Source of the DNA: Pleodorina starrii
Taxonomy: Eukaryota > Chlorophyta > Chlorophyceae > Chlamydomonadales > Volvocaceae
Direction: 5' to 3'
Assembly: GCA_030267565.1 (NCBI GenBank)
Contig: BRXU01000013.1
Coordinates: 1,404,001-1,468,000 of the forward strand
DNA: 64,000 nucleotides
Positions 1 through 64,000 of the stretch are shown piece by piece (position 1 is the stretch's first letter; each line of letters opens with the position of its first letter). The notes below the pieces were generated by a model. It was not told the DNA's origin and made no database searches. It saw only the letters and a list, made by a program, of their open reading frames with translations. The translations under genes and the position numbers were made by a program.

Positions 1-381
1 CAGCACGAGGACACGCGCCCGAGTTAGTGGGCTGCGAGATTGGTGTCCACCCGCCTGTGTATCCAAAATCCGAGGGCGTGCACCCGTGTGCGCCGGGCGC
101 ATCCTTCGCGGCCTTTCAACCTGCCTGCTCCGTTTGCTGACGGCCAGACGGGACGCTCCAGAGGACCCCCCGCGCGCTCCTCCTCACCTCCCTCGTCACT
201 TGTCCCCATGCAAACTCCCGCCGCCACAACCCGCTTCCGTCGGAACCCCCTCCTTGTAAGGCTGCTTCCGCCACAAAAGCCACCAAGCGCGGCACCCCAA
301 CCACCCCAACCGCCCCAAGCCACGCCTCCGCTGGACCCAGGACAGAGCCACCTGTCCAGTGGGCAACACGCGCCCCGATGG
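1..381. other. Region downstream of the PAAT-like gene, no gene seen
   Basis: GC-rich sequence beyond the stop codon of the minus-strand gene at 382. Open frames exist on both strands, but they are Pro/Arg-rich and look like by-products of base composition. It is probably 3' untranslated region and intergenic DNA; the window edge cuts it. Confidence 0.4.
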
Positions 382-2722
382 CTACTCCGACGGCGGCGGA
401 TGTTCGGAAAACGGTATGCCTTCCCCGGCGGCGACATCCAATCGCCGCTGCACCACCGCCATCTGCCGCGTCAGCTCCGACAGCTGCTCGCTCTGCTGCG
501 CCACCGCCGCCTCCAGTCGGACCATACCGGCGGTCAGCGCCGGGAGCGCTGCCAACAGCTGCTCCACCAGAAGCACCGGGAGCTGCGCCGACGGCATGGA
601 CAGTGAGACTTGCGGAGCGGGCGCGTGGACCTCCCGCAGCTGCCCCTCCGGCTCTTCGTGCCGCTGCTGCTGCTGCTGCCGCCATTGCTGTTGCTGCTCG
701 GCCTGGCCGGGCCGTTGGCCGGGGCACGAGTCCGGATCCGTTGCGCGCTCCGCACCGCCGTCCGGATCAGCCACGTCCTGACGGCAGCCGGTTCCTGGGG
801 GCCCGCACTGACCCATGGGTCTCAAGAGATGCTCCTCGATACGTCGCACCCGGGTGCACACGTCCGCGAGCTGAACTGCCGCCGCGGCCAGCGGCCCGGG
901 CAGGAACCCCGTCAGCGGCAACGGTAGGAAGCCGCCGGCGGCGGCGCCGCCGCCGCCGGCAGCCCCGGTCTCAGGCGTCGGCGTGGGCCGCAAGCCCGGC
1001 GTATCCCCCACACCCAGCTGCGGTTGTTCATGCGGCGGCGGCACCTGCGCCTGTCCCAGGGCCCCGCCTGCTGGGGACAAGGCGGAGGGCGCAGCGGCGG
1101 CTTGCGCTCCGAAGCCGGCGGCGGCACCGGCACTGGCACCGACCGCCTCCGGCCCTGCGAGGCTGCCTCCGTCGCCTCGCATTGTACCCAAGCTCGGCGC
1201 TCCGGGTGCTGCTGCCCAAGGGCTGGCGCCTGGACCCAGGGGGGAACGGGGCTGTGCCTGTGCCGCCGCCGCCGAAGTCGCCACCGGTGGCGGGAGCTGC
1301 GTCTGCAGCAGGGACCGAGCCAGCGTCGCAGCCAGGCCGAGATTGGCCTTCGCCGCCGACGGCACGGCTGTCGACGCCGACCCATGGGTCGCTGCTGAGG
1401 CGTCGGTTTGGGGCGGTGGTTGCGGCGGTACTGCGAAGCCGAGGGCGGGGAGGAAGGAGCAAAGCCAAAGGTGTGACACAAATCAAGGGCGTATCACTGG
1501 GGTTCATCAACGACGACTCTTTTGGCGCGACCTGCGCCCGGGCTGATCGGAAGAGTCCCGCCAGGGCACCAAACACGCGTGCACGCCGTTGGACCGCAGT
1601 TCCCGGGGTCGCAAGCTGGCACATAAGAATACAACCCAACCCCCCCACACACATCCAGACATACACACACACGCACAAGCAGCAGTCCACAGGGTCTCGC
1701 CCCTCACGCAGTCACTCACTGACCGGCTGCGGCGGCCCGCTGCAGCAATTCGCGCAGCTGATGCATCTGGGAGCCCGCCGCCGGGGGGGCCGCCGTGCCA
1801 GCCCGCGCCGCGGCCCCCCTGCCGCCTCCTCCAGCAGCATCCGCCAGGCCGCCGGCCGAGCCGCGTGCCGCCGTCGACGTGGCGGACCCGGCTCCATGGA
1901 GTGACAATGCTCCGGAACCAACTGTCTCAGGCGCTGACGGGCCCAGCGTCGCATCGTGCTCCGCCCCTGGAGCCGCTGCGGCGGAGGCAACGGAGTCGCC
2001 GCTGCTTGGAGGCACATTGTCAGCGCCGGGCGGCGCGGGGGATGCCACCGCGACGGGGTTGCTGGCGCCGGATGCGCTGGCGGGGACGATACGGATGTCG
2101 TGCACGGTACACACGCCACCCGCTGCGCCACGCGCCGAGGCAAAACGCAGTTGCAGCACGCGCCAGTCGGGGTAAGCCTACGATGGACACGGAGCGTGGC
2201 GGATGGAGTGCGGGGTGCGTGCTCTGCAGGCTGCGCCGCGTCTGGGTGTTGATGACGATTGGGGCACATGGGCGGTCTCAATGCGGGGAGGGTGCTGCGT
2301 CCCCCAAACCCGGTTTACAAGACAAGAACGCATGTGTCAGGCATCCGGCGTACCCGGCTGGCGGGGACCTGGACCATGAATGCCTGCGCGCCACCAGAGC
2401 CAGCTGAGGTACAGGATGGCACGCTATCGGCGTCGGCGGTGGTGGGCGCCGCAGCGCTCGGCGTGCCGCGCAACGTCTGCGCGTATGACGGCGTGCTGTC
2501 TCCCCAGGCCTGGACATGCAGCTCCACGATGCGGCTGCTACTCGTTACGGAAATGTCGGCTATCGCCAGCGCTGCCTCAGCTGACGCGGAATGTGCGCGA
2601 AGCAGGCGCACAACCGGAGGATTGCCCGCTGTCGCACCATCGGCCGAGACGAGCAGGGGAAAGCGAAGCGCTGCCAGCGCATGGGTTTGCAGGGTGCCAT
2701 CCGCGGTGAATGTTACATCCAT
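382..2722 (-). CDS. PAAT-like (C10orf88 family) protein, coiled-coil C terminus
   Basis: Three exons: 2722 to about 2324, 2177-1724 and 1430-382, roughly 633 residues. The exon 2/3 junction is in phase and has a strong CT-rich tract ending CAG. The exon 1 donor is uncertain: the best-looking GT (at 2318) is out of phase with the acceptor at 2178, so an in-phase GT at 2323 or 2329 is assumed. The N-terminal ~180 residues form a compact beta-rich region with motifs such as RIVELHVQAWGD and LQLRFASARG, which resemble from memory the N-terminal domain of human PAAT, a protein associated with mitochondrial ABC transporters. A long Ala/Gly/Pro linker follows, then amphipathic helices (TRVRRIEEHL and a C-terminal coiled coil near RLEAAVAQQSEQLSELTRQM) as in PAAT. 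The family call is tentative; function in algae is unknown. The start of RPB11's 3' region lies only about 200 bp upstream. Confidence 0.5.
810..821. repeat. Dispersed 12-bp palindrome GACCCRYGGGTC (first of eight)
   Basis: The motif GACCCATGGGTC, or its GT/AC-centred variant, is also seen at 1379-1390, 4633-4644, 21893-21904, 47672-47683, 50870-50881, 53555-53566 and 62632-62643. Copies lie in exons, introns and intergenic DNA. Near-copies with GTCCC at the left arm occur at 47642 and 63841. Confidence 0.75.
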
Positions 2723-2925
2723 TGAACATATAATTGGTAGGAAAGTCGGAGTGTCTTCTCACCAATCCACTCGGAACACTGTCGCGAGAAGCGTCAACCC
2801 TTAAAACCCGCAGCGCTCAACACAACCGTCTTTTTGGGCATAGACATAATCACAGGAAGCGAGTCTGCCTCAGAACCCAGGGCTATGTACGGAGCTGCCT
2901 CACTTTCCAACTGGCGCGCACCCAG

Positions 2926-3288
2926 TCAGATATTCTGCATTGACGTTTGCTGGGCGTTCATCACTTCCCGGTCAAACTCATTAAGCATGTAGCCGAACTC
3001 GCTGCCCAGGTCCTGCAGCGCGTGTATCATGGCCTCCTCAGGGGACTTCGTCCCATTGGTCTGCACCTTCACCACCATCACCGGCTCCAGCGGATGAGGA
3101 ATACGGTATCCGGCGAAGACTGTCGCCTTGTCAGAGTGCAGTTGCATTCTCAGCAAGTTGCCCATGGTGTGGTCCTCTGAGCGGAACGTGAAGGTCCCGG
3201 CATCCTTAAGCTTGGTGTCAGCTTTGTAGGAGACTTTCCGCTCTCCCTCAGGGAGCACGAACTGAACGTAGCGATCCGGCTGGTTCAT
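2926..3288 (-). CDS. RPB11: DNA-directed RNA polymerase II subunit RPB11
   Basis: Intact single-exon gene of 120 residues, the usual length for RPB11/POLR2J. RPB11 pairs with RPB3 as the eukaryotic counterpart of the bacterial alpha dimer and seeds assembly of RNA polymerase II in the nucleus. Family signatures visible are the beta-strand plus helix motif FTFRSEDHTMGNLLR (residues ~32-46), the GYRIPHPLEP turn and the C-terminal helix beginning TKSPEEAMIHALQDL. AC19, the Pol I/III paralogue, is the main alternative; the N terminus MNQPDRYVQFVLPEGE and the short C terminus fit RPB11 better. It lies upstream of, and on the same strand as, the PAAT-like gene with ~200 bp between. Unlike most neighbours it has no intron and no low-complexity insert. 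Confidence 0.93.
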   Translation of the reverse strand: MNQPDRYVQFVLPEGERKVSYKADTKLKDAGTFTFRSEDHTMGNLLRMQLHSDKATVFAGYRIPHPLEPVMVVKVQTNGTKSPEEAMIHALQDLGSEFGYMLNEFDREVMNAQQTSMQNI

Positions 3289-4551
3289 CGCGCCGCAGCC
3301 CGCGTTTCAAGTTTCTCCGGCGCCAAGGCCTACTCAGCCGTCACCTTATCGTGATCCGGTAGGTATGCACATAATCCAGTCCGATGGCGTAAAACGGCGT
3401 TGCGCTGAGCTCACAGTGGCTAGAGTGTCAAGAGACTACACGAAGAGGCTATGTAGTAGATACGAACCCAATGACAGTGCAGCTTCTGCCACAAGTCGAA
3501 CAAAGTGCGAAACATTCTCTCTGGAAACAAGGATGCGGAAACGGTTCCTTACTTCCGTCTGAGTCGTACAACGGCTAATGATTGCAACCACCAGGGAATG
3601 AATGACAAATTGACAATCTTCGTTTCAGAGTCTCCGTGGAGTGATGCCGTTTAGTCATCATGCCAATATCCTACCTAGCTACAGCTACATGAAGTGTAGG
3701 TTCCAGCGCCTCTCCTAACTGCCAACTTAGAAGCCACGGCCGGAAGTCGTCAGCGCCCATAGGCGCTTCGAGCGCATCGCGCGCTTCTCGAGTCACCCAG
3801 CGAAATCCCTTGCATGCCCCGGTCACCAAATCGCCACGGCGCAGCTGCACAACGGGCTGTTGGACTCTTCCCTGGCTGACACCACGCCTGCGCCTGAAGC
3901 TGGCTCTGCCCGGCGGCACGCGAACGCTCGGCTCCAGCAGCGTCTCTCGTTTATGACTTTGTGCGCCTTACGGCTGACAGCTGAAATCTGCCCAAGGTTT
4001 ACATTCATCAGCATCGGCATTGCAGCCCCACATCCGGAGGTGCTATAAAGCTTCAGCCGCGGCGGGCTGTCTGGACTCGATGAGCCGCTGCTGCACCTGG
4101 GGCCTGGAGGCGGCCGGCCGCTGGCGCGTGCGCCGCTGGCTTCCCGCTCAGCGGCTGTGATCTGTGCGGCTCCGCCACCGTTACAATGCCGTATTGTACG
4201 GCCGGTCTTGCATTTGTCGATGTGGGTCGACGCGTCGCATGGATTCTCTGGTCCACACCAGGGACCGGCCCCATGACGTCGTGCCGTATTCTCTGGGCGA
4301 GCTCCCCACCGCAACGCTCCGAACACGCCCGCGGCCACCGGTGATCACACCGCACAAAAAGGGGGTTGCTTTCAGCGCGCGACATCCATCACCAGCGGTT
4401 GCACGACGCAAAAATAACAACGGCCAGCTCGAAAGTCCCCAAGCTCGAAATTCGTCCAGCTCGATTTGCACGCACGCGCTACATCATTCCCGCTTGGTCA
4501 CGTGTTCGCGTCTGGCGCCTCGCGGCTGCCTGTTGGAGTGAAGTTGGTCAC
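3289..4551. other. Intergenic, no gene recognised
   Basis: This lies between the RPB11 start and the carboxypeptidase stop. Short open frames on both strands have no recognisable domain. A TTACA at about 4181 (TGTAA on the minus strand) is a possible algal polyadenylation signal for the carboxypeptidase, about 370 bp past its stop. The first 200 bp presumably holds the RPB11 promoter. Confidence 0.35.
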
Positions 4552-7500
4552 CTATCTGAGCATATGCGCCACCTCGTTGATTGCGCCCAGTAGCGCCGCG
4601 CCCAGGCGCTTGGCGCGGCCGGGGCTCCAGCCGACCCGTGGGTCGGGCACCTCCAGACTGTCCTTGAACGGCATCTCCAGCGTGAGAGACAAGCAATCGA
4701 AGCGCTGACCCACCTGCGACCAGTGATACGGCAGATGCCGGCGGAGGCAGATATGGAGGCGGCGGGCCAGCCGTCACTTCTTACGTCCGTCTCTCCATTC
4801 CGGCGACCACCACCATCAGGTGGTGGTAACTGGTAAGTGCACCTTAGGTCGGCTGCGCGCCAGCCGGCATGGCAGCGTGCGCGCATGCATGCATGAATCC
4901 CGAAGCTCACCCGCCCAAGCGCCGGAGTCCATCTTTCGGTGCCATCCACGCCACCCCATCCCACCTCGTTGCCTCAGTTCCTTCGCTGCGGCTCGTCCTA
5001 TCCATTCTCATCCAAGCCAGCCACCCGCTCGAGCATCACCACCCCAGCCACAGCAGCACTCCAAACCCCCAGCGCCCCAGCTTTCACCCCCGGCCCCCGC
5101 CCACCTGCTTGCTCGCAAGGCTGAGGTTGGCGGCGCCCGGCTTGTCCACCGCGTACCCGTGCGCCGTCTGGAATTCGGGCGCGTGTCGGGAGTAGGCGGC
5201 GCAGAAGGCGGCCTGCAGCTCCCGCAGCCGCGGGCCCCAGGCCGGGATGCCGTCCAGACCCGCCACGAACACGTGAGGCAGCTCCTCGTCGCCGTGCACG
5301 TCGATGAAGAAATCCACGCCTGATAAAAAAACAAAACCCGTGCATGTCGCGAAATCACTGTCGCCGCGCAGTCTGGCCTATTGCATATTTGCATTGGGCC
5401 GCGCTGCTGGCGTGTCCCGCTGCGTTTCCGCCTGTCCGCACGCGGCCCGCACTCCCGCTTGTTCGACGTATGCTTCAGTTACCCCCCGTAGGCTTCATGG
5501 CCCCACACACATTGCACAAAATTAACGCTTGCGACACATAGCCACATGCAATTTGGCCTGCATCGAGCACGCGCGCAGGGTACCCACCCGTGCGCTCCAT
5601 GGCTGCTAGTGTGTGCAGCACCTCGGGGCTGGACTCCAGGGAAGGTGCCGCCCAGGCCCGGTTGAGGTTGGTGCCGGCGGCGTTGGTGCGCAGGTGGCCC
5701 CGGAAGGAGCCGTCGGGGCACATGTTGGGAACCACGTACACGCAGGCCTGAGGGCAGCGGCGGTGGCGGTCATGGTGGCGCTGGTGGTGCCCCAGGTGGG
5801 GGGTGGGCACTGCAACTGAGTCGTCAACGCACGCACCCAGGAGTTGGTCCGGCCGCGCCCCTCGAGCCCCTCCCTCCTGACCCAGCTGCCCCCCGCAGCG
5901 GCCCCCACCCCGCGCACCTTGCCCAGGAAGCTCCTAGCCAGCCCATCCTCCGGGTCCGTCAGCCGCTCCAGCAGCCCCTCCGCAAACCACTCCGCCATGC
6001 TCTCCCCGGGGTGCTGACGGGCAATGACCCACACGCGCAGCGGTGCGGAGGACCCGGACGTCGAAGCCGTCGACGGCGCCGGCGGCGCGGCGGCGCCGGC
6101 GTCGACGGGCAGTGAGGCGGCGGGGCCGATCTGCAGGGACGGGTGGCCCGCGGGGGGGCGGAGAAGCGGCACGGGGGTGACATGTGATGGGTTCGGGCTG
6201 GTCTCACCTGGCACAGCGAGTGCGCACGTTCCCTTGCGGCACCCACCGCGCTGCGCCACCGACTCTCAACTGTGTAGTAAGGGTGCGTCAGTACACGTCG
6301 TACAAGGGGACATGCCCCACTGGATGGGACCATGCGCTGGGTCCGGCGCCTTCGGCCCACCGCGCCCTGGCCCCCGCGGTTGCAAGCCGCCCCATTTGGG
6401 TTTCATCCTCAGCACTGGCGATGCGGCGATATTCAGGCGTGTCGTATGGTCCTGTCGTACAACCTACCTGGAGCATCTCGAGATCCCGGCCGTCCAGGGA
6501 TGTCCCCAGCACATGCAGCCGTACAGGTAGATCGGACCGGGAGCGGCCCTGCATGCGCGCCAGCAGCGCCGCGTGGCGGTCCAAGGTGTACGGCGCGAAA
6601 TAGGCATATTGTACGGCATCGTACTGCGGCGTGTGGGAGATGGTCATGACACCATTCTCCGCGTCGTACGTAGTTGGCACCCTGGCGTGCAAGGGCGGGG
6701 AACACACCAAACACGGTGTCCTCCTGATCAGGATCATGATGGGAATGTGAACAGGAAGGAGTCGTGAGAGCGCGGGTGAAGCCGCCGCCCACCGGGCCGC
6801 CTGAAGCCGTCAGACGCAGCACCTCATGGCCAGGACATCGCTCCCCGCCCGGCCTGCACCCTCCTGAGTCCGATCAGTGGCGCGGCCACACCGGGGCGTG
6901 CAGGCCCCGCCCCTGCGTGCCCCGACCCGGCTAGAGAGAATGTCCCTTCTTAAGCCCGCAGCGCCGAGTACCGTATCCGCCTCCCACCCTGACTCATTGA
7001 CGCACCGGAACCAGTCCTGCAGGTCGTACGACGCGCATGCCTGGTAGCCGTTCCAGGCCGGCGCGTAGCTGGCGGCCCCGGCATTGACAATCCTCAGCCG
7101 AAGCGGCTGGCCCGCCGCGCCCACCAGCCGGAAATTAAACCACCTAGCTGGGCGGGCGGCAGCGGCAGCAGCGCCGACGGCGGCGACAGTGGCGAGGTTC
7201 AGTATCATACCGCAGCCAACATGAAGCCAGGCGGCAAGGAATGCACACATGCAGTGCACGGCCAGCTGGCCCGTGGGCTCCGGACCCGGAGCTAACTGTA
7301 ACAACCGCAACATGCTGCGCGGCGGCAGGAGCACCTCCACCTCCGTAGCAGCTCCCCTGCAAATCCCGCCGCCCCTCAACTTTCTCTCCAGCATCCCCAC
7401 GGATCCGCTGTTCTCCTTCCCTTCGCGCCGTGCAGACGATCCCCGCTGCATTGCGTCCCCCCGCCCCGCCCCGCCGCTCAACTGGAAATGCGCGCGGCCG

Positions 7501-7568
7501 TCTGTAGCGCAGAAAGGGTCCGGTCGGATGGCCAGATTGACCGTGCCCTCCTCCGGGACATCCACCAC
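4552..7568 (-). CDS. M14B cytosolic carboxypeptidase-like zinc peptidase (5' exon not found)
   Basis: Seven exons fit in phase: 7568-7483, 7143-7006, 6681-6468, 6130-5918, 5747-5588, 5319-5105 and 4713-4552, giving 395 residues. The order follows M14B proteins: an N-terminal beta domain ([11 protein letters not shown] across the first junction, then VPTTYD), the HPGE zinc motif with [20 protein letters not shown], the substrate-binding NR pair in TNLNRAW, the second zinc histidine in FIDVHGDEE, and the catalytic glutamate in TLEMPFKD. All key residues are present, so it should be an active zinc metallocarboxypeptidase. Relatives remove C-terminal or side-chain glutamates from tubulin and other proteins, which would suit a flagellate, but the substrate is not shown. 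The first visible exon opens after a clear acceptor (CCGCAG) with Val-Val-Asp, so a short upstream exon carrying the start Met is missing from this model. Confidence 0.85.
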
Positions 7569-8973
7569 CTGCGGAAAAGCAGGCAAGAATTCGATGCGAG
7601 GTGGAAACCTGGTTAAATTGATTTGGGTTATTCTCTATTCGCGAGGGGAGCGCGTGTCAGCGAGAGGGTCGCTGCGCATAGCGTGTCAGATTTCCTTGGA
7701 GGAGACTGAGGGGGGAGGAGCTGGAGTGATGGCGGAAAGACGGCTAGCCGCGGGAAGACGGCGAGCCGCGTGGTAGCTACCTCCGAATATCGATGCCGCA
7801 CTGAAGTCACCCGACCCGATCGAAGCGATGCAAGTGAGGCAACCCCATATCGCGGGTACCCGAGACAAGCGATGCAAGCGGTGCCGACCCAAAGCATGGG
7901 CACCGGAGCAAAGCGACGAAAATAACGCCGACCCAAATCGCGGGACTGGGTTGCCCAGGGCGCAGTGAGCCCTGCAGTTGCCTGAATGGATGGGCCGTCG
8001 CGACTGAGCTTCGACCCAAATGCTGGCCCTTGTGTGGGGCGGCAACACTCGATGGTCAGGAACGGGAGTGGGAAAGGTGAACCGATGTGGCTGGGAGGCG
8101 ACGCGCTGGCCTCCCACTCCAGAAGGTTACACCGTCCGTAGCTGGCGCGCACAGCTGGGGCTGTGGCCGTTCATGTGGCACAGGAACGCACATGCACGCC
8201 GGCGACACACCTCAATGTTCCCCGAATCCATGCAAGACGTTATCCGATAATTGAAGGGGGAGAGGGAGGCGGATGGGCTGGTGCTGCCCGCGGCCGCAGC
8301 AACACCAAGCCGTGGCCCCCAGGGTCTGCGAGGGAAGGGGTTTGGGTTTGGGTTTGAGGGGATCGCGGCCCCGGGGCCTCGCGGCAGGCATCTTAGTCCA
8401 ATTCTGTTACTATTCTCACTTTTGGACGTGGTTGACTCCCAGGCCATGGTGCTGGTGCTCCGGCTGTGACGATCGGGTCAAAGGCGACATGGCGACGAGC
8501 GGGCGGGCTGGGGCAGGGCCGCACAGAAGTCGCCGGAGGATGCAGAGCGAGGTTGATGGCAATGACTGCTCGAGAATGCGCGAAACGCGCGTAGAGCTGC
8601 GCTGCGCGCGCATTCAGCGACCCCTAAACCTCCTTGCCGTCCGACGGCCGACAAGCTACTGAAACACGTTCACGTAACCGGGTGTGTTCGTAGATGCAAG
8701 CGGGAATTATTCATGCTCAATTGTCAACTTTGGAAGCTCTCTGTGCTCGTCCGCATGTACGAACGCCTCGGTGCCGCAGAAAGCTGTGGACTGGCTTGGT
8801 CAGGCCATTCCGCTCGCCTTAAAACTTACCGTCGCTCCGGCCTTCAGTATTCGTTACTCTATTTGATTCCAGTTTCAGATAGGTTCTCACTTGCCACTAA
8901 CCACAGTCGATGTCCGACTAGCTTACTATATCAGAGACGCAACCTTCTACTATCCTGCACCTGAACTAGCGAG
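7569..8973. other. Divergent region between carboxypeptidase and prenyl synthase
   Basis: This should hold the missing first exon of the carboxypeptidase and both promoters. A minus-strand stretch at about 8152-8118 reads like the expected N terminus (RASYGRCNLLEW), but its only nearby donor is out of phase with the acceptor at 7569, so it was not joined. A degenerate minisatellite lies at 7818-7948. Nothing else was recognised. Confidence 0.35.
7818..7948. repeat. Degenerate ~44-bp minisatellite, three units
   Basis: Three imperfect head-to-tail units start near 7818, 7862 and 7905. Each carries AAGCGATG or AAGCGACG, then a CCGACCC or CAACCCC block, then an ATCGCGGG or GCATGGGC block. Divergence between units is about 30%, so it is old or was never homogenised. 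Confidence 0.6.
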
Positions 8974-10966
8974 ATGGGCCTGTACACTATGAGCATTCCT
9001 GAGCGTATGAGCACTCCGGACGCTGTGGGCTGCTCGTCGCGCGTTGTGCCTACGTGCCTGCCGCGCCACCGCTCCTTTACCACTCTTCAGCGCGGACAGC
9101 GCCCGCGTGTGCGCACGTGCGTCTACACGCCTACTCGTGCTGAGGCACAGGCTGCTCTTAAGCTGGAGGCCCAGGTTGTGCCACCTGCCAACCTGCTGAG
9201 CGAAATTTTGGCGCCGGTGACGTCGGACATGGAGCGAATGAACCAAAACCTGAAGAATGTGGTTGGAAATAGGCATCCTATGCTGATGGCTGCTGCGGAG
9301 CAGATCTTTGGTGCCGGCGGCAAGAAGTTGAGGCCAGTCATTGTCTTCCTCGTCGCGCACTCGACCGCGCAGCGCGAGGGCCTCACGTGAGCATTGCCCC
9401 AGACGGGTCTGTGCATCCACCACGCCGCCTCGTGTCTAACATGGCTCTCACCTTTCAGGGAGCTCACGGACAAGCACCGACGGCTAGCGGAAATTACCGA
9501 GATGATTCACACAGCTAGCCTAGTGCACGATGATGTTCTGGATGAGTGCGACATTCGACGAGGTAAGGAACGTTGCAAATAATATTGCATACGCTTTGCG
9601 GGCAAAGCAGGGCGCGGTTTTGCGGCGACGTTGGGGTTGGGGTTTCACCCGACGCTCCGACGTCCCTCCCGCGCAGGCAAGCAGACCATCAACAGCATGT
9701 ACGGGACGCGCGTCGCTGTCCTGGCTGGAGACTTCCTCTTCGCACAGTCGTCATGGTTCCTCGCCAACCTCGACAACCTCGAGGTGCGTCCGTTCGGCTC
9801 CTGTGCTGACGTAGGGTCCTTGCTGACCAATCACCCAGCTGCTCCATGCATGCTCGAACGCTGCGCCCCGCCTCCACCTTTGTACTTCGCTTCAGGTCAT
9901 CAAGCTTATCAGTCAGGTCATTGCCGATTTTGCAAACGGTGAGATCAGCCAGGCTGCCAGCTTGTTCGACACGGACATTACCCTGGAGCACTACCTGGAC
10001 AAGTCGTTCTACAAGACGGCCTCCCTCATCGCCGCTAGCTGCCGCTCCGCGGCCGTGTTCAGCGACTCGCCTGTGGAGGTCAAGGAGGCCATGTACAATT
10101 ACGGGAAGCACCTGGGTCTGGCGTTTCAGGTCGTGGACGACATTCTGGACTTCACGCAGTCGACTGAGCAGCTCGGCAAGCCGCAGGTGCGGTGTCAGGC
10201 TCACTGATTCCGCGTACGCTGCTGCAGCGGATGTGGGTCGTTGCCGGAGGGTCAGGAGGGAAGCTTACCTGCCGCTGCCGCAGTTGTCTCGGCGCCACAT
10301 GGGGAGCCATCGGCGCATGGAACACCCGAGGGCAAACGGGAAGCGGAGGAAATCTGGGAAGGGACGGGAAACGGAGGGGTGAGGGCCTGCAAGCGGCAGG
10401 CCCGTGGGTTTGGGCCTTGATGCCATTGGCGCTCGTTGTACGACCCCGTATCGGGCTTCTCATTGTAAACCACGCATCCTTGAATGTTGAGCGGGCGATG
10501 AGACATTATTGCATCGTGCCGGGGGCTGCGAGCCGGGGCGCTGTGTCGACCTCGACACCATCAGCGCTGCAGGAAGGGAGGGTCGTACGATTGTGTTTAC
10601 CCGTGCATGGCTTTCCGAGCACGGCCACGCCCCAAAGCAAAACCGGCTCGCCGACCGTGGACTATTCTGTGTTTGCCTTCGGTGCAGGGCCAGGACCTCG
10701 CCAGTGGCAACCTGACGGCGCCGGTAATTTTTGCGCTGCGCAAGTCGCCGGAGCTGCTGGACATCATTTCTTCTGAGTTTGTGGAGGAGGGCTCCCTGGA
10801 GCGCGCCCTGGAGCTGGTGCGGGAGACGGGCGGCATCGAGGATGCGCGGCTGCTGGCGCGGCAGCAGGCGGACATGGCGCTGGCGGCCCTGGAGTGCCTC
10901 CCCGAGGGCTCCGCGCGCCGCTCGCTGCGCCTCATGGTGGATTACGTGCTGGAGCGTATCTACTAG
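8974..10966 (+). CDS. SPS: Long-chain trans-prenyl diphosphate synthase (solanesyl type), plastid-targeted
   Basis: Five exons, all in phase: 8974-9386, 9459-9562, 9677-9783, 9896-10186 and 10688-10966, giving 397 residues. The enzyme condenses isopentenyl diphosphate onto an allylic primer to make the C45-C50 side chain of plastoquinone or ubiquinone. Both aspartate-rich catalytic motifs are present: DDVLDE in [12 protein letters not shown] and the second DD in [13 protein letters not shown]. The lead-in [20 protein letters not shown] and GGKKLRP are typical of the solanesyl/polyprenyl subgroup. The first ~75 residues are Arg/Ser/Thr-rich with few acids, as expected of a chloroplast transit peptide. 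ATG 8974 is the first Met in frame; Met 8989 or 9007 could also be used. The last intron is about 500 bp. Product chain length cannot be read from the sequence. Confidence 0.92.
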
Positions 10967-13900
10967 GCGGTTGCCGGCTGGATTAGGGCTCGCTATGTGC
11001 TTCAGCTAATGCTTCAGGACGCCGTTTTGACAGGGCACCGACGTGTTACCGGGGAAGGCTGCCATCTTGCTTGCAGGCTTGCTTGCTGTTTTGGCTGGCT
11101 GAGCTTTCCCCAGATGGCCTCATGCCAAGTCTGTTTCTTTCACAATTCCGAGGGGTCGGGATGGGATGGCAGTTTTTGACGGGCTGCGGCAGAAATTGGG
11201 TTCCTGACTCGGAGGGTGCCACGTCGGGAGATGGGGGCTAAGGGGAAGAACCCCCGAGTGAAGGGATGTGTGAAAGAGTTGAGAGAATGACTCGGGTTGG
11301 GCTGTTTTACAAGCGAGACGGCGGCGAACTTTCAGACTAACGGTGTTGTGAGCGTGGGAGGGCTCGATGGCCAAGGGTGTACGTAGGTCAGCTCTTTGGT
11401 GTTCCATTCGGTTGGGCCCTTAGGTGTGTATGGCACAATCCCTGGCGGACTGCGCGCCGGATTGTTGCCAATGCGAAGTTTCTGGCGCGTCTGAGACGGG
11501 TCAGCTGCAGCTGCGCGGAAGCGGCGCAGGGCGAATACCGATCGAGATTGGGGTGAGTACGAGTGACTGCTGTTTAAGTCACGTCAATGCCGAGGGCCGC
11601 ACATGGACGAAAAGCGTGATGTTTTGATGTCCTGTACAACGTGTATGGATTTGCCAAGGCGATAACAGCTGACGCGGCGACGATGCGGCGCTCGGCGGCG
11701 GTGAGCGCGGGGATGCCCAAGGCGGGGTACGTCAAGGCGAGTCTGAAAAACGGAGGGAATGAGAGACGGCGATGTTTCATGGAGGGAGCCAGATAAACTG
11801 TACCACTGTCACGTCGGCCACATGGTGTTTTGGTGGCCCGATTCGATATGGCCAAGCGCGTAGAAATGCGACGGTAGAAACGCGTTTGGTGATAGGGTGA
11901 GGTGACGTGGAGCGGCAAGCAAGCCGGCTGCAGTCTGATTGGGCAGCTCGTGATTGAAAGACACCAACTGGGTAGGTTTGGATTGGCTGCATGGGCGTTG
12001 CCCACACCCCTCCGAACTTCAAACGTTCTTCCCCGAAGTGCCAATGTTGGCGATGACGGGGTTGGGAGGGAGGGAGGGTGCAACCGGTGATGGTCAGCTG
12101 TACCGGAACAAACGTTATGATGGAACTTCTGAGAGTGTCAGTACCGAGGGTTTACGAAGAGTGGAGAGTTTTTGTGTGAGAGTTTAAGGCTGCCCTTGCA
12201 TCGTAATCGGCGTGGCGGACATGGATGGTGCGGTGGTCTATCCTGGCGGCATGATCGTGCCTGTGATGCGGCCGATTAATGAGTCGTGCATTGGGCAGTG
12301 CAGCATCGCTGCGGCGTATGGCATGGACACGGCCTGTGAGTGTCAGGGCAGGCGAGAACAAAGGGCGAGTTATCAGCCCCGAATGCTCTTGTACTGGCAT
12401 GACTGTGTGGGTTATTGAGTACGTATGTTACGTGTGTGTCATTGTAGCTGTTGGTTTGGTTTGTCTCAACGCAGCGGCGCGGTGAGGGCCTGTCTGTGGT
12501 GGAGGGTGTAAAGATGCTTCCTTAACACCACAAGCGCTCAGTTATCTACACGACCCCGGCTTCGTTCGGCCGCTGTGGGTTTGGGTCCATAGTTCTAGAA
12601 CCGCGCTGCTGCCGGTGCCGGTCTCTTGTCGGTGACGCATTTGTTTTGCTGGGCTACCGATCGGCGGATGCCACTGGAGTCATTGTGCAGTGGCGAGGCC
12701 TGCTTTGCTGGTAGCGAGTGCCGTGCCGGTTGTGTTAAAGTCTGCTTGGTGTCTGGTTGTGCACTGTACCGGTATGTTCAAACAGAAATTGTTCGGTACG
12801 CGTTACGTCGGGTCTCGCCGGCGGGGGGAATCCTGGGGTCAGACAAGCCCCTTGGGCGCGTGGGCACGTTCAGGCATATTCTGGCGGTCCGGTTATGGAG
12901 TGTGCGGCGTTACCGTGACGGTCTGCTGGGTTTGGCGGGTGCTAGCGCGCTCTTTCGAAGCAACAGCAGGGATGTGCGACAACCGTGGCCCAGCTGCGGC
13001 TGGCAAGCATTGTGCGACGCGTCGCCGATGGTTTGGTCGGCGTTGTTGGCTGTCCGGTTCATGCATGCATGCCCCAAGCATACCTTCCGACATTATAGTT
13101 TCATACCCTGCATACCCTGCTGTAAAGCTCAGGATCAAAGTGTGCGGTGACAGGCAGCCTTCTGTGCGATACATGCCACTGATGTCTGGTGATGACGTCG
13201 TGACTTCAAACTTACAGTAATATATTGCGCTGTGCTGAGCTCGGTGGCAAGACCCTCTCCCGATGCCGAGAGATGCAGCACGAGGGCCCTAAATCCACCG
13301 CCCTGGGGGTGGTTCGGGTTTGCGTGCACTCCGCTCGACAGGCGTTTCAAGCTCACACCGCTGAAGGGCGAGGCTCAACTGGCAGGCAGGGTATGATATG
13401 ATGATAGCCCATTCAACGCAGTTGTTCCGTTGATAAGCAGCGCCGCGTCTGTGGCGGAACACAATCCCGACACCCCGCCCCCGCGGCCGTTTCCGCAGCA
13501 TAGTGCTTCATTTTTTGGCTCGATTGCAGGGTTATGCTTGCACCGCCTTCAAGAACTTTGAATTATTATGACGGACGAGAATTTTGGAAGGAGCTGCCAC
13601 TGTATACATGCAAGACTTTCAGTTACTTTGATGACAAGGGGCTCCAGGTGATCGGTTTCGGAGCGGGTCCGGCACTTCTATCCATTCTCTGCTCAACAAA
13701 CGAGGCCGCGGGAGCCGCCACACCGTCCACCTGCCAGCTTCCACCGAGAAGGAGTAGGGCAAGGTGAGGTTCCGTGCCGACGACAGAAATTCTCGGATTT
13801 GTGGGCCCGGCCGCTGCTCCCCGCCCCCACGCACAGGTCAGACAAAACCCAAGCGCTGCGGGTGCGAACGCAGCGAGGGAGGGCTCCTGATTGCGGACCA

Positions 13901-14356
13901 GCTGCATTTACTGACAGGGAAACATGTGCATACGCCGGGAAGTCGCCTGCCCGACACTCATCGACGTGCGTCGAGAGGTCGAGTACGATGATGTAGGCCA
14001 CTGAGACACGCTCGGACGCTCAGCAGCAGCGGAAGAGTAAAGATACGGACGAGGCAGCACACAAGAAAGCTACAAGTGAGTCGGAGGATGTCCCCGACAG
14101 CAATCGAAGCTGCGGACAGCGGCACGCTCGGCCCAGGAGGCCGCAGGGGTCGCTGCCCTTAATCAGTCATCCGTCCGCGAACTGCAAATCTCAACAATCC
14201 AGTATACAAAGAGCGATGCATTTTGCTCTTGTCCGGCCTGCATTATTCCAGCTACCAGGGAAAAAAATTGCTCAAGGCCAGGCCACGCTTCCAGAGGAAG
14301 CGCCCCCACGACACGTCCTTGGAATGTGCCGCGACCATCCGGAAAGGCCGCGCGGT
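10967..14356. other. Long region without a convincing gene
   Basis: It holds the 3' end of the prenyl synthase and about 3 kb of mixed sequence. Open frames are short and carry no recognised motif. The one stretch that looks coding is listed separately at 13532-13640. A TGTAA at about 12506 could be a polyadenylation signal. Spliced genes of unfamiliar families could be missed here. Confidence 0.3.
13532..13640 (+). other. Exon-like AT-richer stretch, unassigned
   Basis: A clear acceptor-like tract (GATTGCAG, ending about 13529) precedes a frame reading NYYDGREFWKELPLYTCKTF and then SYFDDKG. Composition and residue use look like real protein and differ from the surrounding low-complexity frames. 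The FWKELPLY pattern is reminiscent of the N-terminal part of lysine 2,3-aminomutase-type radical SAM proteins, but that is only a memory-based resemblance. No flanking exon was found, so it may be a gene fragment. Confidence 0.2.
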
Positions 14357-16247
14357 TTACTCATCCGCCTCCAGGCCCGGGATGTACAACAGCTGCACGT
14401 CGAACACGACCGGGCTCGCGGGCGGTACGGCAGGCCTGCAGGAAAAACAAGCATTTACAGCCTCAGCACACAAAAGCTACTGAAAAAAATACCATGCGGT
14501 CGGGAGACTCCTTCATCTGATATAGCAAAACGCGGCGAACACGGTACCCCCACACACCCCATACATAAGGTGTGGCGCTTACATCAATACCCTAATCGCC
14601 CCAGCTACAGGTCGCACCTGCCGGCCGCGGCCCTGAGCCCCTTGGGGAAAGCCATTTCGCCGGGAATGTACAGCCGGCGCAGGCCTCCGGGCTTCATGGT
14701 GAGCAGGCCCTCGTCCAGGCCCTTGATAACCTGCCCGGCGCCCACACTGCAGGGAGGGAGAGGGCGCGTGCGGAGCGGGGAGCCGCCGCGAAGTGCGCAG
14801 CAGCAGCAGACCGCGAAGGGCGTGGGTTGGAACCAACGAAAGTGAGCCGACACGGGAAAGCTGGGGGTGTCTCGGTCCAACGACATGGAACAAGGAGGCA
14901 AGGTCTTGGTATCTCGTATGTGGATCGGTGGGGGCCCGCTGGACGACCTCTGTCCCATCGACAGGGAGCGGTGGCAGCCCCACGGGCCGCAGCACAGCTC
15001 GTGTGACGAGCACGGTAAAGCAACCGTCGCCAGGGGTGGCACGCTTTGGCGGCCGAACCGTGCGCGGTACGGCAGTGCACGACTCACCGAATGTCGTACG
15101 GCTTGCCCTTCTCCAAGCTGCTATCGAAGACGCGCAGGTTGGGCGTCATGGCAACATAGTGAGCCACCACCTGCGCAGCGGAGCAGGGGGAGGGCAGCAT
15201 GCAGAAAGATGCGCCCAATCCGCCAACATTGCCAACACTTCGGTCACTTGGCTGCGGCCCGTATTCATTACCTCCCCCATCAGCCACGCCGCCGCCACTC
15301 CGTCAGCGGTGTGGGGTCCCAGGTCCTAGCTCGGCTGCCCTGGTTCTGAACGAACCGTTTGCACCATGGACCGAACTGGACCCAAAACGATCCCCGCTTC
15401 TGCAACATGAAACCCAATCGGCCGCGCATCGGATTGCATCGCGGCAGATCGCAGACTGCCGTGATCCGCATCCCCGAGTGCAGGGCGTCGCTGTGCGCCG
15501 GCCCCCGAAGGGGGGAAGGTCCGATCAGGGGAGCCTGAGGGGAAGCCCACCCGCCCCACCTGGAAGCCCACCGGCGGGCTGGGGCCGCTGCCGGGGATGA
15601 TGTCCTTGTACTTGAGGCCGGACGGCAGCGTCACGGCCTCGGTGCTCTCCAGGGAGGCGCTGCACTCGGCATCGCACAGCACCTTGATGTCCTGAGGCGG
15701 CAGGGACGCAGCCACAGCGGCGGACTGCGACCTGCGTGCGGCAGCAGGGCCGTTTCCCGGCCGGGGGCGAGGCGGAGCCATCCAGCCGTGGTGGGGCAGC
15801 GGTTCGCGAGGCGCAGTCCGCGACGCTGCTTGGCAGGGCCCGAGTGGCGTGGGAAGCAAGGCAGTGACAGCTCCAGGAACGAACGGATTGTGCCTTCGCC
15901 GCGGTGGCCTCAGCACGTGCGGGAAGGCACTGCTTGGCAGACGTGGCCGGCTAAGCTTCACCCGTAGTGTGATGTTGGCATGCATGGCGCTTTACGGGAA
16001 CTTGTTTGGGCGTTTGCAATGTATGATACACCGGTGTTGTCCAACCGGCTGCCCAGCCGGTTGTCAGTTCCGCTCCTCCCCACCTGCCCTAGCCCGTGGC
16101 TCACCCGACTAGCACAGCAGCCGCGGCCGCCAGAGCCGCAGACTTCTGCAGGAAGCTCCGCCGCGGCGCATCCGCGGCCTGCTGCGCCGGCCGCGCCTGG
16201 CAGCAGACCCGCACGGCGCTCGTGCGTGTCCTGCCGCCTGCGAGCAT
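14357..16247 (-). CDS. FKBP-type peptidyl-prolyl isomerase, predicted thylakoid lumen
   Basis: Five exons: 16247 to about 16110, 15691-15560, 15170-15088, 14746-14618 and 14435-14357, about 186 residues. The last four junctions are in phase and rebuild a full FKBP domain: LPSGLKYKDIIPGSG, VFDSSLEKGKP, GLDEGLLTMKPGGLRRLYIP, PKGLRAAAGRPAVPPASP and the terminal strand VFDVQLLYIPGLE. FKBPs catalyse cis-trans isomerisation of proline bonds. Exon 1 encodes a basic leader followed by RRSFLQKSAALAAAAAVLV, a twin-arginine plus hydrophobic core as in Tat-dependent lumenal proteins, so import through the chloroplast to the thylakoid lumen is inferred. The exon 1 donor is uncertain: the consensus GTGAGC at 16104 is out of phase, and the in-phase GT at 16109 is weaker. 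A small extra exon is possible. Confidence 0.82.
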
Positions 16248-19200
16248 AAGGATCAACAGGGCAACCCAACCCCATTAAGTAAATATAAATATTTCTATGG
16301 TCCATGTACGCGGATGGCGGTTGCGGTGGGTGTTGTGGGCCGAACGATTAGCAGGTGTCGAAGCACTGGCACAGCAAAATGGGTATTCAATCCACAAAAC
16401 TATTAGAATGTTGCGTAAGGATATATTGAAAAGGGCCAGTGCTTACCCACAATCGGCCTTGACGAGCAGAACGCCTACAGCCAAACAATAACGGCAGCGA
16501 GCCCAACAGGGGAGTGGAAGGCAAGTAAGCTGTGATATCTAACAAGACGTCATATATAAATGAGTATATTAAGATTATTTCCCGAACATTGCAAATTCAC
16601 GATACTTGCCTTCTGAGTTGCCAGCGCCATTCCTGCTGATCTAGACTGCCTACTCTAATGACGTATGCAGGAGCGGCAAAGCGTTAATTTACTGTGGTTG
16701 ATGGTCGCGGATCAGTTAACGTGTGGATGCCGTACGTTGTCCTGCTAGAAATCCAAGTTGGTTCCAGCAGCTGGCGGTCGGGCCGGTATGGGTCCGTTCA
16801 CTCGCCCCGAAACCTTGTCCCATACAATGCCCGTAGCCTCCCAATCTCGTTCAGTTCCTGAACCTCGCGCCCAAATGTTCACTTAGTTCACTCAGGTCGC
16901 CGTCGCGTGTCTTAAGGAAAGTCCTGCACGCGCGTCGCGCATGCACGGCAACTCACATCTCTCGTCATCTCCAACACAAACTCTCACCAGATCGCCTTCA
17001 GCTCGTGCTAAGCATTGCAGATACCCCCGCACAGCTAGTGAGGCCCCCCTTCAGAGCGAGGGTGCTTCTTGCGGACAGGACAATCGGCAGTCGAGGGCTC
17101 CACACCTCCAGGTGGAGCCAGCGGCCCAGCTGACCGCGCGCTGCAGAGGAACAACAGGGGACAGCCAAGTCCATGGAACATCGATCAGACAGCGCAGCAG
17201 CACAGGGCGTGATCGCAAGCTGTTGCTTTTGGCTGGCCTGCCTTGTAGGAAGGTAAGTGACGGTAAGTGTTGGTATTACAAGCTTGGTCTGGCCTCGGGG
17301 CCCGGCCTCGGTTCTCGCAATAGCGTGGCCTAGCAGCCTCCAGTTTGTCATGTGACCAAGCTGTTCAATATAGCAGCGACACACGGCTTAATTGGTATAC
17401 TGGGGCATAATAAAGGCAATCCTATGGACAACTCTGTCAATTCGAAAGGGGACTTTTGTCACTCCGAAGGCCGACTCCGTCAATCCATAGGCCGGCCCCT
17501 GCCGGCCCATCCGTGCCCATCCAGTTGGCAATGCTCATCCATTCCATGAGGAACTGTTCATCTGATAAACATAGAGTATTTGTTCCATACTCCGAACTCC
17601 TCGTGGGTACCCTCAGCTAGGTATCATGTGTTCAACCGGGGATTGATGAGCGTTGCCGACCGGATGGACGACGCCGGCCTTCGGAAAGCCGAAAGTCGCC
17701 CTTCGCATTGACGGCGTTGCCCATAGGAATGACTTATAATGCCCAAATATCCCGTCAAAGCCGTGTAGCAGGTTGAACAGGTGCGTGGGTCAATGGCTCA
17801 CTGTACGGGTAGGTTGCCCTTATTCGGAACAGTCCCCAATATGGAACAATGATTTGTTTCAGCGAAATGGTGCCACCAAAAATCATCAGAAAATTACAAC
17901 ATGGACATTAACGTACGGGCAATCTACGGTGAATTTTGGGTATGCGCTAGGTGCTTGGGGCTGCGAGAAACCATGGCTTTTGTTAGAACCACGATGCGGC
18001 ATCGTCACTTCCTGACGTGCTGGATGAGCCATATAGCGCCAGACTTGCAAGAATGACGTTAGAAGTGATATACAAGTGCTATTTGTTCGGAGGTATACAT
18101 AGGTTTACCCATACAGTCAAATAACGAGAGCAGATAAGTCTCCCGCTCCGTCCAAGGGCCGACCCAGGGGCCCGGCCGCGCGCGTCGGCGGGAAGCGAGT
18201 GTCTCGCATTGGGCCACTAGGCACGCGGGGTGACCTCTGCTGAGTGACATATGTACACTAAAGTGACCGGACATAATATATAATAGCAACAATGCATTTG
18301 CAGGAGTCGCGCGTCGCAAAGACTGGCACTTTTTGGCCGTTGGGTGGTGTTCCAGATTAGGGGCGTTTGTTCCACTCAGGGGCGAGCGTACCCAGTACCA
18401 CACTTTGAGGGTTTTTGTGCAAGGACCTGCCTATCTTTGCATACGAAAATTATAGCATGTCGAGGACATATGTACGGACCTCTGGTAGAGTATTTGGCTG
18501 TAAAGGTTGCAAGCTCGAATTTATAATTGCTCGCAAAGTGTTCAGTGTTCCGAATTAGGGCAACCTACCCGTACTTACTAAGTCAAAGTCGCGTGCATTT
18601 AGCGGCCAGCCGACCAGGATGCAGCACAATCAATCAGAATCAATTCGCTTTTCTTAGAAAGCATTGGCGATTGCCCAGCTCGAATAGACGAAAGTCGCCC
18701 TCTGGATTGATGGTTCTGTCGTCCCGACTGATATGACCGCCTTTCAGATTTGCCGCCGAGCCCTTTGGGAAAGCAATAAATCCATTCCCTTTAAGAGACC
18801 CATGACACGGCACGGCATCAGATAACCGAATCCGACCCCCGTGAGTACCCTCATTGGGTACCCTCAGGGTACCCTCAGGCGGGTGCACGGGTTGGGCAGT
18901 GCATTGTGGTTCCATCCTACATATGAAGCGCAAGATGGCGACGAAAGGGCAAGGATAGGGCGTCATGTCTGCTCAAGCGCGAGGAGGCGTGAGCAGCCCT
19001 TCCCGCGTGAGCAGCGCTATGTTTACCAGCGAACAACCTATCTTGTCAAATTTTGGTAAACGCGCAAAATCTTACATCGTGACATTTGTTCACTACGCGA
19101 CTAAAGATATATAAACGTTTATTATGAAATTACGAACGCTGTGCACGGGTGCGTCAGGGTGCTTGTTGAAAGGGCCCGGAAAGGGCGGTCACACGAGCGC

Positions 19201-19861
19201 CGAACGCGTGACGGCAAGCACGGAACGATTTTACATTCATAGTTTATTTGCATTACTTTCGGTGTGGGAGGGATTAATTGACAGACCAAGAGAACCCTCC
19301 GACTCCAACGCCAACCGTTTCGACATCGTTGACCTTCCACGATGCAAGTATGATAATGCATGCCAAACGCTCGGCGCAGCAAAGGGGCAATTTAATTATG
19401 CTGATTTTTGGCATGCGGTGCGGAAGCGGAGGCTTTAGCGGGTACAGGTCCATACAAGTCCGGTACAAACGGGTGATATACCCTTTAGTCAACTTGACTG
19501 TGGCCATTTCGGAGTGAACCTGTTTTTCCTTAAGGGTCAACAGGTATTTTAATCATGTACAAGGATTGCGGGTTGATGCGTCGTTGCATCATGGGTCGGA
19601 CGCGTGCGCCGAGCGTGTGGCGTCCGTTGGCCGCCAACAAAGTGCCATAAATTTTCGAACGCCTCGTGCATTTGAGCTTATACAACAACGCTATAAACCA
19701 CCAAGCTCTCAGTATTTCTATAGATATCTTGATTAAGGACAAGGTGTTCCGAAAGTATCCCTCGCAACCAACTCAACGGCAGGGCAGAAGAAGAACAGGC
19801 GCCGTCGAGCTCCCGCTCAGTGACAGGTGGCTGCCAAGTTTGAGGCCTGGGATTCGTAATC
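16248..19861. other. AT-richer intergenic region with scattered repeats
   Basis: About 3.6 kb between the divergent FKBP and ZIP genes, with lower GC than its surroundings and no convincing gene. It has short related blocks, for example CGAAAGTCGCCCT near 17690 and again near 18690, and three GGGTACCCTCA-like units at 18846-18880, with another at about 17605. These suggest decayed mobile sequence. A TATA-like AT stretch at about 19690-19730 may belong to the ZIP promoter. Confidence 0.35.
18846..18880. repeat. Short tandem GGGTACCCTCA units
   Basis: Three consecutive units of about 10-12 bp: GTACCCTCATTG, GGTACCCTCA and GGGTACCCTCA. GGTACC is itself palindromic. A related copy occurs near 17605. 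Confidence 0.5.
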
Positions 19862-21572
19862 ATGGCTGCTGGTTGCGCTGGCGTGTCCTCCAGCAAGCTA
19901 GGCATAGCTTTTGCCTGCGTGATTGGAGCTGGCATCGCGTCGGTCATTGGCGGCCTCTTCATCATCTTTGTCCCAGTGCGGGACAACCGCTTCCTGGCCG
20001 CTTCCCTAGCATTCGCAGCGGGTGTCATGCTGTACATATCGTTCGTGGACATTTACGCCGGCAAAGCCGTCGGCCATTTCTCGGAGGCCGGATACGCCGA
20101 CTCGTACGCCTTCACCTACGCAACCATCTGCTTCTTCTGTGGCTTTCCCATTTCCTGGATCCTCGACAAAATCGCGGACCGCCTGTCGGGCGGGAGCCAC
20201 GACTTCCCAGCCTGTCCCTCAAGCGCCGCGGCCCCGCCGCCGCCACCGTCCCTTGAGAAGGCAAAACCAAACCACGAGGCGGCCGACAGCACCGTCGACA
20301 TTGGCCTGTCGGCGACGCAGCGCGCCACCACGGACCTGGAGAGCGGCTGCTCGGAGAGCAGTGGATTGCAACGGACCGCGGAGCAGGTCGACGGCGCGGC
20401 CGTTAAGGACATCCGCTCCCGGAAGCTGGTCCACCTGGGAATCCTGGCTGCTATGGCGGTGGCGCTCCACAACATGCCCGAGGGCCTCGTCACGTTCGTT
20501 GGCTACATGGACAGCTCCATCAGCGGTGAGTACGACAGCGCGCGGGTTGTCGTAGCAGGGCGGAGGTTTTGGGGCCAGGTTGCCGTACTACCGTACCTGC
20601 CATGGTTGAAAGGGTGCACGGTGCTTGCGGGCGCGCAAAGCGACCCGGCGGCGGGTTGCTCTGCTGCATCTCTGCTGCGTCTGCACGGTCGTTTTGGCTG
20701 CCGCACCGCGTCTGTCGTCGTTACTGTTTTTACGGTGTGCATTCTTGTTGCTCGACGCAACGGCTTAGGACAGCGCGAATCGCTGCTATGCGCCTGCTGT
20801 GTTTTTGTGGCTGCAGGGATCACGACCGCCGTGGCCATCGCCATCCACAACATTCCCGAAGGTGCGCGGCTGGGCTGCCTCAAGGTACCCTTAGGTTACC
20901 AAGGAACTCATGCCCGCAGCCTCTTCTTCTCCCTGTGCATGCGTTACGCTATTGAGCAGACCCACACAAACCACCCGCCCCACGCACAGCGCTCGGCCCT
21001 TCCAAACACTCACCGCAACGCACCACATCGCACGGCACCGCACCGCGCCCACGCCCACGCCCGCCCTAATATTACCCGTAATCGCCCTTACGAGCCCCAT
21101 TCACAACCTACTAACCAACCAACCAACCAACCAACCAACCAACCAACCAATTTGCTGCATGCACATGCGCCGCGCAGGCATGGTTATCGCCTCCGCGGTC
21201 TACTTCGGCACCGGCCTCCGCTGGCGCGCAATCCTGTGGGCCACCCTGGCCGCCCTCACGGAGCCCCTGGGCGGCCTCATCGGCCTCGCGGTCGTGTGCG
21301 GCGGCTCCATGACGCCCACCGTGTTCGGCATCTTGTTCGGGCTGGTGGCCGGCATCATGACGTACATCAGCATCAAGGAGCTCCTCCCTGGAGCGCGCAA
21401 CTTCGACCCGGAGGACAAAGTCACGACTGCCTTTCTGGCGTCCGGCATGATTGTCATGGCTTGCTCGCTCGTCGCCATCGTCTACTCCTCGCCACCCGAG
21501 GCCGCGGAGGAGGCCCTGCCGTCGGCGCTGGCGCCGTTGGCGCCGTCGCCTATGTCGCCGCTGGCGCCGTGA
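19862..21572 (+). CDS. ZIP-family divalent metal transporter (ZupT/GufA-like)
   Basis: Three exons in phase: 19862-20525, 20817-20861 (only 45 nt) and 21178-21572, giving 367 residues. ZIP proteins move Zn2+, and often Fe2+ or Mn2+, into the cytosol. Several hydrophobic segments are visible before residue 110. A hydrophilic cytoplasmic loop (~120-180) carries Pro/Ala stretches. The metal-site helices contain HNMPEG (end of exon 1) and HNIPEG (exon 2), the paired motifs of the family. The third exon supplies EPLGG and the last transmembrane segments, ending in an Ala/Pro tail. GufA/ZupT-type members of this layout can act at internal membranes, so location is open. Intron 2 ends with a CCAA microsatellite just upstream of the acceptor. 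Confidence 0.92.
21113..21150. repeat. (AACC)n microsatellite at a ZIP intron acceptor
   Basis: About 9.5 AACC units, ending 27 bp before the acceptor AG at 21176-21177. It occupies the position where the branch point and pyrimidine tract of ZIP intron 2 would lie. Confidence 0.9.
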
Positions 21573-23719
21573 GCTGCACTTGCCTTTGCCATGGTGGCAG
21601 CGGCGCGGGACCGCCATAGTTGAGGAGATGTGGAAGAGTTTTTTCAGGCCGTGCGTTTAAGCATCGGCGGGGGTTCGGATGCAGGGATCGGCGGTTCGAT
21701 TTGCTTTGGGGTACAGGCGCTGTTTGGGGACGGGCGGGGCGGCGGGGCGGCGGGGTGGGGCGGGCAGGAAGGGAGGCAGGCAGGCGGGTGAGAGGGTGGA
21801 ACGGGGGATGGGTGAGGTGCATGGTGCGCGTAGCCGCGGGCTGGGGTGGTGGACAGGGGTTTGCCTGTGGCTTCCCATGAGTGACCCATGGGTCATCATC
21901 GTTAATTGTGGTGCGCGGCCGTGTTGCCTGCTCGCGTCGTTCTGACTTTCACTGGCCAAAGGTCTCCTGCTCAGGGAGACTTGTTCATACGAACTGATGA
22001 ATGTGCACCTGAGAACGGCATTTGGGCCGCAAATGGTGATGCCCACAGCACCAATATCGTCCATCAAGCACGCCAGCATGAGTTTTGTCGGAGCGAAACA
22101 TTGCAAGCCGCCCGGGTATCGTATGCGTACGTACTAGTTAATCGGAAAGAGCGAAGCGTCATATACGTATGTTGCACGTGCTTGTGTGCGTGCCCGTGTG
22201 TGTTGGCAGGGAGTACGAGATAAATTCTTTTTCCTTTTCGAGTCATACTAGGGAGTGTTCGGGCTTGCTGGTCAGGAAGAACCCCCGCGTGTGTTTCTAT
22301 GTTTGCCAATGTGAGTGTAGATGTGTGTATACGGTTCGGCATGGACGCAATGTGATTGTGGCCAAGGCTTCACCGGACTATGTGTGCTCGGGGGCAAGCT
22401 CCAACGGCGGCAGGCGGCAGTGTCGTCGGGCCACACGGTTCCATCATTGCATCCGTACAGTGTACGGCTGCGTGACGAGACCACCTCGTGGGAGGCACCG
22501 GGCTTGCGAACCACGAATGGTGGCACTCGCGCGTCCCGGCAGGCGCAGTGGCCCACGGTGTTTTCATGCGCGCGTGCCGTCTACACGTTTCCCGTTGTGG
22601 ACAGCCCCAGCCATTCTCCCAACTGCAACGAGTGCTGCAGGGGCTGGCCCCAACCCTCGTCTGGACAGGACAGGTCCGGATCGAAATGTGGGCGTTGGTC
22701 GTGAACAGGCGTAGCTCGCGTACGGCATTCGGGGATTTTTTCCTTGTTTTTTATGGCCGGAATGAACTGCCGCGTTCCCAGGCGCATGGTGGTGCAAGAT
22801 CTGAACCAGGCGCATGGTGGTGCAAGATCTGAAAGTTGGCGAAATTCGAGGGCTAGGCTAGAGAGGTATTTATTGTGTCCTGTTGCACACCGGACACAAT
22901 ATTTTTGCACCGGTGTCATGCACCCACCGGATGTTTACGATTCTAGCCGGACCGAGCCGTCGGGCCATGGCCCTGATCTCTGAGCACCACACTCTGAGGA
23001 GTCGTAGTGTAACCCGCCGTTCGCAATGCGTTTGCGCGAGCGTCGTAGCGAGCCTTCCATGTGACGACGGAAAACTGCGCTGCTATGCTCTCGTCCGGTG
23101 TAGCTGGTATTCGTAAACCCAATTGCAGCAAGTGCAAGGCCGTCCTGTAGTTCTGCAGGACCAGGCAGGACCCCACCGTGCGTAGCCGTTCACCAGCGAC
23201 TACCAGCGCAGTTAGCTCTACGGGTATTGGGGTTCAGGCATGAAATGGTGAGGAGCCAGACGCATGCTTCGTGCTTAGTGTGGCTAGTCTAGAGCGTCCT
23301 GTACAAAGCAGCGTCACAAAGCAGCTAGCAGCGCCGACAAGCGTCACAAGGAGCGCCGACGGTTGCCCGTTGGGGCCACGACAGCTCCGGCCAGGACCCT
23401 GGCTTTGACGAAATGCCTGGACAACGCTTTTTTTTGCTTGGTGCAAGATGCAACGACATTCATCGCTCTGGTTGGCAGGCACACTGGCATGTAATCGCCG
23501 TACCGGTATAAAGGTTTCATTCAGCGCAGCGAGGACTGCATTTATATTGGTCAATTTGTACTGTACATCGTCCACACATATCATTGCCCTGTGATGTGGC
23601 TCAGCAGGCAGGGCCTATTTAAAATGGCTTTAGGCGGGATAATGCAAAACCTTTAACCAAATTACACCGGGCATACCTGCCCTTCATTTTTTGATATATT
23701 TCTTCGTCAGTTAATCGGG
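21573..23719. other. Intergenic, no gene recognised
   Basis: Sequence between ZIP and RAD18, both on the plus strand. It starts with a G-rich 3' flank (~21700-21860), followed by TG-rich sequence near 22160-22330 and a 28-bp tandem duplication at 22778-22833. AT-rich DNA at about 23620-23710 precedes the RAD18 start and may be its promoter. No coding signal was found. Confidence 0.4.
22778..22833. repeat. Perfect 28-bp tandem duplication
   Basis: Two identical adjacent copies, 22778-22805 and 22806-22833, each beginning CCAGGCGCATGG and ending CAAGATCTGAA. The absence of mismatches suggests a recent event. Confidence 0.9.
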
Positions 23720-26700
23720 ATGGCCGATGACGATTTCGTTCCACCGCCCGAGCTTGCTGATTTGGCGCGAGAGCTGACCTGCGTGATTTGCAAGCAGCTC
23801 TTTGACGGGCCTGTCTCTACCGATTGTGGCCATGTCTGTAAGTCCTCTTTCAGGAGGCACCTATGGTGGCCACAACATCCAAGTTGACATAACGGATACT
23901 GAGCTCCAGGCTGCGCTCGGTCCACCTCACAGCTCGAAACTCGCATATGCATAATTCAATTTGCTAAGCCTCGAATCGGGGCAGGCATTGCGGTGCGAGA
24001 TCTGACATCGTTGCGTCAGTGCCCAACGCCGCCTGTCTCACTCCCGCACGCTGTTCCCCCGTTGCCGACCTTTTTTCCCACCCGCAGTCTGCTCGGGCTG
24101 CATACGCGAAAGCCTGCGCTACCAGCGATCCCATAATCAAAAGGTGGTCTGCCCCGGCTGCCGTGACCCTACCGATTCCGCAAAGCTGCGGCCGGTTGTG
24201 GCCATCCGCCAGTTGGTGCTGGTACTCCCGGCCGCAGCAGCCGCAGTGGAAACCCTGCGTCACAGGGCGCAGGACGCGGAGCGCCGAGCGACCGCGGCGG
24301 AGCAGGAGGCTGCGGCGCTGCGCTCGCAGCAGTCCCGCCAGGCGTTGCTGGGTGGCGCAGTGCTGGAGGGAGGCACCGCGCAGGAACCGGACGGGGCCCC
24401 ACCGCTCCTCAGCGGCGGGCGCTCAGCCCACGGCGGTGGCGGCCGCAGGAAATCAGCGGGGCTCGCTGGCGACGGCAACTGCGACGACGCCGGTAAAGAG
24501 CTGGGCCCGCCGGGCAGCAGCCGCGACGCAGGATGGGAGGAAGGACGCTTGTCCAAGAGGATGAAGCGCAATCCGGACGCCAGCAGCGCAGGCGCCGGCG
24601 GCAGCGGTAAGGAGCATGCGGATGGCTGCGTCGCCTTCTCCTACGGCAGCAACGTCGATGAGGGCGACGGTGACACTGACGGACGTTTCGTGGGCAGTCC
24701 TGGAGCCGCGGAGCGGAGCGACGAGGATTACGGCGGCGATGACCCTGAGGATGAGGACGATGACTACAGCCCGGGTTCGGGGGGCGTCAGCCGACGCGGC
24801 GGCGGCGGCACCCGGCGCGGGCGCAGAGGCCGCGGCGGCGGCGGCGGCGGCGGCACAGGCCAAGTGGCGGGCCAGAAGCGCGGCCGTGGCCGCCCGCGCA
24901 AGTCCGCCGCCGGGACTGTTCATCACCAGCACGGCGGCAGCACGGCGCCGCCAGGGGGCGCGAATGCTTCCCACGCGGGTGCAGCGTCGGCGCAGCCGCC
25001 GCCGCCACCTGCGCCGATGGCGGCGGCGGCCGCCGCTGCAGGCTTTGGGGACTGCCCTGTGTGCGGGTCCCAATACGCATTGTCGCAACTGCAGTCGCAC
25101 GTCGATATGTGCCTCGTGCGGAAGGGACTGGGCGGAACGGGATCAGGGGCTGCAGCGGCGGCGGCGGCGCCGCCGCCGCCCATATACGGGACTAGGGGTG
25201 CGGGTGCGGGCGCTGCAGGCGCCTCCCATGCGGCTGCTGGCAGGGCGGCTGCTGGGTCGGCGTCAGCCGCGCCGGCACCGGTCGGTCTCGTGGGGGCGCC
25301 GGCACCGGCGGCAGCAGCGGCCCTGCTGCACGGCGGCCGAACTGAGGCGGCGCCGCAAGTGGACATTCAGGTTCCTCCCGCGAGGAATTGGCACACCATG
25401 AGCCTCAAAGAAGCCAAGTGAGTTGGTGGCCCATGGGGCGCTCGCTGTCTGCGAGGTCTGTGGGTCAACGGCTGCAGGCCTTGTAGCTTTTGACACGTTT
25501 ATGTTGTCGGCATGTTGCCGCCCGCCCAAAACTCGCCTTCCTGCTTCCGGCCTTTGCAGGAACGTTATGAGCGCCGCCGGACTTCCGTTTGCCAAGATGG
25601 ACAAGCAGGTTAGTTCGGACCAGGGCCGTTGCGCGTCTGGCGGTGTCGGAGGCGGCGGCACGCTTTCGGGATTCGAACGGTGCGGGCTGGGACGCTCTAC
25701 CTCCTGTCCGCCGCTTGTCGTCCGTCACCGTCGCCTTTTCATCGTCACCTGCCTTTTCGCCTTCTACTGGCCCCCTTTCTCCGCTGCGGTATCATTTTCT
25801 ACCCCTTTCTGGTTTCCTCGCCAAACCCACTCAAGCCCCCCTTCTTGCCCTCCTGGCCACTCAGCCTGTCGCCCTCCCTCCCTCTCTCCTCCTCCTCCTG
25901 TCGCCCCCGCCAGGAGATGGCCGACCTATATAACCGGTACCGCAGCTTCCTGCAGACGGAGAAGGACAGATGTAACTTCAAAACAAAAACGCAGCTGCTG
26001 GCGGTGTTCCTGAAACTGGATGAGAAAGCCACCAGGGCCAAGAGGTGGGTCGCTGGGGCTGGGCCTGTACCTGCGTGGGCTGGGTGGAAAAGGGTGGAAA
26101 AGGTGACTGGGTGGAAAAGGGTGGAAAAGGGCCCAAGGATTTGGGGTTGTTTGCTGCTGTCCGGTTGCCGGAGCACACGATCTGAGTTCGATGGAACCCT
26201 GTCCGCCCCGCTTGGTGGCCCGCTTCCCTCCCACCATCCTTGCGGCCTGCCAGGCAGCCTGCCGAGGTGCCCAGCTCTATGAAGGCCCTCATCGAGCAGC
26301 ACACCGCGCGCATGGCGGTGGAGATGGAGGCCAGAAGGCGCCAGGCCTTAGCCAGGATTGCAGCCGCGGAGCAGGCGCCAGAGCCGGAGAGGGCACCGGA
26401 GCAGGGGCAGGCGCCGGGGCAGACAGAGGAGCACGGTCCGGGACAGGGGCAGGTACTGCCTCCGGCTTCGGAGCCCGCCCCGCAGGGCTCGGGGCGGGGG
26501 CCGTGGAGGCCAGATGTAGAGCTGGGCCTGGGGCAGGGACAGGGACAGGGACCGGCGGCGCTGCCAGGAGGGCAGCATACCGGCGACGGTTTTGGAGCCC
26601 TGGTGCAAGGCCCAGGGCCGGCGCTCGCCGCCGCTGGCCCTCCGGCTGCATCTTTGGCTGCTGAGCTCGGCGAGGGGGAGCGGGGCAGTGGTGGCGCGCT

Positions 26701-27658
26701 TGGCCTGATGCACGGTTCCATTGCAGCCTCTGGATCGGCCGGAGCAGCGGTGGCGGCGCTGCACCAGCAGCGCCTCCCCGGCAGCGCCGGCGGCGGCATG
26801 GGGCCTCAGTCGGTGCAGTCGACGCTGCTGGGCGGGCTGCTGAAGGACGTCATTACCATTGACGACTCCGAGGAGGAGGACGAGCGAGCGACACCGCTGC
26901 AGCGACACCAGCAGCCGGGCGACGAGGAGGGGCATCAGCAGCAGCCGGAGCATCAGCATCAGTATCAGCAGGGGCCCCTTGGTCAGGAGCAGACGCCCCC
27001 GCAGAGGCAGCGGCCGGGGGAGGGAGGTCAGTGCGAGGGAATGGACGTAGACGAGGCCTCAGCTCGTGGCAGCGGCGGTGACGTCCAGGATGAGCTGTTG
27101 GGGAGCGGCAGCGACGGCAGCGGCGACGATGAGGCGACGGCGGCGGCGCCGGGGGGCTGCCGCCGTGCTGGCAGCGGCGAAGGCGGCGCACCTGGCCTGG
27201 CGGCTTGCTTGGCCACGCCCCTGAACGGGATTCTGGGGGTGCACCCTGGCCTGGGGCCCCGAGGGCAGCGCAGCATAACGCCCCGGGGTGCGGCGGCCGC
27301 CCCTGGAACGCCCATCGGGGCCGCGGTGGCGGCGACGCCGGCGATGATAGCAGCAGCTGGCAACGCCGCCGTTGGCGCGCCCACACCGCCGCCGCCGGCG
27401 GTGTTGTGGGCAGCGGAAGCGGGCGGCTGGGGCAGCGGCGCCGGGGCTGGCGGCGGCGAGCCCGATACGGCTGCTTGGCGGGGGCTGCTGCGGGCGCCGA
27501 CAGCGCCGTTATCCGCGGCGGAGGGGCTTATGGACATTAGTAACGGTACGGGCGGCCAGCGGCCGGGCATGGCGGCGACCCCGGGCACGAAAGGCTTGCT
27601 GCTGCCGACGCCAAGCGGCGCGGATGGCGGTACGGGTCTGTACCAGCAGCAGCAGTAG
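23720..27658 (+). CDS. RAD18: RAD18-type E3 ubiquitin ligase (RING, UBZ4, SAP)
   Basis: Five exons in phase: 23720-23837, 24088-25417, 25560-25608, 25914-26044 and 26254-27658, giving 1,010 residues, about twice the ~500 of animal or yeast RAD18. With RAD6, RAD18 mono-ubiquitylates PCNA at stalled forks to start post-replication repair. Domains in order: a C3HC4 RING near the N terminus (CVICKQLFDGPVSTDCGHVF, then CSGC and CPGC), split by intron 1; an Ala/Arg helix (~75-115); a long acidic then Gly/Arg-rich linker; a UBZ4 finger (CPVCGSQYALSQLQSHVDMC); and a SAP-like segment spread over exons 2-4 (MSLKEAK, NVMSAAGLPF, YRSFLQTEKDRCNFKTKTQL). The order RING-UBZ4-SAP is diagnostic. The ~460-residue C-terminal tail is Gln/Pro/Gly-rich with a DDSEEEDE acidic patch. 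A TGTAA lies at 27860. Confidence 0.88.
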
Positions 27659-28684
27659 CATCAGCAGCAGCAGCACAGCTTCGGGGGCTGACCTGGTGTT
27701 GTTGCCAGCAGCAGCCGGGGTGAGGCGTGTGGGGGTCGGGGCGCCGACTCGGCAGCAGTGTGTGTGTGGCCGTAACGCTGTTTCCCGCGCAACATGATTG
27801 GGGTTGGATGGCACGGATGCGGGGACTGGGCCTGGGCGCACTGTGATATCGATACGTAGTGTAATGGGGGTTGTGGACAGTCGAGTAGCTCATGCTGTGA
27901 TCGCTTTCAGTCTTGCAGTGGGCTTCCTGCGGTCGAGTGACAGGTGCTGATTAGTTAGTGGTCCCAGTGTAGCGGCACGAACGTGTCCTAGGAGCGGGTC
28001 GAAGAGGCGTTTTGCTCTCCTGGCTTTGATAGGGCCGTCCGGCCTGTGGAGGACGGTGCCGCAGCGCGTGCAAGCGCGCTCACTGCAGGATGCACGGCCC
28101 GGTTGGCTGCGGCTGGAACCGGGTACCGGTACGTTGGTCGGCTGTGTTACATGTAGCGGTAACGTTACTTGCGGTGACAAGGGGCCAGCCGCGTGGATTG
28201 CAGCAGTTGTTTTAAGCAACGTAGGAACCCATTTGCCCTCCAGCGCCCGCCGCCGCAACGAACGCCCCGCCGCTCCATGTTCCCCGCCACGTCCCCGTCC
28301 CCGCTCACGTCGTCGCACGCGGCTGCCCACCATTCACCACCCGCCACCACCGCCACCACAATCATGGCGCAACGCCCACCCGCGACTGAAGGCTGTCAAG
28401 ACACCGGGAGCTGTGCACAGCGGACGCACACGAGCGTCGCACCGCAATCCAAACGCAGATACGCCTCCCTCAAGTCGCAAGCACGCCGGCCCCGTAAAAG
28501 GTGACGTCCTCCGGAACAGTACACTTCGGTATTCAGATTTGAACACGCAGCGGGTCAGTCCACATCGCTGGGAAGAGCAGCCTGGCGACTGGCGCGCAGG
28601 CTTCGTTCGACAGGCGACTGCCCCCGGCCTCCACCTACGACCCCAGCGCCGCCGCGACACGCGACCGCACCGGCACCTGTCGGG
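27659..28684. other. Convergent intergenic region
   Basis: The 3' ends of RAD18 (+) and mS23 (-) face each other here. TGTAA at 27860-27864 is the likely RAD18 polyadenylation signal. CAG repeats directly follow the RAD18 stop codon. No gene was seen; the open frames around 28030-28650 are Pro/Arg-rich shadows. Confidence 0.45.
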
Positions 28685-29862
28685 CTACGACGCCTCTGCC
28701 CGCGCGCCTCCCGCCTCCAGCCGCTGCTGCGCCAGCGCCCCCAGCCCCGAGTCCAGCTGCTCCTGCTCCTGCTGCAGCTGCAACTCTAGGGGGTCCGCGC
28801 CGTACAGCGACCCCATCTGGCGCCTGCGGGGACGCGACGGGCAGGTGGAGTCGTTTGGGCAGCATCCCGGGCTGCGCTGCGCCACACATGGCAAACGTTG
28901 CGCAGCCGGGTGACGCGAGGAACGACGGAACGGAGGTTCGCTCAAAGCGCGCCGCAGCCGCCGCGGCGGATGCTTACTATTGTGCAGCTAGCACAGGTTA
29001 CCGCGGACCGCAAACCCACCGGCGAAGGCCTATAACCCCCGGCCCCACTGGCCCCGCCAGCGCAGGGGTCAGGGCCCGTAGTCACCGCAACGCGCACACC
29101 CTGGCCCCCAGCCCCCGCCCGTGCGGCTCCGGCCCGCCTCACCTGCGCATGTCCGTCAGCTGCTGCGACAAGTCCAGCTCCGCCTGAGCGAAGGCAGTCG
29201 CCCGGTCACTGCCCGCCTGCATCAGCTGCATCTGCCGCTGCGTGAAGCGCCGCGCAATTGGCGGCGTGAACGAGTCGAGCGCCAGAGGCTCATTCTTGGC
29301 CTGCGGGATTGCCGGCCACCAAGAGCATGAGAAACGGAAGGCAATGGTAGCCGATAAGCGCGACAGTGCCGGCCGACGTAGGTAAAGCAAGGCTGCGGGG
29401 TTAGCGGTCAGGGCTGGGAGTGACTGGGGGTTGAGGAGGGTTCACGGCGGCGGGCAGCTGTGGCTTCCCCGCAGGTCGGCCTGCGATTGCCCCAGCAGCC
29501 CCACCCCAGGCACCAGGGCCGGGCCCAGTGTGCTGCGCCTTCCTCGCCCTCACCTCCGGGTACTTTGCGAAAAAGGCCCGCGTCAGAGGCTTCTCCGGAA
29601 GGTCCACCTGGTTTGACCAGGAAGTCGCCTGAAGCGAGAGGTCTTCCGAGCGGTACCTGGGTGTGTATGACGGAAGTGAACGTGGGTATGCGCTTCGCTG
29701 TCACTGCAAAGCTTTTGGCAGTAGGGGAGACAATTATACTTGCCTTGTAAGCGCATCATAGCCGATGGGTACGTGAAAATGGTTGCTCTCTATGTCGCGC
29801 ATCAGCCTGACCACGAGACCCTTCTGCCGCGCAGTCTTTTTCACTAGCCTCCAGTACTCCAT
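28685..29862 (-). CDS. mS23: Mitochondrial ribosomal small-subunit protein mS23
   Basis: Four exons: 29862-29744, 29656-29554, 29300-29143 and 28823-28685, giving 172 residues. It matches plant mS23 from memory: the core VDLPEKPLTRAFFAKYPE, then FTPPIARRFTQRQMQLMQ and the helix ATAFAQAELDLSQQL, equivalent to the plant LPED...FFKKYPE...PPPARVFALRVLELKEQG blocks. mS23 is a structural protein of the mitochondrial small ribosomal subunit. Intron 1 must start with GC (AG then GCAAGT at 29743) to keep frame; the GT three bases further does not fit the next exon's phase. The start is uncertain: Met 29862 is the only in-frame Met here, but the frame is open upstream as far as an acceptor-like AG, so another 5' exon may exist. 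The C-terminal exon is Gln/Glu-rich and may form a short coiled coil. Confidence 0.75.
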
Positions 29863-30258
29863 CTTGGCGCGGGCGCCCGGCGCCACGCGCCCGGCCTTGC
29901 TACTTTGGCGATAAGAAAGCCGACGTTGAGAGTGCGATGACGACACAAGAACCGGGACGAAGCGAACAAACCAGGAATGTGGTGGTACAGCGCTATGCTA
30001 AATACAGATTAGCATTCATGAGCAGCTTCAAACGACTCGATTCATAAACGTTCGTTTATGTACGGCCCGCTCGCTTTGAAACTCGCCTCCCGACAGAAAC
30101 GCGTTACAGGCATCACTGCTGCAAATGGGAGCTGAGACGGCTCGTTGAACTTAATGACATAGACAGCCCTCCCCAGGCCGGGGAACAGACCCTTGTTACA
30201 ACACCCTCGACGCAGCGTATTGCGGCACTGGTTGCGACGGATCGCTGCTCCGAATATC
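29863..30258. promoter_or_regulatory. Divergent promoter region, mS23 / sphingoid-base kinase
   Basis: About 400 bp between the two opposed starts, likely carrying both promoters. AT-rich at about 29995-30060. No specific transcription-factor site can be defended from the sequence alone. Part may be mS23 5' exon sequence. Confidence 0.4.
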
Positions 30259-33200
30259 ATGGATGGTGTACAGATTGACCCTGAGAGGGCACAGGGGCTC
30301 CGGACATTAGCCGTCCGCTGCGGAGGGGTAACGGGTACCATCTCGCTGGCGGACGGTGGCGTGTTCTTCACGCCTGATCCCGTAAGTTCACGCTCCCTCT
30401 GTCCTGGCTATGTCAGTCAGTTGCATACGACCAAGGACGCGTATGGTGACGAGCTTTCGCGCTGTCCAACTTTTAACCGTCGGGGTGTGGTGTTTCGAGT
30501 GCGCGACTACCATCGCGCCGCGGTTGTGTACGCAATAACCGGCAAACCGGTTGAGAGTCTCGAGCATGGCCCCCTCATCGAGCTGGGCTGGTCATTTTGG
30601 GTCAGGCTTACACGACTACGTCCTTTCCACACCTGGGCCGACTTGTCACAAGCCACGACCTTATGCGCGGCCACCTGCCACCCCGCAGCGCTCTCTGTAC
30701 CAGCCATGATAGTCAACCAAACAGCCCCAGTGTTAATATGGAGGGGTTCGATTGCATCTTGCCGTACCATTTACCTGGTGGGCCCAGCGCGTGTCACTGC
30801 ACGGACAGGCCCGGCCAAGCTTCGGCACCAGGCACAAAGCCAGGCAGGCTCTCAACTGTCGTGCCCCTGCAACGCAAGTTCAGGCTTCCACACACATTCA
30901 ACAGTCTTGCCTCTTGCCGCATTCAGCACTCTTGCCGCTTGCCCCCGCGTCCCTCTCATGCCCTCGCCGACGCTGCCTTCCCGACCGCGCGCCGCGGGGC
31001 CGACCAGATACGTGGTGGCGGATTGTTCGGCTGGTTCACGAGCCTGCTGCGACCCGTACGGCCTCAGGTACGGCACCGCGGTGGCGCCGCCAGGGCGGCG
31101 GCCTTCCCTACGCTTCATCATCACTGCCTCCACCCGCCGCCGCTGTCAATGACGCGCTCGGCCTATCTGCCCGCTGCCGGCCCCGTCCTTGGCCGCCCTT
31201 GGCTTCCCGTGCAGTTCATCCCCGCCGGCCAGCTCCTGGGCGCTCGCCTCGAGTCGCCCTGCGCCTTCTCCGTGTGGTACGCCCCCGAGTACACCGCCCG
31301 CATGGGCTGCGTCACCAAGCGCCTCTACCACGCGCGCCACACACCGCGGTGAGAGCTCCGTCGCCCACCCCTGCCACCGCTCACGCCACCCTCTCACCCC
31401 TGCCATCCACGTCTCACGGTACCCCAGGAGCTCCTGCCGCCCGCTTCTATCCCGCTTCTTCTGTTGCTTCCCCGGCCCGCTTCGCTCATCCTGTGCACCT
31501 AACTTCCATTGGCGTGCGTCCTAACGTTGCCTTGATTTCAAGGAGAGTATCCCCGAGCCACCGGCTTGAAACGAGGTATCCCGGGGATGCGTCCAATCCA
31601 GCAACGTCTTGCGTTGCTGCCCTCAGCACCCGCACAGAACATCCCCCAGCCTCCCTGCCGTCACCATCCGTTCCATTGAACCCTCGCGGCTGTCGCGCCC
31701 CCGCCGCTCCTGCCCCGCAGGTACGAGGTCAGCGACCCGCACGCCGCCGCGGAGCTCGTCGCCGCCATCCGGCGCAGCGCCAGCTGGTGGGGCCGCGACA
31801 AGCCGCCCCACGTCGCCGCCATCGTCAACCCAAAGGCCGGACGCGGCGGTGCCGTGCGGTTGCTCCGGAACCAGCTGCTGCCGCTGCTGCGCGACGTGGC
31901 GGGACTGCGCGTCACGGAGCACCCCACGCAGGCGCCCGGGCACGCCAGTATGTTGGTGCGGGAGCTGGCGCTGAATGTGCCCGGCGGGGGCGGCGCAACG
32001 GTGGACGGAGTCGACCTGATTATGTTTGTTGGCGGTGACGGGACGCTGCACGAGGGGCTGCAGGTACCGCACTTCCGCAGTGAAGGGATGTGGGGGGGCT
32101 AAGGCGTTGGGGTGAAGGTGCCCGGCTGGGTTGTACCCCTGGACAGGTGCAGTGGCGAGGGAACGTGGGAGGTGAGAAACCTAGGGGCACAAGAAGAACG
32201 CGTCCTTGCCAGCCCCTTGTCCTTGTGATCCCTGTGCCCCAGCTGCCGCCCACTCCTCCCTCGGCCGCTCTCCGCCCTTCTCCTCTGTCCGATCCTCACC
32301 GCCGTCCTCCGCCAGGGCCTCTTCCAGCGACCCGACTGGGCTGCTGCCCGCGAGGTGCCGCTGGTGGCAGTGCCCTGCGGCAGCGGCAACGGCGTGGCGG
32401 CCAGCTGCGGTCTGTGGGACCTCACCACGGCCGCAGTGGCGGTGTGCCGGGGCCGCGTCGCTCCGGTGGATGTGGCGTCAGTGCTACAGCCGCCCAACAG
32501 CCGCTACTACTGCCTGCTGTCCGTGGTGTACGGCGCGATGGTGGGTTAGCGGTCGGCCCCCGCGGGGCGGGGCTACGTAGTACGGCGGCCTCTCGCTCCA
32601 ATGTGGGCTTGTGTGAGAAGCGAGGCGAGGCGACGGAACAAGTGCGGCTCACCACACAGTAGCTGTTGGAGCATCATCTGAAATGATGTGCTGGCTGCTC
32701 CATGATCAACTAGCACGAGTAGAATGGCGCGGCAATATTCGCTGGACCGCAACCCTGCCCTGGAACCCCCTTCCCTCGCCTCGCCTCGCCCCGCCTCTCA
32801 GGCGAACCTGGATATCGGGACGAACCATCTCCGGTGGATGGGGGAGCTGCGTTTCCACCTGGGGGGCCTTCGGGAGATCATGCGGGGCCGCTGCTACAGC
32901 TGCCGCGTCTTCGTGCTACCACCGTCGGAGGCGGCGCCGGCGTCGGCCTCAGCCGCCGCCGGAGGCGGGGCGTTGAGGCCAGCGCCGGCGGAGGTAGCGC
33001 TGGAGGGTCCCGATGGCGCGGCGCAGCGGAGGGCGGGCAGCGCGGCAGGTGGTCCAAGGGCCGGCGATGACGACGTCCTCGTCAGCGGAATGCGGGAGCC
33101 GCTGCTGCGAGAAGGGGCGGCGGCGAGCAGCGGGGAAAGCGCTGCCGCCGACGCCGCTGGTGGGGCACGTGGCGACGGCGGCGGCAATGACCACGATGCT

Positions 33201-34282
33201 GAGGGAAGCCTTCTGTCCCAATATCCGCCCGGTGAGGGCCGCACCCCGGTCAGCATCTTCGAACGCATGTTAACGTAACGCGCTAGGCCGAGGCAAGATT
33301 CCCTTGCTGAGTGCTGACCCTCGCATACCCTGCACCCGCTCATATTCCTCACCTGTCCGCGGCGGAAGGAAGGATGTGGAATAAAAGCCGCCCCGGCCGC
33401 CCCTTCCTTCTCTTCCTTCCCTGCTTGGTTCGTAGGGCCCCCCCTGCCGCTGCTGTCGCAGCTGCCGCGCCTGCCCGCCCGCCTGCCCGACTCGCCCTCT
33501 GCGCTGCCGCGCGGCTGGCAGCAGCTGGCCGACTCGTTCGCCATCTTCGGCGCCTACAACACGCAGTATCTGGCGCTTGGTGCGCGCGCCAACCCGGGGG
33601 GCCTCATGGGCGACGGCGCGTGGGAGGTGTGGCAGCTGGAGGCGCAGAGCCGGCGAGCGGGGGCGGGTCTGCGGCTGCGCTGCCTCAAGGTGCTGCTGGG
33701 AGTGGAGGACGGCAGCTTCGCGCGCACGCCGGGTGTGATGCACGTGACCAAGGTGCGGCGGGTCGGCGCGGTGCGGTGCGGTGCGATCCGTGGGCTACTT
33801 GCGGTGGGGCGCGGTGAGGTGCCTGGCCGCGTGCACGATCCGGTTGGAATTGGGCTGTTGCCTGCTGTTGCATAAAAAGTGGTATAATAGGTGTAATGAT
33901 GGGCCAGGCGGACTGGTTGAGACCCGCTCTTCAATATCGCAGCCAGCATCGCGAGAACCACATGAACACGACTTGATGTGAAATGATGCGGGCTCCGTCA
34001 GTCTGGGCCTCCCTGCGGCTTCACCGGCTCCTTACTGCCGCCGATGCCGCAATGCCGCCGCCGGCCTTCCCATGACCTCACTGCCACTACGCCCCCGCGC
34101 TGCCCATGGCCCCCGCGCTGATGACGGTGCAGGCTCGCGCGCTACTGTTCGAGCAGCGCGACTCGTCCACCTGGACGGTGTTGGATGGGGAGGCGGTGGA
34201 GGAGCGGCCCCTGTATCTGGAGGTGCACCCCGGGCTGTGCCGCCTGCTGGTGGCGCCCGGGTTCCGGGAGGAGCCGCTGTGA
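30259..34282 (+). CDS. Sphingosine (long-chain base) kinase, DAGK catalytic domain
   Basis: Seven exons: 30259-30381, 31215-31348, 31721-32063, 32316-32540, 32802-33231, 33436-33752 and 34133-34282, total 573 residues with every phase consistent. The enzyme phosphorylates the 1-hydroxyl of sphingoid bases using ATP. The catalytic domain shows AAIVNPKAGRGGA (C1), the nucleotide-binding VGGDGTLHEGLQ (C2), VPCGSGNGVAAS (C3), the DIGTNHLRWMGELRF block that follows in sphingosine kinases, and the late LDGE motif that closes the second half. Exon 1 gives an N-terminal strand-rich segment and exon 2 a short QLLGARLESPCAF piece, together resembling the N-terminal region of plant enzymes. Exon 5 adds ~115 residues of Ala/Gly/acidic low complexity between the conserved blocks. 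The acceptor of exon 2 is the least certain; an earlier in-phase AG exists near 31071. Confidence 0.87.
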
Positions 34283-35720
34283 GAGCGGAGGAGCGGCCGA
34301 AAAGGCGCGGGAGCGGGCGTGCGCTAGCTGTCAGGCGGGCCCCTGTCGCCCTGTGGCTTCAACCGCGTTTGCAGAGGGGCCGTTATGAGAGCGAAAGATG
34401 GTGTGACCGTGTGCTCCCTTTCAGGCAGCCGAGTGTGGGGCCGCGCGATGTTGAGATATTGAGGTGGCGATATTGAGGTGCCGCGCGATATTGAGAGAGG
34501 GTGCCACATGCTTCACGCTGCGAAGCATGTATATACGGACTGGTGACCCGAAGTGTTTGGCACACGCATCGGCATTGTTGAAAATGAAGCTTGTGTCAAC
34601 CAAACCAGAGGACTCGAATTCGGAGGGTAGAGGTTGCGCTGCAGTCGTGCAGCGGATGCGGCCAAGGAAAGGACAACGAGGCCAGGCAGCAGGAAGTACC
34701 CATCTGCGCACGATGGTATGCGCACCCGCGTGAGGAACATAGGCCACAAGCAATCAAGTGAAGTACCGCCTTACATCGTCTTGGTCACTAGGTTAAACCT
34801 CTGCGTCGTACATCAAAAGAAAGCAGTTTTGGGCTTTGTCCGTCGCGCAGTCCGCGGCTCGCTGGATTTGCATGCCAAATGCGGCAGACGCACAGAAATG
34901 TCCCGGTCCGAGATTCAGCCACGAACGAAATTGGAAAAGTTGATCCGCCCGACAATCACACACAGAAACGTTTTGCGTGTGGCTGGCGCCTGCCTGACTT
35001 GTAGTCCCGGAGCAAATGTACGGCAATGCACACAGAGGATTTAGCCCGGAAAACCAAGCAGGAATCGCCCCATGTACATCCACGCGGGCAGCTTGGTGCA
35101 CGTTCCCAAGGCATATGCCCGCTCGCCGCAATGGTCTCCTTTGGCCCGCATGCTCCTGGGTTTTGGTTTTGCAAGGCATCACAAGCACAAAACGTACGCA
35201 CCACTATAAGGCTAGTAGCATCACTCAGATATCCAAACGCACAGCAGCGGCAAGCGAATGAAGCTGCTCAACCAAATCCCCAAAGTGTGGCATGTCGAGC
35301 TGTGAGAGTACGGGTAAGCAATCTTCGTTGCCGCACGTCCCTGGCTTGATATCTGCAATCCTTCCTCGTTTCCCTAAAATAAGTCAGAAGAAATATACAC
35401 GCTTGCACATTCCGCCGAGTCCGAACTGCCGCATCACGTGTACACGGATGCCCGCCCCGTCATGTGCACCGGCGTGCCTTCCTCCGCCACACGACAGCCG
35501 TAAGAACAATGCGCGGATATCCCAATTATTTGTTGACCTTGCGGTCATTGACACACGGCCTACGCCAGGATACATGCGCGCTTGGGAGGAGCCATTTGGC
35601 TCATTGTAAAGAGGCACCAAGATATCACGCCCCAGCGCACACGACGGCTACTCACGAAATATCGACGACACGGCGACAGCCACAGCACCCAAGGCGGCCA
35701 ATATTAATCAACACGGCGAT
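34283..35720. other. Convergent intergenic region
   Basis: This lies between the 3' ends of the kinase (+) and the first glutamine synthetase (-). A cluster of ATATTGAGG units sits at 34443-34496. The rest is AT-richer and lacks a coding signal; the small open frames at 34634-35350 have no recognisable domain. Confidence 0.4.
34443..34496. repeat. Short irregular repeats of GATATTGAGGTG
   Basis: Four GA(T)ATTGAG-type units occur in about 54 bp, some preceded by CCGCGC. The spacing is irregular (11-15 bp). It lies ~160 bp past the kinase stop codon. Confidence 0.5.
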
Positions 35721-37957
35721 TTAGCCCTTGAGAATGGTCTTGATGAGCAGGCGCGCAACGGTGTAGGGGTCCACGTTGGCGGCCGGGCGACGGTCCTCGA
35801 GGTAGCCGTAGCCCTTGAGCATGACCGGCAGCGGGATGCGGATGGACGAGCCGCGGTCCGCAACGCCGTGCTTGAAGGTGTTGATGTCGCAAGTCTCGTG
35901 CTTGCCGGTCAGGCGCGCCTCGTTGCCCAGGCCGTACTGAGTGATGTGCTCAATGTGGGTCTTGGACAGCTTGTCGACGGCGTCCAGGATGGTCTGCATG
36001 CCGCCCGGCTGGCGCATCGACTTGGTGGAGAAGTTGGTGTGGGCGCCAGTGCCGTTCCAGTCGCCAGTGCGGACGGGCTTGGGGTTGAACGTGCAGACGA
36101 TGCCGAAGTCCTCGCCCAGGCGGTGCAGCAGCCAGCGCGACAGCATCACCTCGTCACCCAGCTCCAGAGAGCCCACGGGGCCGATCTGGTACTCCCACTG
36201 GCCGGGCATGACCTCAGCGTTGATGCCCGAGATCTTCAGGCCAGCCTTCATGCAGGCCTCCATGTGGGCCTCAGCCAGCGGGCGGCCGAAAGCCGACTCG
36301 GCGCCGACACCGCAGTAGAAGGGGCCCTGGGTGTGGGGGAAAGAGGAAGGGACACCGACGGCATCTCAGAACCCAGATGAAGAAAAGCGCAGCACGACCC
36401 AGATCTTGAGCAGAGCGCCATGTGTACCTGAGGGGCCGGGAAGCCGCCGGCGGGCCAGCCGTAGATGTGGCCGGTGGTCTTCTGCAGCATGGTGTACTCC
36501 TGCTCCAGACCGTACCAGCAGTCCTCAGCCACGACCTTGTCGTCGATGATCTCCCGGAGCTTAGCGCGGGTGTTGGTGGGGTGCGGGGTGCCATCGGGGG
36601 CGAACACCTCGCACATCACCAGCACGTGAGGCGCGCCGCGGATGGGGTCCGTGACGACGCGCACGGGCCTGCGTGATAGACATTTGGACATGCGATGTGG
36701 TATGGCGTGAGCGGATAAGCAACATTGGGATGGAGGAAAAGGCGCTTGTGAACGCTCGTGAAGCTCGTTGAAGCTAGGTGTCGGGCGCGAAGTGCTGATG
36801 GGAGCCTGAACAGTGCCAAATGAGATACGGAAATGGGTCCAGCTCATGGGAAGTATGGACACATGCCATGCGAAAACATAGCTATGTCGACAGGCGTGGG
36901 CGGTGGAAAGGCATCTACTGGCAGGACATGTGCTGCGCACACACCTGAGGATGCAGTCCGAGTTGTTGCCTGCAGCCTGGCCGGTGGACGAGCCGTCAAA
37001 CGACCAGTCAGGGTACTCGCTGGCGTCCAGACTCATGACCTCATCAAAGACCTTCGTCTTGGAGCGCATCTCGTTGAAGATCATGCCCTGGGAATGATGT
37101 ACAGGGTCGAGGGCCATAGCGGGCATACAACAACAGCCAAACCCTGTTCAGTGGACTGGGAGGAGCGGAGGACACTGATGAAGCGGGTTTTGCATGTCAG
37201 CGGAACGGGAAATGAAGCTGCAAGTCAAATTGGACATAGAAATGCAAGAGAAAGCATCGGTGCCTGCGCGGTGCTGCCCGAATACACGCTGCGCCGGTAA
37301 TTTGCGGTGGGAAGCCCTTTAGACGTCCGTCCGTCCTGGCGGAGACCCTGCAGAACGAGCTCAACCATAAACGCCTGCTCTGCCAGCTAGCCACCATTCG
37401 ACAGTCCAGGCCAATCAACACGTATAAAGCACGCAAGGCGACAACGAATCCCGGGCCAACCGAAACGTGAACACCCCAACCGACCAGGGCAGCAGCGAAG
37501 CACCCCAGCCTACCTTCTCAGGCCGGCCCTCGTTTCCATCGGCCCAGATGTACTCGGCCTTGGTGCCGTAGGCTTGCACTCGGACAGTCAGGACGCGGCC
37601 CTGCAGACGTGAAGAGCATTTGGGACGTCAAACGGGCTGGACTCGGCGGGACTTGTGCGAGAACAGGAACGACATACGAAGAAATCTACCTAGAAGCACG
37701 ACACTGTAAACATCCGGGACCCGATCGACCCCGCCGCCGGTCCTCGTTTCAGTCACGTGAGGGGTAACGCGGCCATCGAGCCCATTGTGGTAACACTTAC
37801 GCAGCTGCGGGCGATCCCAACGCGGCCTTGAGCCTGCGCAAATGGAAAGTTTGCACATCAGTGCATACGAATTGATTCAAGTTGAAAAGCCCTAGAACAG
37901 GTTCCCGATAAGTCCAGCAATTCTGACCTTGGTGGACAAACGCATCATGGCGGCCAT
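35721..37957 (-). CDS. GLN3: Plastid glutamine synthetase, copy A (GS2 type)
   Basis: Six exons in phase: 37957-37928, 37833-37801, 37600-37514, 37087-36945, 36668-36428 and 36326-35721, giving 379 residues. It makes glutamine from glutamate, ammonium and ATP. The body follows eukaryotic GSII: WSFDGSSTGQAAGNNSD (ATP/glutamate lid), VMCEVFAPDG, DCWYGLEQEYT (metal-binding Glu), GPFYCGVGAE, GDWNGTGAHTNFSTK (ammonium/glutamate site) and EDRRPAANVDPY near the end. The first two exons encode a short basic leader (MAAMMRLSTK, then AQGRVGIARSC) joined directly to LTVRVQAYG, the arrangement of algal chloroplast GS2. It is the head-to-head partner of copy B, 3.6 kb away. The 3' half is almost identical to copy B, the 5' half much less so. 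The paralogue naming by analogy with C. reinhardtii GLN2/GLN3 is an inference. Confidence 0.93.
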
Positions 37958-38801
37958 CTTCAAATTGCAAGCAGCCCACAGCTCGGCTGGTGGATTGAAC
38001 TGTCTGTGATTTGTCACTGCGCTTGTGGCTTTTTACTCTAAAGCGACACCGTACGTTCGTACGCACGTGTGGGACGGAGTATCGTGCATGCTGCACGGAT
38101 TCATTAAGCGCACTAGAAAGTTGTCGTTCTTTTATGACAATTTGTTGGGTGTTGATCGTCTTTAGGCCGCTGTGGTGGTGAAGACTTGGACGAGGAACGA
38201 CATTGTTAATGATTCGCAGTCTGCTTCCTCGATTATGTACTTTTGAAAAATTCGACAAACCTTTATATATTTGTCCTCAATTGCAAAAGTCTACTAAGAC
38301 ACGCCAGAAATTGACTGAAATGAGATACAGGCGTTAGGTTGGTAACCGTAGGGCTGCCGACGCGCGACGCCTGCCGGTTGCAGCCTGACATATATTCTAG
38401 GATTTTACAACAAGGTCTGCAATCATTTTCACTGTCCAACTTGATACAGCTAGGGTCGTAGGTGGCTGGTAAGGGCTTCCGATGTCGGACATGCTCACCG
38501 CCGTTTTACAGCCTCTGTGGCGATCTAGACCACGCAACCGGAATCACGTTCCCGACTGAAGTTGTGCTTTTAAGAAGGCACATAGCTGGCGAAAAGCGTA
38601 CCGGTAGTTCGTCGTGAACCACACAATTACAAGTACGCCGTTGGCCCTTTGTACCAAGAGCCCGCTTCCGGTGATAGTATCGAGATGGCCTCGCAGCGGG
38701 TATGCATGCCTTACCATGGTCCTAAGCTACATTCCCATCTTCCCAACAGTGCCCGGCACAGGTTCAGCAAATGACATTTGAGGCGCAGCTTTATAGCCAA
38801 A

Positions 38802-38821
38802 TTACATGACACGTTACGTTA
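38802..38821 (+). repeat. Left terminal inverted repeat
   Basis: 20-bp arm TTACATGACACGTTACGTTA, matched perfectly by the inverted copy at 40725-40744. It is followed within 20 bp by the palindromic TTTACATGTAAA. Confidence 0.75.
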
Positions 38822-39254
38822 CCTCACGTTTACATGTAAAGTGGCAGGCCCAAACGGATCCCGATTTACATGGGCTGTTTTGGGGGCGTTATCTCTGTTG
38901 GCGCGAGGTCCGTACACACTACCGTATGTTTTGAGGCGGTAACGTCAAAGCGCCCATGTCATATCACTCCAACAAGATGTTATGATAAACCCTTAGGACG
39001 AAGCCTGCGAGCGTCGTTGCCCATAATGGAACCCGACGCGCCGAGGTCGGCCTCTTCGCGCGAGAGCTCGTTTTCAGAGTACGCCAAGCCCTCGATGGCG
39101 GTTTCATCGCTCTCATTGTTTGCATATTGATTATACTAAAGTTTTGCGGCGTCGGCGAGCGGCTGCGACCGCGGAAGGCCCTGCGCGGCGTCGGCATGGC
39201 TCTCGGAAGCTCGGCCTGACCGACCACTGTGTCTTGTTGAGAAGCAGCAGCGCC

Positions 39255-39880
39255 TTGTCAAGATCCATGTTGACTTTATGCAGAACTAGCCGGCAGCGAA
39301 ACTCATTCGGGAGTGCCGAGCTGCCGACCGTGGTGAGGGACAGGTGCGCTTGTAGGTCGTACTATTTTGGAAAATAGTACGACACGCATTCTCCAGCGCC
39401 AGCACTGTTCCCGCGCACATAACATAAAAGATATTCACATAACTGCTTGGCCTTGTATCGGTTCGTTATATGTGCCCCAGCAGCTTTGGTCACTTAGGCA
39501 GCTATTCATAAGTGGACATGACCACGCAATTCTCTGAGCTATTACGCGTAGCACGGGATTCCATTAAACAAGCTTTGTCAAGATCCATGTTGATTTTATG
39601 CAATACTAGCCGGCAGAGAAACTCATTCGGGAGTGCCGATACCGGTGAGGGACCGGTGCGCTTGTAGGTCGTACTATTTTGGAAAATAGTACGGCACGCA
39701 TGCTCCAGCACTGTTCCCGCGCACATAACATAAAAGATATTCACATAACTGCTTGGCCTTGTATCGGTTCGTTATATGTGCTCCAGCAGCTTTGGTCACT
39801 AAGGCAGCTATTCATAAATGGACATGACCACGCAATTCTCTGAGCAAATACGCGTAGCACGGGATTGCATTCAACAAGCA
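39255..39880. repeat. 320-bp tandem direct duplication
   Basis: Copy 1 is 39255-39574 and copy 2 starts at 39575 and runs to about 39880. Both begin TTGTCAAGATCCATGTTGA. The copies differ by scattered substitutions and by small deletions in copy 2 (for example after GGGAGTGCCGA). Each carries the same hairpin and a GGACATGACCACGCAATTCT block. Confidence 0.85.
39356..39383. repeat. Perfect 13-bp stem hairpin
   Basis: GTCGTACTATTTT, then GG, then AAAATAGTACGAC. The second copy of the 320-bp repeat has the same hairpin at 39668-39695 with one stem mismatch. Confidence 0.85.
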
Positions 39881-40150
39881 GAGGACATCAAGGCCGTGCG
39901 TGATCTAGCACTCTTCGAGCTCGCGCGCTATGTTGCAGATTTGAAAGTCAATTCGGTGATAGATGATGACGCGATACTCAGCATGACACGTGGGAGCCTT
40001 GATTCCGGACACATGCCTGGCTTGAGCATAGTGCATAGGAGCAGTGCTCTGCTGCCGCTGCGCTTGTGCGGAGTTGCCCTTCGTCATGTACCGGTAGTAT
40101 GTTTGGCGAGAAATTCGCAGTGGGAACGCGACGGAGATCGCCGACGATAA
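39818..40150 (+). other. Small open frame inside the inverted-repeat element
   Basis: A 110-codon frame starts in the second 320-bp copy and continues past it (motif IKAVRDLALFELARYVADLK, plausible helix). The equivalent position in copy 1 (about 39518) starts the same way but soon stops. No homology was recognised; it may be a remnant of an element protein or chance. Confidence 0.2.
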
Positions 40151-40724
40151 GTACCGCTGAACCGCCAAACAAACACGAAAAGGCGAGAAAACAACGGGGA
40201 ACAATGCTACAGGGAGCTGTTGTCGTACTTTCATCACTTTCGGGTGGCCAAAGTACGGCGCATGGTTTACATGGTTTCCAAGGTTTACGGCGCAGCTCTC
40301 TTCTTGTACGTATGCCTTGATTGACTTTTCAGACGGTGCATACTTTCCAAGCGTGTCTCCGATTTTCGTTAAGTCCAACCCGGCAGAAATATGAGCTCCG
40401 ATCAGCGGTTCAGCGGTACTTATTTCTGCGCGGCATAGTTTCAGTCATATGTAAACACAGCCTACGTTTGGCGAGAAGTTCGCAGTGGGAACGCGATGGA
40501 GATCGCCGAGCGCTTGTTATACCAAGTATATGACACTAACTGAACGGTTGGTCTTGAAGGAAATCAAAACTATGCTAAAATGAGGTTGTACTGCCTGTAA
40601 CGGGGCGAGGGATCAACGTTTGGTCAATTACACCCCCCCCTGGGGCCACGTTAGACTTTTTGGCCACGTAACGTGTAACGGACCCGTTACCCCATGCGAA
40701 CTGACCACGTTTCCTGTAAAGTGA

Positions 40725-40744
40725 TAACGTAACGTGTCATGTAA
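40725..40744 (-). repeat. Right terminal inverted repeat
   Basis: Exact reverse complement of the left arm at 38802-38821. The inner flank (CTTTACAGG on the minus strand) also resembles the left inner flank. Confidence 0.75.
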
Positions 40745-41555
40745 ATCCAGCATTAGACGGAGTCGCATTTTACTGGTAAGAATGTTTCAGTGAGGTGTAG
40801 GGTTTTAGTGAAGGGTAGCGAAGGCCGGACTGCGAAGGTTGTTTTGCCGGCGGACTCGGTACCTCGGTTGGCACGGTCTACAACGCGACTTGCGTGAAAC
40901 GCTCGCCTGAAGCTGCCGGCACAGGGAGCCCTAACTGCCCAAAAGAACGCTTTCACAATCGTTCTCTCCCAGGCTTGCGCTGCCTGCATTTTTTATCAGC
41001 GCCGCTTCCACAGCGCCAGTGTCATGAAAGGATGAAGACGGTTAAGCAACTGTCATGGTTGCACCGCACGTCACCGCACAACGGTCGGCCGGATGCCCCG
41101 CTCATCCACAATCCGCCAGCCCTAGGCGATTTGGTGTGCGAACTAGATACTCCGCAAGATCATCGCATAACTACTTGCAAGGTCGGCGCCTGGGGAAAAA
41201 CCCAGGCTCTGGCGAAAACTCGAGCCAGCTGGTGCGTATAAACTACAGTGACGAAAGGATCTTTTCTTAAGAATTTTGCTTGGCCGGTGTTAGTGCTGCT
41301 GTTCTCGCTTTGGCGTGGTTGGTTGTGCATAGCCTGGCCATACATCGAAAGGGAGCTGATGGCCCTGGGCCTTGCAATTGGCCTAATCATGATGAGATAC
41401 AGTAACATGATGCAACAGCAATAGCTAATGGTATCAAGGAATCAAGCCTGGAAGCTTTCATGGTCTTTTGACCCCTGATTGCCGTACGCGCCCAGCAGAA
41501 AAGGATTGAAAGCCGCTCGTCTCACAGTATTCTGTCCTCTGTAACAGAAGGAAAG

Positions 41556-43745
41556 ATGGCATTCGCTCTTCGCGGCGTTTCTGCCAACGTGCAGGTTAGT
41601 GAACGTCACCCATTGGTGCCTCTGGCTGCCGCTCCACCACATCCGCCATACCCCCTGGAAGCGTTATGATGGATGTCTATGTCCGCTGGAACACTTGCAG
41701 GTCAAGCGCAGCGCCGGCGCTCGCGCCGTAAGTCGATGGGTCCGCCTGGCTTTCCGGCGGCGGCGGTCGCTTTCTGCTGTGACGCCGCATCATGGTTTTG
41801 ATATGTCCAAATAAAGTTCTAGGCAAAGGAACTGCTTTCGTGATTGGCGGATGTACGCAGCTTGCTGCGAGCCGGAAGTCGCCGGCCTTTCACAGGCTTT
41901 TAGTAGCCTGCAAGTTGTTTGCGCATACAGATTTTGCTCACGAACTTGTTTAGCAGTCGTTAGCCACATGTTTGGCATTGTTTTGAAATTTGGGCTTGGA
42001 AACCTCCGACTGACACCAGGAATGTTCGTTTTCTGGGGTTCTTTGCATTTGCAGGGCCGCGCGCTGACGGTGCGCGTTCAGGCGTATGGCATGAAGGCTG
42101 AGTACGTCTGGGCTGATGGCAACGAGGGCCGCCCCGAGAAGGTAGGCTTGCCCACCAGACCTGAAAGCCTAGGTGCACGGAGATAGCCGCGTCTGAAACC
42201 CGTCGGACGGTCGAGTGGCAAGGGGTTTGTAACTTCGGTTGAGTAGTGCTGTCGATATGGGGGTGTGGCGTTGCGCTCAAGTCTACCCCTCCTTGCTGCT
42301 GCGGCGGTTTCGCCTTCCCTGCGGACCACCAGGGCATGATCTTCAACGAGATGCGCTCGAAGACCAAGGTCTTTGATGAGCCTCTCGGCCTGGACGCCAG
42401 CGAGTACCCCGACTGGTCGTTCGACGGCTCGTCCACCGGCCAGGCCGCAGGCAACAACTCCGACTGCATCCTCAGGTGTGCCTTGGGTTGTTCGATGTAT
42501 GTTGCAACACATACATACCACGTGTGGGGTGAGCTTGACGTCACAAGTGAGCCCCCCGTGATCTCTTGTACAGATCGCACGAACTGGCCTTGCCCCACAG
42601 GCAGCTCACTTGACTGTAGGGTAATAGGTGAATCCTCCCGTCCTGCCTCGGGGAAAGGCCGGGCCATGTCGCCCACGTACGGCGAATATGCGAGTGTTAA
42701 CCGACCTCACAACTTGCTGCATATTCGACCGCATGTGCGCCGGTTATGATGTGCCACCCTTTACTGTTCCGCAGGCCCGTGCGCGTCATCACGGACCCCA
42801 TCCGCGGCGCGCCTCACGTGCTGGTGATGTGCGAGGTGTTCGCCCCCGATGGCACCCCGCACCCCACCAACACCCGCGCTAAGCTCCGGGAGATCATTGA
42901 CGACAAGGTCCTGGCTGAGGACTGCTGGTACGGTCTGGAGCAGGAGTACACCATGCTGCAGAAGACCACCGGCCACATCTACGGCTGGCCCGCCGGCGGC
43001 TACCCGGCCCCTCAGGTACACATGGCGGCGGGGGCGTTCGGGTTTTGGTGCTCTGCTCAAGATCTGGGTCGTGCTGCGCTTTTCTTCATCTGGATTCTGA
43101 GATGCCGTCGGTGCCCCTTCCTCTTTCCCTCGCACCCAGGGCCCCTTCTACTGCGGTGTCGGCGCCGAGTCGGCTTTCGGCCGCCCGCTGGCTGAGGCCC
43201 ACATGGAGGCCTGCATGAAGGCCGGCCTGAAGATCTCGGGCATCAACGCTGAGGTCATGCCCGGCCAGTGGGAGTACCAGATCGGCCCCGTGGGCCCGCT
43301 GGAGCTGGGTGACGAGGTGATGCTGTCGCGCTGGCTGCTGCACCGCCTGGGCGAGGACTTCGGCATTGTCTGCACGTTCAACCCCAAGCCCGTCCGCACT
43401 GGCGACTGGAACGGCACTGGCGCGCACACCAACTTCTCCACCAAGTCGATGCGCCAGCCGGGCGGCATGCAGACCATCCTGGACGCCGTCGACAAGCTGT
43501 CCAAGACCCACATTGAGCACATCACTCAGTACGGCCTGGGCAACGAGGCGCGCCTGACCGGCAAGCACGAGACTTGCGACATCAACACCTTCAAGCACGG
43601 CGTTGCGGACCGCGGCTCGTCCATCCGCATCCCGCTGCCCGTCATGCTCAAGGGCTACGGCTACCTCGAGGACCGTCGCCCGGCCGCCAACGTGGACCCC
43701 TACACCGTTGCGCGCCTGCTCATCAAGACCATCCTCAAGGGCTAA
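41556..43745 (+). CDS. GLN2: Plastid glutamine synthetase, copy B (GS2)
   Basis: Six exons in phase: 41556-41594, 41701-41727, 42055-42141, 42333-42475, 42775-43015 and 43140-43745, giving 380 residues, the length of Chlamydomonas GS2. The transit peptide begins MAFALRGVSANVQ, closely matching the GS2 start known from Chlamydomonas, and continues VKRSAGARA before LTVRVQAYGMK. All GSII active-site blocks are present, as in copy A: DGSSTGQ, the Glu pair in LEQEYT, NGTGAHTN and the latch region EDRRPAAN. Exon boundaries match copy A one for one. The enzyme assimilates ammonium from nitrate reduction and photorespiration in the stroma. Exons 1 and 2 are only 39 and 27 nt, so ab initio prediction is likely to miss them. 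TGTAA motifs at 43867 and 44162 are candidate 3' ends. Confidence 0.96.
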
Positions 43746-44839
43746 TTGCGTAATCGGACGCCTCCGCATACCCCGGTGTTGAAGTTGTGCCGGCGCTCGC
43801 GAAATGAAGTGCTCATTCGCGAGGGGCATGGTCTGGAGATGCCCGGGAGAACACGGAGTGTACTGGGATGTAACGGTATGGAGGCCTGTACTCGAGAAGC
43901 ATTGCATGCTGCCCTGCGGCCAGCGGCGCGCGACGTGATGGAATCCGTTAGCCTTATTACCTCGAGGATTGCCGTTCGCGTGCTTGTGGTGCTTGTATGT
44001 CGTTTTTGGTGTACCGGGATGCTGCGGGTTTTGCTGTCGACTGGATATAGGCCGTTTACAAACCATGTTCGCGCGAATAACTTGGGACGTCGTCTGTGTT
44101 AAGCGACATGCTCTTCTTCGCAGTAAGGCCCCTGCATTGCTGCGCTCTCCAGGGCCTCGTGGTGTAACATAGCCCTCCGTTCATGAGTATGTGGTCTCTG
44201 TGCAGTCTTCCTAAAGCTTCATACATGACAATGACAACAATGACTTGAGTGCTTACGACGCGGTCGGATGGCAGGCCCCGTTGAGCTACATATACAGATC
44301 CCGTACACGTTCATGCTACAGTGCCCGGAAACGCACAACAAGACGGGCTTTTGCCCTGTCAGCCTCCATTTCCATCACCATTGCGAACCAAACGCGAAAA
44401 CGGTGCCGTGGCAAGCATGACTGTACTTGTCCGGCGCTTGTCGTCCCTATCCCAGCGGACTCGTTCCCATCGCGCTCTGTCCTTAACTGTTGCATACAAG
44501 TAAAAGTGCCACGTCAGCCTCATCAGCGGTGGAGATCAACATACACCTAACCTTGGCCTCCAAAACGGTACAACAGCAAGGATACGCACAAAGAATGCGC
44601 GTAGACGTGTGATGTACCTCTCCAAAACAAGCGGGAGCCAAAAAAAGATTGTGATGCCCTACCGAAAGAGCCCCCTCCTACAGTGAAATGCCTCTGCATG
44701 CCCTGCTGCCAAAATCTAGTGTCGGTGCATCCTGTAGAATCAAGTTGGCAGCCATGACACGTTCACTGGCAGCGCCTAGTCTCCCGCACTCCGATCCGCT
44801 ACCACTCTGTCCTCGGCACCACCCAACCCCTGGCACCAA
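43746..44839. other. Convergent intergenic region
   Basis: 3' flanks of GLN2 (+) and TAF12 (-). TGTAA motifs at about 43867 and 44162 may serve GLN2. The frames at 43746-44550 lack domains. Nothing else seen. Confidence 0.45.
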
Positions 44840-46228
44840 CTACCCCGCCGCGCCCGCGCCTCCCGGCCCGCCGCCGCCGCCGTTGACCCCCGCAAACCCC
44901 GGAGACGCCGCCCCCGCCGCCGCTGCCGGATGCCCCGCCGCCGCCGCCGCCAAGTGGTGATGCTGCTGCTGGTGGTCCAGCTCCGCCGCCGTCCGCCGAA
45001 CCGCCAGTTGCCGCTGCCGGTGCAGCTCCGATGCGTGCGGGCGGCGGTAGGGCTTCAGCACTTCCCCGTTAAAGCCGGGGATGTACAGGTTCCAGCTGCG
45101 CTCCAGGTGGATGGCGATGTCGCGCGCCTTGAGCACGTTTGACTTGCGGCGCTTGGCCACCTCGCAGCCCAGCGCCACTGCGTTGCCAATCCACTCGGTG
45201 TAAAACTCCAGCAGCGCAGCCTCCGTTGCCGGGTCAACCACGTAGTCCTTGTCCATGCCAGCAGCGCGCAGCGCCATGCGGACGCCGCGCCGCGGCAACA
45301 GCCGCCGCTCGTCGTCAGGGTCGGCAGCCGCAGCCTGTGCGGCGGCGGCGCGGCGCCGGGCTGCCGCCGCCGCGGCGGCCGCCTGCGCGGCGGCGGCCTG
45401 CTGCAGCGCTGCGGCCTGCTGGTAGGCGGCATAGGGGTTGGCGCGATTGCCTAGCAGCAGGGCCGCGATGTCGGCGGGATTCGGGGCCGCCCCGCCCGCC
45501 CCCGGGACCAGGCCCCCTAGATTGGCTGCGGGCTGAGCCGGCTGAGCCGGCGGCAGCGCCGGCCCAGCGGCTGCCTGCCCGCCAAGTGGCAGGCCACCGG
45601 GAGCCGCCCCCGGCGGCCGAGCAGCCGCTGCCGCCGCCGCAGCCGCTGCCGCTGCGGCAGTGGCGGCCACCATGTTCGCAGCGGCCGTGTTGCCCGAGTC
45701 GCCACTGTCAGCCTCACCCGGACGCATACGTTTCGCTGCGGAACTGCCATCTAGAGGCCCAACCGTATCTGCAGGGCGCTTGAGGCCGCCGGCTTGCGGA
45801 GCGGCTTGCTGGGTGGCCTGCTGCGCCAGGCCCTGGGAAAACGCCGGATTAGACTGACCCTGGAGGAGGTTCAGGTTGAGCACTTGCGCAGCTGACATGC
45901 CGAGATGTGGCGCCGGCGGCTGCCCTGCTGCTGAGGGCATGTTAAGCGGTGAGATGGACAGCGGCTGCGTGCCGGGCGGGTGGCCAGGGGCCAGCGGCCG
46001 CGGCGCGCCGCTGCCAGGGCCCGGCACCGGTGCCAACCCCGGCGCCATGTTAAGTGGCTGGATAGGCAGCGTCGAGGCTGCGCCCGGCGCCATGGAAAGT
46101 GGCGGAGGCTGACCAGGTGCCATAGAGTGCAGATTCAAGCCGGGCTGAGTGCCCGGGGGAGGTCCCGGGGCCAGGGGCTGTCGTGGCGGGCCGGGGGCCA
46201 TCGGCGGGCCCCCGCCTGGGTGAGACAT
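44840..46228 (-). CDS. TAF12: TFIID subunit TAF12, histone-fold protein
   Basis: Single-exon gene of 462 residues. The conserved part is a histone fold at about residues 310-395: LLPRRGVRMALRAAG, the alpha-2 helix TEAALLEFYTEWIGNAV, CEVAKRRKSNVLKARDIAIH and the TAF12 hallmark HLERSWNLYIPGF. TAF12 pairs with TAF4 in TFIID and is also a SAGA component, acting in nuclear transcription initiation. The ~300-residue N-terminal region is Pro/Gly/Met- then Ala/Gln-rich (repeated MAPG and GPP units), and the C terminus is His/Ala/Gly-rich; such tails are usual in algal transcription factors. ATG 46228 is the first Met in frame. It is divergent from the HEAT-repeat gene with ~420 bp between starts. Confidence 0.92.
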   Translation of the reverse strand: MSHPGGGPPMAPGPPRQPLAPGPPPGTQPGLNLHSMAPGQPPPLSMAPGAASTLPIQPLNMAPGLAPVPGPGSGAPRPLAPGHPPGTQPLSISPLNMPSAAGQPPAPHLGMSAAQVLNLNLLQGQSNPAFSQGLAQQATQQAAPQAGGLKRPADTVGPLDGSSAAKRMRPGEADSGDSGNTAAANMVAATAAAAAAAAAAAAARPPGAAPGGLPLGGQAAAGPALPPAQPAQPAANLGGLVPGAGGAAPNPADIAALLLGNRANPYAAYQQAAALQQAAAAQAAAAAAAARRRAAAAQAAAADPDDERRLLPRRGVRMALRAAGMDKDYVVDPATEAALLEFYTEWIGNAVALGCEVAKRRKSNVLKARDIAIHLERSWNLYIPGFNGEVLKPYRRPHASELHRQRQLAVRRTAAELDHQQQHHHLAAAAAGHPAAAAGAASPGFAGVNGGGGGPGGAGAAG

Positions 46229-46647
46229 TTGCGACCTTTCTGAATGTCCAGGTGTAAAACTTCTGTTTTTGCTTCAGATTGGAGTTCAGGTCCTGAGCGA
46301 ATAGTCGTTGCGGAAAGGCAAGATTGCCCACAAACAATACCAACGTTCTATGTTCAAGCCCTTGTGCAATGAAAGGATCAACCGTTAGGCCGCCAGCTTA
46401 ACGACGTGCCAACGCCGAACAATAATTTAACTGGACTACCAGTATACCGTGATGCCGTGTGGTTTGCCTGCCCAAGAGTCAGTTATTGAGGATCATGAAA
46501 CACATTATGCCAACGCTGCCTGTGAATAGCAACGTCGTCCTTCGGTGCAGCACGCCGTATTTTGCCCGTACAAGCCGTTTTCCCTGCTGCCCTGCAACTT
46601 CCCTGCATTCCGAGCATTCGTGCAATTGTCAATGATACGGCACTACC
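46229..46647. promoter_or_regulatory. Divergent promoter region, TAF12 / HEAT-repeat gene
   Basis: About 420 bp separate two start codons on opposite strands, so both promoters and 5' leaders must fit here unless there are unseen 5' exons. It is AT-richer than the genes. No defined motif is claimed. Confidence 0.45.
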
Positions 46648-49600
46648 ATGACCCGTAAAAGCAAGAATGAGCCAGAGGATGAGGACGACCTTGAGCGGGC
46701 CCCATGGGAGGATGGCGCACTCACGGTGCGTCTGACAGCAAGCGTGTTATCACTCAAGCTCCACCAGCACGGCTGTCTTATGTACAGAACAATGCTTACC
46801 CGCGGCACGCAGGTGGACGTGACATCGGTGCCTGCCGAGGTCGTAGTTAAGAACTGCCTGAGCGACGACCTTCCCCTGCGGCTCGCCTACATCAAAGTAC
46901 GCGCCCAGGGTCGTAGGGGGCGGCCGGGAAACTAATGCCGGCGTCGCTGGAGGACGCGACCATGTGGGGCGGGTCGGCCAGGCTCCTGTGTACTAACCCA
47001 CCTTGTCGCGACGGCGACCTCTTTCCATGCCCGCGCCAGGCCGCTCATAGATCCTTACCTCATGCGGGCGCCCAATGTTCCCCGCATAAGAGTCATCTTT
47101 GTCCTGTTCCCCCAGCGGTATGACTATACTCGTCATTCCAACGCGTGCTGGCCGCCTAGGTGACCTGGCCCGCTGTCCACACCCGGTCCTCCCGCAGGGC
47201 CTGGCATCGGCTGCCACACGAGCCAACAAGAGGGAGCTGAGCAAGCTGCTGGGGGTGAGATTGGAAACTCTCCAGGCTTGGAAAGCAGCGCATGCGCCGC
47301 AGCCAAGGCAGCTGCCCGCCCGCGCTCGGCACGATCTGAGCAACGGATTAGCGCTATGAGCTGCATCGCTACAAACACCGGAAATATGTCGGACACCGGC
47401 ATACAGAGAGGAAAGGATAGAGTGGCGTACTCGCAACCTTGCGCGTCTGGCAGTGCAGTGTGTGATGTTGGCACGGCGTCCACCGCTGCCGCCACTGGTT
47501 GAGGTCTTAGGGTCCTCGCGCCCTTCCGCGATTCCCTTTCTGTCTCAGGCCGTGGAACCGCTGCTAGATGATGAGGCGCTCGGAGTGCGGCTAGAGACTC
47601 TGCAGCAGCTGCAGCAGCTGGGTGGGTGCTGCGGCTGCGCAGTCCCGTGGGTCGTTGATGGTATGCCCGCTGACCCGTGGGTCGGTGACTGTGAGGTCTT
47701 GCTGGCTCCCGCCGTTTGTGCGGGCGGCTTGTGCCCTGGGTAAAGGCACATGGGCCGGATGGGCAGCCTGTCTTTCCTCCTGCTTTGCACGCTCTCCGCT
47801 GATGCCTGGTTGGGGCCAGATCTTTTTGTCTTCTCGCTGCCCATCATGGCGCCACTCTGCTTCACATGCGTGACTGCTGGGCCCTTGCTCGCCTCCCCGG
47901 GCCATTCCTTGCGCAGCGAAGCTCGCTGACAGTACGGTGTCCCGAGAGGAGGTGGAGGAGGCAGTGGTGGATGCGCTGGAGCAGCAGCTGCGGCCCTCCC
48001 TGGACCCGTCAAATAGCCCCGGAGGCGGCAGCGCTGGCACGGGCGCGCTGCCCCTGGTAAGCTGCCCATGCCGCAACCCGCCCGGCTGTCCCGCCCTCGT
48101 GCTCTGTACAACGGCAACGTGGCCTCTGTGCCCCCAACCGCCTCCGCCTCCGCCGCAGGTACGCGATGCGCTCCTCGCCGCCCTCGATGCCGTGTGTGGC
48201 GAGCTGCCGGCGGGTTCACGGAACGCGCTGCTGCTTCGGCTGCTCCGCGCCGCGAACGCCGCGCTCGACAAGCCGCTTGCGCTGGGCGGCGGAGGGAAGG
48301 CCAGCGGCGACGCGTCGCTGATGGCGCTGTCGCTGGCGGTCGTGGCTGTACGGCACATGGATCCGGATCGCGGCGGCCTGGCCATGGCGGCCATTGGCGG
48401 GCGGCTGTGCGGGCACGGCGACCTGAGGGTTCGGGAGGTGCGGCCCGGTGGTGTGGGCAGCGGGACACACCCGGCCCCGGGTTCGTGGGGCTGTCGGATG
48501 GCGGCGTGCAAGAGGGTGGCGCGACTTGTTACTTCCTCTTCGCGCTTCTATCGTGCGCCTGGCATTTGCAAACCAAGTAAGGCTTCACCCCGCTTGTTTT
48601 CTACAGCTCACGTCTTTCTACGCCTCACTCCACGTCCCTCCCAGGCCCTTGCTGGCGCGCTGCCGCAGCTGTACGGCAGATACGCCGGCTGCCCTGGAGC
48701 GCTGGAGCAGATGTTTGAGACACTGGAGCCGCTCTGCAACGACAAGGTCTGGAGCGTACGGCAGGCTTGCGCGAGAGTGGTCTCGGAGCTGTCGCTGCTG
48801 TGTGGCCGTGCCGACGCCGGAGCCAGCGGAACACCGCTCACGCCGACGCTGTCGCCGCCGACGCCGACGCAGCAGCAGCAGAGGGCGGATGAGCTGCAGG
48901 TCAGGCTGCTACGACGGCTGTACCTGGACACGTTGTTGCCCACCAAGTCACAGTGGGTGGTAACGGCGGCGCGGGAGCAGGCGGGTGCCGCCATCGCGTC
49001 GCTGCGTCCCGGGGGGCCGGTGGCGGAGCTGCTGCCGCCGCTGCTGGACGCGTACTGCGCAGCGGCGGCGGCGGTGGGCCAGGGCGCGGCGGAGGTGCGG
49101 CGGGCGTGCGCGGAGAGCTTCGGAGACGTGGTCGCCAAGGTAAGGACTAAGGAGAGGCAGCGGTGATGGTGATGGTGATGGCGGTGTTCCGCTGTGGCTG
49201 CATCATTGGCTTCGGCCACCGGTATCCGTTGCGATAGCGACGAGATTCGGAGCTCGGAGAACGGATTTGGTTGTCCGCCAGGCCGGGCTAGGCCAGCCGC
49301 AAGGCCGCCGGGTGCGCAGCGCAGCGCAGAATCCGGAACCAGTACCGGTTTAGCAGCGTAGGCGAGTTCGGCTCATGCCCCTCAGATGCGGGTTCGAATG
49401 TGCCTGCACCCAACGGGATCCTCATACGGTAGCCTGTACCCGACGGGATCCTCATAAACGGCTTGTAATTGGGCCCCGCCCACGGCCCCGCCCCCGCTTT
49501 CACCGCCTCCGTCCCATCTCTGCGGTCTCAGCTTTCTTGCCCCTTATGTCCTCCGCCTTTCCTTTCGCTTGTTTGACTCTCAGGCCGGCCCGGAGCGCTG

Positions 49601-51196
49601 GCCACAGCTGCAGCCCGTCTTCGTGCGCCTGCTGGCCTCCAACGACCCGCCCACACTGTGCAGCCTGGTGGCATCGGCGGAGCGGGTCGTGAGGCTGCTG
49701 GCGGCGGTGCCGGCCAGCGGCGGAAGCAGCGTCGGCAGCGGTGGCGCTGTCAGCGGTCAAGATTGCGGCGCCGGAGGCGCCGGCGGCGGCGGCAGCGTGA
49801 GGCGCGGAGAGCACAGCGCGGCGGCGGCGCGGCAGGTGGTTTCGGGGCCGCTTCTGGAGGTGCTCCGAAACCAGCTGCATCTCGTCGCCCCGGCGGCGTC
49901 GGCGGCAATGGCTGGGTTACTGGAGGTGTGCCCGGTGGAGCTGCAGAGGGAGGTGCTGCAGGTAAGCTGGACGAGGCCACTCGGGTCGGTCTAGGTATCC
50001 TGGGTCGGCTGATTGTGGGTTGCCGGTTCGCTGTGGGTCGCTCTTTCGTGGGTCGGCGTGGCGTAGGTCGGGTCTTATCCTGGTGTGTATTGGGTTACTC
50101 TATCCTGCGTCGAGTTATGTTGGTACAGTTCATCGTGCTTGCCTGACAAAATTACGGCAAGTCCGATACCGTTCGGTCCACAGATGGTCCGGCAACGCGC
50201 TCCGCCATCCAACCCGCACCGCCATCGTCTCCCTCCACCCGCGATGGCCATCCCTGTCCTTCCCTCCCTCCTCCCCCTTCCCTCCCTCTCCCCCTTCCCT
50301 TCCCTCCCTCCACCCTGCAGCTCATGCCGCAGCTCTGCGAGCCACCCGCCGGCGAGGGGGGCCGCTGCGGCGACTGGCGGCCCCGGCTCAGTTTGGCCAA
50401 CCAGCTGCACGCCGCCACGCGAGCAGTGGCGACCGCGGCCGCGGCGGCGGATGCCGCTGGCGGCGGCGCCGACGCCACGGCTCTGGTCGCGCGCTGCGCC
50501 CTGGCGCTCTGCGGCGACCCGGTGTGGGCGGTACGATGGGCGGCCGCGACGCAAGTGGGCTTGATACTGGCCGATGCCGCCACGCCGACGCCGCCGACGG
50601 CGGCGGCGGGCGCGTCTTCTTCCTGCGGTCGAGCTGAGGGCGTGGAGCGGACGGCAGAAGAGAAGGCGGGTCGGGAAGAGGAGGACAGGGCAGAGGAGGC
50701 GAGGAGGGGCCCGCTCGACGGGGAGCCCTCTGGCCCTTGTCCAAATGGAAGCCCTGACAACGGCGGCAGCGGTGGCCCTGGCGGAAATGGGGGGCTTCGG
50801 GTGCCAAAGGAGGCACGGGACGGGGAGGGCGGGGACGGTGGCGACGTCGGGGCGGACGGCGAACAAGGTGACCCACGGGTCGCACAGGGCGCCGAGGCCG
50901 CGGCATCATCACTCGCAGATCCGGGGCGGGCGGGCGAGCTGGCGGCGGCGGGGGATCAGGCTGGTGCGCTCTCCGGTTTGACGGAGCGGCAGCGGGGGTG
51001 GCTTGATCTTGTGCTGAGGAGGTTTGGGAGCGATGGCGACGCGGGCGCCTGCGGGCAGTCGGAAGCGGGCGCTGCTGGCGCCGGAGTCACGGCTGTCAGG
51101 GAGCTGGCGGCGTGGCTGCGGCACGCAGCGCTCCAGGGGACGCGCGCGGAGCAGGCCCTGGCGGCGGCGTGCTGTCAGGGCGCAGTGCCGCGGTGA
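46648..51196 (+). CDS. HEAT-repeat protein, PP4R1/PP2A-A-like phosphatase regulatory subunit
   Basis: Nine exons in phase: 46648-46725, 46813-46896, 47198-47254, 47549-47621, 47917-48056, 48159-48437, 48645-49139, 49584-49961 and 50321-51196, giving 819 residues. After an acidic N terminus (KNEPEDEDDLE) come alpha-helical repeats with the HEAT pattern, such as CLSDDLPLRLAYIK, LLDDEALGVRLETLQQL, LCNDKVWSVRQACARVVSEL, VRRACAESFGDVVAK and CGDPVWAVRWAAATQ. PP2A-A and PP4R1 scaffolds bind the phosphatase catalytic subunit through such repeats; the VRxACA forms favour PP4R1. Low-complexity inserts separate repeats in exons 7-9, and the last exon has a Gly/Glu-rich insert of ~120 residues before a final conserved helix (LTERQRGWLDLVLRRFG). 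Another HEAT-repeat family is possible. Introns are 78-444 bp. Confidence 0.6.
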
Positions 51197-52724
51197 CGGA
51201 CGGACCGGTAAGTGTCGAGTGTGTTGCCGGCGGGAGGCGATGACTACGGCGGCCAGCGGACGAGTGTGTGGTCGGCTCTGCCCTAGAGGAAAGTCCTCCT
51301 CATGAGCGTCATGAGTCATGACACCCGGTAGTGGCCCTGAACGGCGCAAGTGGGCGCGGAAGAGTGCCGCGTGCTGTGAACGAACATCAAGCGCGGCCGC
51401 CTTCATGTACAGCAGTCTGCATGCGCTTCGGCAGGGCCCTCCGCAGACCCTTGGCCACAGATTTTGTGGGCGCCAGCCCGTCCAGCCCAGCTTGGATGCC
51501 ACACCCGACGATCACCTCAAAACAGGGAAACACCGGGACCCAACAATCCACCACCGCAACGTCACCCCCAAGATGATGCGTTATACGTGCGTGCTGCTTT
51601 TGTTACGGCAGCTGGGATTCTCATCCCATCCGAGCGCACCTGAGCCGCAACGTTCAAACGGACGCATTACGGCGTCGTAAGGTCTCCGGCCGCGCGTCTC
51701 GAGCGCATCGTCCCATACCGCATGGGGGGCACAACCCCGCAGAGGCCGACCAGCCGGCGGGGCCCGTGCGGCCTCTCAGCGCCTGGCTATGCTACCCAAC
51801 CAAGTGTCCCGCATTGCACCCTTGCGGCGGCCACGCGGCACATGCGTTCAAGTCTCAGCATTCGGCGCGTCGAAGGGACGGTGGCGTAGGCTAATGACAG
51901 GCGGCGCCGTACCGCATTCCCAAGGCCGTGCTATAGCGCCTCCGGAAGCGGTGCGGACTGGTGCGGACTGCCGCAGCATGTCGCGTTGCGCAATCCAGGA
52001 CCATCTTTGTGTTTGTTGGATAACTTGCCAAACGTGCATTTGAAGTGTGAACGGATGGAATGATTCACACGCTCCCAACTGAAGCCTCCCATCGGCGAAG
52101 ATGCAGGCCTTGACAGGCCTTGCAGCGGTTCACAGGCCGTGCAAGGCCGCGGCCCCCGACCGCAGCGCAGCGCCGTGCCAGATAAAATCATGCCAACATG
52201 CCCACCCCCTCCCACTCACCCCACTGGCAGATCCTTGTCTGCATCCTTCCCCGCTGACTCGGCCACATCCTCTGCACGCTGTCATAATCGGTGCCGCATT
52301 TCCTATCTCGCTACGAATTCTGATCTGCTTCCCATACGAATTCTGACCTGCTCCCCACGCGATTTCTGATCTGCTTCTCGCATACCGGCGTACCCCGCAT
52401 ACCCCGCGTACCGGCACTTTTGTGACGCGAGTTGCGGGCGTGAAAGTCACCCTGAAGGGAAGAGGCAGTGTGTCGCATTGCCCTTCACGAATTGCTGATG
52501 CCATGCAAGCCCATGCACGCCCCACCTCCCAGATGTACTCTAACTGACAGAGTACCAACCAGGGGTGGTGCTGCCAACCGCCCGGAAGTGTTCCACTGCA
52601 GTGTTGACCAATGTTACATTATTTCAGCAATGGTCCCACTGGCTCTCAACGTCTCAGTCGGTCTGGAGCTCGTCACTGTACGACCAGCGTACGACACTAC
52701 TCATGTATGGAGTACGGTAGGGTG
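51197..52724. other. Convergent intergenic region
   Basis: 3' flanks of the HEAT-repeat gene (+) and CAX (-). TTACA at 52614-52618 is TGTAA on the minus strand, about 107 bp past the CAX stop, a good polyadenylation candidate. A 23-bp triple repeat lies at 52314-52382. No coding signal. Confidence 0.5.
52314..52382. repeat. Three 23-bp tandem units
   Basis: Units start at 52314, 52337 and 52360, each of the form CGAATTCTGATCTGCTTCCC plus three bases, with one to four changes. They are followed by CATACC/CGTACC-type short repeats to about 52420. Confidence 0.8.
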
Positions 52725-55700
52725 TTACTTGAAGTAGTAGGCTAGGGACAGCAGTACGAACAGCGCTATGAGCTGCACGCCCAGCAGCCAGTGCGAGGTG
52801 GCGCCGGCGGTCACGAAGTTGACCTGGGCCACCGACAGCATGAGAGCCACCGCGGAGAAGGGGTCGAAGCTGAGGGAGAAGGGCAGGCCTGAGGGGGGCG
52901 GGCAGGGGCGGGGTACCGGCGAAAATCACAAAGGAACTATCCCAACTATCCCAACAAGGAACTATCCCAGCAGCCAACAGGTACCCAACAAGACGTCCCT
53001 GCCCACTTCCCCCCGGAGTACCCCCCACCCCCGCCTCTCCACCAGGCCACCACGCACCCCACCTGACACCCAGGCCACCACCACCGCCAGCGGTACGGCA
53101 AAAAGCGCCACCTGAATGGACGAGCCGATTGCTACGCCCATGGACCTGTACGGCGAAAAGGCGTTGCGGGGCCAGCAGTTGATTGGCTGGCCTCCATACT
53201 TGAAGCCTACGGTACCTCCTCGGGCGCCATCCCCCGCGTCCCTCCCCAGCCCCTACCGCGCTTACCCCAGGTCGCCGGGGGCCTTCGCCACGCGAAACAC
53301 AGACCCGAGGCCCCTCCGCATTCCCCTGTTTCCTCAGCCCCCTCCGGCCTCTCCCCAGTTCCCTAGGCACCTCCCCACAGGACTCCCTCCCCTCCCCTCC
53401 CCTCGCCCTCCACCCGACCCACAGGTCCATCTTGTTCTTCGTGGCCACCACCACCGCAGTCAGGTGCTCGCAGGCGTTACCCGCGATGGGCAGCACGATG
53501 GTACCCAGGAAGGCCTCACCCAGCCCGGAGCTGCGAGGGAGAGGGGGCGAGAGCGACCCACGGGTCACGGGTCACGGGGACGGGACACGTGAAGGTGTCT
53601 GGATTTTAGTGTTTTTTATAAGGGAGAGCGTTTCTTTGGCGGCAATAGAAAAAGGGTTGGCGATGAGGTACGGTACGTAATCAGATTGGCCCTGTTGGCT
53701 CACGCCCTCTCCCAATCCTCAATCCTTCGCGAAGGGCTACATCGTGGCATCGGCACACACCCCTTCAGGCCCTCCCTCAGCCAGCGCCCCCGCACCCACC
53801 GCTTGCTGAACTGCTCCAAAGAGGAGGTCAGGAATCTGTGATACGGTATCCGGGACCGGAGAGGGAAGGGAACAGCGGGAGGGCAATTGGAAAGGCAGGA
53901 TATGAAGGAGGGCCATTGCCATGCGGAGCCGTGGGGGCCCGCAGGTGGGGGAGACCGTGGACATGCGGGTGCGGGTGCGCGAGTGGTGTTGCCAGGGGGG
54001 AACAGCGTGAGCCCCACGACGAGACGAGCCCCAACCGGCGTGCGCCGAGCGACAACGCGCCAACACACCGACAGCCCGCCCCCCCGGAATCTGCAGCAGC
54101 ATCTTCATGTCTCCTCCCGCAATGGCCAATACCGAACAACAGGTCGGCTTCGCGCCGGCCTCCGCAGATGTAAAGTCAGGTCAGCGGTCACACTGCACGC
54201 ATTCGACTACGGCCATGCTGCCGCTACCGCTACCGCTACCGCTGCCGCTGCCGCGTTCCGCGGCTCCGTCCTCACTCACTCGGAGGACACCGCCACTGTG
54301 AGTGTGATGGCGGTGAGCAGCGTCGCGGAGGTGAACAGAGACAGCACCGGATCATCCGCCCCGTGGCTCCCCGCCGCCGCCTCCTCCCCCTCCTCGCCGT
54401 TACCGCCGCTGCCGCTGCCGCCGGCCCCGTTGTTGCCGCCGTTGCCCTCATCCTGCAGGATACCCACACACCCAGGGGCCGCGCCAACCAGTAAAGCAGG
54501 CGAGGAAGAAACCCCGGTCCGCCCTTATCTCTCCAACCCACCTACCCACCCAGCACCCACCCACATTCGGGTCTCGTCCCTCCTCCCCTGTTTCCTTTCC
54601 TTCTTCCCGCCTCCATGTTGCCCCACCCGCCCCCCCCCCACACACACCCGCCCCGCCCCCAGCCGCTCACCTGGAACAAGTCCACATGGGTACCCAGTTG
54701 GAAGGCCAGGTAGCAGCCGTAGCTGGGGGGTTATCCAGGGGGGGGGAGGGCGAGGGCCGGGGCGACGGAAGGAAGCGATGGGCGGGCCGGGCCGTGCGGG
54801 CGGGAAGGAAGGGCCGAGGGGTCAAGTCAAGGAAAGGCAAGGGAAAGAGGGACCGCATCGATGTTGGACGCAACCCGCCAGCCTCCCACCCGCCCAAACG
54901 CCCGAGAGGCGCCGCGCATGCAGCCAGCTCCTCTGACCCAGTATGTCGACCAATTCCCAGCTACTGCCCGGCAGCCAGCCAGCCAGCCCGGCAGCCGCCC
55001 AGCCACCCACCACAGCAGCATCACCACGGCCGTCCCCCGGCTGATGGCCAGCACCATGTCCTCACGCTGCTTGTCGTCGCCGTTCTCGGGGGCGAACATG
55101 AGGCCGCCGCCGGTGGGGATGAGGAACGCCAGAGCCGCCAGGAACAGCAGCGAACTGCCGCCAGGCGGGGTGGGTGGGGGCGAGTGAGCGTGAGGGCGAG
55201 GGTTGACGGCGAGGGGCAAACTTCGGTGGTTCTGACGGTCGGCGCCAAAGTGCGATGGTGAGATGGCGCAGGAAGAGGCTGCGGAAGTCTAAAAGATGGA
55301 GGAGAGGATTACGATAAATAAATCCAGATGTGTAAAATTGATCAGTGGGGAAAATCGACTTCCTGGATATGTCGCAGGCTGCCCCTCACAGCTCACACCT
55401 GAATCATGTTTGGGGAGGCGCAAGGGGGTCCCGGGGTCTCACCTGGACGCCTGGGTGCCGGTGGCGTTGAACTTTTGGGTCTTGTTGTACAGGCCGCCGA
55501 AGAAGAAGCTGCAGCCTGCGGGAAAGTACGGCAGTACGGCAGTAGGGCGAACGCCATCAGCGTTCTCAGCGGGTCGTGAGACCCAGAAGAGAGGGCGACG
55601 GAGCGGCCGAAAGAGAGGCCGGGGGGGAGCAGCCCCGTGTCAAGCAGCTCCGATATAACTATATTTCAGCTCGTATATTTTCTGGCCATCAAACAAACGG

Positions 55701-58270
55701 GCTGCCAATGGATCCGAGGTTTCAACGTGAAGACTTGAGACGGACTTATCGCACTCGGAGCCCAAAACACGGGCACCCAGCGGCTAGCCAGGCAGAGCCC
55801 CCACCTGTCACCAGCAGTAGGTTGGAGAGGATGGACCCAAGCAGGGAGGCCCGTACGACATCGTACAGTCCGTTGTACAGCGCCGCGATGGACAGAATGA
55901 TCTCCACGATGTTGCCGAATGTCGCCTGATCAGGACACGGCATGAAAGGAGCCCGATCAGGCTCAATCACGAGAAATGGCCTGACGAGGCAAGGATCAAG
56001 ACACACAAATCACATACGCCGTAACGCAACCAATGCCTATTTTGCGGGGTACCGTATGTCAGACTCCCCAAAAGAGAGCTTGTTTTGGGCGTGCCCGTTG
56101 TTGTTGTTGTTGTTGTTGCTGCTGTTGTTGTTGTTACTTGGGCGGCATTTTAGCGTTTGTGCGCACAGCCAAGAAAGTGGGCCGGCAGCAAGGTGCCGCA
56201 ATGCCCGCCAGGCACAGCGAGATGCAGTGCATCCAGGTCCGCAGATTGGGACATGGGGGCCTGAACCATCATCGGCACTGCCACCAATACTCCTTTTTTT
56301 CATATTAATCGCTTCCCCGGCATACTCTGTCGACCCTCACACAAAGCCACCATCACCAACACCGCCACCACCACCCTCATGACCAACACCAGCACCAGCA
56401 CCGGCACCGGCACCGGCACCAGCACCGGCACCGGCACCGGCAACAACACACACAAACACACACGCATGAGTTCCCACGCCCACAACCTCCCACTCCCACG
56501 CCGTGTGGCGCCTCACATTGATGAGTCCGCCGATGACGGAGCCGTACCGCAGCGCCAGGTCCTCCGTGACGTCCCCCAGCAGCAGCGCCAGCGGAACGAG
56601 CGCCACGAAGTTCTGAAAGGGTTTTAGGGTTTAGGGTTTTAGGGTGTGGCCGGCAGCGCGAGGTGTTCCCGGACTTCAGGGTGGAGGCAAATTTGAACCT
56701 GAAACGGAACCCGCGACGCGGCGACGAGGGGTGGGGCTGCGGAGGCGAGGCAGGGATGGGCCTCGCGAGGTGTTGGGGGGTGGAGGTGGAAGGGTTTCTA
56801 TAGACACTCCCTTATCTGCCGAAGAAATTGCTTTAAAATCAATGCATATAGCAGCAGATATATGCGTAATGTCTAATCATAATATAATCATTGAGAAAGT
56901 AATATGAGTTCAAAAAAAAATATGGGCCTGACTCCAGCAGAAATAGTTGCCTGTGGAGTTTATATTATGATAAAAGGACTACTGTTGTGCATTCTTTGAC
57001 AGAAGTCTTTGAAGCAATACGCCTTGATGACGATATGATTAAAGATGCATTGGATTTCGTGGGGGGGGCGCGTGTGGCGCGTGAGGGTATGTGGGGGCAA
57101 GGGGTGTACAGTCTCCTCAGTGCATTGAAATATATGTATAAGAGGGTCACGTAATTTTGTTGATTTAAAGGATTATGAGTTATTCCTTACCAACATTAAG
57201 GAGAAACGTAATAGTTCAAGGAAAGAAAGATTAGCTGAAGAATTGTCCTATTTACAAGAATTACCCCACAGAAAATGGAATGCACCAACAATTTTACCTG
57301 TACGGGTTAATCCCAGCAGTGTTGTTACTATTTTATCCATACCGTATTCTGTACCGAGTCGTCTAATAAGTTATAGTTTGAAAGCATATGTTTATGCTGA
57401 AGAAATAGAACTCTATTATGGTAACAAATGTTTACAGAAGATGCCTAGGGTTCATCAAGGTTATGGCATTGATTACAGGCATATTATTGATTCTCTTAGG
57501 CGGCCAGCTCTGGGGCATTGATGGATGGGCTCATCTGCGGTAGATTGCAAGGCCGCAACTGTGCCGAGAAGATCTTGCAACAATGGGGTAATAGCATGAG
57601 AAGGCAAGGGACAGCAGCGGATAGCAGAAGATAGCAGAGAACAGGAGGTTATACAAGAACATGGGGGAATGTCATGGAATGGCGGGGGATGGCGGAGGTG
57701 ACAAGAATGACGGGGTATGGCGGGGGATGACGAGGGTAGCAGGGGACAGGTGGGGTAGCGAGGGAAGCGGTTGAAAGCGGCCCTTCCAACTTACCAAGCA
57801 GAAGACATAAACTGCATTCCATTTCAGCGCCCCAGCTACAATGCCCAAAGGCACTGCCGCCAGTAGCAGGTTGATCCAGTTGCTGAGGAATCCCTTGAGC
57901 GCGTGCAGGTCGCTGACCCACCAGGGCTCCTTCGCGCGTTGGACGAGGCTCACGGCCTTGGCCCACCGGGGAGGCGCTCCAGACAGCAAAGCTTCCACAT
58001 CTGCAGGTGCAGCGCATATATGCAACACAACCGATTTGCAGGATTCGCAATAAGAGGTGCACGCGCACACGTACAGTAGCTATCCACGCACGCGAAACCT
58101 CCGGAACACGAAACGACAGAACTCCCAGTCATGATGGCGCAGCGTGCTTGTAAAACGATCGTATTACCTGTTCCTTGCTCCGCGAAGCGGCCGGACGACA
58201 CCTTTCGCCGCCACTGGTTTTTCGAGCGCACTAAGATGCGAGCCTTGTTCCAGACATCCATGTCAGTCAT
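52725..58270 (-). CDS. CAX: CAX-type vacuolar Ca2+(cation)/H+ exchanger
   Basis: Twelve exons in phase: 58270-58168, 58000-57795, 56612-56517, 55925-55805, 55515-55443, 55154-55011, 54722-54671, 54452-54280, 53835-53800 (36 nt), 53530-53423, 53145-53063 and 52888-52725, giving 452 residues, normal for CAX. CAX proteins use the vacuolar proton gradient to load Ca2+ and other cations. Both ion-binding alpha repeats are visible: [21 protein letters not shown] with [13 protein letters not shown], and [14 protein letters not shown] with [13 protein letters not shown]. The N terminus (MTDMDVWNK...[20 protein letters not shown]) precedes ~11 hydrophobic segments. The usual acidic loop between halves is here Gly/Asn/Glu-rich (exon 8). 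Intron 2 (57794-56613, 1.2 kb) contains bacterial gene fragments. Met 58270 is the first in frame. Confidence 0.95.
56098..56136. repeat. (TTG)n microsatellite in CAX intron 3
   Basis: About 13 trinucleotides, mostly TTG with one or two CTG units. A second microsatellite, CACCGG/CACCAG hexamers, lies at about 56386-56440 in the same intron. Confidence 0.9.
56622..56644 (+). repeat. Telomere-type TTTTAGGG repeats at a CAX intron acceptor
   Basis: TTTTAGGG, TTTAGGG and TTTTAGGG in a row. TTTTAGGG is the Chlamydomonas-type telomere unit. On the gene's minus strand the CCCTAAAA repeats end 7 bp before the acceptor CAG of exon 3, so they make up the 3' end of the intron. Confidence 0.85.
56803..56907 (+). 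pseudogene. hslV: Bacterial HslV C-terminal fragment
   Basis: 34 in-frame codons followed by TGA. The residues [18 protein letters not shown] and SNHNIIIE match the C-terminal end of HslV (ClpQ), the threonine peptidase of the bacterial HslVU protease, which ends in an IA(A)xICxxTNH pattern. Only the C-terminal fifth of HslV is present. Codons are strongly A/T-ending, unlike the host. It overlaps the next fragment by ATGA, as expected of an intact bacterial operon. It lies inside a CAX intron on the opposite strand and cannot be functional. Confidence 0.82.
56904..56948 (+). pseudogene. hslU: Bacterial HslU N-terminal fragment
   Basis: The frame begins ATG at 56904, inside the HslV stop, and reads [15 protein letters not shown], the N-terminal motif of HslU (ClpY), the ATPase partner of HslV, whose family start is M(G)LTPxxIV. 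Similarity ends at 56948, before the conserved DxxIxGQ segment, so the gene is cut after 15 codons. Confidence 0.75.
56951..57062 (+). other. Unidentified AT-rich open stretch, probably bacterial
   Basis: An open frame of about 37 codons (includes [20 protein letters not shown]) directly follows the HslU fragment in another frame. A/T-ending codons and acidic helix-like composition point to coding sequence from the same AT-rich source, but the family is not recognised. It ends in a G-run at 57060-57068, where host-like GC-rich DNA resumes. Confidence 0.45.
57150..57521 (+). pseudogene. istA: IS21-family transposase (IstA) C-terminal fragment
   Basis: About 123 codons open to a TGA at 57519. 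The sequence shows the IstA C-terminal region: [20 protein letters not shown], a Leu/Pro linker, the beta-rich block with [17 protein letters not shown], a YYGNK turn, and the hallmark [20 protein letters not shown]. The DDE catalytic part is absent, so it is a fragment of the ~500-residue transposase that works with the IstB ATPase. AT-rich codon use matches the HslVU fragments. It sits in the CAX intron on the opposite strand. Confidence 0.85.
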
Positions 58271-59778
58271 TCTTGGCAAGTAAAATACTATCAAGCTTTA
58301 AGGCAAGCGTCCATCGATTCACCGTCGCCGTGGTTGCGCACCGGTATGCCGCGATCAACTGCCCCGTTCAAACCGCCGTTGATGATTTCCGAAACAACGT
58401 GACGACGCGGCCTAGACTAGTTCACAACGCACGTGGTAGCGTATGCAAGTATCTAGCACGGAGTACGAACAAATTGTGAAGTGAGTCGAAATGTGCATCT
58501 AAATAAGGGCAATGGCGTCACCGTTCATCTCCCCGACTCCCGAACTCACCGCGCAGAGCCCCCTTTCTGTATTTTTCTTTCTGTAGGAAAATACATTGTC
58601 GAGAACCATTTACCTGTGTTGAATTCGAGCCGATTACAGGCCGACGTGCGGAATTCCGTGTCTGTTCCTGAGGTGGCTCGCCCCTCTACTCGCTCTTTTC
58701 CCTGGATTCCCCCATGTGCTGTCACACCCTTCCCTAATGCTGTAGATTCCCCTCCAGGCCTTCCTCGCGGTCTATCATGTGCCCCACTCTTAACGGCATT
58801 TCGCCCTGAGTCTCCGACAGTTACAGTCCTGGCCGCCTGGAGCATCCCCGATGGATGCGACCGGGTCCCAGAGCTTTGCAAGTTGAGGCTTAGGGGCGGC
58901 CTCGGCACCCCGCCCCTGCCCCCTTCCCGCACAGAAAAAGACCCTGCCCCGCCTCTGCCTGCCCATTCCCGGCTTAACAGCTGTTGCGGGACGTGCACGA
59001 CCGCATTTCCATACACACGCCCCCATCCCACCATGAGTTCATCTGCCAACCTAGCGAGCCGCCGAGCCGCCGATTACAACACAATCCAGCATCATGTAAA
59101 CTGGCCCCACATCCGCCGCGCGACCATCACACCAGGCGACGCAGCTCCAACACAGGCCGCCTCACGCACATCACATGACCCGCCCCACTGCGCGTTACCG
59201 CACCGCCTGCCCCACCGCTCCACACCACCACACGCCCGGGGAACCCCCCAGCCTGATGTGGGGCTGATGGCCGCACCCACGACCCACATCGAGACCGCGC
59301 CCCCACCGTACGTGCTCCGTCCTCATCCATCCCTCCTTTGCGCCGCGACGAGTCCCCGGAGCTGCACTCGCAGTGCACTGGCCGCTGCACGCAAGCCCTG
59401 CCGCCCCTGCTGCCCAGGGCCGCAGAGATGTACCTCACTCTGGAATGGGCCCGCGATCGCGTCCATTCTCCGCTCTCCCCGTCGATGGAGCATGAAGCCA
59501 GCCGCGGATGCATGCGGGGAGTAAGTGTCGAGCTGCGGCAGCTGCTGCCTGGCGGACCACCACGCCCCACCCGCCAGCGTCATACAAACGCAACGCAACG
59601 CCGTTTTCCTCTTACGGCCACCCAAGCCATCCACTCATCCATCCACCCATACGCATGCGCGCGTAAGCCCAAGCGGCTGTAGCAGCACTTGAGCGGCAGG
59701 GGCCCCTCAGACCCTCGCCAACGCGAAACGCCAAGCGAGACCCACGCAGCTCCCCCGGCCGCGCCCGCGCCCGGGCCC
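58271..59778. other. Intergenic, no gene recognised
   Basis: Upstream region of CAX and 3' flank of PBA1, both on the minus strand. A 347-codon plus-strand frame (58481-59524) starts at GTG and has no domain; its Pro/Arg/Thr-rich 3' half looks like composition only. The CAX promoter should lie in about 58270-58600. Confidence 0.4.
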
Positions 59779-61460
59779 TCACCCGATGACCATGCCGCCC
59801 TCCGCCGCTGCGGGCACGGGTGCTGGCGCGGCCCCGGGCAGCGGCAGCGCGACCGGGTCCCGGCCCGGGAAGGGCATGTCGTCGATGAACTGGGGCACCT
59901 GGTCTCCCTGCACGTAGGTGTGGTGCGCGCCGGTGCCGTCCAGCGTGATGAGGCGGATGACGCCGCCCGAGGAGGCGTCCCGCGTCATGGCCAGCGCCAC
60001 CGCCTCCTTGACCCACTGCTCCGCCTCCGCGCGGGTCATGTCCTCGCTGCAGGACAGTGCAGTACAAAAGCACGGCGGTACGGAAGGACGGCAAACCAGG
60101 CGCGGCAGCCGGCAGGCGTTAGGAAGGGTCGTGGGCGCACGTGGGGCGAGTGGAGAGGGAGGGCACTTAGCGACCGGGAGGTGTAGCGGGAGGAAAAGGG
60201 CGTGTCTTGTGTGGGGGGCGACGGAGCGGCGCACGAGCCGTGCGGCAGCGGGAATCGATCGCCATAGCCGTGAGACAGCGAGACGTGGCCGGGCCTCCCA
60301 TGCCGCCGTTCCGGCATATACCCCGCGACCGGGGCTGGTTGGTTTGCTCCGTGTCTACGCCTCCGCTCCGCCCGCAGCCACGAGCCTCCAGTCCCAGCCC
60401 CAGGTCCCATCGCTTTCTTGGCGCAGTTCTTGGCGCAGAGGTAAGCTAATAACCCACGCACTGTGCACACATTCCAAGCTCGTACCAAGCTCGTACCCTG
60501 CCCGGGCCTCACAACTCGAACCCAGCCCGTCATCCTCCCGTACGCAAAGCCCCATGCACGCACTCACGCAGTCATGCAATCCACCACTCACGCTGTCGTG
60601 CACTCAGTCGCTTACCGGAACTCGCTGTCGCAGTAGCCCCAGATGTAGGTGCTGCCCGAGCCGTCGATGGCCCACTTCTCCTTGGCAAGCGTGCCGCCGA
60701 TGGGCGCGCCGAACACCTGTCCTCCCCCGTGCTTGTCCCACCCCACCACCAGCATGGCCCCCACCAGGTGGTCCTTGTTGTTGTAGTTGATCTAGAAGGT
60801 GAAGTGCGAGGACGTGAAAGTGCGAGGGGGTGAAAGTGAGGCGTGATGGGGGTGTCGGGGGTTGTCTTGGAGGTGCAAGGAAAGAGGGCGCATGCTATCC
60901 AGCGCCAGAATATAATCTCAGGGTTAGGAAAGCCAAAGAGGGAGGAGGTGTATGCAAGTGGGCGGGAGGATGGTGAGGGCTGCCACCGCGCCCGGAAGCC
61001 AGTCCCCCACGGCGCTCCATGCTTGGAAGCTCGTACACAGGGTTTCCTGCCTTACCAGCCGAACAAGGTTCGCTGCCGCCTCCACGGTCGGCTCCTCCCC
61101 GGATTCAGCGATCATTTGGTCCAGATAGTGCTTGACTGCAGCCGGAAGGGGCAAACGCCGGGAGTGCGTCACCGTGGGCCCGTCCCAACGGCAGCTGCTG
61201 CCTCAAGGAGACTGCTGCCAGGTTCATTTCTCACCATTATCGCTGATAATTTGCGTGTCTGGGGCACTGCCGGAGCGGCAGAGGTAAATGAAGTCGGAAA
61301 GTGGCGCGATCTTGTTAGATGCGCGGTTCATAATATAGTTCCCAATGCTGACGCGACCGTCTGCACCCAAGACGACACCTCCTTTATATGTGCATGCTAC
61401 GATAGTGGTACCCGTTGAGGGTGCAGCCTCAGCGTGGCTGGCGCCCCGAGAAATGTCCAT
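59779..61460 (-). CDS. PBA1: 20S proteasome subunit beta-1
   Basis: Four exons in phase: 61460-61235, 61135-61056, 60791-60616 and 60046-59779, giving 249 residues. Beta-1 is the caspase-like, threonine-protease subunit of the 20S core. A short propeptide ([17 protein letters not shown]) precedes the catalytic N-terminal Thr of [19 protein letters not shown]; the Gly-Thr cleavage site and the catalytic Lys of the GADGRVS segment region are in place. Later blocks fit beta-1: [52 protein letters not shown] and [15 protein letters not shown]. The C terminus adds ~25 Ala/Pro/Gly residues ([13 protein letters not shown]) beyond the usual end. Met 61460 was chosen because it is the only in-frame ATG before the propeptide. 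Confidence 0.94.
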
Positions 61461-61669
61461 GGTTTCTTGTGCCCTGCTCAAACGTCAAATTGCAAAGTTG
61501 ATAGCAGTATATGGGCTGACTTGCTAATGACTTCGCCAAAGGAATAAAGTTTGGGGTGAAGGCTTGATACTATCAGTGAAATTCTAACCAACAGCCGTAT
61601 TGCATCGCGTTATACACTCCCCGGCACCCCAACTGCCTCATTGTCATCAAACTCCTTTATTTCTCACCA
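61461..61669. promoter_or_regulatory. 209-bp bidirectional upstream region
   Basis: Two opposed start codons (PBA1 at 61460, edge ORF at 61670) are separated by only 209 bp, so the promoters and leaders overlap or are very short. The stretch is AT-rich compared with both genes. Confidence 0.5.
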
Positions 61670-64000
61670 ATGTCCGGACATCTTCGCTGTCACAACTTCT
61701 ACAGCAGAGCCTTCGTCAACTCCCTTCCAGCTGCCGAATATCGGGCGCGCCTGCTGCGTCGATGCCTTCATTATCATGATCGCTTCATAACTGCTTATAA
61801 CTTTTCTACTTCGTGCACTGTCATCGCCCCGGCACATTCAGGAGTGCCTGATGACCCGGCCAATGTGCTCGACCTGTTGGAGTTTTTACAGCAGGATGCA
61901 GCCCCTTATGAGGTCAAACCGCCACCTTATGCAGCGACTCAGGGAGATCAGCGTCGCAAGCAGCCAAATCTTCGTGGCTCGACTACCGCCAACACCGCAA
62001 CCCGGCCGTCAAAAGCTGCCGCTGGAACCGCTGGGCTGAAACGGAGCCGTGAACGCAAAGCCCAGAGCAAGCAGCTTTCCACCAGCGGCCACACGGGCGC
62101 TGCTGCGGCGGCAGACGATCAAACCTCCAACAGCTCAACCAACTGCCTAACCACCGCCAGTGCAACCACGGCTGTGACCACAGGACCGCACGTGCCCGCA
62201 AAGTCACGGAGACAGAGTCCGGTTGCCGGTGATCCGCTGGACGTTTCACGAATTGGCGCGGCGGCAGCACCAAGTGGAAACGAATTCGCGGGTCTAGCGG
62301 CCACATCACTAACACCGCCGCAAAACCCAGTTCAGGCAGGCGAACATGTCGATGAAGGCCCGGTCGTCGTGGGAACTGTCTCGCCTATTGACCAACCGCG
62401 GGGGAGGCAGTCACCTGCCAACGCAGCGACGCAGCAAAGCCGGCCCCAACCCGCGCCAAGCTCGCTGCCCGTGGCTGCACGCGGTCCCCAAGCCGCCTCC
62501 GGCGCCCCGACATCGCCAACGACGCGGGGACTGGCAGGGCGAAATCAGCAGGCGGGACTGGACACCGCCGCATGGCCCGGGCACGCTCTTGCGCCCACCA
62601 CGGGGGAGCCCGCCACGGCCACCACGGCGATGACCCGTGGGTCGCTCAGACAGGGCGACAGCCCCTCAGCCAAACCAGACACCATCAGGCCAACGCGACA
62701 AACTACCAGCGGTGGCAGCAACAGCGGCAACAGCGGCAGCAGCAACAGCAGCAACAGCGGCAGCAGCAACAGCAGCAACAGCGGCAGCAGCAACAGCAGC
62801 AACGGCGGCGGAGAAGGTATGAATGGTCCCAGCGGCGGCGCAGTCGCCTTCCGCCCTTCAGGCAGTAGCGCTGATGCGCGAGCCGGCACGACGTCCAGCG
62901 GCAGTGGCAGACCCGACGGCAGCAGCAGCAGCAGAGGTGGCGTCGTCCTGCCTGCGGCAGCGGCTCCCAGCCTGGAAGGGGCCCGGCGCGCGGCGGTGAT
63001 GTGGCAGTGGAAGCAGCTCATGGAGCCCCGCCAGGGTCCGCAAGGGCCCCTAGCACCGGGCCCCAATCCCAGTCGCGTACCACCGGTCGCGGCCTCTGGT
63101 GTAGCGCCCGCACCAGCGCCGCCAGCTCCAGCTGCCGCGACCAACTCGGGCAGCGCGAACGTTGCCAGCGCCGCCACTGCTGCGGGCGCTCCTCCCACCA
63201 GCAGTCTGCAGTTTCCCAAACCCGTCTCTGCTGGTCCGCATCGTGTACTGCAAGTTCCGGGGCTGCGCGCACCGCCGCTGTCGCCGCCGGCGGTGCCGAA
63301 CGCAGCGACTGGAGAGCCGGCCGCGGGCCACGTTGCGGCGGCAGCGGTGATGGCGGCAGCGGCCCCGCCTGCAGCTCGCGTGCCGAAGGAGCTGCTGCCG
63401 TTGACGCTCCAGGGGCGGATCTCGCTGATGGAAGCAGCCATGACGGCGGCGGCGGCGGTAACGGAGGCAGCAGCAGCACGCCGGCCCTTGAAGGTTAGCG
63501 GCGGCGGTGGCGGCGCCACAGCTCAGGAGCGCGCCGAGCGGCCAGCTATAGCGGCGCGTAAGGCGGCGGCAGGTGTTGCACTGGCTGGCGCTGCCGCCAC
63601 GACGGCGCAAGGCATCTGTATCACTGGCGGCACCGCTGCCTCCCCAGCTGGCGGGGACAAGGCCGCGATGCCAGGTTCAGCGGCGGTGGCAGACGCAGGT
63701 CAGGGCACCGGCCCGGCACTGGCAGCGACGGCTGCCCAGGCACCAACAGCGGCGATGACAGCAGTATCAACAGCAGTAGCTACAACTAGCAGGCGCGAAC
63801 CAGTCGGTGTTGGAGCCGCTGCCTCGGGCAGTAGGAAACCGTCCCATGGGTCAGACGACTCTAAAACCACCACCGAAATCACAGCAGCGCCCGCCGATAC
63901 GCCGCAGGGTCCGATCCCGCCGCGCAATGACGCGAGGGCGCAGGGCGCTTCGACAGCGGCCGCGACTTCGCTGGTTCCGGAGCTGTCGGCGGCGCGGAAG
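61670..64000 (+). CDS. Large low-complexity protein of unknown function, cut by window edge
   Basis: An uninterrupted 777-codon frame from ATG 61670 to the last base; the stop codon is outside the window. The first ~90 residues look like a folded domain (LRCHNFYSRAFVNSLPAAEY, RARLLRRCLHYHDRFITAYN, then DPANVLDLLEFLQQDAAPYE). After that the protein is Ser/Thr/Ala/Pro-rich with basic patches (KRSRERKAQSK), a run of Ser-Asn-Ser-Gly units at about residues 345-380 (62700-62810), and short helical islands (MWQWKQLMEP, LQGRISLMEAAMTAA). It resembles disordered nuclear regulators, but no family was recognised. Codon use is normal for the host. It could contain introns that stay in frame. Confidence 0.65.
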   Translation, partial: MSGHLRCHNFYSRAFVNSLPAAEYRARLLRRCLHYHDRFITAYNFSTSCTVIAPAHSGVPDDPANVLDLLEFLQQDAAPYEVKPPPYAATQGDQRRKQPNLRGSTTANTATRPSKAAAGTAGLKRSRERKAQSKQLSTSGHTGAAAAADDQTSNSSTNCLTTASATTAVTTGPHVPAKSRRQSPVAGDPLDVSRIGAAAAPSGNEFAGLAATSLTPPQNPVQAGEHVDEGPVVVGTVSPIDQPRGRQSPANAATQQSRPQPAPSSLPVAARGPQAASGAPTSPTTRGLAGRNQQAGLDTAAWPGHALAPTTGEPATATTAMTRGSLRQGDSPSAKPDTIRPTRQTTSGGSNSGNSGSSNSSNSGSSNSSNSGSSNSSNGGGEGMNGPSGGAVAFRPSGSSADARAGTTSSGSGRPDGSSSSRGGVVLPAAAAPSLEGARRAAVMWQWKQLMEPRQGPQGPLAPGPNPSRVPPVAASGVAPAPAPPAPAAATNSGSANVASAATAAGAPPTSSLQFPKPVSAGPHRVLQVPGLRAPPLSPPAVPNAATGEPAAGHVAAAAVMAAAAPPAARVPKELLPLTLQGRISLMEAAMTAAAAVTEAAAARRPLKVSGGGGGATAQERAERPAIAARKAAAGVALAGAAATTAQGICITGGTAASPAGGDKAAMPGSAAVADAGQGTGPALAATAAQAPTAAMTAVSTAVATTSRREPVGVGAAASGSRKPSHGSDDSKTTTEITAAPADTPQGPIPPRNDARAQGASTAAATSLVPELSAARK
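62705..62812 (+). repeat. AGC/AAC/GGC trinucleotide repeat in coding sequence
   Basis: Units of about 27-30 bp built from GGC AGC AGC AAC AGC AGC AAC A are repeated three to four times, encoding Gly-Ser-Ser-Asn-Ser-Ser-Asn-Ser in the edge ORF. Length variation between strains is likely. Confidence 0.85.

Follow-up and report, generated by a model that had tools for sequence, protein, structure and literature searches.

Nuclear copies of organelle DNA (NUMTs and NUPTs) are short, patchwork, and mostly inert sequences, and are often ascribed to break repair. For bacterial DNA in the nucleus of a volvocine alga, the closest described case is that of Volvox carteri, in whose nuclear DNA rickettsial 16S, murB, ddlB, and ftsQ sequences, as described in the 2015 report, were confirmed by sequenced PCR products and taken to indicate past infections (PMC4324946); the kind of event considered here is thus already known. 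The first-pass annotation, which correctly recognized rickettsial DNA in a volvocine alga, had overlooked this precedent. Among living symbionts, 'Candidatus Megaira' MegNIES296 is described as a symbiont of the alga Mesostigma viride NIES-296 (PMC9098888), and another Mesostigma viride Megaira has been assigned to Clade A (PMC10132079); the V. carteri sequences were placed in a 'subclade B' (PMC4324946), a naming that may not correspond to the Clade A scheme of PMC10132079.

The window analysed here is a stretch of 64,000 nt from a 136-Mb assembly of Pleodorina starrii in 95 contigs, and lies within a contig of 3.09 Mb. With a probability of about 0.85, the region from 56797 to about 57497 is a patchwork of a Rickettsiales hslV–hslU junction and a rickettsial-type IS21 istA fragment, the DNA fragments of which were likely joined in by non-homologous end joining where the chromosome had broken.

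Structure of the insert and its host intron

The host gene encodes a Ca2+/H+ exchanger (CAX), whose exons on the minus strand, between about 58270 and 53061, were identified by tblastn with proteins of Volvox africanus, V. carteri, Gonium pectorale, and Chlamydomonas incerta. The nearest named CAX protein is Vafri_16964 of V. africanus (70% over the whole joined query), followed by that of V. carteri (72% over 78% of the joined query). CAX exons flank the insert within the one large contig, and host nuclear DNA is therefore present on both of its sides (Table 1).

Table 1. Features of the insert and of the surrounding CAX intron, in window positions (G206 and G192, Rickettsiales genomes; L010, Rickettsia endosymbiont of Oxypoda opaca; P0001, V. 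africanus protein; P0122, metagenomic IstA)
Feature	Position	Strand	Basis and remarks
CAX exon downstream of intron	56517..56612	-	tblastn limits; 94% identity over 32 residues to V. africanus P0001
Predicted CAX intron	56613..57794	-	1182 bp, GT-AG; between tblastn-defined CAX exons; ends GTAAGT and CAG
hslV 3' end, last 36 codons and stop	56797..56907	+	100% nt identity to G206 and G192; NCBIfam HslV models
hslU 5' start, first 16 codons, ATGA overlap with hslV stop	56904..56951	+	100% nt identity to G206 and G192
AT-rich piece, 37% GC	56952..57063		composition; searches gave no convincing relative
GC-rich (70%) host-like segment between bacterial pieces	57064..57113, edges approximate		composition
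Short AT-rich stretch	57114..57140, edges approximate		composition
IS21-family istA internal fragment, about 119 codons	57141..57497, edges within ~3 bases	+	PF22483, phrog_1157, L010, P0122
CAX exon upstream of intron	57795..57941	-	tblastn limits; 71% identity over 49 residues to V. africanus P0001

Taken as a whole, the insert consists of the hslV–hslU piece, AT-rich DNA, a GC-rich segment of about 50 bp, and the istA piece. The first-pass annotation had placed a bacterial operon junction at 56803–56948 in an AT-rich insert within an intron of the GC-rich CAX gene. The intronic location is borne out by the tblastn exons on both sides and the ends of the predicted intron, and so is the contrast in composition: the AT-rich pieces have a GC content of 34–37% as against 55–63% in neighbouring host stretches, and the hslV–hslU piece 33.5% as against 63% in the preceding 183 bp. 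The junction is indeed at that position, with true limits that are slightly wider (56797–56951), whereas the remaining patchwork up to about 57497 had been missed. Neither the GC-rich segment 57064–57113 nor the intron flanks have further copies within the window, and no second copy of the insert was found in the genome by a search in which simple repeats and words of very high frequency are skipped.

The intron and its surroundings also contain other features. Near the acceptor, at the 3' end of the CAX intron, there is a telomere-like run, TTTTAGGGTTTAGGGTTTTAGGG, at 56622–56644 (one match in the window, as against none in 100 shuffles); as a guess, this run could be the trace of a break that had been repaired in the intron at an earlier time. 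At 57667–57742, just past the insert on the donor side of the intron, there are two imperfect direct repeats, each G-rich and 38 nt long. Exon-like matches to PF00227 (proteasome family) at 61230–61418 and 60591–60806 on the minus strand, one of which has internal stops, likely belong to the host's own gene for a proteasome subunit near the CAX gene.

Origin of the hslV–hslU junction

The hslV–hslU piece (155 bp) comprises the last part of hslV and the first part of hslU, the two genes overlapping by ATGA at 56904–56907, as the first reading of the sequence had held. Its HslV tail matched TIGR03692 (E 7.4e-8, profile positions 140–171 of 171) and NF003964 (E 1.3e-7), with scores far under the whole-protein cut-offs because the tail alone is present, and gave no match in Pfam. 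The 16 codons of hslU read as in the donor gene, after which the two sequences diverge. All 155 nucleotides are identical to the hslV–hslU junction of two Rickettsiales genomes, G206 and G192, the former being the putative 'Ca. Megaira' MegNIES296; chance does not account for such a match. Among 85 Rickettsiaceae genomes, 60 were matched by the insert query at E<=0.001; for the hslV–hslU piece, G276 (92%) and G275 (86%) were the runners-up, with all others at <=84% over the aligned part. At the protein level, the 36-residue HslV tail found a match at E<=1 in 199 of 261 Rickettsiales genomes, with identity at 36/36 residues in G206 and G192. An origin of these frames from eukaryotic genes is ruled out by the 155 bp identical to bacterial DNA.

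In a tree of 23 rows, comprising the window and 22 loci chosen from 21 genomes rather than all 60 matching ones, the window groups with G206, G192, G276, and G275 with a support of 97/93. The donor proposed by the first-pass annotation, a member of the Rickettsiales such as 'Ca. Megaira', is upheld by this placement, which it had suggested as a check, and by the exact identity; judged from sequence, the donor of the hslV–hslU piece was almost certainly a Rickettsiales symbiont of the 'Ca. Megaira' type.

The same exact identity to a symbiont genome would be expected if the culture contained a symbiont whose DNA had been misjoined to host sequence in the library or the assembly. Such a chimera would mean that three or more short stretches, foreign or host-like, had all been wrongly joined inside 700 bp of a 3.09-Mb contig. 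Moreover, a 20-kb stretch surrounding hslVU in Megaira, the one donor region searched, matched the assembly in these 155 bp alone. This portion of a symbiont genome was thus not retained alongside the host sequence, but filtering may have removed symbiont contigs. In a search of the genome for bacterial SSU rRNA, no match was obtained among the 5 of 3881 candidates that were scored, a fraction that makes this result weak. Overall, we consider an artefact of this kind quite improbable.

The istA fragment and the AT-rich pieces

The piece at the far end of the insert encodes an internal part of IstA, the transposase of IS21-family elements, as judged from matches to PF22483 (E 1.3e-7; 31.6 bits against a cut-off of 27 bits) and to the transposase family phrog_1157 (E 1.3e-12). 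Its translation is identical to the metagenomic IstA P0122 at 117 of 128 residues and aligns to residues 257–384 of a 490-residue IstA; among plasmids, most of its best matches carry the annotation IS21 istA. No complete istA with istB was found in the insert, the internal part of istA alone being present. The piece is open throughout, with neither stop nor frameshift, as was the case in 1 of 10,000 letter shuffles. In DNA, it is 81% identical over 349 positions to L010, and the differences over 117 codons fall mostly on third positions (17, 11, and 44 by codon position), which points to divergence of istA while it was coding in bacteria. L010 carries at 496–2756 an IS21-type element in which two istB-like frames come after a 490-aa istA, and the related metagenomic cluster P0122 has 483 member sequences, so this type of element looks common.

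Matches to istA at E<=1e-10 were obtained in 3 of 261 Rickettsiales genomes, and neither G206 nor G192 is among the three. The donor strain was therefore neither of those two, or the istA piece came from another bacterium; its source may thus be another strain or another bacterium than G206 and G192.

The AT-rich piece 56952–57063 contains an open stretch. As DNA, it matched none of the 261 Rickettsiales genomes at E<=0.001, in a search run without a positive control; a protein search of the same genomes gave 13 of 261 at E<=1, with a best value of 0.058, which we took as chance. For this piece, neither plasmids nor the PDB gave a match, the protein collection offered no candidate, and two phage records appeared at E 0.7. 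The whole insert, compared as DNA with plasmids, likewise gave no match.

The GC-rich segment between the bacterial pieces could reflect two insertions, in which the hslV–hslU and AT-rich pieces entered at one time and istA at another, with 57064–57113 as original intron; the kind of donor and the end joining would be unchanged. This segment is as GC-rich as host DNA, and the lack of the istA piece in G206 and G192 means that a shared donor is not required. On the other hand, two independent rickettsial events 50 bp apart would be a coincidence, and filler DNA captured in one repair is the simpler explanation; two separate insertions are accordingly unlikely, if by no means negligible.

Mode, age, and meaning of the insertion

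The preferred reading, insertion of a patchwork of DNA fragments in the repair of a break, can be described as follows. Megaira would have lived in an ancestor of the alga, and DNA released from it would have reached the nucleus. A chromosome break in the CAX intron may then have been mended by non-homologous end joining of loose DNA fragments, with the AT-rich pieces and the istA piece presumably deriving from the same symbiont as hslVU. The joining of loose fragments at a break fits the abrupt edges of the hslV–hslU piece and the adjacent pieces of different origin. At the left edge, the host base at the join differs from the donor base, and no bases are shared there.

The preserved operon junction had been read at first as proof of a transfer of DNA rather than RNA. 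Taken alone, it does not exclude RNA: the ATGA junction would equally be present in a polycistronic hslVU mRNA, which could have been reverse-transcribed and then inserted; it is the neighbouring istA that favours DNA, with joined DNA fragments as the simpler reading. In G206 and G192, hslU continues, and the istA and AT-rich pieces do not come after it; in addition, the right edge of the insert lacks a poly(A) run, and no direct repeat of at least 10 bp flanks the insert. We therefore regard the RNA route as very remote.

As to function, the insert holds no complete frame of a transferred gene, hslV being represented by its 36 C-terminal codons, hslU by its 16 N-terminal ones, and istA by about 119 internal codons. 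It is likely inert, because these gene parts are incomplete, antisense to CAX, and would be spliced out, and it probably records a past infection.

The absence of differences in 155 bp limits the divergence from the donor to <=1.9% (95% bound), and the insert is likely young on an evolutionary scale, since the identity bounds donor divergence at about 2%. Between G206 and G192, 44 of 3094 bp differ at the hslVU locus, and the divergence over 16.6 kb is 3.2%; 874 of the 2939 155-bp windows of the 3.1-kb hslVU locus are free of differences. Exact identity thus fits any donor strain of the group, and a very recent event is unproven.

The insert extends the list of volvocine algae whose nuclear genomes hold rickettsial DNA, and because its donor piece agrees at every base with a sequenced symbiont, a limit can be placed on its age. 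We would suggest, with somewhat less than even confidence, that this volvocine was recently infected by a Megaira lineage whose present host is a streptophyte alga, that symbiont DNA forms multi-fragment nuclear patches as organelle DNA does, and that introns record lost Rickettsiales infections across green algae. If assemblies of algae were screened with the genomes of Megaira, one could test how frequently symbiont DNA enters nuclei, and also whether a single lineage of symbionts passes between algae that are distant from one another.

Comparison with known insertions and donor loci

The insert is not the published V. carteri insertion, which is ruled out by the missing MurB_C and by the gene content: MurB_C (PF02873) had 0 matches in the genome, and of the 14 genomes of a control set, to which V. 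carteri did not belong, 10 were positive. The string 'hsl' is absent from the main text of PMC4324946, and the insert is not reported in the titles and abstract openings of the searched literature on Megaira or rickettsiae and green algae; within that literature, the host, the locus, and the donor match look new.

Compared with the hslV–hslU locus of the putative MegNIES296 (G206), the insert has the identical 155 bp over the junction, whereas in G206 the genes are continuous on a bacterial chromosome and the genome contains no istA match at E<=1e-10. The IS21-family element of L010 has a related istA (81% in DNA), but there the 490-residue istA is followed by istB-like frames, and the insert keeps about 119 internal codons. 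With the V. carteri insertion, as described in PMC4324946, it shares truncated Rickettsiaceae genes ('hydra group', Megaira-type) in volvocine nuclear DNA and separate loci lying side by side (16S adjoining murB in V. carteri), read as traces of a lost symbiont; the V. carteri region extends over about 9 kb, whereas here hslV–hslU and istA occupy about 700 bp of a CAX intron in another volvocine. NUMTs and NUPTs resemble the insert as short patchwork fragments in nuclear DNA, and differ in that their source is an organelle and not a bacterial symbiont.
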